Assembly: GCA_018645005.1 (NCBI GenBank)
Contig: JABGPJ010000115.1
Coordinates: 1-35,026, forward strand
Direction of reading: 5' to 3'
Origin: Deltaproteobacteria bacterium
Lineage (GTDB): Bacteria > SAR324 > XYD2-FULL-50-16
DNA length: 35,026 nucleotides
Shown here piece by piece: positions 1-35,026 of the stretch. The notes beneath the pieces were generated by a model, which made no database searches, was not told where the DNA came from, and was given only the letters and a program-made list of their open reading frames with translations. Both the position numbers and the translations under genes were made by a program. Within the stretch, counting starts at the first letter, position 1. Each line of letters begins with the position of its first letter.

Positions 1-108
1 ACTTTTCAATTATGACTTTAAACACATCCTGGGGCTTATATCTCTCAACCTCATGTGTTTCAGATACCAGGTTATCTCTTCTGACAGTGTTTGAATGTCT
101 ACACCCAT
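1..108 (-). pseudogene. 5' end of a leftward gene with a likely 1-base frameshift
   Basis: A strong ribosome binding site (TAGGAGG, five bases before the ATG) precedes an ATG at 108-106. The first frame begins MGVDIQTLSEE and runs only 32 codons to a TAA at 12-10. From about position 75 the frame reached by restoring one missing base reads DNLVSETHEVERYKPQDV and stays open to the window edge. That second stretch is rich in charged residues and looks much more like protein than the first frame does after codon 11. The simplest reading is a real gene with a single-base deletion near 73-77, or a sequencing error there. The family is not recognised and the rest of the gene lies outside the window. 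Confidence 0.35.
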
Positions 109-141
109 TTTGTCCTCCTATAAAAAGAAGATATTGTGAGT

Positions 142-184
142 TCAAATAAAGGTTGGTCTCTTTGAAAGTTCAACCTTTATTTGA
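142..184. promoter_or_regulatory. 14-bp perfect inverted repeat upstream of the leftward gene
   Basis: TCAAATAAAGGTTG at 142-155 is repeated as its exact reverse complement at 171-184, with a 15-base loop. It lies 34 bases or more upstream of the ATG at 108 on the minus strand, where an operator or a leader hairpin would sit. No T-run follows on either side, so it is less likely to be a terminator. Its function is inferred from position only. Confidence 0.45.
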
Positions 185-224
185 TAAGTTTTAAGCATAT
201 GCCAATAAAGAGTCTAAGCCGATC

Positions 225-285
225 AATTAAAAACCGCAAGGGGTTCTTCGCAAAAAGTATTAGCTACAAATTGATTCTCAATTTG
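225..285 (-). other. Two short hairpins downstream of the chemotaxis pseudogene
   Basis: On the plus strand CAAATTG at 267-273 pairs perfectly with CAATTTG at 279-285 around a 5-base loop. Further along in the minus direction, a weak 4-5 bp GC stem is followed by a run of Ts near 225-245 and could be a leftover terminator for the decayed receptor gene. Neither structure is strong. Confidence 0.25.
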
Positions 286-320
286 ATCTAACTATAAAAC
301 CAAAAAGTAAAATATTTTGA

Positions 321-1850
321 CTATACTCTAGGCAGACATTTTCTCAATTTAGATACATCTTCGCTGGTGTGGGTGATTTGCTGCATGGATTTGAGCATTT
401 TCTTCATTTAAGCATTTCCAGCCTTCGTTTCCTGCAATGATTGTCGTGTCAGGGTCTGGGCCGAATTTGCTTTGTCTTCGTTCCCTTTAGCACCTTTTCC
501 GACGATTCCCATGGATGATGTTATCTCTTCCAGCCTCATCGCTTGTTTTGACGAACCACTGGCCAGATCCTCTGAGGAACTTTCAAGATTCAATGCTGTC
601 GTATTGACCTGCCCGCTACTCATTGCAACCTGCGAGAGAGTCCTGCTCAAAACTTTGATAGAGCCATTGATGTTTGTTCTCATCTCATCCAATTCTCCGT
701 TTAAAACAGTGTCGATCTGGCGAGAGAGATCACCTTCTGCAACGTGTGTCATCACAGCATTGATATCTGTTATTGCGGTCTGAAGATCGTCAGAAAGACC
801 GTCCAGCGTATCACATAATAATCCAATTTCATCAACTGCTTTCTGGCCTATGCGTACGCTGAAGTTTCCATTTTTGATCTCGTTCATGACTGTGGTTACT
901 TGAATCAGTGGGCTGCTGATCCGCCGGCTGATCAGCAAGCTGCAAGCAATCGCGACGAGCATTAGAATAACTGATGCCGCCAGGTTCAGGGTGCTGATTT
1001 TCCGTGCAGTCTGATTAATTTCCTTATTATCCATTACAGATAAAATGCCCCAGCCCAAATCTGGTACTACAGCATAAGATACCAACAACCGTTTTCCATT
1101 CCAGTCAATTTTCATGTCACCTTTGGGTTTCTCCATCCTTTGTTTTCCCCACTCAAGCTCATGAATATTAATTGAGTTGTCGATTGTTTCATCCGGATGA
1201 TAAATGATCCCGCCATATTGATCGATCAAAAATACATAGCCGGACTTGCCAATTTTAACATTGTCCAGAAACCGGTCTGTAAAGTACTTCAGGTCTATGT
1301 CAGCGAACATGATGCCGATGATTTTTTCATCGTCTTTTATGGGTAGCGAGATGACAAAGCTGGTGGATTTTGTTTTGGGATTCAAGCGAACGGGAGGTTT
1401 GGGCATTTCTCCCTTCATTGTACTCTGAAAAAAGGCTTGATTCGCAATGGAAGCCCCACGCTGTTTTTTATCGGATGAAGCGACGACCTTACCATCTTTT
1501 CCTGCTATGCCAATGGAAAAGCAAAACTCATTTGCCTTCGCATAGGATTTCAGCTTTTTTCTAGCAGATTTGCGGGATGTTTTTCCAACGAAATTACCCT
1601 CAAGAGAAATCTTAAAAACATAACACTGACTCAGTTTTTCCACATCGTTTCGACGATCTTTAATTCAAGTGAGAATGATCTGCTCTGTTATTCGGGTAAT
1701 CTGCCCGGTTTCTCGAGTCGCTGAATCGGAGACTGAATCAATAGTTGTTATAAAAAAAATGAGTGTTGGAATGCCTGTTGCTGTGATTAACAAAAGCGTA
1801 ATAGAAAGTATGATTTTTAATGATATGGACTTCCTTAGCTTATTTATCAT
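321..1850 (-). pseudogene. Decayed methyl-accepting chemotaxis protein
   Basis: Reading leftward from ATG 1850, one frame encodes a receptor in pieces. First come 61 residues with a basic N-terminus and a transmembrane helix, ending at TGA (1667-1665). The same frame then continues through a dCache-like periplasmic sensor domain (typical GKSGYVFLID and IIYHPDE stretches), a second membrane helix (ASVILMLVAIACSLLI), a HAMP domain and the beginning of the methyl-accepting coiled coil. It meets a TAA at 410-408, continues in frame as MKKMLKSMQQITHTSEDVSK, and then loses similarity, ending at TAG 323-321. The cytoplasmic tip that contacts CheA and CheW, about 150 residues or more, is missing. Because both interruptions leave the frame unchanged, they are nonsense changes and not frameshifts. 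Receptors of this family normally exceed 600 residues, so this copy cannot signal as it stands. Confidence 0.85.
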
Positions 1851-2419
1851 GAGACCTTCAGTTTTTTTTAAGAGAATTGATTTGATAAACCCAATAACGG
1901 CCGAACATACAGGAATATTTAACGGAATGTCAATTTAATTTGACCGATATATTGACACTGACTGGAACGGTTTGGAGAGCAATTAAATATTCATGTTAAA
2001 TATTTTTCTCGATTCCGCTGCTGTTTTTTGGTCGGTTGGCTAATCCTCGATGCCCTTCATCGTTTCTCAAATGATTTTTTTGTTCTTTGGCAATACAGCC
2101 GTTTTACCAAAGAACTTCTCAACTTCTTCTACAGTCTGCATTCTGCGTAGGAACTGGACCTCTCAGGAGGTAAGTATTTATTTATTTAAAATTAGGGTGA
2201 ATTACGGATTTTCAAAACTGAAAAATTCTGATATTCAGATTCTGCCAGAATAGTTATACAGAAATATTCATTTTCACATTCCCCCTTTTGAAAGGGGCCG
2301 CGCGTGATGTGACTATCGATTAACAGAATCAGTAAATATTCAGATAGTTAGGGTGGTCTAATAATAAATAACAAAATCAAGACATTAATTTTTTTACCCG
2401 TGATAAAACGGAATATTCA
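1851..2419. other. Gene-free stretch with a possible tiny coding remnant
   Basis: No convincing gene is present. On the minus strand an open stretch at 2162-2067 reads like protein (EVQFLRRMQTVEEVEKFFGK and onward) for 31 codons before TGA, and resumes in frame for eight more codons. It may be the last trace of a deleted gene, but it is too short to identify. A small GC-rich inverted repeat (CCCCTTTTGAAAGGGG) lies near 2284-2299. Confidence 0.3.
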
Positions 2420-2872
2420 ATGATAAAGCACCCAATTCATGTAGTGTTAAAAACTATGAAAATCTACTTGGATCGGTCTATCGTTGTTTTGATTTCTCTG
2501 TTCTTCCTCAGCTACAGCATCATAAGCAGTGCAAGCTGCCGTAGTTTTGAAAATTTAAACAAGATTTTCAATAATGCCTACACAGAGCTGCTCGTTCTGG
2601 AAGATGACTCGGGTGAGATGGTCGTACTCCTTGATTCGTTTTGTGAAGTCGATACCGGATCTGAAGATTCATCGGAAGAAAATGACGACCCTGATTGTGA
2701 GCAATGTACCTACTGCCAGGCCACTAATAATGGATTAGTATTGACGCAGGCGCCGCCCCTGAATCTAAATCAGGCCATTGCGAGCAGCCAAAAAATCCAC
2801 AACCACGGACGTTCTTACATCAACAAGAAAATCACCCTGAACCATCCCCAGAGAGCCCCCCCTCAAGTCTAA
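2420..2872 (+). CDS. Small exported protein with a CEQCTYC motif
   Basis: The 150-residue product starts with a basic segment and a hydrophobic export helix (IVVLISLFFLSYSIISSASC), either a signal peptide or an anchor. An acidic middle (EDSSEENDDPDCEQC) follows, then a C-E-Q-C-T-Y-C cluster and a basic, proline-containing tail. The layout of signal, short acidic body, CxxCxxC cluster and proline-rich end resembles small DUF2946-like proteins found beside copper-responsive TonB receptors, and the next genes are NosL, a TonB receptor remnant and SCO. A copper or other metal role is therefore plausible but inferred. An alternative start is the ATG at 2456 (MKIYLDRS), which gives a more standard signal peptide. 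Neither start has a clear Shine-Dalgarno sequence. Confidence 0.6.
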   Translation: MIKHPIHVVLKTMKIYLDRSIVVLISLFFLSYSIISSASCRSFENLNKIFNNAYTELLVLEDDSGEMVVLLDSFCEVDTGSEDSSEENDDPDCEQCTYCQATNNGLVLTQAPPLNLNQAIASSQKIHNHGRSYINKKITLNHPQRAPPQV

Positions 2873-3424
2873 GAACCTATTTCCAAAGAAAACCAAAAAA
2901 TCACAAAATAAGTAGATTCTGTCAACGCCAACAGGTGTCCAGGCTTACGTGCGCCTATGGTTCTGCTAAACGGGTGAACGTATACCTTGAGGCTGATTTG
3001 AATCCCTACGCTCTCTTTTCCTGGAATAAGCGTGTCTGTTTTTTCTCAGCCCGTGAGTCTGAGTCGAAAAAAGCATATTTGCAGGCATTGAGTACAGCAT
3101 CTAATGGAAGCTTATGGCAAACTGTTGAATTTGTTTAGATTTTGTCAAATGGTTTCGGATATTATTGTCAGATTTGACTTTTCCGTGGTGTCAACATGAA
3201 CAGTTGAACAATGACGATCTTAGCATTGTCGAGTGAGTCCTTTTTCTGGGAATCCACCCGTGTGAAGGACGCCGTAAAACGGACAATCATCTGATCAAGA
3301 AAAGCCAAACAAATTGAATAGGTTATCGTTTATATCATCTAAATATTGTCAATATTTGAAAAGAAACTATGGAAATAGCAGAATTGTTGTTTCTATCTTT
3401 GGTAACTTTTTAGAGGGGAAAAAA
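2873..3424. other. Gene-free stretch before the NosL gene
   Basis: A 67-codon open frame at 2935-3138 begins with GTG, lacks a ribosome binding site and resembles nothing familiar, so it is not called as a gene. No riboswitch or strong hairpin was recognised. The stretch ends with the GAGGGG ribosome binding site of the NosL gene. Confidence 0.3.
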
Positions 3425-4051
3425 ATGAAAAAACAGATTAATAGAAGAAAAATGTTAGGCATCATGGCAGTTTCAGGAGTTAGCTTAAGTGTGACCGCAG
3501 CATGTTCTCAACAACCTGCTGCTGTAAATCCGAAACATGCTACAGTTGATGGCACTCCCAGGCAGTTTTTTCCAAAAAATGGCCCCGATTCGATGCCCCA
3601 GAAAAACGACATTGAGAAGTACCCTAAATGCCCATATTGCGGTATGAGTCGCAAGATGTGGAATCACAGTCGACACCTGATCCATTATGGTGATGATCTG
3701 GTTGATCCAACCTGCTCGCTCCATTGTGCCGCCATCAGTCTGAGCCTGAATCTCGACAGAACACCCAAAGCAATTTACGCAGCTGATTTTGGTGCTGACA
3801 CGAAGATCAAACCTTTAGTCAATGTTGATCAGGCAACTTACCTGGTCGGCTCTAACTTAAAGGGTACCATGACGGCAACCAGTAAAATGGCCTTTGCCTC
3901 TGCAGAATCGGCGAAAGGTGTCATGGGTGAAAAAGGAGGGAAAATCGGTGATTTTGGTTACGCGTTGACCGAAGCCTATCTCAGCATGGCCAAAGATACG
4001 ATGATGATTCGGAAGAAACGTGCGATGAAGAGAAAAAAAATGAAAAAGTAG
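3425..4051 (+). CDS. NosL family copper-binding lipoprotein
   Basis: The product is a predicted periplasmic, membrane-anchored copper carrier of the NosL family, whose members deliver Cu(I) to nitrous oxide reductase or serve in wider copper trafficking. The ATG at 3425 is chosen because GAGGGG lies just upstream and it gives a clean lipoprotein signal: NRRKMLGIMAVSG followed by a lipobox ending TAAC. The twin arginine suggests Tat export. The mature part carries the NosL core CPYCGMSRKMWNHSRH, with its CxxC, downstream Met and His, and a second cysteine pair at CSLHC. The C-terminus is a lysine- and arginine-rich tail, unusual for the family. No nosZ gene is in the window; the neighbours are a SCO protein and a TonB receptor remnant, which points to copper handling. 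Confidence 0.85.
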   Translation: MKKQINRRKMLGIMAVSGVSLSVTAACSQQPAAVNPKHATVDGTPRQFFPKNGPDSMPQKNDIEKYPKCPYCGMSRKMWNHSRHLIHYGDDLVDPTCSLHCAAISLSLNLDRTPKAIYAADFGADTKIKPLVNVDQATYLVGSNLKGTMTATSKMAFASAESAKGVMGEKGGKIGDFGYALTEAYLSMAKDTMMIRKKRAMKRKKMKK

Positions 4052-4401
4052 GAAACAGCTGAAAAAAATATCGGACATTGTTTGATGGTTGCGGAAAATT
4101 CAGGTAAATCGATCCATCCATTGATCAGATAGCGGGAAGGTCGGAGATACCTGCTTTGAAACCTCGAGCATACCAAGCTATTGACCTAAACAGCGGAACC
4201 TTACCGTTTCATTTTCATCCAGTTCAATTGATATATAATCTATCTATTATAGAGGTTTAGGTAAAATAATCGTATTTCTTTTGTAACTGTTCAGCATGGC
4301 TCCGTCGAGGGGATCATGATTCAAAACACGGATGAATCCATCCCTGGAGCCAAGTGTTTCGTTAGAAACGCGTTGGCGAAAACGTCCTGTTTTCGAGCAT
4401 T
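4052..4401. other. Gap between NosL and the TonB stub
   Basis: No gene is seen. The right part (4305-4401) is taken up by a long inverted-repeat structure described separately; the left part shows nothing distinctive. Confidence 0.4.
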
Positions 4402-4421
4402 TTGAATCATAATCCCCTCGA
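4305..4421. repeat. Long inverted repeat, 22-bp arms
   Basis: The arm at 4305-4326 (starting TCGAGGGGATCATGATTC) is the reverse complement of 4400-4421 with a single mismatch. The 73 bases between the arms contain a further perfect 7-bp hairpin (CGAAAAC/GTTTTCG). The whole can fold into a long stem with inner stems. The right arm overlaps the apparent start of the TonB-receptor stub. It may be a small non-autonomous mobile element, a strong terminator after nosL, or a leader structure. Confidence 0.6.
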
Positions 4422-4716
4422 CTCCGGAAAAGTGGTGAATAGATACTTTCTTTTTTACTTCAGTCTGGTTTGTCTATCTCTACAAACAGTATTTGCACAA
4501 AATAACACAGTCCATAACAACGACGATAATGAGAAACTCATTGAGCATAAACTTGATGAAATCAGTGTCACTGCCACTCGCATCGAACGAAAAACAGCGG
4601 AAGTTCCAGCCAGTATTGCAGTGGTAACAAAGGAGAACCTCGAAGATTCAAAAATGCATAATATTAAAGATGCATTGATAGAAGCTCCTGGGGTTCAGGT
4701 TCAATCAATCGGCTAA
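4402..4716 (+). pseudogene. TonB-dependent receptor, plug-domain stub
   Basis: The 104-residue reading frame has a signal peptide (YFLFYFSLVCLSLQTVFAQ), a TonB-box-like segment (LDEISVTATRIERKTAEVPA) and the start of the plug domain (IKDALIEAPGVQVQ), then stops at TAA. Outer-membrane receptors of this family are 600-800 residues, with a 22-strand barrel after the plug, and nothing downstream continues it. It is therefore a truncated remnant, probably left by deletion. The called start is TTG inside an inverted repeat; GTG at 4432 or 4435 would also serve. The position between NosL and SCO suggests that the lost receptor imported copper or a copper chelate, which is an inference from context. 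Confidence 0.8.
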
Positions 4717-4816
4717 TAAATTAGTCAAGTGTTTCCCATCAATGAAAAGGAAACACGTTGCTGTCACATTTTATTTGCAAAATGTTCAATGTTTTTACGA
4801 CTTTTACAAATTAATT

Positions 4817-4846
4817 ATGTGAAGCTATTTATTAACGATCCCTAAG
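4817..4846 (+). repeat. Dispersed repeat end (right-end type)
   Basis: ATGTGAAGCTATTTATTAAC followed by GATCCCTAAG closely matches 5744-5773 and, more loosely, the right end of the element at 16690-16794. It appears to be a solitary end of the same small repeat family, with no partner end nearby. Confidence 0.45.
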
Positions 4847-4977
4847 CAGGTCTAAAACAACCTTTCCAGGACTAAAACGGTTGTTTTAATGGAGTTATTT
4901 TATTGTAATTTATTCTAGGTTTTTCAATATCACGCTGGTTTGCCAGTAAACTCTTGATTCTGAAAATAGCAGATAAA

Positions 4978-5589
4978 ATGACCGTTTTTTCAACCAATAG
5001 TTTTCTCAAAGGATATATCCTTATTTGGGTACTATTGTTTTCTTATATGCCTATTTCAAAGGAGCTTCAAGCTCAGCAGATCAAGCTGCGATCATTTTCC
5101 AAAATAGGGGGCAATTTTATCCTGCATGACATGCATGGCAATAAAGTCCAACTAATAGATTTCAAACAAAAAATAGTGATTTTGTTTTTCGGATATACGC
5201 TATGTCCGGATATATGCCCTAATACGTTGTTCGTAATGGCAGATGTACTGAAACAGCTAGGAGAAATGTCCTCGAATGTAAAACTTATTTTCATCACGCT
5301 CGATCCCAAAAGGGACACAGGCAAGCGGTTAAATGAATATTTAAGCATATTTGATAATCGAATCATCGGTCTCAGAGGAGATGAAAAATCAACAGTTGCA
5401 ATCACCAAAAAATATGTAACAAGATTCCGCAAGAAGAAGTTGGGATCAACAGAAGAATATCTTATTGACCATACTGCTTACACTTTTCTCATCGATCAAA
5501 ACAGTACCATCAGATACATCTTCCCGTATAAAACCACTCCCGGTTTCATGGTCAAAACGGTTATCAAATTATTGGCCGAAACGTCTTAA
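4978..5589 (+). CDS. SCO1/SenC/PrrC family copper chaperone
   Basis: This is a thioredoxin-fold, membrane-anchored periplasmic protein. Family members bind copper and deliver it to the CuA site of cytochrome oxidase or nitrous oxide reductase, or act in thiol redox. After an uncleaved or cleavable N-terminal helix (GYILIWVLLFSYM) the domain shows FGYTLCPDICPNTL, the CxxxC copper site, and the conserved distal histidine in LIDHTAYTFLID. FITLDPKRDT is the usual family stretch. Length (203 residues) is normal. The ATG at 4978 is preferred over the upstream TTG at 4954 because it gives a compact signal; neither has a good ribosome binding site. It follows NosL and the TonB stub, so all may once have formed one copper supply group. 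Confidence 0.88.
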   Translation: MTVFSTNSFLKGYILIWVLLFSYMPISKELQAQQIKLRSFSKIGGNFILHDMHGNKVQLIDFKQKIVILFFGYTLCPDICPNTLFVMADVLKQLGEMSSNVKLIFITLDPKRDTGKRLNEYLSIFDNRIIGLRGDEKSTVAITKKYVTRFRKKKLGSTEEYLIDHTAYTFLIDQNSTIRYIFPYKTTPGFMVKTVIKLLAETS

Positions 5590-6000
5590 AGAGAGTATTT
5601 TAAGTCGATTTTTTACCCTTCGCGCGAAGAGACAAGAATGCATATTCACATTCATTCATCAGGCGGAGAAGCAAAATTCTGGCTTGAACCTCAAATTGAA
5701 TTAGCAAAAAACTCCCCAAAACACTGGACATTTTGCGAACAGAATGTGAAGCAATTTATGAGCCGACCCTAAGCATTCCATAAGGGCCAGTTGAGCACAA
5801 TGAAGCGGCTATGATTCATCCTTGCGCTTTTTCCACTACATATATATTATTGGCTGACTGGTATAGATAGATTTTACGGGCTTGAACAGAGTTCGGTGGA
5901 TTAACCTCTGCAAGCGTGCCGAGATGCCCGTAGAAGCATGGTTAGTGTTTTAGCTGATAAATGCTAATCATCGTCATCACAAACATGAAAGGAGGCTTAA
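5590..6000. other. Gap holding a dispersed repeat
   Basis: No gene was found. Positions 5704-5773 align over about 70 bases with 16728-16794, the right half of the MITE-like element, sharing blocks such as ACATTTTGC, ACAGAAT and GAGCCGACCCT. The gap ends with an excellent ribosome binding site (AAAGGAGG) for the next gene. Confidence 0.5.
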
Positions 6001-6285
6001 ATGTTAAACTCGATCATTCTAATTAATGCTGAACGAACCAAAATTAATGAAGTGGCTGATAAACTTGCCAGTACAGATGGCATATCAGAAGTTTATTCGG
6101 TGGCTGGAAAATATGACCTGATTGCGATTGTGCGGGTCAAATCAAATGATGATCTAGCCAATCTGGTAACGAACGAATTATCGAAATTTGAATCCATTAC
6201 TAGAACAGAAACTTTGATCGCATTTCGGGCGATATCCCGTCATGATCTGGAAGCCATGTTTTCCTTCGGTTTTGAGGAAAAGTAG
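6001..6285 (+). CDS. Stand-alone RAM domain protein (Lrp/AsnC ligand-binding domain)
   Basis: The 94-residue protein is almost exactly one RAM (ACT-like) domain, the amino-acid-sensing half of Lrp/AsnC regulators, with no DNA-binding helix-turn-helix. The alternating strand and helix pattern is clear: SIILINAERTKINEVADKLA, then ISEVYSVAGKYDLIAIVRV, then ITRTETLIAFRAIS. Such single-domain proteins form decamer-like assemblies and may bind amino acids or modulate partner regulators. The start is fixed by AAAGGAGG five bases upstream. It stands alone, with gene-free gaps on both sides, so it gives no operon context. The domain assignment is secure; the biological role is unknown. Confidence 0.85.
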   Translation: MLNSIILINAERTKINEVADKLASTDGISEVYSVAGKYDLIAIVRVKSNDDLANLVTNELSKFESITRTETLIAFRAISRHDLEAMFSFGFEEK

Positions 6286-6620
6286 GGGATACTTCATCTG
6301 GCCATCCATTAAAGTGTTGAAAAAAAGAGGATTGACATCGCAAAAGGGAATTCTTATCATCGAACTCCGGGTCCACTAACTTGCAAAACACTGTATTTGC
6401 GTACTATTTTCGTTTGTTGATTTTAATTCGCTTTATACAATTTTAAAGTAGGTTTTTCTGGACTAGATCATTTCTTAACGTGAGGTGGAAGTCATGAAAT
6501 ATTTTTTTTCTGATTAACGGATACAGATAATAAAATTCCAGACATCGATAATCATATTTATTTCGGACGAAATATCAGAATGTTAGGGCAGATATCTAAT
6601 GTATTTTGGAGTGCATGTCT
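6286..6620. other. Gene-free gap
   Basis: Apart from a poly-T run near 6500 inside a 7-codon open frame, nothing recognisable is present. It probably holds the promoter of the downstream histidine kinase, but no clear -35/-10 pair can be assigned. Confidence 0.3.
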
Positions 6621-8213
6621 ATGTTAAACAAACCAACCTACGAAGAGTTGGAAAAAAATATTTCGGACTTGGAGAAAGAGCTCCTCAGGCAAAAAGACGC
6701 TGAGAAGGCACTTCGGAAGAGCGAGGAACTTTTTAAACGTGTTTTCCAAACGAGTCCGGACTCAGTCACCCTTACCGGGCCGGATGGGGAGTATATCGAT
6801 GTAAACCGGGGATTTATAACATCAGTCGGTTACACCCGGGAAGAGGCGCTGGGGGAAACGTCGAGCAATCTCAATTTGTGGGTTGACGAAAGTGATTTAA
6901 ATGAGTTGAGGCGGATTCTTGGAGAAAAGGGGTTCGTTCAGAATTTCGAGACGCAATTTTACAAAAAGGATGGCTCTATCAGCACCTCCCTTTTATCTGC
7001 GTCTGTATTCGAAATTGACGGTGTCTGGCTTACGCTTTCCATAACCCGTGAAATCAGCGATCTGAAAAAAGCAGAGGCTGCGCATAGGGAGAGTGAAGAA
7101 AAATATAAAACAATCTTTGAAACGGTTCCAACATCGATAATCATGCTGAATAAGGACGGCCAGATAGTCGATATCAATCCCCACTATGTAACCAGTCTCG
7201 GAGAAGGAGAAACAAAAAAGGAAGACTATCTAGGAGAAAATCTTGTATCACACCCAGACACTGTGAATGCTAAGCTATCCGAAGCGTACAAAAAAGTACT
7301 TGAGGGAGAATCATTTGACAAAAAGGATGTATATTTCCCAACACCAACAGAAGGTACGGATAGTTATTTCAATGTTAAAGGCGCACCTCTTTTTAAAGAC
7401 AAAGAGATTATCGGCGCAGTTATAACACATGAAGACGTCACCCAGCGCAAACATCTGGAAGAACATTTAGTGAAAGCCAAGGAAGAAGCAGAGGCTGGCA
7501 ACAAAGCAAAATCTGATTTTCTAAGCAATATGAGCCATGAACTACGTACTCCGATGCAAGGGATATTAGGTTATGCCCATCTCGCCATTGAGAGAATTGA
7601 TAATCTATCTAAAGAGAAAATACTTCAATATATCAAGCAAATGAAGAACTCGGGCAATAGATTACTCTATTTACTCAATGATTTATTAGATTTTTCCAAA
7701 CTGGAAGCAGGGCTGGTTGAATACAGTTTTTCACCAGTGAACTTGTCCAAACTGGTCCAGGTACCGGTTTATGAACTGGGTGCTTTGTTGAAAGAAAAAA
7801 ATATTTCTGTCAATTTCTTACAACCGGATTTTGACGATCTTGGATTTATGGATTCACAAAAGATTATGCAGGTCATAAGAAATCTATTATCGAACGCAAT
7901 AAAATTCTCAGATGCCGGAAGCGAAATCGATATTAAAATTGAGGATGATACGGATAACCTGGCCTTTTCCATTTGTAATAGGGGTGTTGGTCTTCCGGGG
8001 ACTGAATTGGAGGCAGTGTTTGATAAGTTTGTGCAGAGTAGCAAAACCAAAACAAGTGCCGGGGGAACCGGTCTCGGTCTGGCTATTTGTAAAAACATCA
8101 TTTCAGATCATAAAGGAATAATCTGGGCTGAAAATAATCCCGATGGCGGAGTAATTTTCAGATTAAGGATTCCTAAAACTCAGTGTAACACTCCCTCTCA
8201 GTTAATTGTGTAA
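6621..8213 (+). CDS. PAS-PAS sensor histidine kinase
   Basis: This is a cytoplasmic sensor kinase with no membrane segment. An N-terminal coiled coil leads into PAS domain 1 (about residues 33-150), PAS domain 2 (about 158-280), a linker helix, a HisKA dimerisation domain with the phospho-acceptor His at about residue 306 in SHELRTPMQGILGY, and an HATPase domain. The ATPase part has an N box (NLLSNAIKFS), a G1-like box (NRGVGLPG) and a G2 box (GGTGLGLAIC). The usual first Asp of the G1 box is Asn here, which could weaken nucleotide binding. The ATG at 6621 is chosen because GGAG lies nine bases upstream; ATG 6615 is too close to it. A response regulator gene starts 26 bases downstream but is truncated, so the kinase seems to have lost its partner. 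Confidence 0.88.
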   Translation: MLNKPTYEELEKNISDLEKELLRQKDAEKALRKSEELFKRVFQTSPDSVTLTGPDGEYIDVNRGFITSVGYTREEALGETSSNLNLWVDESDLNELRRILGEKGFVQNFETQFYKKDGSISTSLLSASVFEIDGVWLTLSITREISDLKKAEAAHRESEEKYKTIFETVPTSIIMLNKDGQIVDINPHYVTSLGEGETKKEDYLGENLVSHPDTVNAKLSEAYKKVLEGESFDKKDVYFPTPTEGTDSYFNVKGAPLFKDKEIIGAVITHEDVTQRKHLEEHLVKAKEEAEAGNKAKSDFLSNMSHELRTPMQGILGYAHLAIERIDNLSKEKILQYIKQMKNSGNRLLYLLNDLLDFSKLEAGLVEYSFSPVNLSKLVQVPVYELGALLKEKNISVNFLQPDFDDLGFMDSQKIMQVIRNLLSNAIKFSDAGSEIDIKIEDDTDNLAFSICNRGVGLPGTELEAVFDKFVQSSKTKTSAGGTGLGLAICKNIISDHKGIIWAENNPDGGVIFRLRIPKTQCNTPSQLIV

Positions 8214-8239
8214 AGGAAAACCTCCATTGGAATGTGACA

Positions 8240-8377
8240 ATGGAAGAAAAACCAAAAGTAATGATTGTCGACGATGATCAGATGAATTTGATATTTTCCA
8301 GGGTGCACATAAGCTGTTTTTACATTTATCAGATGTCGATCCGTGTACCCAAGCCTTTATCGATAGACTGCTCGTAA
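8240..8377 (+). pseudogene. Truncated response regulator receiver domain
   Basis: The reading frame begins MEEKPKVMIVDDDQMNLI, the hallmark beta-1 strand and acidic triad of a CheY-like receiver domain. After about 19 residues it loses all resemblance and stops at codon 46. The phospho-acceptor Asp near residue 55 and the rest of the domain are absent. The point where similarity ends (about 8295-8305) is close to the end of the convergent ornithine cyclodeaminase-like gene, which suggests that a deletion or insertion joined the two. It sits directly after the kinase and was probably its cognate regulator. Confidence 0.7.
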
Positions 8378-9291
8378 ATGTATTCGGCAGCAAAAAGGTC
8401 AAATAGCGCCATACCGACAGATTTAAAACAGGTTGTGGGTGACTGGTTTCGTTTTACCTTGCCGGTGATCAGCTTTGCCAGTGTGAATACCTGTTCCATT
8501 TTAATCCAATCTTTTCTCAGTGGAATGGCCAGGTCGCCAGACTCTTTGATAGCAAATTCTGTATCAACAAAAATCTGCGACACATTTTTGAAAAGTGCAT
8601 GTGAGAACTCTCTCATATCAGGTTTGAACGACCCAACACCGACGAAACACTTCTCTGACAATAGCTGTTCATCATTTGGCAGAACAGGTTCGCTGGATGA
8701 GGTCGCTGTGATAATCACGTGTGATTTTTCCACCAGACTCCTGACTGTGCTTGCTATGACTATTTTAACATCGGGGATCAGTGGCGCAAGTTTGTCCATA
8801 AAACGTTCCATCGACTCAGAGTGACGGCTGAAAATCAAAACTTTTTTAAAATTGAATTCCGAACATGCAAATAGTGCTTGATGAAATCCCTGGACGCCAG
8901 TGCCAATTATTCCAAGTGTTTCGGCATTTGCAGGTGCCAGGTGGCGAATGGCTACACTGCCGACTGCAGCAGTTCTCATGGCTGTTAACTTAGGGCCGTT
9001 AAGAATAGCAACAGGTTCCCCGGTTTGCCTGTTATTTAAGATCACAATTCCCTGGATAACGGGTAAATTCCTTTTAGAATTTTCCGAAAATACAGAAACA
9101 AGCTTGGTACCAAAGATCTCTTTGGCAAAACAGGGCATTATCAGCAATGTGTTTTTATCATCATGAACGTGCATGCGGTCCGGCATCAAAAAGTCACCGT
9201 TTTCGTAGGTAACAAAAACCTGTTCCATGATGTCGACCAGCTGCTTGATTGAAACTGCCCGGGTGAGATCTTGTTCGTTTATGACAAGCAT
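8329..9291 (-). CDS. Ornithine cyclodeaminase/mu-crystallin family protein
   Basis: The NAD(P)-dependent enzymes of this family include ornithine cyclodeaminase, alanine dehydrogenase of the archaeal type, ketimine reductases and siderophore-precursor enzymes. The 320-residue product has the family substrate region (MPDRMHVHDDKNTLLIMPCF, FGTKLVSVF, LTAMRTAAVG) and a Rossmann motif GIIGTGVQG near residues 127-135, followed by FSRHSESMERF. The terminal part (GVGSFKPDMREF, VDTEFAIKESGDLAIPL) is also typical. Exact substrate cannot be told from sequence. The start is ATG 9291, with an AGGAG-like stretch rather far upstream. Its 3' end overlaps the truncated receiver ORF on the other strand. It has no close co-directional neighbours, so it is probably transcribed alone. 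Confidence 0.85.
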   Translation of the reverse strand: MLVINEQDLTRAVSIKQLVDIMEQVFVTYENGDFLMPDRMHVHDDKNTLLIMPCFAKEIFGTKLVSVFSENSKRNLPVIQGIVILNNRQTGEPVAILNGPKLTAMRTAAVGSVAIRHLAPANAETLGIIGTGVQGFHQALFACSEFNFKKVLIFSRHSESMERFMDKLAPLIPDVKIVIASTVRSLVEKSHVIITATSSSEPVLPNDEQLLSEKCFVGVGSFKPDMREFSHALFKNVSQIFVDTEFAIKESGDLAIPLRKDWIKMEQVFTLAKLITGKVKRNQSPTTCFKSVGMALFDLFAAEYIYEQSIDKGLGTRIDI

Positions 9292-9698
9292 TGATGTCCC
9301 ATCTTTTAACTCCTATTGTTTCGTACCTGAATTCTGCAAGTAGAGGGCAGAAAACTTTCGAAAAGGGAAAATATATCAATAAGTAACTGGAATTATTCAT
9401 ATGGTAAACATTCACTTTGTCCGTAAATACAAATCAAGAATATAGCAAAAGGTCTTACAAAGAAAGTGGAAATCTATTCAACAGCCCAAGACCTGATGAG
9501 ACAGATTCAGGCTTTTAGTTAAGGGGCACTTCACCGTAATTTAACCACTCAACATGGCGTGCACCATCAAGTATCTCATAATTTCGGTTCTTTCGCCCGT
9601 TCCGAACGAATGGTCAAATGGAATGAAGGCCTCCGGATCGCAGAAAGCCTGGGGCCAGAAGGTAGATTATTATCAGCCCGGAATCGTTTTCCCTGGGG

Positions 9699-9725
9699 TA
9701 AGGGATCTTTCAAAAATAACTTTGG
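9699..9725 (-). repeat. Dispersed repeat end (left-end type)
   Basis: TAAGGGATCTTTCAAAAATA plus ACTTTGG matches the left terminal repeat of the element at 16690-16794 almost base for base. No matching right end is found nearby, so this is a solo end. Confidence 0.5.
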
Positions 9726-9748
9726 AATCTAGTCGATTTTCTACTGGA

Positions 9749-9768
9749 TCCCGGATCGGAGTCCGGGA
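9749..9768. repeat. Small GC hairpin (TCCCGGA/TCCGGGA)
   Basis: Perfect 7-bp arms at 9749-9755 and 9762-9768 with a 6-base loop. It directly precedes the 44-bp dispersed repeat and could be part of a REP-like unit or a terminator stem, although no T-run follows. Confidence 0.5.
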
Positions 9769-9774
9769 TGACTC

Positions 9775-9818
9775 AACGCCGCAAGCGGTGGAGTATTAAA
9801 TCCATGCTTCGCAATAAA
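9775..9818 (+). repeat. 44-bp dispersed palindromic repeat, copy A
   Basis: The sequence starting AACGCCGCAAGCGG and ending CGCAATAAA is found in reverse orientation at 21915-21958, with 39 of 44 bases identical. The first part can form a short CGCC/GGTG stem. It is probably a REP-like intergenic repeat of this genome. Confidence 0.6.
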
Positions 9819-10006
9819 TTGAAATGATGAGATGATGTAAGTCTGATGAGGGACGGATTTGTATTAAAGTTCAAAACTGAGTATGCTGCTAAGACGGGAA
9901 TAGTCTCGGATATCTGAAAAACGAGTGCAATTTTCAGCAGAAAATAAATAACCCTGAGGAAGATGGAATTATTAATCAAGAAATCTAATTATAACTATTT
10001 CGAAAT

Positions 10007-10735
10007 ATGAATCGGAACAAAAGTGTGACACTGTTCATTCAGTGTTTGGTAGATCAGATTTACCCGGAAGTGGGCGATGCCATGGTAGCGGTTTTTCAGA
10101 AGTTGGGAATTTCCGTAAACTGTCCCACCGAGCAAACCTGTTGCGGGCAATCCGCTTATAACTCCGGCTATAAAAGCGTTTCTAAAACTGCTGCTAAAAG
10201 ATTCATTGAGATTTTTGAAAAGTCAGAGGTTATTGTATGCCCCTCGGGTTCTTGTGTAGACATGGTAAGAAACCACTATCCAAGCCTCTTTAGGAACGAA
10301 CCAGACTGGCACTCAAGAGCAGAAAACGTTGGTGGTAAAACTTATGAGTTTACCGAATACCTGGTTGATGTTTTAAAAGTGGAAGACTTTGGGGCCAGTT
10401 TTAAGGAAAAACTTACCTATCATGATTCTTGTCACCTGCTGAGAAATATCGGGGTCAAAGATCAACCGCGCAAACTGATATCAAAAGTGGCCGGCGCCGA
10501 ATTGGTTGAAATGGGAAACTCCGATAAATGCTGCGGTTTTGGCGGCACATTTTCCATAAAATACCCTCAAATCTCAACCGCTATCTTAGACGAAAAACTG
10601 GATAATATCATGTCATCCGGTGCGACTACTGTGGTGGGGTGTGATGTCGGATGTCTGATGAATATTCAGGGCAGGCTGAGTCGAAAAAAACTCCCCATAA
10701 AAACCATGCACATCGCGCAACTGCTGGTGCAATAA
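10007..10735 (+). CDS. lutA: LutA-type (Fe-S)-binding lactate utilization protein
   Basis: This is the CCG-domain subunit of the LutABC L-lactate oxidation complex (YkgE-like), which feeds electrons from lactate oxidation to pyruvate into the electron transport chain. Two CCG repeats are visible: QTCCGQSAYNSGY near residue 44 with CPSGSC downstream, and DKCCGFGGTFS near residue 180 preceded by YHDSCH. These cysteine sets coordinate iron-sulfur clusters in this family. The length of 242 residues matches LutA. It starts a run of four co-directional genes with gaps of 15, 84 and 30 bases, consistent with one operon. The ATG at 10007 has only a weak ribosome binding site. Related CCG proteins also occur in glycolate oxidase and heterodisulfide reductase, but the order with LutB and LutC settles the call. 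Confidence 0.9.
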   Translation: MNRNKSVTLFIQCLVDQIYPEVGDAMVAVFQKLGISVNCPTEQTCCGQSAYNSGYKSVSKTAAKRFIEIFEKSEVIVCPSGSCVDMVRNHYPSLFRNEPDWHSRAENVGGKTYEFTEYLVDVLKVEDFGASFKEKLTYHDSCHLLRNIGVKDQPRKLISKVAGAELVEMGNSDKCCGFGGTFSIKYPQISTAILDEKLDNIMSSGATTVVGCDVGCLMNIQGRLSRKKLPIKTMHIAQLLVQ

Positions 10736-10750
10736 TAAAGTGACGCTTAT

Positions 10751-12181
10751 ATGACAACGATTTCAACGGAACACTACAAAAACAAGGCAAAAGAAGCGAT
10801 CAAAGACGATGTTCTGCAATCAGCGCTTGCCGGACTGCAAAATCGCCTGGGACCTGCCACTGCTGCTATGTACAAAAACCTCCCCGAAGGCGACGAACTC
10901 AGGTACAAGGCCCATGAAGTTCGCATGTTTGCTTTGGATAACCTGGACATGTTACTGGAGCAACTGGCCCAAAAAATCCGGCAAAGAGGCGGGAACGTTT
11001 TTTTTGCCAGGGACCAAAAAGAGGCAGTCAATTATTGCCTTGAGATCACTCGCCGGCGCAAGGCAAAACTGGCAGTCAAAGGGAAATCAATGGTATCCGA
11101 AGAGATCGGTTTAAACGATGCGTTGATAAAGGATGGTGTCAAGGCGGTCGAGACTGATCTGGGAGAATATATTGTGCAACTGGCAGGCGAGCATCCCTCC
11201 CATATCATTGCGCCCGCAATTCATAAAACCAGAAACCAGATTGGCAGCCTGTTCGAGGAGAAACTCGGAATCTCTTATACGAACGATCCACCCACATTAA
11301 CAAAAGCAGCTCGAAAGCACTTGCGAGATGCTTTTCTCACCGCCGATATAGGATTCTCAGGGTGCAATCTGGCCTGTGCGGAAACCGGACATATCACGAC
11401 CCTTTCCAATGAAGGTAATATTCGCCTGGCCACCACTTTACCTAAAGTTCATGTGGCAATTATGGGGATGGAAAGAATAGTTGCCTCATTGGAAGATCAT
11501 GATGCACTTTTTCGACTCCTGTCCAGGGGGGCTGCGGCCCAGAATCTGGCTGGTTATGTCAGTTATATCGGAGGACCAGCTCTGGATTCTGAAATTGACG
11601 GTCCTGAAGAATTTCACCTGGTTATTCTGGACAACGGTCGCAGCAAGATTTTAGCCGATGAAGAATTCAAGGAAATTCTATGCTGTATTCGTTGCGCGGC
11701 CTGTCTGAATGTTTGTCCAGTCTACGGAAAAATCGGCGGGCACAGCTATGGGTGCACCTATACCGGCCCCATTGGAGCGGTACTAACACCCCTGATGACC
11801 GATATCGGCCAGTCCAAAGACCTGTTCCAGGGGGAGAGCCTTTGCGGAGCCTGTCAGGATAATTGTCCGGTGAACATCAATCTTCCGAGAATGCTCTTAG
11901 CCTTACGGGCGAAAACAGCGGAAGGCGACCCCAGGTGGAATATAAAGCCATCGAGTCCGGTTGAAAAATTTATATTTTCGATCTGGTCAAAGCTAATCAG
12001 TAACCGTAAAGCTTATGATTTTTTCTTTCGACTGGCCAGATTCGGACAAAAAATATTACCCACCAAAAATGGAGAAATTCGAAAACTGCCCCCTCCGTTC
12101 AGCGGCTGGACATTGGATCGGGACATGCAGCAGATTGCTTCAAAGAGTTTTATCCAGAAATGGAAAGAAACCCAGAAATAG
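10751..12181 (+). CDS. lutB: LutB-type iron-sulfur lactate utilization protein
   Basis: The central subunit of the LutABC complex combines an N-terminal LUD (DUF162-like) domain of about 300 residues with a C-terminal ferredoxin-like part carrying two 4Fe-4S motifs, CIRCAACLNVCPVYG and CGACQDNCPVNINLP. Family landmarks include KGKSMVSEEIGLN, DIGFSGCNLACAETG and EGNIRLATTLPKVHVA. The full 476 residues are the normal size. The gene begins 15 bases after lutA and probably depends on the same transcript. The C-terminal tail after the Fe-S motifs (KLPPPFSGWTLDRDM) is the usual end in bacterial homologues. The function as an electron-transferring lactate oxidation subunit is known for the family and not shown here. 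Confidence 0.92.
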   Translation: MTTISTEHYKNKAKEAIKDDVLQSALAGLQNRLGPATAAMYKNLPEGDELRYKAHEVRMFALDNLDMLLEQLAQKIRQRGGNVFFARDQKEAVNYCLEITRRRKAKLAVKGKSMVSEEIGLNDALIKDGVKAVETDLGEYIVQLAGEHPSHIIAPAIHKTRNQIGSLFEEKLGISYTNDPPTLTKAARKHLRDAFLTADIGFSGCNLACAETGHITTLSNEGNIRLATTLPKVHVAIMGMERIVASLEDHDALFRLLSRGAAAQNLAGYVSYIGGPALDSEIDGPEEFHLVILDNGRSKILADEEFKEILCCIRCAACLNVCPVYGKIGGHSYGCTYTGPIGAVLTPLMTDIGQSKDLFQGESLCGACQDNCPVNINLPRMLLALRAKTAEGDPRWNIKPSSPVEKFIFSIWSKLISNRKAYDFFFRLARFGQKILPTKNGEIRKLPPPFSGWTLDRDMQQIASKSFIQKWKETQK

Positions 12182-12265
12182 GTCATCCCAAAAAACTGAC
12201 CAGTTCGCTCTCATACCTGATCAGGACTGTGATGAAAGGAATAACCAACCAAAAAACAGGGCCAT

Positions 12266-13051
12266 ATGATCGAAGAGAACCTGAACAATCAAGATCGTTT
12301 CCTTAAAACCGTCAAAGAAGCTATTAAGGCGTCTCCGGGGGGCTATCGGAAAAACAGGGAGGAGCTGTTTAGCCGTCTTTCTCAATCTACAATCGATTCG
12401 CGCTTAAAAAAGATTCAAAACAGAACCAGAGCCGATCAGCTGAAATTGCTCGATTTGCTGATGGAACAGGCGGAACCAATAAACCTGCGGGTTATGCCGG
12501 TGAAAAACCTGCAATCTGCCTCTGAATCAATCAAAGAGCTGATTCTGGACAAAAATCCGGAATGGGGAACCGTCAAAAAAGTGGCTGCCTGGAAACACCC
12601 CCTGATCGATAAACTGAGCCTGGGTGACGCCCTGGCCAAATATGACATCCCCGTTTATCAATCAGAACTGAAAAGTACAGATGATCTGCCTGCGGGCAAA
12701 CAAATGATCCGGGAACAGATTTTTGAATCTTTTGTGGGTATCACTGCAGCAGATTTTTGTATCGCCCAGACAGCATCTCTGGTGATGAAAAGCCATCCAA
12801 ATCAGGCCAGGGCGGTTTCACTGGTTCCCTCCATTCATGTGGCCGTGATAGAGCTAAACCAGATCATCGAAAATCTGGGGGAATTTTATTTTTTGCAAAA
12901 ATGGGACCCCATTCAAAAAAAGGAGGGGCTCACCAACTGCATGACGTTGATCTCCGGGCCCAGTAAAACAGGGGATATTGAACTGATAATGGTCCATGGA
13001 GCTCACGGTCCCTGTGAACTTCATTTGTTTGTCATTACCGGTGAAACGTAG
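12266..13051 (+). CDS. lutC: LutC-type LUD domain protein
   Basis: The product is the third LutABC subunit, a LUD/DUF162 domain protein of 261 residues. The conserved core is at the C-terminal half: VGITAADFCIAQTASLVM, followed by SLVPSIHVAVIELNQII and the closing motif GPSKTGDIELIMVHGAHGP. The N-terminal half is a helical region typical of the longer LutC versions. It is separated from lutB by 84 bases without a terminator and followed 30 bases later by a LarA-like gene. LUD proteins outside lut operons have other roles, but the neighbours make the assignment firm. Confidence 0.9.
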   Translation: MIEENLNNQDRFLKTVKEAIKASPGGYRKNREELFSRLSQSTIDSRLKKIQNRTRADQLKLLDLLMEQAEPINLRVMPVKNLQSASESIKELILDKNPEWGTVKKVAAWKHPLIDKLSLGDALAKYDIPVYQSELKSTDDLPAGKQMIREQIFESFVGITAADFCIAQTASLVMKSHPNQARAVSLVPSIHVAVIELNQIIENLGEFYFLQKWDPIQKKEGLTNCMTLISGPSKTGDIELIMVHGAHGPCELHLFVITGET

Positions 13052-13087
13052 TTTGAAAAAGCTAAATTAACCATTCAACAGGTGAAT

Positions 13088-14350
13088 ATGAAATACCCCA
13101 AAATGCATCGTATCCGTCAAGTCATTGAAGCTCCGGAAGTGGAAAATCTGGAAGAGACCATCAGCCAGGAACTGGAATCTTTGCTTTTGGAGTCGAAAAT
13201 AAAACCGGGAGCGAGAATCGCAGTGACTGCCGGCAGCCGTGGCATAAACCATATAGACCGCATTTTAAAACGGATAATAGATTTCCTGAAGCAGCACGAG
13301 GCAAAACCGTTTTTAGTTCCAGCCATGGGGAGCCATGGAGACGGATCGGCTGAGGGCCAGCTTGACGTCCTGAAAAGTTTGAATATAACTGAGGAGACCA
13401 TGGGGGTTCCGATCCATTCATCCATGGAGGTGGTGGAAATTGGTAAGTCATCCTTCGATTTTCCGGTTCTGGTGGATAAGCTCGCCGCTGAGTCGGATGG
13501 AATCGTGGTTGTCAATCGCATCAAACCCCACACTGAGTTCGAAGGTCCGATTGAAAGTGGATTAATGAAAATGATGGCCATTGGACTGGGAAAACACAAG
13601 GGCTGTGTGGAAGTACACAAACAGGCTGGAAATTATGGATATCTTAAAGTTATCCCTGAAATCGGACAGATAATTTTGGATAAATTGCCGATCTTGTTTG
13701 GTGTCGGAATCGTCGAAAATATTTACGATGAAACTGCTAAAATCAAGGCCGTTTCTCCAGACCGGTTTTTTGAAGAAGAAGCAGAGCTCCTGATCGAAGC
13801 CAAAAGATTGATGGCCAAAATTCCATTCGACCATCTTGATGTGCTGATTATCGATGAAATAGGGAAAAACATCAGCGGAACGGGTCTGGACACCAATGTT
13901 ATCGGCAGAATTATGGTTTATGGAGAAAAAGAGCCGGAACTTCCCCAGATAAACAGAATTGTAGTACTGGACATGACCGAAGAATCACATGGGAATGCTG
14001 TCGGAATCGGTTTGTCCGATTACATCTCTGATCGACTTTATACCAAAATTAATAGAAGTGCCGTTGCTAAAAATGCCATCGCAGCCAACACTCCGGAAAA
14101 AGGACGAATCCCCATTTCCCTGCCAACCGACCGGGAAACAGTTGAGGCCGCTCTGAATACTATCGGTGCAATCAAATCGGAAGACGCCAGAATTGTTCAT
14201 ATTAAAAACACATTGGAATTGAAAGAGATGCACATTTCCAACGCCCTCTTGCCTGAAACCACCGCAAAAACCAATCTCGTCATCCTGGAAGAAATAGGCC
14301 CAATTCCCTTCGATAATCTGGAAAACATTGAACGCGTGGTTGTCAATTAA
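13088..14350 (+). CDS. LarA-like (nickel-dependent lactate racemase superfamily) protein
   Basis: The 420-residue protein belongs to the lactate racemase (LarA/DUF2088) superfamily. LarA enzymes use a nickel-pincer nucleotide bound through a lysine to racemise or epimerise 2-hydroxyacids. Visible landmarks are AVTAGSRGINHIDR near residue 45, VPAMGSHGDGSAEGQ near 78, RIKPHTEFEGPIESGLMKMM near 144 and IGLGKHKGCVEVHKQAGNYG; the Lys at about 161 in SGLMKMM sits where the cofactor lysine is expected. The active-site histidines of classical LarA cannot be matched one by one, so the substrate may not be lactate. Placement 30 bases after lutC suggests that it supplies L-lactate from D-lactate or acts on a related hydroxyacid. 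The cofactor-building larB, larC and larE genes are not in the window. GTG 13082 is an alternative start. Confidence 0.75.
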   Translation: MKYPKMHRIRQVIEAPEVENLEETISQELESLLLESKIKPGARIAVTAGSRGINHIDRILKRIIDFLKQHEAKPFLVPAMGSHGDGSAEGQLDVLKSLNITEETMGVPIHSSMEVVEIGKSSFDFPVLVDKLAAESDGIVVVNRIKPHTEFEGPIESGLMKMMAIGLGKHKGCVEVHKQAGNYGYLKVIPEIGQIILDKLPILFGVGIVENIYDETAKIKAVSPDRFFEEEAELLIEAKRLMAKIPFDHLDVLIIDEIGKNISGTGLDTNVIGRIMVYGEKEPELPQINRIVVLDMTEESHGNAVGIGLSDYISDRLYTKINRSAVAKNAIAANTPEKGRIPISLPTDRETVEAALNTIGAIKSEDARIVHIKNTLELKEMHISNALLPETTAKTNLVILEEIGPIPFDNLENIERVVVN

Positions 14351-14469
14351 AACACTTGTAACTTTTAAGCATTTGGAGATCAATTATCTTTCATAATTGC
14401 AGGAGAGTTTTTATCTGGTGTTTAGAAGATCAAGGCCTGACCAATATCCTGCCAAAAACTGTTATTTCC

Positions 14470-14499
14470 TTGAAATATTTGACCCCAATGGGTTATACT
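14470..14499 (+). promoter_or_regulatory. Sigma-70-like promoter for the phasin-ubiB pair
   Basis: TTGAAA at 14470-14475 and TATACT at 14494-14499 are separated by 18 bases. The pair lies about 130 bases upstream of the phasin start in an otherwise gene-free gap (14351-14631). This is a good match to the consensus, but it has not been demonstrated. Confidence 0.5.
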
Positions 14500-14631
14500 G
14501 CTGCCAAGTATTTGATTCAACGCTGAACAAATACCGGTGACCGGGCAGATCGAGCCGCATGGTTTGTCTTGACCGGTCAGGCGTAATCGTTAAGGGGCTA
14601 TAACGGTATACCAAAACAGGGGGGAGAAGCG

Positions 14632-14943
14632 ATGATCGAACTGATAAAAAAGAGCATGCTGATGAGCCTGGGGCTGGCTTTTGTGACTAAGGAAAAAGTC
14701 GAAGAGCTGGCCAGTGAGTTTATCGAGAAAGGAAAAATGTCGGGAACTGAGAGTAAGGAGTTTTTCGAAGAGCTGATGAAAAAATCGGAAGATTCGTCCA
14801 AAAAAGTCGAAGATCAGATAACCGCGATTGTTAACGACACGTTAAAAAAGCTGAACTTTGCCACTCAGGAGGACATTTCGGAAATTAAGCAACAGTTGGC
14901 GGAATTGAAACTGTCTCTTGAGAAAAGCGGGGAGTCGACTTAG
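14632..14943 (+). CDS. Phasin-like coiled-coil protein
   Basis: The 103-residue product resembles the COG3937-type phasin-like proteins, which are short helical proteins linked to polyhydroxyalkanoate granules or membranes. It begins with a short amphipathic helix (LIKKSMLMSLGLAFVTKEKV), continues with charged helices (VEELASEFIEKGKMS), and ends with a heptad-like coiled coil (EDISEIKQQLAELKLSLEKS). Its stop codon TAG is immediately followed by the ATG of the UbiB-like kinase, a tight coupling that is often seen for this pair. A good GGGGGAG ribosome binding site precedes the ATG. No polymer synthase gene is nearby, so a role in binding UbiB or the membrane is equally possible. Confidence 0.75.
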   Translation: MIELIKKSMLMSLGLAFVTKEKVEELASEFIEKGKMSGTESKEFFEELMKKSEDSSKKVEDQITAIVNDTLKKLNFATQEDISEIKQQLAELKLSLEKSGEST

Positions 14944-16641
14944 ATGTTCAGTCTAAGAAACCTGGGTGTTTTCGGCCGGGCATATCGACAATTCAATCGT
15001 TACCGGCACATTCTTGCAATCCTGATCAAATATGGGTTTGGGGATTTTGTGGATAGGTTGAAACTGGATCATTATCTGGAAGCCGGCATCCATCTGATCT
15101 CACGAAAACCGCGCAGAGATGTCAAAAGGATGACCCGGGCCAAACGGATCAGGCTTGTCTTCCAGGAGTTGGGCCCGACTTTTATCAAGCTCGGGCAATT
15201 ACTGTCCACCCGCTCCGACCTGATTTCAGGGGAGTATCATCAGGAGTTATTAAAACTGCAGGATCAGATTCCGCCAGCGTCTTATGAAGTCGTCCGCAAA
15301 ATCATCAAAAATGAGTTCGGCAAACCGCCTGAAGAGTTATTCCGCTATTTTGAAAAAGAGCCGCTGGCTGGCGCTTCGATAGGCCAGGTACATAAGGCGC
15401 AATTGAAGACCGGTGAAATGGTTGCGGTGAAAATCCAGCGACCGGACATCCGTAAACTGGTTATGACAGACCTGGAAATTGTCCTCCGTCTGGCCGCCTT
15501 ACTGGAACGCAATATCAAGGAGTTCGAAATCCACAGGCCCACCAGAATCGTCGCTGAATTTGCCAACAGCCTGTCGAAGGAGATTGATTATATGGTGGAG
15601 ACCGCCCATATAGAAAGATTCAAACGACAGTTTCAAGGCGACCGATCGATTCATGTTCCGAAGGTCTATCGAGAACTGACTTGTGAACACGTCATCACCA
15701 TGGAGTATATCGACGGCATTAAGATCTCCGAAGTCGAGTTGTTAAAGCAAAAAGGGTATAATCTGGAAACCATCGTCAAACGCAGCGCCGATTTAATTCT
15801 CAAACAGATATTTATCCATGGGTTTTTTCATGGTGATCCCCACCACGCAAATGTTTTCATCCTACCCGGAAATGTAATTTGTTTTCTCGATTTTGGAATG
15901 ATGGGGCGAATAAATCGGGAAGAACGGGAAAACTTCACCAACCTGGCACTGCAAATCTTTGATGGTGACGTAAAAAGGGCCGTTAATAGTCTCTTAAAAC
16001 ACACGGATTATTTCAAAGAGCCCGACAAAACCCAGTTTGAAAAAGATCTGTCTGTGCTCATTGATCAACATCTTTATCGACCCTTGAAAAATCTGGATAT
16101 TGCCAGAATGCTGCAACAATTACTATGGATAACCACCAAACACGAGCTTTGTTTCAAGCCCGACCTGCTCCTGATGGTAAAGGCGCTAAGTACCGCTGAG
16201 ATTCTCGGGAAAGAACTGGATCCAAATTTGGATCTGACCCAACATATGAGACCCTTTATCAGACAGGTCCAATTGAACCGGCTCAGCCCAAAAAGAATAA
16301 CCGAAGATATTCTCTATTCCGGGACCGAGTTTGTCAGTTTTTTTTTGAATCTTCCAGGTGAGTTGCAAGATATTCTTAAACAAGCCAGGGAGGGGAAATT
16401 CAAAATAGAATTCGAACATCAAGGGCTCAATCCAATGCTGTCTTCACATGACAAAATCAGCAATCGCATTGTTTTTGCTATTGTCCTGGCATCTTTGATT
16501 ATTGGTTCTTCACTCATCGTTCTTTCCGACGTTCCCCCAAAATGGCATGAAATCCCGATCATCGGTCTGGGTGGTTTTGTTATCGCCGGCATCATGGGGT
16601 TTTGGCTGTTATGGTCCATTCTTCGTCAGGGTAAAATGTAG
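14944..16641 (+). CDS. ubiB: UbiB/AarF/ABC1 family atypical kinase
   Basis: Members of this family are membrane-anchored protein-kinase-like ATPases needed for ubiquinone or menaquinone lipid handling. The 565-residue protein shows the KxGQ signature (FIKLGQLLSTRSDLIS), the alanine/glycine-rich nucleotide loop (LAGASIGQVHKAQL), the VAIK-like lysine (MVAVKIQRP), the catalytic loop (HGFFHGDPHHANVF) and the DFG motif (FLDFGMMGR). Two hydrophobic C-terminal helices (IVFAIVLASLIIGSSLIVL and GLGGFVIAGIMGFWLLWSIL) anchor it to the inner membrane. It starts directly on the stop codon of the phasin-like gene, so translation is probably coupled. In a quinone-using anaerobe the likely lipid partner is menaquinone, which is an inference. 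Confidence 0.9.
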   Translation: MFSLRNLGVFGRAYRQFNRYRHILAILIKYGFGDFVDRLKLDHYLEAGIHLISRKPRRDVKRMTRAKRIRLVFQELGPTFIKLGQLLSTRSDLISGEYHQELLKLQDQIPPASYEVVRKIIKNEFGKPPEELFRYFEKEPLAGASIGQVHKAQLKTGEMVAVKIQRPDIRKLVMTDLEIVLRLAALLERNIKEFEIHRPTRIVAEFANSLSKEIDYMVETAHIERFKRQFQGDRSIHVPKVYRELTCEHVITMEYIDGIKISEVELLKQKGYNLETIVKRSADLILKQIFIHGFFHGDPHHANVFILPGNVICFLDFGMMGRINREERENFTNLALQIFDGDVKRAVNSLLKHTDYFKEPDKTQFEKDLSVLIDQHLYRPLKNLDIARMLQQLLWITTKHELCFKPDLLLMVKALSTAEILGKELDPNLDLTQHMRPFIRQVQLNRLSPKRITEDILYSGTEFVSFFLNLPGELQDILKQAREGKFKIEFEHQGLNPMLSSHDKISNRIVFAIVLASLIIGSSLIVLSDVPPKWHEIPIIGLGGFVIAGIMGFWLLWSILRQGKM

Positions 16642-16689
16642 CTATTCGTTTCTGATTGGCCATGCTTCGTCAACACCCACCATGGATAT

Positions 16690-16794
16690 TTAGGGATCGT
16701 ACAAAAATAACTTGGCATAAGCTGCCCGCAAAAGTCCCTAAAAGACCGAACATTTTGCTGACAGAATACCAAGGAATTTTTGAGCCGACCCTTA
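16690..16794. mobile_element. 105-bp MITE-like element with terminal inverted repeats
   Basis: The left end at 16690-16715 (TTAGGGATCGTACAAAAATA and ACTTGG) is an imperfect inverted copy of the right end at 16769-16794, with 18 of 26 bases matching after complementing, including a run CAAAAAT and a block CTTGG. There is no coding capacity. Related sequences occur at 4817-4846, 5704-5773, 9699-9725 and 18711-18740, always between genes, which fits a small non-autonomous transposable element or palindromic repeat. The last three bases of the right end encode the stop codon of accA on the minus strand. Confidence 0.6.
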
Positions 16795-17784
16795 GAGCCC
16801 TTTAATATTTTGTGACCCGAATTTACGAAATCGATCATATCGATTTTTGGCAACCGCTGAAGGTGCCATATCCTGATATTTATGTAAATGCTTAAGTAGG
16901 TACCTTTTCATACTCTGAGCCGTTACCACTTTGTCATTGTGTGCCCCGCCCAGTGGTTCGGGAATGATATCTTCGATGACATCCAATTTTTTCAGATCTT
17001 CTGCTGTGATTTTCAGCCGTTTGGCAGCGATCGGTGCTTGAGATGGATCGTCCCACAAAATTGCTGCACACCCCTCTGGAGAGATAGTGGAATAAACGGA
17101 ATACCGCATCATCAACACATCATTGGAAAATGCAAGTCCCAAGGCCCCTCCGCTTCCGCCTTCGCCAGTGATGACAGTGATTATCGGAACTGTGATGGCG
17201 GACATTTCATAGAGATTTCTGGCGATCGCTTCTGCCTGGCCGTTTTCTTCAGCTTCAACACCCGGGTAAGCACCCGGTGTGTCGACAAGGGTAATAATCG
17301 GTAATGACAGTTTTTCAGCCAGTTTCATAAGTCTTCCGGCTTTCCGATAACCCCCGGGTTGAGCCATACCATTGTTTCGTCTTTTCCTTCCCTTAAGGTC
17401 TCGCCCCTTCTGGTGGCCGATAATCATCACCTTTTGACTGTCGATTTTTGCAAAGCCGCCAATGATGGAGGGATCATCACTATTTAATCTATCGCCATGC
17501 AGTTCGATAAAATCCGTGAATATTAAGTCAATATAATCCAAAGCGGTCGGACGGTCGATATGACGCGAGATCTTAACAATTTGATGGGGTTTCAGGTGTT
17601 CATATATTTGTTCTCTCAGTTCCTGCACCTGATTTTCCATTTTTTCTATATCTTTGGACAAATCGATATTGTGCAGCTTAGCCCCCTCTCTCAGCTCATC
17701 TATTTTATAAGCTAATTCATAAAGCGGCTTTTCAAAATCCATGATATTTTTTTTCTTTCTCTTTTTCTTTATAATTTCTTTCAT
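16792..17784 (-). CDS. accA: Acetyl-CoA carboxylase carboxyltransferase, alpha subunit
   Basis: AccA pairs with AccD to transfer the carboxyl group from biotin to acetyl-CoA, forming malonyl-CoA for fatty acid synthesis. Core motifs are GGFAKIDSQKVMIIGHQKGRD, the alpha-specific AQPGGYRKAGRLMKLAEKL, LVDTPGAYPGVEAEENGQAE, and ITGEGGSGGALGLAFSNDVL, the crotonase-fold oxyanion region. MRYSVYSTISPEGCAAILW and AAKRLKITAEDL are also typical. The ATG at 17784 gives 330 residues with a lysine-rich lead (IIKKKRKKKN); ATG 17742 (MDFEKPLYEL) gives the usual family N-terminus and 316 residues, and may be the real start. It follows accD by 36 bases. The TAA stop lies in the right end of a small repeat element, so the last residues may have been altered by its insertion. 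Confidence 0.93.
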   Translation of the reverse strand: MKEIIKKKRKKKNIMDFEKPLYELAYKIDELREGAKLHNIDLSKDIEKMENQVQELREQIYEHLKPHQIVKISRHIDRPTALDYIDLIFTDFIELHGDRLNSDDPSIIGGFAKIDSQKVMIIGHQKGRDLKGRKRRNNGMAQPGGYRKAGRLMKLAEKLSLPIITLVDTPGAYPGVEAEENGQAEAIARNLYEMSAITVPIITVITGEGGSGGALGLAFSNDVLMMRYSVYSTISPEGCAAILWDDPSQAPIAAKRLKITAEDLKKLDVIEDIIPEPLGGAHNDKVVTAQSMKRYLLKHLHKYQDMAPSAVAKNRYDRFRKFGSQNIKGL

Positions 17785-17820
17785 TCCAACGGCTCCGCTA
17801 CCTGTTTTATGGTTCTGTTA

Positions 17821-18666
17821 TTATTCCGCATATTCTAATAAACGGCCCAGTGTCAGTTTGAGTTCATGTCTATGCACGATTTTGTCTATCATACCATGCT
17901 GTTGAACAAACTCGGCCCGTTGAAAGTATTTTGGCAGTTTTTGTCTGATGGTTTGCTCGATGACCCGTTTTCCGGCGAATCCGATCAGCGCATTCGGTTC
18001 TGAAAGATGCACATCTCCCAACATGGCAAAACTGGCTGTGGTTCCGCCGGTGGTTGGGTCGAGGAGAACCGAGATGTAAAAAAGTCCGGCATCTGCCAGT
18101 TGCTTGATGGCCGCACTGGTTTTAGCCATTTGCATTAAACTGATAATGCCCTCCTGCATGCGGGCGCCACCAGAATTTGACATGCTGATCAGTGGTAGTT
18201 TTTTCTTAATGGCTGTTTCAACAGCCAAAGAGAATTTCTCACCCACAACCGATCCCATGCTTCCTCCCATAAAGCCGAAATCCATAATACTGATAACGTT
18301 TTTATGTCCGTTTATCTCCGCAATTCCTGTAATTATTGCATCTTTAATCCCTGATCTTTTTTGGGCTTGCTCTATTCGCTGACTATAAGGTTGCGTATCT
18401 TTAAATTTCAGGAAATTAGTGCTTTCCAAATTCTGGTTGAACTCTTTAAATGTGTCAGCATCAGTGGTGAAGGCCAATCTTTCGGAGCAGGTCAATCGGA
18501 AATGATAATTGCAATGGGGGCAAACCTTCTGGTTTTCTATCAGCATTTTTCTAAAAAGGACTTCGCCACAAGCGAGGCATTTTGTTTGTAAATCCCCCGG
18601 AATGTCCAATTTATCCGGTTCAATATCGATGTGGGCCTTTTTCGCCAGCCATTCAGCGATTGACAT
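17821..18666 (-). CDS. accD: Acetyl-CoA carboxylase carboxyltransferase, beta subunit
   Basis: AccD is the zinc-binding beta subunit of the carboxyltransferase. The N-terminal zinc ribbon has its four cysteines at residues 30, 33, 49 and 52 (CLACGEVLF and CPHCNYHF). The crotonase fold follows with KDAIITGIAEINGHKNVISI, DFGFMGGSMGSVVGEK, MSNSGGARMQEGIISLMQM and VLLDPTTGGTTASFAMLGD. The 281-residue length is typical. It lies directly upstream of accA on the same strand, an uncommon arrangement compared with the accD-folC order of many bacteria but natural for making an alpha2-beta2 complex. ATG 18666 lies a few bases after an AAGGGAAA ribosome binding site. Confidence 0.94.
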   Translation of the reverse strand: MSIAEWLAKKAHIDIEPDKLDIPGDLQTKCLACGEVLFRKMLIENQKVCPHCNYHFRLTCSERLAFTTDADTFKEFNQNLESTNFLKFKDTQPYSQRIEQAQKRSGIKDAIITGIAEINGHKNVISIMDFGFMGGSMGSVVGEKFSLAVETAIKKKLPLISMSNSGGARMQEGIISLMQMAKTSAAIKQLADAGLFYISVLLDPTTGGTTASFAMLGDVHLSEPNALIGFAGKRVIEQTIRQKLPKYFQRAEFVQQHGMIDKIVHRHELKLTLGRLLEYAE

Positions 18667-18710
18667 ATGTTTCCCTTTTATTAAGCGTTCTCTGACTCAG
18701 CCGCCCCGTT

Positions 18711-18740
18711 TCACTTGAGTAATTTTTGACCGATCCCTAA
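18711..18740 (+). repeat. Dispersed repeat end upstream of accD
   Basis: ACTTGAGTAATTTTTGACCG followed by ATCCCTAA matches the reverse complement of the 16690-16715 end and resembles 4817-4846. It stands alone in the accD upstream region, where it could influence the accDA promoter. Confidence 0.4.
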
Positions 18741-18896
18741 GTGACCGAGGGCGTTGTTGATGGTCCATTCTTTAAATTGTGTAACCTGGTAATGACCCCC
18801 CATTAATAAGAAATTGGTTTTCTAGAGTCAAGTTGTATTTTCCTCACTTTTGGGAATTCTGGTTGGTCTTAATGAATATCAAGTGTCTAACAAGGA

Positions 18897-20096
18897 CTAT
18901 TTATGGTCTCTTTTCCAACCCCAGAGTCCCCACACCAAGCCAATTAGAGCGAGAAGAGTGAAACCGGTGGATGCCAGACTGATTCCAGGCAGATGACCGA
19001 TTTCCCATATTTTACCGCCAAGCACCGCTCCGATCACACGCCCAATTCCTGCAACCGCATAAAATGCGGAAATCATGGTGGCACGTGATCCGGGCGCGAG
19101 TTCTGTACAAAGGCTGATGAAAGTCACATAGGTGAATTCAAAACTGACAAAAATCAGGAACAGGCTGGCTAAGGCTGCGGTCAGGTTTTGATTGGCGAGT
19201 GGAAGTACAGCAAAGCTGCAAGCTGAAACACCAAGGCCTAAGAAAACCGCTTTTTTTAATCCGATTTTATCGGAAAGAAAAGCCGTCATTGATTCACCAA
19301 ATATTTCGGCTATTCCGATGACGCTGGTCCCTATTCCAAGGGCCACAATACTGAGATTAAAAGAATCTTCCAGCCATGCCCCATATACGACAAAAATATT
19401 ATCATTCGCAATACTGACAAACAAAGCGAACAGTAGTGCTCCTAAAGCAGATCGATTGGTTAAGATCTGTTTCCAGAGAATCAGCGTTTCTTGCAGACGA
19501 TAAGCCTGTCGCTTTTGTTTCTGATCTGACGGAAAAAGGGCAGCCACGAGAATGACCGAGATCAGAGCCATGAGGCCTATGGCAATAAAGGGCGCCTGCC
19601 AGCCTAACTTCTCAATCAACAGCCCCATTAAGGGGATCCCGATCAAAGTGCTTCCCGCCCAGGCAAATTCCATCATCCCAATAATCAATCCGCGCCGGCG
19701 ATAAGGAACCCGTTGTCCAACATAGGCCTGAATTGCTGGATCTACAATGCTTTTCCCCAAGCCGGACAGCAGCATGGCAATCGCAATGACCCAATAAAAT
19801 GGCAATATGCCGGCGGCCAACATACCGACAGCTAGAAAGCTCATTCCGATCAGGATCATAAACTTATATCCCAACCGATCACCTAATGGTCCGAAAAAGA
19901 TACCTAAAACCGAGGTTCCCTGATTGACAGCAATCAGACTGGTAATGGACGTTAAAGGCACTCCCAGCCCACGACTGAATGCCGCTGCAAATGTATAGAC
20001 GAATCTTCTGGACGTATTGAGTAATAGACGGCTGAAAGTAATAACAATAAAATTTAAAAAAAGCTTTTTTTGAAATTTGTTTTTGGCGTATTCCAT
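18897..20096 (-). CDS. MFS transporter
   Basis: This 399-residue integral membrane protein has the 12-helix pattern of the major facilitator superfamily. The loop 2-3 signature is visible as GPLGDRLGYKFMILIG, and the duplicated signature in the second half as FLSDKIGLKKAVFLGLG. Between the halves is a short cytoplasmic linker (FPSDQKQKRQAYRLQE). The pattern is that of proton-driven drug or metabolite exporters, but the substrate cannot be read from sequence. The start ATG 20096 has no obvious ribosome binding site in its AT-rich upstream. No co-directional gene adjoins it closely; accD is 230 bases downstream. Confidence 0.85.
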   Translation of the reverse strand: MEYAKNKFQKKLFLNFIVITFSRLLLNTSRRFVYTFAAAFSRGLGVPLTSITSLIAVNQGTSVLGIFFGPLGDRLGYKFMILIGMSFLAVGMLAAGILPFYWVIAIAMLLSGLGKSIVDPAIQAYVGQRVPYRRRGLIIGMMEFAWAGSTLIGIPLMGLLIEKLGWQAPFIAIGLMALISVILVAALFPSDQKQKRQAYRLQETLILWKQILTNRSALGALLFALFVSIANDNIFVVYGAWLEDSFNLSIVALGIGTSVIGIAEIFGESMTAFLSDKIGLKKAVFLGLGVSACSFAVLPLANQNLTAALASLFLIFVSFEFTYVTFISLCTELAPGSRATMISAFYAVAGIGRVIGAVLGGKIWEIGHLPGISLASTGFTLLALIGLVWGLWGWKRDHK

Positions 20097-20121
20097 TAAG
20101 TGTGTTTATGAGATCATCTAG

Positions 20122-20894
20122 TTGACACGGTTTCTAGTGCTGAAACTGGCCTTAGCGCGAATTAAGAATGTTACCATTCGCTACCAGTGGCGTAAAGGGT
20201 TGACTTATCTATTCAGTTTCCTGGGTATTCTTCTGATTGGTGGAATCTGGGGCTTCTGTCTGCTGGCCTGGCTGTGGCCCTAAGGGAACCGGTGGTGGAT
20301 ATGGCTGGATGGGGGTAACTCATTTTAAAAAGACCATTTGAGATCGGTGACAGAATAGAGATCAAAAGTCAATCCGGCGATGTGATCGACATTCAGGTAT
20401 TCCCTTTCAGTATGCTTAAGGTCGGAAACCGGGTTGATGCGGATCAAAGTACAGGCAGGATCGTTCATGTTCCAAATGGGTTGGTTTTCAATCAAATCAT
20501 ATCCAATTACAGTAAAGGACTTCCCTTTTTATGGAATGAGATACCTGTCCTGGTAACATTTGATATTGACTGGCAAAAAGCCAAAGAGATCCTGTCCGAA
20601 ATCGTGCTCAAGAATATGAAAGATCAGCGACAAAAAGCGGAGCAAAAACTTAAGCAAGAGCAGTATAAATACCCGATCCATTATTCAAACCCTGAACCTG
20701 TAGTGTACACTGTTGTGAAAAATTCCGGTATCATGCTGACGATGCGATATCTCTGTGAACCCAGGGATCGTCGCAACAGTGAGCAGGAACTCTGGGAAGA
20801 GACGTTACACCAGTTTGCCCTGCATGATAATATTGATTTTGCCTATCCAACTCATCGCGTATATCGCAGTGAAGGGGACTCTCCTAAAATTTAG
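20122..20894 (+). pseudogene. MscS-type mechanosensitive channel pseudogene
   Basis: Two pieces of one channel gene are found in different frames. The first, 20122-20283, translates as FLVLKLALARIKNVTIRYQW followed by RKGLTYLFSFLGILLIGGIW, a membrane-helix region near the channel N-terminal part, and ends at TAA. The second becomes recognisable near 20328 as LILKRPFEIGDRIEIKSQSG, continuing with the conserved beta domain (RIVHVPNGLVFNQIISNYSK) and the C-terminal cytoplasmic vestibule, to a stop at 20894. The pore helix TM3 and the segment between the pieces are missing, and a stop lies just ahead of the second piece. The 170-codon frame from 20382 is only the tail of this broken gene. Confidence 0.8.
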
Positions 20895-20981
20895 TCAGAT
20901 AATGGTTTGATGGAAAGGGTTGAATAGCGATAATCTAAAAGAAACAAAGCAATTTTTCAGAACACTCATAGATCTCAATAA

Positions 20982-21416
20982 ATGGAAAATAAAGACAAGA
21001 AAACTAAAGTATTGTTGGAATCCAGCTCACAAGGTTTCAGTATTTCAATACATGGAAAGAAAGGAGAGGACGGCAACTGGCTGTGTGCAGTGGAGAACAA
21101 TGAAGTCATCTTATCTGATTTTCCCACCAGTGATTTCCTCGAAAAGATCGAACAGGAACGACGCTATGATAAAACAGATTTTATATTAAGTTTCGCTGAC
21201 GCTTTTAAGCGGTTTGATCTGTCGGAATGGTTTCTGTGTCGTCCTTTGAAGATAGAGAAGGAGTTTGCGGAGTTTGTCTTAAACGAATTTGAAAAACGAA
21301 TGGATGAGTATTCAGAACAATTCCCAGCAGAATCCCCCACGGAAGAGTTTATGCGGAAAACCAGAAGAGACGAATGGAGAACCAAAGCCGCGGCTTCTCT
21401 GGCAAGCAAACCTTAA
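20982..21416 (+). CDS. Hypothetical protein, charged, 144 residues
   Basis: The family is not recognised. The product is soluble and highly charged, with no signal or membrane helix. The N-terminal third looks beta-rich (KVLLESSSQGFSISIHGKKG, NWLCAVENNEVILSDF), the middle contains aromatic residues (FILSFADAFKRFDLSEWFLC), and the end is helical (AEFVLNEFEKRMDEYSEQF) with a basic tail. Codon use matches its neighbours and there are no internal interruptions, so it is probably real. It lies between the MscS pseudogene and the ArsR operator on the same strand; nothing links it to the arsenic genes. The ATG at 20982 has no good ribosome binding site. Confidence 0.55.
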   Translation: MENKDKKTKVLLESSSQGFSISIHGKKGEDGNWLCAVENNEVILSDFPTSDFLEKIEQERRYDKTDFILSFADAFKRFDLSEWFLCRPLKIEKEFAEFVLNEFEKRMDEYSEQFPAESPTEEFMRKTRRDEWRTKAAASLASKP

Positions 21417-21497
21417 AACATCGCCACCTGCGATGGCCGCCCCCATTTTGTGATCCACAAATTTATCTTGTTGGTTTGATTTGTGGAACTTTAAGGC

Positions 21498-21543
21498 TTG
21501 ACAGAACGGTTTCTTATTTGGCAATATTGCCAAATAAGAAACC
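21498..21543 (+). promoter_or_regulatory. arsR promoter and 36-bp perfect palindromic operator
   Basis: Positions 21508-21543 form a perfect 36-bp palindrome with half-site GGTTTCTTATTTGGCAAT. It begins four bases after a TTGACA -35 element (21498-21503), so a repressor bound there would cover the spacer, the -10 region and the start site. The ArsR gene begins 14 bases later, after an AAGGAGAG ribosome binding site. ArsR/SmtB dimers typically bind such dyads, so autoregulation is likely. A shorter TTTGGCCAAA palindrome at 22105-22114 precedes the permease gene. Confidence 0.75.
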
Positions 21544-21556
21544 ATAAGGAGAGTGA

Positions 21557-21892
21557 ATGGATAGCAAACAAAAAGCGAGATATGAGGCACAAGCTGGAAT
21601 TATCAAGGCTTTGGCCCACCCCAGCCGCTTGTTCATTGTCGAGGAGCTGAACCGGCAAAAGCGTTGTGTAAGCGAGCTGACAGAGATGATTGGGGTTGAT
21701 ACGTCTACTGTTTCAAAACACCTCGGTATCTTAAAAAATGCAGGACTGGTTTTACATGAGAAGAAAGGGACGACGGTCTACTATCAACTGAGAATGCCCT
21801 GTTTGCTCGATTTCATTAATTGTGTGGAATCTGTGATGGAAGCAAATGCACTGGGTCAAATGGAGACAATGATCAGCTGCAAAATAAAATAG
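21557..21892 (+). CDS. arsR: ArsR family metalloregulator
   Basis: The 111-residue winged-helix repressor has the ArsR layout: KALAHPSRLFIVEELNRQ, a helix-turn-helix with recognition helix around TSTVSKHLGILKNAGLV, and the wing HEKKGTTVYYQLRM. Cysteines at residues 37 (RCVSEL), 82 and 89 (PCLLDFINC), and 108 are candidates for a soft-metal or As(III)/Sb(III) site; the classical ELCVCDL pair is absent, so the site would be of a different type. Binding of arsenite would release it from the palindrome just upstream. Downstream are a permease, a thioredoxin-like protein and ACR3, which together suggest arsenic control. Confidence 0.85.
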   Translation: MDSKQKARYEAQAGIIKALAHPSRLFIVEELNRQKRCVSELTEMIGVDTSTVSKHLGILKNAGLVLHEKKGTTVYYQLRMPCLLDFINCVESVMEANALGQMETMISCKIK

Positions 21893-21914
21893 GGTCAGGA
21901 AAGACTCGCTGTGC

Positions 21915-21958
21915 TTTATTGCGTAGCTTGGGTTTAATACCCCGCCGCTTGCGGCGTT
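21915..21958 (-). repeat. 44-bp dispersed palindromic repeat, copy B
   Basis: The reverse complement starts AACGCCGCAAGCGGCGGGG and matches 9775-9818 in 39 of 44 positions. It contains a self-complementary CGCCG/CGGCG stem around a CTTG tetraloop. The same stem-loop core recurs in the terminator at 22067-22087. Confidence 0.6.
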
Positions 21959-22066
21959 GTGCATTCAAGTAAATTCTGTTGTTCTAACGAAAAGCTATTA
22001 GCTATTAGGCGTTAGCCATTGGAAGCTTATGCTAATCGCTTAAAGCTAAAACCTAAAAGCTGAATA

Positions 22067-22097
22067 CCCCGTCCGCTTGCGGCGGGGATTCTTTTAT
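22067..22097 (+). terminator. Rho-independent terminator after arsR
   Basis: CCCCG, a bulged T, then CCG pair with CGGCGGGG around a CTTG tetraloop, followed by ATTCTTTTATTTT. It is a strong stem with a T-rich tail. It would stop transcripts that leave arsR, so some of them may not reach the permease. Confidence 0.6.
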
Positions 22098-22104
22098 TTT
22101 CCTT

Positions 22105-22129
22105 TTTGGCCAAATAACAATAGTATATT
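22105..22129 (+). promoter_or_regulatory. Possible second ArsR site and -10 before the permease
   Basis: TTTGGCCAAA at 22105-22114 is a perfect palindrome sharing TTTGGC and CCAAATAA with the arsR operator but lacking its central bases. A TATATT hexamer follows at 22124-22129, 20 bases before the permease start. Control by the same repressor is inferred from this similarity. Confidence 0.4.
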
Positions 22130-22148
22130 TAAAATGAGGAATTAAAAA

Positions 22149-23447
22149 ATGATTTGGAAAAGTGAATGGAAACCGTTGCTCTGGATTGTTTCCGGTTTTT
22201 TAGTCGCTTTCTACTTGCCTGTAGGAATCCCAAGATTTGACAAGGCGATCATGGAAGCCTTTCACCTTGTTAAATGGTACGCCCAGGAGCATGTGATCCT
22301 TTGTTTAGTCCCCGCGTTCTTCATTGCGGGTGCCATCTCGGTATTTATCAGTGAAGCCTCTGTCATGAAGTACCTGGGACCTGCCGCAAATAAGTTCGTT
22401 TCGTATGGTGTTTCATCGGTTTCCGGATCGATTCTGGCTGTTTGTTCTTGCACGGTGCTGCCACTGTTTTCTGGGATTTATCGTATGGGTGCCGGGCTGG
22501 GTCCAGCAACCGCTTTTCTATACTCAGGACCGGCAATTAATGTCCTGGCGATAATTTTAACCGCTCGCATCCTGGGTGCCCCCTTGGGAATTGCCAGGGC
22601 AGTTGGGGCTATTCTGTTCAGTATTGTGATTGGGCTGTTGATGCATTTCCTATTTCGCAAGGAGGAACAGGAAAAAACAGCGGTCGCGATGTCTGTGCCT
22701 GAGCCTGAGATTAAACGCCCTTTGTGGCAGAACGGTGTTTTTTTCTTCTTGATGATTTCAATTCTGGTTTTTGCAAATTGGGGAAAATCGGATAGTTCTT
22801 CAGGGATCTGGTACCAGGTGTATTCGCTGAAATGGATGATCACAGGGTTATCTGCTTTGGGTCTGACTTTTGTTTTGTATTGCTGGTTCAGTATTAAGTG
22901 GTGGAAACTTCTGCTGCTGATTTTTCCAGTGGCTGTTTTATCATATCTGTTTTCCAGTATTCCGATGATTCCGTTTGTTGCAGGCGCTATTGGACTCTCA
23001 ATCATCACCAGCACAGATAAAGATGAAGCTGAGGAGTGGTTTGAGCAGACCTGGGACTTTGCCAAACAAATTTTGCCCTTATTGTTGTTCGGGGTTTTAA
23101 TTGCTGGTCTTTTACTGGGAAGACCCGGCCAAGAGGGCTTGATTCCGTCACACTGGGTTAATTGGGCGGTCGGGGGCAATTCACTGTGGTCCAATCTGTT
23201 TGCATCAGTTGTGGGGGCATTCATGTATTTTGCGACACTGACAGAGATCCCAATTCTGCAGGGATTAATTGGAAATGGAATGGGTCAGGGTCCCGCATTG
23301 GCACTTTTGTTATCCGGGCCTGCTTTATCCTTACCAAATATGCTGGTCATCAGGAGTGTCTTAGGCACTCAAAAAACCATTGCCTTTGTTTCACTGGTCA
23401 TTGTTATGTCTACCATTTGCGGAATGATTTATGGTGCTCTTTTTTAA
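22149..23447 (+). CDS. UPF0718/ArsP-like permease
   Basis: This is a 432-residue inner-membrane permease with two related halves, each containing a buried, glycine-rich helix pair. The first half carries the family hallmark VCSCTVLPLFSGIYRMGAG and PATAFLYSGPAINVLA; the second repeats it as LTEIPILQGLIGNGMGQGPA and ALLLSGPALSLPNMLV. Members include ArsP, which exports trivalent organoarsenicals, and permeases of unknown cargo in redox-active metal operons. The neighbouring small CxxC protein and ACR3 fit an arsenic role; methylarsenite or another thiol-reactive metalloid is possible. It begins after a TGAGGA ribosome binding site. The final genes of the set follow within 25-40 bases. Confidence 0.82.
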   Translation: MIWKSEWKPLLWIVSGFLVAFYLPVGIPRFDKAIMEAFHLVKWYAQEHVILCLVPAFFIAGAISVFISEASVMKYLGPAANKFVSYGVSSVSGSILAVCSCTVLPLFSGIYRMGAGLGPATAFLYSGPAINVLAIILTARILGAPLGIARAVGAILFSIVIGLLMHFLFRKEEQEKTAVAMSVPEPEIKRPLWQNGVFFFLMISILVFANWGKSDSSSGIWYQVYSLKWMITGLSALGLTFVLYCWFSIKWWKLLLLIFPVAVLSYLFSSIPMIPFVAGAIGLSIITSTDKDEAEEWFEQTWDFAKQILPLLLFGVLIAGLLLGRPGQEGLIPSHWVNWAVGGNSLWSNLFASVVGAFMYFATLTEIPILQGLIGNGMGQGPALALLLSGPALSLPNMLVIRSVLGTQKTIAFVSLVIVMSTICGMIYGALF

Positions 23448-23472
23448 TATTCTTAATAACATTGGAGAAAAA

Positions 23473-23709
23473 ATGAAATCAATTAAAATTCTTGGATCCG
23501 GTTGTGCCAAGTGTAATAAGCTTTATGAAATGACAAACCAGGCGGCCAGTCAACTGGAGATTGAGTTTGAAATGGAAAAAGTGACCGATATGGCAAAATT
23601 TGTTGAATTTGGTGTCATGATTACACCCGCTCTGGTAGTAGATGGTGAGGTGAAGGTTTCAGGATCAGTTCCATCGGTTGAAAAACTGAAAAAACTAATC
23701 AAGAGCTGA
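23473..23709 (+). CDS. Small thioredoxin/glutaredoxin-like CxxC protein
   Basis: The 78-residue product is a minimal thioredoxin fold of the type found beside UPF0718 permeases (MTH895-like). The redox pair is at residues 11 and 14 (GSGCAKCNKLYEM), the cis-proline region is GVMITPALVVDGEVKVSG, and the fold is complete. It starts at the ATG preceded by GGAGAAAA, 25 bases after the permease. In arsenic operons such proteins may reduce or hand over metalloids or maintain the permease or ACR3 thiols. That role is inferred from context. An upstream frame extension overlapping the permease end exists but lacks a ribosome binding site. Confidence 0.82.
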   Translation: MKSIKILGSGCAKCNKLYEMTNQAASQLEIEFEMEKVTDMAKFVEFGVMITPALVVDGEVKVSGSVPSVEKLKKLIKS

Positions 23710-23747
23710 TTCTGTTATAATTTCAAACGCTAAGGCTGAGGTTGAAA

Positions 23748-24839
23748 ATGGCTGAAAAAAAACTCTCATTTCTGGACAGGTTTTTAACTCTTTGGATTTT
23801 CCTGGGGATGTTCGTTGGCGTCATGTGGGGATATTTGTATCCCGGCATTCGCGAAGTCATCAATGTTTTTCAGGTAGGGACCACCAATATCCCGATTGCA
23901 ATTGGTTTGATTTTGATGATGTATCCCCCTCTGGCCAAGGTGAAATACGAGCACCTGGGTCAGGTATTCAGAAACTGGCGGGTGTTGACCCTTTCATTGG
24001 TTCAAAACTGGATCATTGGACCAATTTTGATGTTTTTGCTGGCCATCACTTTTCTTGCGGGCTACCACGAATACATGGTCGGGCTGATACTTATCGGATT
24101 GGCACGGTGTATCGCTATGGTGATTGTCTGGAATGATCTGGCAGGTGGCGACACAGAATACTGTGCCGGTCTGGTTGCGTTTAATTCCATTTTTCAGGTC
24201 CTGTTCTTTTCAGTCTATGCCTATATATTTATAACAGTGGTCCCGCGGTGGATAGGTCTTGAAGGCGCAATCGTAGACATATCCGTCGGCCAGATTGCCG
24301 AAAGTGTTTTTATTTACCTGGGAATCCCTTTTATTGCCGGGATTATATCCAGAGTCATTGGCTTGAAAATAAAAGGAAAGGAGTGGTATGAAAACAAATT
24401 CATCCCCAAAATCAGTCCCATCACCTTAATCGCCCTCCTCTTTACCATTCTGGTGATGTTTTCATTGAAAGGAGAGTACATCGTCGAATTACCTTTGCAC
24501 GTGATTCGTGTGGCAATTCCTCTTTGTATATATTTTGTGGTGATGTTTTTTATCTCTTTTTTCATGTCCCTTCGGGTGGGCGCCACTTACGAACAATCCA
24601 CCACACTCAGTTTTACAGCCGCTTCTAATAATTTTGAATTGGCCATAGCAGTTGCCGTGGCGGTTTTCGGGATTGACTCTGGAGTGGCATTTGCTGCAGT
24701 GATAGGGCCGCTGGTGGAAGTTCCTGTCTTAATTGCCATGGTCAATGTGGCTCTCTGGTTCAAACGAAAGTACTTTCCGTTTCAAGTAACAACAACCACT
24801 GGTTTGGTACATCTGTCCAAAAAACCAGCAGCGACCTGA
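23748..24839 (+). CDS. acr3: ACR3 family arsenite efflux permease
   Basis: This is a ten-helix inner-membrane arsenite exporter of the ACR3 (BART superfamily) type, driven by the proton-motive force. Diagnostic regions are [33 protein letters not shown], and helix 4 with the essential cysteine, [16 protein letters not shown] (Cys about 121). The conserved glutamate in helix 9 is [16 protein letters not shown] (Glu about 297), and [15 protein letters not shown] closes the fold. The length of 363 residues is standard. The ATG at 23748 is preferred because GAGG lies just upstream; TTG 23742 would add two residues. It ends the arsR-permease-Trx-acr3 set and is followed by a terminator hairpin. 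Confidence 0.93.
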
Positions 24840-24852
24840 GCCGACTAAAACG

Positions 24853-24890
24853 GAAACCGCTCGTATCTATGAGCGGGTTCTTCTTTTTAT
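24853..24890 (+). terminator. Rho-independent terminator after acr3
   Basis: GAAACCGCTC at 24853-24862 pairs with GAGCGGGTTC at 24871-24880 with one mismatch around an 8-base loop, followed by TTCTTTTTATTT. It ends the arsenic operon. The stem also overlaps the last codons of the convergent VWA gene, whose stop is at 24869-24867. Confidence 0.7.
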
Positions 24891-26453
24891 TTCGTCCATG
24901 AACAGTAATTTTCCAAGTTCATCCGGGACGCACAAAACGGCTCTTCCTCTGTTGATCCTTGCGACTTCACGTCCGAATTCCACCAGAACGGGGTTTTGGT
25001 CAAGCAAAAAAGTTTCAATATTCATACCCTGGGCGGTCACTTTTTTCACTTCAACCAGGGTTTCACGACAGGCATTTTCGCTGATGCCAAATGTCTCGTT
25101 GGGCAGTTCGGCGTGAAGTTCATTACCCAGATAGTAGGCGGTTGGTTGGCCATCCGTGATGACCAAAACCCTGTTATTCCGGTTTCCGCTGCGTTTGATC
25201 AGTTTCATTGCCAGACGGAGTCCGCCCTGAAGATTTGTAAAGGGGCGCTGGACATCCCACACAACCTGGGAAAGTTCCTTTTCTTTCAGTTCCCGGGCTT
25301 CTGTTGAGAAACCGATGATATGTATTTTGTCTTTTGGGAATCGGGTTTTTATATAATGATTAAGGGCCAGCGTCACTTTTTTTGCAGCTTCGAACCGGCC
25401 GCCGATGGACATTGACCAGGATAGATCTAACAGGACAACGATCGTTGAGGTAATCAGTTGTTCCCTTTCCCGGATATAGAAATCATCCGGGGATATATCA
25501 AGACGGTTGCCCTTGCGCCGGCCGCGGGAAACAGCCTTTAATATTGTTCTTGTAATGTCTGCATCGAATCGGTCTCCGTATTGATAAGGCCTGGATGAAT
25601 CCGGTTCGATTTCTCCGGTTTGAGGAGCGTTCCCCAATTGCCCCCCCTGTTTATCTCTCTTCAGTTGTCTGTAAATCTTACCAAAGGCCAGTTCTCCTAA
25701 AGATCGCATTCCTCTCGGGGTTATCTCAAAGCGCCCTGTCTCTTTTTCGATGATACCTTCATCGGTCAACGTCCTGGGCAATTGAATCAGGATGTTCAGA
25801 GATTCTCCTGCATTTTCTCCAAGAAGCTTTTCCATTGATTCCATATCGATCTTGGAGAGATCGCCATTAAGGATCTGCTGCTGCAGTTTACTTAATGCTT
25901 CAGCCTGACGCATCAGCTCGACCGCCTGATCAAAATCCAGAGGCTCGTCGCCGGTAAAAAAATGGGTATATTCGCTATAGAACTCGTATAGATCCTGAAT
26001 GTCCTTCTCTCTTTTTTTCCAACGGTCATAAATTTCCTGACTTTCTGAATCCGAAAAGGTTATTTTCTCCAACGCAGTCAATTTTTCCAATAGACCGGGT
26101 TGAAGATCGTTAAACGCAGGAAGTTGGGCCGTTTTTTCAACCGCCCGCGTAAAATTCTCGTTTTCGACTGCGAAGTCCAGTTCATCATATGGTTTGTCAA
26201 ATGCGTGCTCAAGGGTGTACCTGTCCAGCAATTCGTTCTTCTGTTTTTCGAGCTCTGCCACCATTTCTTCCAACCCCATGACCCTGAAGTCTTTTCCGGC
26301 CATGGAAAACCCCTCCCACATCATCTGGGCGAGTGACATACCGGGTGACATGCCTTTGAAAAGGTTTTCAAAAAAGCGGTCAGCAATCTCCTTCTTATTC
26401 AGACTGAAAGGCTCCTGGCTGCCGTCCCATCGCTGGTATGTTATTTTTTTCAT
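24867..26453 (-). CDS. VWA domain protein (MoxR partner)
   Basis: The product of 528 residues has a long helical N-terminal region and a C-terminal von Willebrand A domain. The metal-site motif DxSxS is seen in VVLLDLSWSMSIGGRFEAAK at about residue 340, and the later TDG element is VLVITDGQPTAYYLG. The middle is a predicted linker with an unusual repeat of acidic and basic residues (GQLGNAPQTGEIEPDSSRP). Its start overlaps the last bases of the upstream AAA+ gene as ATGA, so the two are translated together. Such MoxR/VWA pairs act as chaperone-like systems for metal cofactor or complex assembly, with targets mostly unknown. It shares features with the magnesium-chelatase D subunit, but no pigment genes are nearby. 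Confidence 0.82.
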   Translation of the reverse strand: MKKITYQRWDGSQEPFSLNKKEIADRFFENLFKGMSPGMSLAQMMWEGFSMAGKDFRVMGLEEMVAELEKQKNELLDRYTLEHAFDKPYDELDFAVENENFTRAVEKTAQLPAFNDLQPGLLEKLTALEKITFSDSESQEIYDRWKKREKDIQDLYEFYSEYTHFFTGDEPLDFDQAVELMRQAEALSKLQQQILNGDLSKIDMESMEKLLGENAGESLNILIQLPRTLTDEGIIEKETGRFEITPRGMRSLGELAFGKIYRQLKRDKQGGQLGNAPQTGEIEPDSSRPYQYGDRFDADITRTILKAVSRGRRKGNRLDISPDDFYIREREQLITSTIVVLLDLSWSMSIGGRFEAAKKVTLALNHYIKTRFPKDKIHIIGFSTEARELKEKELSQVVWDVQRPFTNLQGGLRLAMKLIKRSGNRNNRVLVITDGQPTAYYLGNELHAELPNETFGISENACRETLVEVKKVTAQGMNIETFLLDQNPVLVEFGREVARINRGRAVLCVPDELGKLLFMDEIKRRTRS

Positions 26454-27850
26454 TTATATACAATCTCTTCGTTGACAACATCTCGATTAATTCTGTTCGA
26501 GAGGTGCAGCCCTTCAAAAATGAATTCGATGGCTGAGGCTGAGGCTGCAGGATCTGTTGGATCTACCAGTTTTTGGACTGCATCCGCTAGACCAGGAACA
26601 GCATCAAATATTTGACTATATTCCCTGGATGGTTGAAATTGCGAGGCAGTCACTTGCAGGCCTGTTTCAAAGGACTGAATGATGGACGCCAGCTGATCCA
26701 GTTTAAAATACTTGTTAAAGACTGTTTTAATGGCTCGTTTGGACAGATCCGCCAATAGTTCGGTTTCAGTTCTGTCTTCGACGTCATATTCCATTTCAAG
26801 TTTACCTGTAATAGCTGGGAAAACCATTTCGATATCACTGATCCTCGGAACACGCTTTGCTTCGCCTGTGGTGAGACATCTCCTGAGCGCACTCCCATGA
26901 ATGGCCTCAAAACCTCTGATGGAGACACGACAACTTACGCCTGAATGTTGATTAATCGATGTACTTTTGCGAGCCTGGAAAGTAATTTCTGCAAGTATCT
27001 CCTTGATGAACGGAGGTGTGTAAGCCTCAATCCCTTCCAACTCAATAAACCGAGATTCTTGCTCCATTATTTTGATTTCATGATTCTGCTGTTTAGGGTA
27101 ATGGGTTCTGATTTGGACATCAAAGCGATCCTTCAGAGGAGTAATGATTCTGCCTCGATTGGTGTAGTCTTCTGGATTGGCTGTCGCAATCAAAAGAATA
27201 TCGAGGGGCAGCCTGACAGGAAACCCTTTGATCTGCAGATCGTTTTCCTCCATGATATTGAAAAATGCCACCTGAATTTTCTCTGCCAGATCCGGTAGTT
27301 CGTTGATGGCAAAAATACTGCGATTCGCTCTCGGCAACAATCCAAAGTGGATCGAGGATTCATCGTCCAGATGACGGCCGTCTGCAATTTTGATCGGGTC
27401 TACCTCTCCAATTAAATCAGCTGTACTGACATCGGAAGTTGCGAGTTTTTCAACGAGCCTTCGGTCTCTGGTAACATATTCGAGAGGGAGGTTATCTCCC
27501 AGTTTCTGTAATTTTTCTTTGCAGTCAGCACAGATGGGTTGAAACGGGTTATCGTGAATCGGGCATCCGGCAACTGCCGGGATTTCTTCGTCCAGTAGTT
27601 GGGTCAGGTTTCTGATAATCCGACTTTTCCCCTGGCCTCTTTCACCCAGAAAGATCATATTATGACCACATAAGAGAGCGTTGATGAGGTCGGGTTTAAC
27701 TGTGCTTGAATACCCGACCAGGTCTGGAAACAGCTCTTCGCCGGATTTAAGCTTTGATATCAGGTTATGACGCAATTCTTCTCGAACAGTTGGAAGTCTG
27801 GAATTGCGTGATTTTAGGTCTCCAAGGGTTTTGGGCTTAGTTAATTGCAT
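26450..27850 (-). CDS. MoxR/ChlI-type AAA+ ATPase
   Basis: This AAA+ ATPase of 466 residues is of the MoxR or magnesium-chelatase-I kind. Walker A is GERGQGKSR (about residues 69-77). The Walker B region reads RSIFAINELPDL, with the usual DE replaced by NE. Sensor 1 is in LLIATANPEDYTNRGRI, and the arginine finger region is TPLKDRFDVQIRTHYP. Between Walker A and the next strand lies CPIHDNPFQPICADC, with Cys96, His99, Cys107 and Cys110, which could hold a zinc ion. The C-terminal part has helical sensor 2 elements. The stop codon overlaps the start of the VWA partner gene, so the pair is surely one operon. The function is chaperone-like ATP-driven remodelling; the client is unknown. Confidence 0.85.
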   Translation of the reverse strand: MQLTKPKTLGDLKSRNSRLPTVREELRHNLISKLKSGEELFPDLVGYSSTVKPDLINALLCGHNMIFLGERGQGKSRIIRNLTQLLDEEIPAVAGCPIHDNPFQPICADCKEKLQKLGDNLPLEYVTRDRRLVEKLATSDVSTADLIGEVDPIKIADGRHLDDESSIHFGLLPRANRSIFAINELPDLAEKIQVAFFNIMEENDLQIKGFPVRLPLDILLIATANPEDYTNRGRIITPLKDRFDVQIRTHYPKQQNHEIKIMEQESRFIELEGIEAYTPPFIKEILAEITFQARKSTSINQHSGVSCRVSIRGFEAIHGSALRRCLTTGEAKRVPRISDIEMVFPAITGKLEMEYDVEDRTETELLADLSKRAIKTVFNKYFKLDQLASIIQSFETGLQVTASQFQPSREYSQIFDAVPGLADAVQKLVDPTDPAASASAIEFIFEGLHLSNRINRDVVNEEIVYK

Positions 27851-28302
27851 AAAATCTCATTCTAGTCAGATCGTTAAAAATTCTACCCTGCTGGCCTTTT
27901 TCAAAAAGATATAGATTCTCCGAAAAGCTTTTTCTCTGCATGCATCTCAGCCTTCCGCCAAAAGAGGAAACAGGTGAAAAACGATTCTGGGCAACTATAT
28001 TTGCTCTGGTAGTTTATTAGAAACTCGGGGAAAACGAGTGCAGATCTCGGCCATAATGTGGAAAATTGGGACGGGTCCACCAATGGTTCAATGCATAAAA
28101 CAGAAAACATATTCCTGATAAATGCTGCACTCCAGTATGATAAACGAAGCGTTGCGGGCGGTCAACCAGAGATATATTTTGATAGCGATATTGACAGGCT
28201 AAAGCATTATGGTTAGATTTGCTCTTTGAATTCCTATTTCAGGTCTCCTAAATTGGACCGGGTTTCTCCAGTTCCCATTCTTTACCCTGAGTTGAACAAA
28301 CA
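27851..28302. other. Gap with a possible gene remnant (28013-28216, plus strand)
   Basis: An open stretch of 67 codons at 28013-28216 reads like protein (NVENWDGSTNGSMHKTENIF, then LINAALQYDKRSVAGGQPEI and YFDSDIDRLKHYG) but begins just after a stop and has no early start. It may be the C-terminal tail of a deleted gene. The family is not recognised. The rest of the gap holds no clear structure; the upstream region of the MoxR gene (minus) lies here. Confidence 0.3.
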
Positions 28303-28794
28303 ATGGATGTATTACAAAAGCACCTTGCATCAAGCGTGAACTCCAACCTGATAACCGATTTTCCCCTCTCTTTTTCCATCGATTTGAGAGTTGCTGCGTC
28401 TGACATCGACGATCTTGGCCATATGAATAATGCAGTCTATGTTAACTGGCTTGATCAGTCACATTTATATCATATGTTTAACCTGGGCATCACACCGCTG
28501 GTTATGAAAACAACACAGTGTGCAATGGTCGTCAGACATTCCGACCTGAGCTACCTGTCAGCTCTGCGGTTCAACGAGATTGCCAGGGTCGGAACGTGCG
28601 TCTTTGCGTGTGACAGAAAACTCAGGCTTCAGCGGCGCTTTCAAATGGTTCGACTGGAAGACCGGCAGACAGTGCTGCGAGGGAGTATCGATTATGTCTG
28701 TATCGGTATCAAAAAAGGAAAACCGAAACGGATGCCGGAAGTTTTCTCTAACGCTTTTGCTGTGTTTGATCAGAATAACAACAAGGCAGAGTAA
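28303..28794 (+). CDS. Hotdog-fold acyl-CoA thioesterase
   Basis: The 163-residue protein is a 4HBT/YbgC-like thioesterase. The signature DIDDLGHMNNAVYVNWLDQS contains the catalytic-loop Asp and the HxxN element, followed by MVVRHSDLSYLSALRFNEIA, the strand pair typical of acyl-ACP or acyl-CoA thioesterases. It most likely hydrolyses an acyl-CoA; the substrate is not readable. The N-terminal 20 residues are extra compared with the shortest family members. It is followed 41 bases later by an FMN-binding reductase on the same strand. The ATG at 28303 has no clear ribosome binding site, though AAACAA precedes it. Confidence 0.82.
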   Translation: MDVLQKHLASSVNSNLITDFPLSFSIDLRVAASDIDDLGHMNNAVYVNWLDQSHLYHMFNLGITPLVMKTTQCAMVVRHSDLSYLSALRFNEIARVGTCVFACDRKLRLQRRFQMVRLEDRQTVLRGSIDYVCIGIKKGKPKRMPEVFSNAFAVFDQNNNKAE

Positions 28795-28835
28795 AAAAAC
28801 TAGATACGATAATTTAATAACCAAGGAGGAATAAA

Positions 28836-29579
28836 ATGAAAGTACTTGCATTCAATAGCAGTCCCAGAATGAAAAAAGGTGTGACCGACAAAATTCTGCA
28901 AACTTTTATGAGTGGGGCAAAATCGGCCGGAGCAGAGACAGAGACTGTCTACCTGGTGAAAAAAAATATAAAATACTGCTCAGGATGTTTTAATTGTTGG
29001 TTTGTGCATCCTGGAAAGTGTATCCATGTTGATGATATGCTGGAAATCAGAAATAAAATCAAAGAGGCTGATCTGATTGTGTTTGGATCGCCTGTCTATT
29101 TTGATGGATTTACCGCCCAGATGAAAACGATGCTCGACCGCCTCATCGCGGGGGGAATGCCTTTTATTCAGGTCAGAGATGGCCATTTCCGGCATCCCAG
29201 CCGTGGTGGAGAAAAGAAAGTCCGTAAGATGCTGTTGATCTCCACCTGTGGGTTCGGAGAAAAGGATAATTTTGACCCGATTATTCAGCACATGCAGGCA
29301 ATTGCAAGAAACTTTGCCACTGGAGAGTATATGGGGGCATTGGTCAGACCGGTTGGATCGACGTTGGAGATGCTGCAGGATGAAAATCCAGAGGGCGTAA
29401 AAGGAGTGTTGGACGCTTTTTATCAGGCCGGTGTAGATGCCGTTTCCAAAGGTGTTATTTCAGATGAACTGCAGGAAGCGGTTTCTGCGCCTTTAATCCC
29501 CTTAAAAGAATTTATGGAGCGCGCAAATAAGATGTTTCAAACAATGATCAGCGAAAAACAGGCATCGCAGCAGAATTGA
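28836..29579 (+). CDS. Flavodoxin-like NAD(P)H-dependent FMN reductase
   Basis: The 247-residue product is a flavodoxin-fold reductase. The FMN phosphate loop is FNSSPRMKKGVTDKIL at the N-terminus, a cysteine pair CSGCFNCWF with GKCIHVDDM is typical of the iron-sulfur flavoprotein-related subfamily, and the second FMN loop is FGSPVYFDGFTAQMKTMLDR. The C-terminal third is a longer extension than in short flavodoxins. It probably performs electron transfer or quinone or nitro reduction in the cytoplasm. AAGGAGG just before the ATG sets the start. It lies in the same direction as the thioesterase, but a functional connection is not evident. Confidence 0.85.
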   Translation: MKVLAFNSSPRMKKGVTDKILQTFMSGAKSAGAETETVYLVKKNIKYCSGCFNCWFVHPGKCIHVDDMLEIRNKIKEADLIVFGSPVYFDGFTAQMKTMLDRLIAGGMPFIQVRDGHFRHPSRGGEKKVRKMLLISTCGFGEKDNFDPIIQHMQAIARNFATGEYMGALVRPVGSTLEMLQDENPEGVKGVLDAFYQAGVDAVSKGVISDELQEAVSAPLIPLKEFMERANKMFQTMISEKQASQQN

Positions 29580-29596
29580 TTTGTATGTCTCTTGTT

Positions 29597-29633
29597 TCTG
29601 CGGAGTAGCTTTGGTGAATCGTTACTCTGCGGA
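29597..29633 (+). terminator. Hairpin after the FMN reductase gene
   Basis: TCTGCGGAGTA (29597-29607) can pair with TACTCTGCGGA (29623-29633), using two G-U pairs in the plus-strand RNA, with a 15-base loop. It lies between convergent genes and may stop transcripts, but no T-run follows. Confidence 0.35.
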
Positions 29634-29682
29634 ATTGGCAGAAATGTTAATTCATGGTGCGGAAACAAGCCCTGTCCTGGAG

Positions 29683-30960
29683 TTACGAGTTTATTGCCTG
29701 GATGGCAGGTCTGACTGAGATGAATAACTGCAGGGTCATCGCAATCGCTGTGGCGAGGCACCAAAAACAAGTGGAGCCGATGACAAAGGGTTCCAGAAAC
29801 GTCAGGAAAATAAAATAACCAACGCTCACCAACAGAACACACCAGAGTAGAATTCTGAATTTCCCCCGCCATTGCAAAGGTCCAAATTGCCCCATTATCC
29901 AGCTGCAAAGAATCAGGATATGCCCAAGAATACCAAGCAGGCCAACGGAGATGACACCAAAAAGACTGGCATACTCGCTCTGCTGGACGGAATTGCAGTC
30001 GCCAACCGCACCACAGACTGCTTCCACATGGGCGGCTTCGATATATGTTAAATAACTGGCTGCGATTAAGCCGATTGCCAGTAAAAGGGGGATACTCCAT
30101 CTCTGCCAGATGACAACTTTTTGGCTTGTACTTCCGAGCAGCGCCCACAAACTGAATAGGAAACCGGCAATCATTCCCGCCAAAACCAGAAACGCCAGTT
30201 GGCTTTCGAATGAATCCCAAAAAGGCTTCTGTCCATGAAGCATATGATCTATCTCAGCCAATTGCCAAGTGACGGCAATCCCGATAATAAAATGAATCAG
30301 GATGAGCCATTGGGAGAAAAAGTCGATTTCCGAGGAGTGACTCCTGAAAAACAGAAAAAGGGAGTAGCCACCGACGATCAGCATTCCGATTAAGACAACA
30401 ACAGCATACCGGTTTCCAATGGGATCATGATTGTATTTGGCTTTCATGTCTGAAAAAATGAACCCTAGAGTATCGGGTCTGGCAGAAATAAACCACTGGG
30501 TTTTTTCAGATTTTGGCAAATGCTGCATGCTTTTCAGAAAATCTTTTAACCCGGATATAGCAGGCCAGGCCAGGCCGGATTCTGCAAGCCCGGTTTTCAA
30601 TATATCTGGAAGCTGCCGCTTGATTTGTACTGGATCATGCCACTGTTGCGCTCCAATAATAACGAGAGGCAGGGGCTGAGAAAAAGGGATTCCCAGATCG
30701 ACCAGGGCGTTCAGATAAAGCTCTCCGCCTTTTTTATCTGCGGTGTTCAGGGATAAGATGGTGATTTGGTCTTCAAACTGCTGTTTTATTTCAGGCAGGA
30801 CGTCACGCCGAAGTTTTTCACATTTTGGGCAGTCAGGTTTGTAAAAAAAGAGGCCGTTGATCTGAGGGCCGGGTGTCGACTGAGCGAACCCGGGTGACGA
30901 TAAAAATAAAAAGCAGAGGATGCCCAACAGCGTCCTGGATAAACAAGAGGCGTTTTTCAT
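29683..30960 (-). CDS. Thioredoxin-like domain fused to VKOR membrane domain
   Basis: The 425-residue exported protein starts with a signal or anchor helix (LLGILCFLFLSSPGFAQ). A thioredoxin-like periplasmic domain follows with a CxxC at residues 44-47 (YKPDCPKCEKL), then several helices, and a vitamin K epoxide reductase domain. The VKOR set is complete: Cys316 and Cys322 (C-x5-C), Ser328, and the active pair Cys398-Cys401 (STCFWCLA). VKOR enzymes pass electrons from new disulfides to quinone, so this looks like a self-contained disulfide-forming machine. Most bacterial fusions have VKOR first; here thioredoxin is first. The start is 22 bases after the ATPase gene of an amino acid ABC system, so it is likely co-transcribed; a thiol-containing substrate such as cystine is conceivable. 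Confidence 0.85.
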   Translation of the reverse strand: MKNASCLSRTLLGILCFLFLSSPGFAQSTPGPQINGLFFYKPDCPKCEKLRRDVLPEIKQQFEDQITILSLNTADKKGGELYLNALVDLGIPFSQPLPLVIIGAQQWHDPVQIKRQLPDILKTGLAESGLAWPAISGLKDFLKSMQHLPKSEKTQWFISARPDTLGFIFSDMKAKYNHDPIGNRYAVVVLIGMLIVGGYSLFLFFRSHSSEIDFFSQWLILIHFIIGIAVTWQLAEIDHMLHGQKPFWDSFESQLAFLVLAGMIAGFLFSLWALLGSTSQKVVIWQRWSIPLLLAIGLIAASYLTYIEAAHVEAVCGAVGDCNSVQQSEYASLFGVISVGLLGILGHILILCSWIMGQFGPLQWRGKFRILLWCVLLVSVGYFIFLTFLEPFVIGSTCFWCLATAIAMTLQLFISVRPAIQAINS

Positions 30961-30982
30961 TGCTACTTCTGAAGTACGAATG

Positions 30983-31738
30983 TCAAAGGATCTGTGACAG
31001 AAATAGCTTCGTCCTCTCCTGATCCGGGTTGGTGAAAAAATGTTCTGGATCTCCAACCTCAATGATTTTGCCCTCATCCATCATTACAACAGCGTCGGCA
31101 ACTTCTCTTGCAAACCCCATTTCATGGGATACAACCGCCATCGTCATTCCCTCTTTTGCCAATGTCAGCATGACTTCCAAAACCTCACCTACCATCTCCG
31201 GGTCCAGTGCAGATGTCGGTTCGTCAAAAAGCATGATTTTGGGGTCCATGGCCAGGGCTCGCGCAATGGCAACTCTTTGCTGCTGTCCCCCTGAAAGTTG
31301 TGAGGGGAAAACATGGGCTTTCTGCTCGATTCCAACTTTTTTCAACAAATAGTCAGTTTTTTCATTGGCTTCTTTCTTAGACCGCTTTCTGACTTTTTGT
31401 TGGGCCAGATTGATGTTTTCCTGGACTGATTTGTGGGGGAAGAGATTGAAGGATTGAAACACCATCCCGACTTCAGCCCTGATTTTATTGATATTCGTCT
31501 TCCGGTGGGTAATGTCCACATCATCAATTAAAATTTGGCCTGAATCGATGGTTTCGAGCTGATTGATGCAGCGCAACAATGTGGATTTCCCTGAGCCTGA
31601 TGGGCCGATGACCACGACCACTTCGCCTTTTTTGATATGTGTAGAACAGTGATCGACCGCCTTAACAACGTGTGTCCCGACGATAAAGGTCTTACAGATA
31701 TTATCGATTTTAATCACTGACGGCAAATCTCCTTTCAA
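30983..31738 (-). CDS. Polar amino acid ABC transporter, ATPase
   Basis: The 251-residue nucleotide-binding subunit is of the GlnQ/HisP type for polar amino acid uptake. Walker A is GPSGSGKST, the Q loop [10 protein letters not shown], the ABC signature LSGGQQQR, Walker [13 protein letters not shown], and the H loop VVSHEMGFA. It starts inside the end of the permease gene (overlap of 29 bases) on the same strand. It forms the third gene of the substrate-binding protein, permease, ATPase set. The thioredoxin-VKOR gene follows 22 bases later. The exact amino acid cannot be told from this subunit. Confidence 0.92.
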
Positions 31739-32672
31739 TATAGCGAACCAGCATAGAGAGTGATAACGTGAGCATCAGATACATGGCGGCGATGGTGAAC
31801 AATACTTCAAAGGTGGCGAATGTTGACGTGCTTATCTCCCTTCCTGCTTTAGTGAGATCCGTGATGGCGATGACCGAAACCAGAGATGAGTCCTTGATCA
31901 ATGAAATAAATTGACCTGCCAGTGGTGGCATGATGCGTTTGAACGCCTGTGGTAGAATGATATACGTCATCGTTTGAAAGTAGTTCATTCCCAACGAGCG
32001 TGACGCCTCCATTTGTCCCGGATGAATGGATTGGATCCCGGCTCTGATGATTTCTGCAACATAGGCTCCAACAAACAGCGCCAGCGCCATGGTCCCGGCT
32101 GCAAAACGATCAATCTGAAGAACGGTACCAAGGAAAAAGTAGAAAATGAAGATCTGAACCAATAGTGGGGTACCTCTGATCAACTCGACATAGATCGTGG
32201 CAAGTCCTTTGATCAGTGGGTTTTTCGATATTCTCCCCAGACCGGCAACCAGTCCGAAAATAATTCCGAGAACACTCGAATACAGTGAAATTTCAAGGGT
32301 GGTGATCAGTCCCTCTATCAATATTCCCTGTGAAAAAACCTGGAGTGCACCGACTTTATCAACATCCGTCACCCGATCACCATCTTGGAATTTCAGGCTG
32401 TCAGTCCGAACCTTGAATGTATCTTTTGTGCCGATGTCATATTCAAGAGATACCTGCGAGAATTTGTCATCCAGTTGCTGAATGTGGATTGTCCCATTTT
32501 CATTGGCAAATTTTTCGACTTCGCCAGTGAAGAAAAAATACTGGGGGATCCGATTCCAATACCATGTATAATCAATCTTGTCCGTCATGACGGTCAGACC
32601 CCATCCCAGAAATACAAGGACAGCGACGAGACACAAATACCAGAATCCCTTTTTGAGTAGGTTAGATAGCAT
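31710..32672 (-). CDS. Polar amino acid ABC transporter, permease
   Basis: The 320-residue inner-membrane subunit belongs to the HisM/GlnP permease family. The C-terminal part shows the typical domain ([40 protein letters not shown]) and the EAA-like loop [20 protein letters not shown] that contacts the ATPase. The N-terminal part is unusual: after one membrane helix there is an insertion of about 80 residues ([20 protein letters not shown] to GALQVFSQG), predicted to lie in the periplasm. Usual family members have only a short loop there and total about 220 residues. The insertion might shape binding-protein docking. It is followed by an overlapping ATPase gene. Confidence 0.88.
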
Positions 32673-32702
32673 TAAGCAGCCTGTTTCTTGCCATTTAGCA
32701 TT

Positions 32703-32732
32703 GGCAGCCGCTTTTTAAATAAAACGACTGCC
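32703..32732 (-). promoter_or_regulatory. Intercistronic hairpin between binding protein and permease
   Basis: In the minus-strand RNA, GGCAGUCGUU and AGCGGCUGCC pair over 10 bp with two G-U pairs and a 10-base AU-rich loop. Such hairpins downstream of binding-protein genes often protect the upstream transcript and give more binding protein than permease. No strong T-run follows, so full termination is unlikely. Confidence 0.5.
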
Positions 32733-32764
32733 TGAATCTGCAGTGAGAATTTGTTACTTATGAC

Positions 32765-33565
32765 TTATTGAACACCTTTCAGCCATTTGGAACTTTTGAA
32801 CCATTTAGCATAAATTTTGTCGTAGGTTCCGTCGTTTCTAACCTGATACATGAAATTGTTCAGCCAGTTGATAAAATCAGGATCGCCTTTACGGATTGCC
32901 CATCCCAGAGGTTCGAAGGTGAACGGCTTATCCAGGTGCTTAACTTTACCTTTAGCCTTGCTGCTGGCCATGATGGCGTTGAAGGGAAGATCGTAGATAA
33001 AAGCATCGATACGGCCATTCATCACTTCCAACATACCTTCCTGCTCCGTTTCGTAGCTGATATATTTTGCACGGGGGATCATTCTTTTAACTGCCTGTTC
33101 ACCAGTGGTTCCCAGTTTGGAGGCAATGGTATATTTGGGGTTATTCAGTTTCTTGTAAGACTTGACTTTTTTTGCCAGTTTTTTGTTCAGCACGACAGTT
33201 TGACCCACAGTGATGTAAGGATTAGCAAAATTGACTCTTAAATTCCGGCCTTGGGTAATCGTCATCCCGGAGGCAATGATGTCAAATTTCTTAGTCAGTA
33301 GCGCAGGAATGATTCCTTCCCAGTTGGTGTTAACATATTTCACCTTAACGCCCATAGCTTTGGCCATAGCAGTTGTCATGTCAACGTCAAAGCCAACAAT
33401 ATCCCCTTTTTTATCGCGCATTTCAAAAGGCATATAACCTGCTTCAAGTCCCACCAGCAAGGTTCCTCTTTTCTGGATCGCCTCCAGTACATTCTCTGCT
33501 GTTGCTGTTGTACTCATGGAAAAAACGAGCATCGCACTGATAATCAGCCACATGAATTTTTTCAT
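32765..33565 (-). CDS. Polar amino acid ABC transporter, substrate-binding protein
   Basis: This is a periplasmic type-3 solute-binding protein (266 residues) of the amino acid family. It begins with a signal peptide (KKFMWLIISAMLVFSMSTTATA), then IQKRGTLLVGLEAGYMPFEM, DIVGFDVDMTTAMAKAMGVK, and FDIIASGMTITQGRNLRVNF, all classical for polar amino acid binding proteins. YTIASKLGTTGEQAVKRMIP and IDAFIYDLPFNAIMASS complete the second lobe. The start ATG at 33565 follows GGAGGATTT, an ideal ribosome binding site; the upstream extension has none. The gene leads the operon with permease and ATPase downstream. The ligand (for example glutamine, lysine or cystine) cannot be assigned. Confidence 0.92.
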   Translation of the reverse strand: MKKFMWLIISAMLVFSMSTTATAENVLEAIQKRGTLLVGLEAGYMPFEMRDKKGDIVGFDVDMTTAMAKAMGVKVKYVNTNWEGIIPALLTKKFDIIASGMTITQGRNLRVNFANPYITVGQTVVLNKKLAKKVKSYKKLNNPKYTIASKLGTTGEQAVKRMIPRAKYISYETEQEGMLEVMNGRIDAFIYDLPFNAIMASSKAKGKVKHLDKPFTFEPLGWAIRKGDPDFINWLNNFMYQVRNDGTYDKIYAKWFKSSKWLKGVQ

Positions 33566-33780
33566 AAATCCTCCGACGTTTGTAATTTTGGACTTTCGCA
33601 CAGCTTAGGCGTTATCCAATACGGTTTTTGATGCGATTTTGCACCCTTTTTTTAATTGAAAGATCAAAACTAACAGAATAGAATCCAGACAGCAAGACTA
33701 AGTTGCTAGAAAAATGAAGAATTAAGATTATCTTTTCGAAGTTCCTATAAATTTATGAAATCCATTTGGGATTGTATATT

Positions 33781-33805
33781 TTGTGGAAGCTGTTATTTTC
33801 CACAA
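33781..33805. promoter_or_regulatory. 8-bp inverted repeat between the divergent ABC and cupin genes
   Basis: TTGTGGAA (33781-33788) and TTCCACAA (33798-33805) are perfect inverted arms with 9 bases between. They lie 54 bases upstream of the cupin start in an AT-rich gap, where a regulator controlling one or both directions could bind. Confidence 0.45.
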
Positions 33806-33858
33806 TATTAACCAATAGGTTTGATTTTGATTCCAAACCGTCTTTACCAGGAGGTATC

Positions 33859-34224
33859 ATGCCAATAAAAATATTGTCTCCGACTGTTATTGAAGCTGCC
33901 GGAAACAAAATAAAAATAATTGAAGAGTTCTTTGGGAGGGTGAACTCCGGGACAGATGGTGTCAGCATTGCACGTATGAAAAGCCCGCAGGGATGGGTAG
34001 AGCCTGGACAACGACCCGAATTCAGCGAATATACGGTGGTCTTGAATGGCTGTTTAAACGTTAAAACTGAAACCGAAGAGATCGTGATTCAAGCCGGTGA
34101 AGCCATTCTGGTCGAAGCGGGTGAATGGGTTCAGTATAGTTCAATGAAAAAAGAGGGTGCAGAATACATTGCAGTTTGTCTGCCTGCTTTTTCCCCTGCA
34201 ACCGTGCACCGGGACCAGGAATGA
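33859..34224 (+). CDS. Single-domain cupin protein
   Basis: The 121-residue protein is a compact cupin barrel. The strand pattern shows VSIARMKSPQGWVEPGQRPE, EYTVVLNGCLNVKTETEEI, and VIQAGEAILVEAGEWVQYSS; the canonical histidines of the first motif are replaced (GWVEPGQ), but Glu residues remain, so a metal site is uncertain. It is preceded by AGGAGG, five bases from the ATG at 33859. The frame opens further upstream without a ribosome binding site. Cupins of this form bind small ligands or sugars, or stabilise other proteins. It lies 240 bases before the CNB-AspA gene on the same strand. No exact role is assigned. Confidence 0.8.
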   Translation: MPIKILSPTVIEAAGNKIKIIEEFFGRVNSGTDGVSIARMKSPQGWVEPGQRPEFSEYTVVLNGCLNVKTETEEIVIQAGEAILVEAGEWVQYSSMKKEGAEYIAVCLPAFSPATVHRDQE

Positions 34225-34464
34225 TCCCGGTCGGCGGAGAACGCTGGTTTTGATAAAAGTGGAATCAAAATGGTTTATGATTCTATATTGAAAAATTTCA
34301 TGGATTTCGGTTGCTTTTTTCTATCACATAACCGAATCTGAAATCACTTTCCAGATATCCGGTTTTCAGCAACATGGTATGAGCCCAAACGAGTCGTTTG
34401 TCTTTATTTCTGCGTCTCGTGCTTTTAAAAACGAGGGACTGATAAAATTTATCCAGAGGTTTTC

Positions 34465-35026
34465 ATGGAAAAAGTAGCTTTAGTTGAGTTTGTGAAAAAA
34501 ATTGAACTGTTTAAAGATCTCGATCCCGCTTCACTGGCTGTGATTGCGCAAAACCTGGAAGAAAAAAGTTATGCATCCGGCGAGATGCTTTTCAGCGAAA
34601 ACAACCCCAGAGAAGAGATTGTTTTTATCAAAACCGGGCGTGTCCTGCTTTTTAAAAAAACACCCCATGGGGAAGAAAAAACCATGTCATTTTTTGGCGC
34701 CTATGATTTCCTTGGTGAAGGCGCAATAATTGACGACACGCCACATTTTGCTTCCGCCAGGGTAATGGAAGATACCGTCGTTCATTATATTAAGAAAGAG
34801 AATTTGATCAAGATATTTGAATCGAATGGTACAATTGCCATGAGCGTATACTCCTATGTGGCAAAAGTGATTTCCAGGCGGATGCGTCAGGCCAATTCCC
34901 GTGTGTTGAATACGAATGTGCAGTTCGAGTCTGGCAGAAGCCGAACTGAGCATGATCTGCTGGGGTACCGAGATGTTCCCCATGAGTATTACTACGGAAT
35001 CCAGACGTTGCGCGCTTTAGAAAACT
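34465..35026 (+). CDS. Cyclic-nucleotide-binding domain fused to aspartate ammonia-lyase (partial, runs off the right edge)
   Basis: The first 145 residues form a CNB domain: FVKKIELFKDLDPASLAVIA, then EEIVFIKTGRVLLFKKTPHG, a phosphate-cassette-like stretch FLGEGAIIDDTPHFASARV, and a C-terminal helix (MSVYSYVAKVISRRMRQ). Where CRP proteins have the phosphate-binding Arg after the GE motif, this has Ala or Phe, so classical cAMP binding is doubtful. From about residue 156 the sequence becomes RSRTEHDLLGYRDVPHEYYY followed by GIQTLRALEN, the N-terminal signature of class II aspartate ammonia-lyase or fumarase-type enzymes. The frame is uninterrupted, so this is a true fusion unless the sequence has an error. 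The lyase makes fumarate and ammonia from aspartate; a ligand-regulated lyase is inferred. Only 187 codons are in the window. The ATG follows CCAGAGG. Confidence 0.8.
   Translation, partial: MEKVALVEFVKKIELFKDLDPASLAVIAQNLEEKSYASGEMLFSENNPREEIVFIKTGRVLLFKKTPHGEEKTMSFFGAYDFLGEGAIIDDTPHFASARVMEDTVVHYIKKENLIKIFESNGTIAMSVYSYVAKVISRRMRQANSRVLNTNVQFESGRSRTEHDLLGYRDVPHEYYYGIQTLRALEN

Follow-up and report, generated by a model that had tools for sequence, protein, structure and literature searches.

The feature at 16690–16794 of the window, the whole stretch of 35,026 nucleotides analyzed here, is a MITE, a new and abundant example of a known element type. We conclude, with a probability of about 0.88, that a 99-bp nonautonomous MITE with ISAzo13-type ends landed on the stop codon of accA, an essential fatty-acid gene, with the target TTA duplicated and accA left intact. 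A MITE-like nature had been proposed in a preliminary description of this DNA, and it is borne out by the number of copies, their inverted ends, a 3-bp duplication, empty sites in nested copies, and ends that are common with ISAzo13 insertion sequences. The features discussed below are collected in the table.

Table. Positions of the element, its neighbors, and its relatives within the window.
Feature	Position	Strand	Remarks
Degraded 137-bp relative	4706..4842	-	right end reads CAA, not GGG; no flank duplication; blastn
Relative, right part; left part missing	5708..5769	+	80% over 66 nt including flank
Solo left end	9702..9722	+	blastn and fuzzy end pattern
ABC1/UbiB-like kinase, convergent neighbor	14944..16641	+	PF03109; stop 51 bp ahead of element
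Left TSD copy TTA	16690..16692	.	same triplet as 16792–16794
MITE, A subfamily	16693..16791 (99 bp)	+	GGGATCGTAC...GAGCCGACCC; 9 differences from consensus of 41 A copies
Left terminal inverted repeat (TIR)	16693..16716	+	ISAzo13-type end GGGATCGTACAAAAATAACTTGGC; cf. TIR of the insertion sequence at L096
Right terminal inverted repeat	16767..16791	-	minus-strand sequence GGGTCGGCTCAAAAATTCCTTGGTA
Right TSD copy TTA = accA TAA stop codon	16792..16794	-	
accA, acetyl-CoA carboxylase carboxyltransferase alpha subunit	16795..17784	-	330-aa ORF; domain complete
Solo end	18717..18737	-	fuzzy end pattern

The element starts with GGGATCG and ends with CGACCC. It had been taken beforehand for a noncoding element of 105 bp with imperfect 26-bp terminal repeats; the imperfect inverted ends and the noncoding character stand, and the length is corrected to 99 bp, with the outer TTA on either side being the target duplication. 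At 99 bp the element is below gene size, and no listed ORF of at least 80 amino acids crosses 16693–16791. Inverted symmetry reaches beyond the 26-bp ends to span most of the element. From fetched loci we assembled 99 distinct full copies, five pairs of which overlap or nest. Sixty-one of these are 99 bp in length, 22 are 137 bp, seven are 97 bp, and nine have other lengths. The 137-bp class corresponds to the 99-bp type with ~38 additional bases in the right arm, which themselves form a small inverted repeat. There are two sequence subfamilies, in which both arms differ together (AACTTGGCAT/ATGCCAAG vs. AACTTCACAT/ATGTGAAC). On average, each of the 41 A copies departs from the A consensus at 7.9 of 99 positions (two rows with as many as 44 and 45 differences are included in this mean); the window copy departs at nine.

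The draft genome to which the window belongs (3,283,507 bases in 189 contigs, 68% complete) contains 216 left ends and 215 right ends at up to two mismatches, with 0 of each for a reversed-pattern control, which excludes that copies are no more numerous than expected by chance. There are some 200 of these elements in this bacterium. Of 244 first-look candidates from a search of the same draft with the whole element, 40 were scored, giving at least 47 matches. Copies are dispersed, and the flanks of the 30 loci compared are unrelated. Across the window and 20 comparison stretches picked by contig number (247,503 bases), 16 ends were found at up to two mismatches, and the reversed and Markov controls each gave 0. 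Five of the 16 are in the window (the element's own two and those at 5749, 9702, and 18717), and the reversed window has 0. The relatives noticed earlier at 4817–4846, 5704–5773, 9699–9725, and 18711–18740 are real, being found by blastn (4777–4845 on the minus strand; 5708–5773 and 9701–9722 on the plus strand), by a fuzzy end pattern (4822, 5749, 9702, and 18717), or by both. The end at 4817–4846 has four mismatches and is identified mainly by its blastn match. The right end of the degraded relative to which it belongs contains the stop codon of a short TonB-plug ORF (4402–4716; PF07715, 25.4 bits). This receptor-plug ORF of 104 amino acids, which ends in the degraded copy (4402–4842), appears to have been truncated by the insertion or by a subsequent deletion.

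The 3-bp flanks are identical in 69 of the 99 copies, as compared with 30.2% in a control made from flanks of different copies; the TSDs of the other 30 copies are imperfect. Identical triplets are TTA (41 copies), TAA (18), ATA (7), TTT (2), and TAT (1). No identity of 4-bp flanks was found among the 108 copies of the set before duplicate removal. By counts of flanking bases the preferred target is C-TWA-G, and the duplications consist of A/T only, mostly TTA or TAA in CTTAG or CTAAG. Five copies are nested in other copies, and joining their flanks restores the interrupted element, as expected of empty sites. The rebuilt host element matches at 96% over 50 nt (L190), 94% over 50 nt (L171), 86% over 50 nt (L184), 87% over 47 nt (L196), and 92% over 37 nt (L024). 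Nested copies L190 and L024 have an exact ATA duplication at the junction, while the flanking triplets of L171, L184, and L196 are unequal. Because only two host positions are involved (one in L171, L184, and L196, the other in L190 and L024), the five need not be independent. In L171, L184, and L196, which are several places in the window's own genome, a B-type element occurs at one position, 40 bp into an A-type element, as if this A/B composite had spread as a unit.

The position of copies relative to genes was scored in a set of 97 (after two overlapping copies were dropped), of which 12 had too little flank, leaving 85; the ORFs for this purpose came from a simple script, and individual assignments may be wrong. 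Sixty-two of the scored copies are intergenic, nine are inside ORFs, and 14 are on stop codons. In 10 of the 14 the TSD serves as the stop of an ORF at least 100 codons long, and in four the stop is formed by the final TA of the TSD plus the base after it. By comparison with the 9 of 85 copies inside ORFs, 88 of 136 CTWAG sites in the sample are so located. Stop codons account for 14 of 76 nondisruptive copies. The corresponding figures are 7 of 48 for nondisruptive CTWAG sites (p 0.38) and 52 of 542 for YTWAR sites (p 0.021), and at these values we do not claim special targeting of stop codons. Target preference along with selection against damaging insertions explains the recurrent landing on stop codons, with no need for special targeting. 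Among the 76 copies, 46 are in tandem, 16 in divergent, and 14 in convergent contexts, and the respective shares of intergenic bases are 62%, 25%, and 13%. It follows that the gene context of copies tracks the available intergenic bases. A more sweeping proposal is that ISAzo13-type ends mark a multi-phylum nonautonomous superfamily with a 'stop-safe' design that settles on gene ends at no cost. The CTWAG target, the 3-bp duplication, and the initial G of the element would together rebuild TAA, or a stop from the last TA of the triplet. If this were true, copies could settle at the ends of genes, essential ones included, cost-free. We regard this proposal as unlikely.

The closest counterpart to the MITE ends was found in a Bacteroidales MAG (L096), which has a complete ISAzo13-family insertion sequence with perfect 29-bp TIRs (GGAATCGTTAAAAAATAACTTTCCCATTT), a TSD of TGT, and a 339-amino acid transposase (PF07592, 304.7 bits). 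The first 21 bases of this TIR are identical at 20 positions to the left end of the B subfamily and at 18 to that of the window copy. These matches, along with the 3-bp TSD, identify the MITE ends as being of ISAzo13 type. A second PF07592 transposase (L093) has the TIR GGAACTGTAATAAAATAACATGG and a TSD of TTA, with ends less close to the MITE than those of L096. In the window's genome, PF07592 matches are confined to the edges of contigs C94 and C4, with ends GGGCCTCGGCAAAAAATAAATAAAC beside TTA on both sides. This ISAzo13 copy is divided between two contig edges in a draft that is 68% complete, and its ends clearly differ from those of the MITE. A TSD length of 3 bp is common to the MITE and to all three of these insertion sequences.

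Eight ISAzo13 loci were examined for inverted repeats on their flanks, which are clear in L093 and L096 only; a full-length transposase gene (L201) has a weak 18-bp flanking pair of other sequence, and nothing convincing was seen in the other five. Similar ends are located just behind transposase fragments in three further loci (L098, L099, and L104), with the fragments in L099 and L104 falling below the family cut-off. A PF07592 search of the 12 listed end-bearing genomes and a genome of the same genus (G001) gave matches in seven of 13, six of them over the cut-off. PF07592 first-look candidates occur in 42 of 52 genomes of the class, and four pass E 1e-60, so that no near donor is seen. No autonomous insertion sequence with exactly the MITE's GGGATCGTNCAAAAATAACTT ends was found in the 68% complete draft or at the loci examined elsewhere, and no transposase with these ends was recognized by eye among the ORFs beside those end-bearing loci of other genomes that were listed. 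Of the parent insertion sequence with matching ends that had been anticipated, there is thus a near match (the ISAzo13 element of L096) and none that is exact.

The IS5/PIF-Harbinger superfamily has TWA duplications and GG ends, and an origin there instead of in ISAzo13 would fit both the 3-bp duplications and the termini of the element. The genome also has one PF01609 transposase, the sole IS5-type family covered. However, this transposase gene (L050, ORF 1735–2949) lacks such ends, and the end copies at 1132–1332 of its contig are two separate MITEs; as a single copy with the wrong ends, the PF01609 element was rejected as the MITE parent. With a near-identical end serving as the TIR of an ISAzo13 element, an IS5-type origin is highly improbable. 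The location of the accA stop codon at the very edge of the element raises another alternative, namely that the ancestral gene was longer and was cut by the end of the element. The preliminary description had likewise supposed that the terminal repeat supplies the stop and that the last AccA residues may have been trimmed or replaced. However, the accA ORF including its stop runs from 17784 to 16792 on the minus strand, and the TAA (16794–16792) is exactly the right TSD copy, that is, duplicated host target adjoining the terminal repeat. TTA is present on both sides of the element, and the reconstructed empty site has the same 330-codon ORF, with its stop in the single TTA. The translation of 16795–17736 matches PF03255 (444.7 bits) from profile position 4 to the final position, 310 of 310, with seven AccA residues remaining after it. 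AccA tails recovered from three relatives also end within four columns of the window AccA; the closest full-length AccA proteins found, in six relatives, are 44–50% identical. Duplication of the target TTA at the accA stop thus restored the stop codon, AccA appears unchanged, and a shortened or replaced tail is extremely unlikely.

A different kind of explanation is that the element has been retained for its function as an RNA structure at 3' ends, such as a terminator or mRNA stabilizer, of genes such as accA; its conservation would then be due to the hairpin and not to mobility. The element does fold as a long hairpin (−41.6 kcal/mol and z −6.55 for the minus strand of the window copy, the accA sense), this strand folds more stably than the other in 90 of 99 copies, and seven of 19 consensus pairs have changes on both sides. 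The last figure comes from a hand-picked alignment of 54 of 61 own 99-bp copies, four of seven own 97-bp copies, and four foreign copies, with one row (L174) oppositely oriented. Since the copies are of common descent, neither the asymmetry between strands nor the paired changes can be counted as independent. Moreover, arm-to-arm correction of palindromes can produce paired changes, and would yield the same pattern here. The tandem, divergent, and convergent counts given above reveal no bias toward gene ends, no terminator-like site was found at 16550–16900, and Rfam gave 0 matches in the window at the gathering score. We therefore consider retention for an RNA function very unlikely. That a 99-nt hairpin 3' of accA affects mRNA 3' ends is possible but not supported.

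For the insertion of a nonautonomous MITE, the reading we prefer, the sequences suggest the following course. An ISAzo13-family (PF07592) DDE transposase would have bound the MITE ends and mobilized the element in trans. The target at accA was the TAA stop codon (TTA on the plus strand), and a staggered cut followed by repair doubled its three bases. Through this duplication accA retained its stop and its entire coding sequence, and the element now separates accA from the convergent UbiB-like gene. Its effect at this site is most likely neutral.

Among the genomes examined, the family is amplified in that of the window. A search of 58 relatives with the consensus gave nothing beyond this genome except a weak match in G001 (72%, ~66 nt). 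Three others of the 52 class genomes have one end match each, as compared with six matches of the reversed control in genomes other than that of the window (G000). A scan of public genomes with the MITE end found at least 14 stretches in at least 12 genomes, which belong to several phyla by record title; the matches listed include Desulfobacterales, Planctomycetota, Bacteroidales, Chlamydiae, Latescibacterota, Oceanirhabdus, and others. Among these listed matches, the same MITE family with both ends is present in L080, L081, L088, L085, and L084 (99, 99, 99, 121, and 87 bp, respectively), from records titled Desulfobacula sp. D100SM.bin.15, Desulfobacteraceae Bpl_22, SMBSF44, and Latescibacterota SI047_bin62. 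The three 99-bp copies are 81–85% identical to the A consensus. In Oceanirhabdus (L087), a 99-bp element shares these ends but has a different interior. The related copies in records of other groups suggest horizontal spread of the MITE family. A 5.2-Mb MAG titled Akkermansia muciniphila (L079 and L086) also has ISAzo13-type ends, and its title is possibly wrong. Plasmids searched with a B-type 106-mer gave three records, none matching over 80% of the query, and viral contigs gave 0 exact matches.

Several other observations concern accA and the rest of the window. Proper AccA matches were obtained in five genomes of the same family (G002, G003, G005, G006, and G007). By contrast, the congeneric G001 and three further members of the family (G004, G008, and G009) gave only weak carboxyltransferase matches (best E 6e-8 or weaker than 1e-9). 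The accA DNA had no match in plasmids. A second repeat family in the window forms a 45-nt inverted pair (9774–9818 and 21915–21959) that is 89% complementary and has a CCGCCGCTTGCGGCG-like palindrome, and a further inverted repeat of 23 nt (4304–4326 and 4400–4422) is 96% complementary, with 73 nt between its arms. Three ORFs at 10007–13051 may constitute a LutA/LutB/LutC lactate-utilization set, which they resemble by eye.

These results correct a natural misreading, in that a stop codon seemingly donated by a mobile element is a duplicated host target and the protein is untouched. They also provide ISAzo13, a little-studied insertion sequence family, with an associated MITE that has more than 200 ends in a 3.3-Mb draft, and the end sequence is usable as a probe for related elements in other phyla. 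The MITE end sequences were not found in the full texts searched, and no description of an ISAzo13-associated MITE was found in the literature searched, in which most matches were judged by listing. The available part of one survey gives ISAzo13 counts for each phylum and refers to MITEs in general terms only (PMC9208149).

ISAzo13 insertion sequences (PF07592, 'Rhodopirellula transposase DDE domain') resemble the MITE in terminal sequence, GG start, and 3-bp duplication, as well as in their target, which is TTA for two of the three insertion sequences seen. They differ in being ~1.3 kb in length with a transposase, whereas the MITE is mostly 99 or 137 bp, without a transposase, and has a palindromic interior in which no transposase remnant was noticed. 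RUP of pneumococcus, a MITE linked to IS630-Spn1, is described in the accessible portion of a review as similarly noncoding, ~100 bp in length, present in more than 100 copies, and having ends common with a resident insertion sequence family; its ends are of IS630 and its targets TA, in contrast to the ISAzo13-type ends and 3-bp duplications here (PMC2229807). MITEAba12, which is linked to ISAba12, is likewise similar, as far as the consulted part of its report goes, in its length of ~113 bp, TIRs common with a co-resident insertion sequence, and TSD-based evidence for mobility. It differs in its 9-bp TSD, its insertion sequence family, and its 90 copies across many genomes (PMC6382973).
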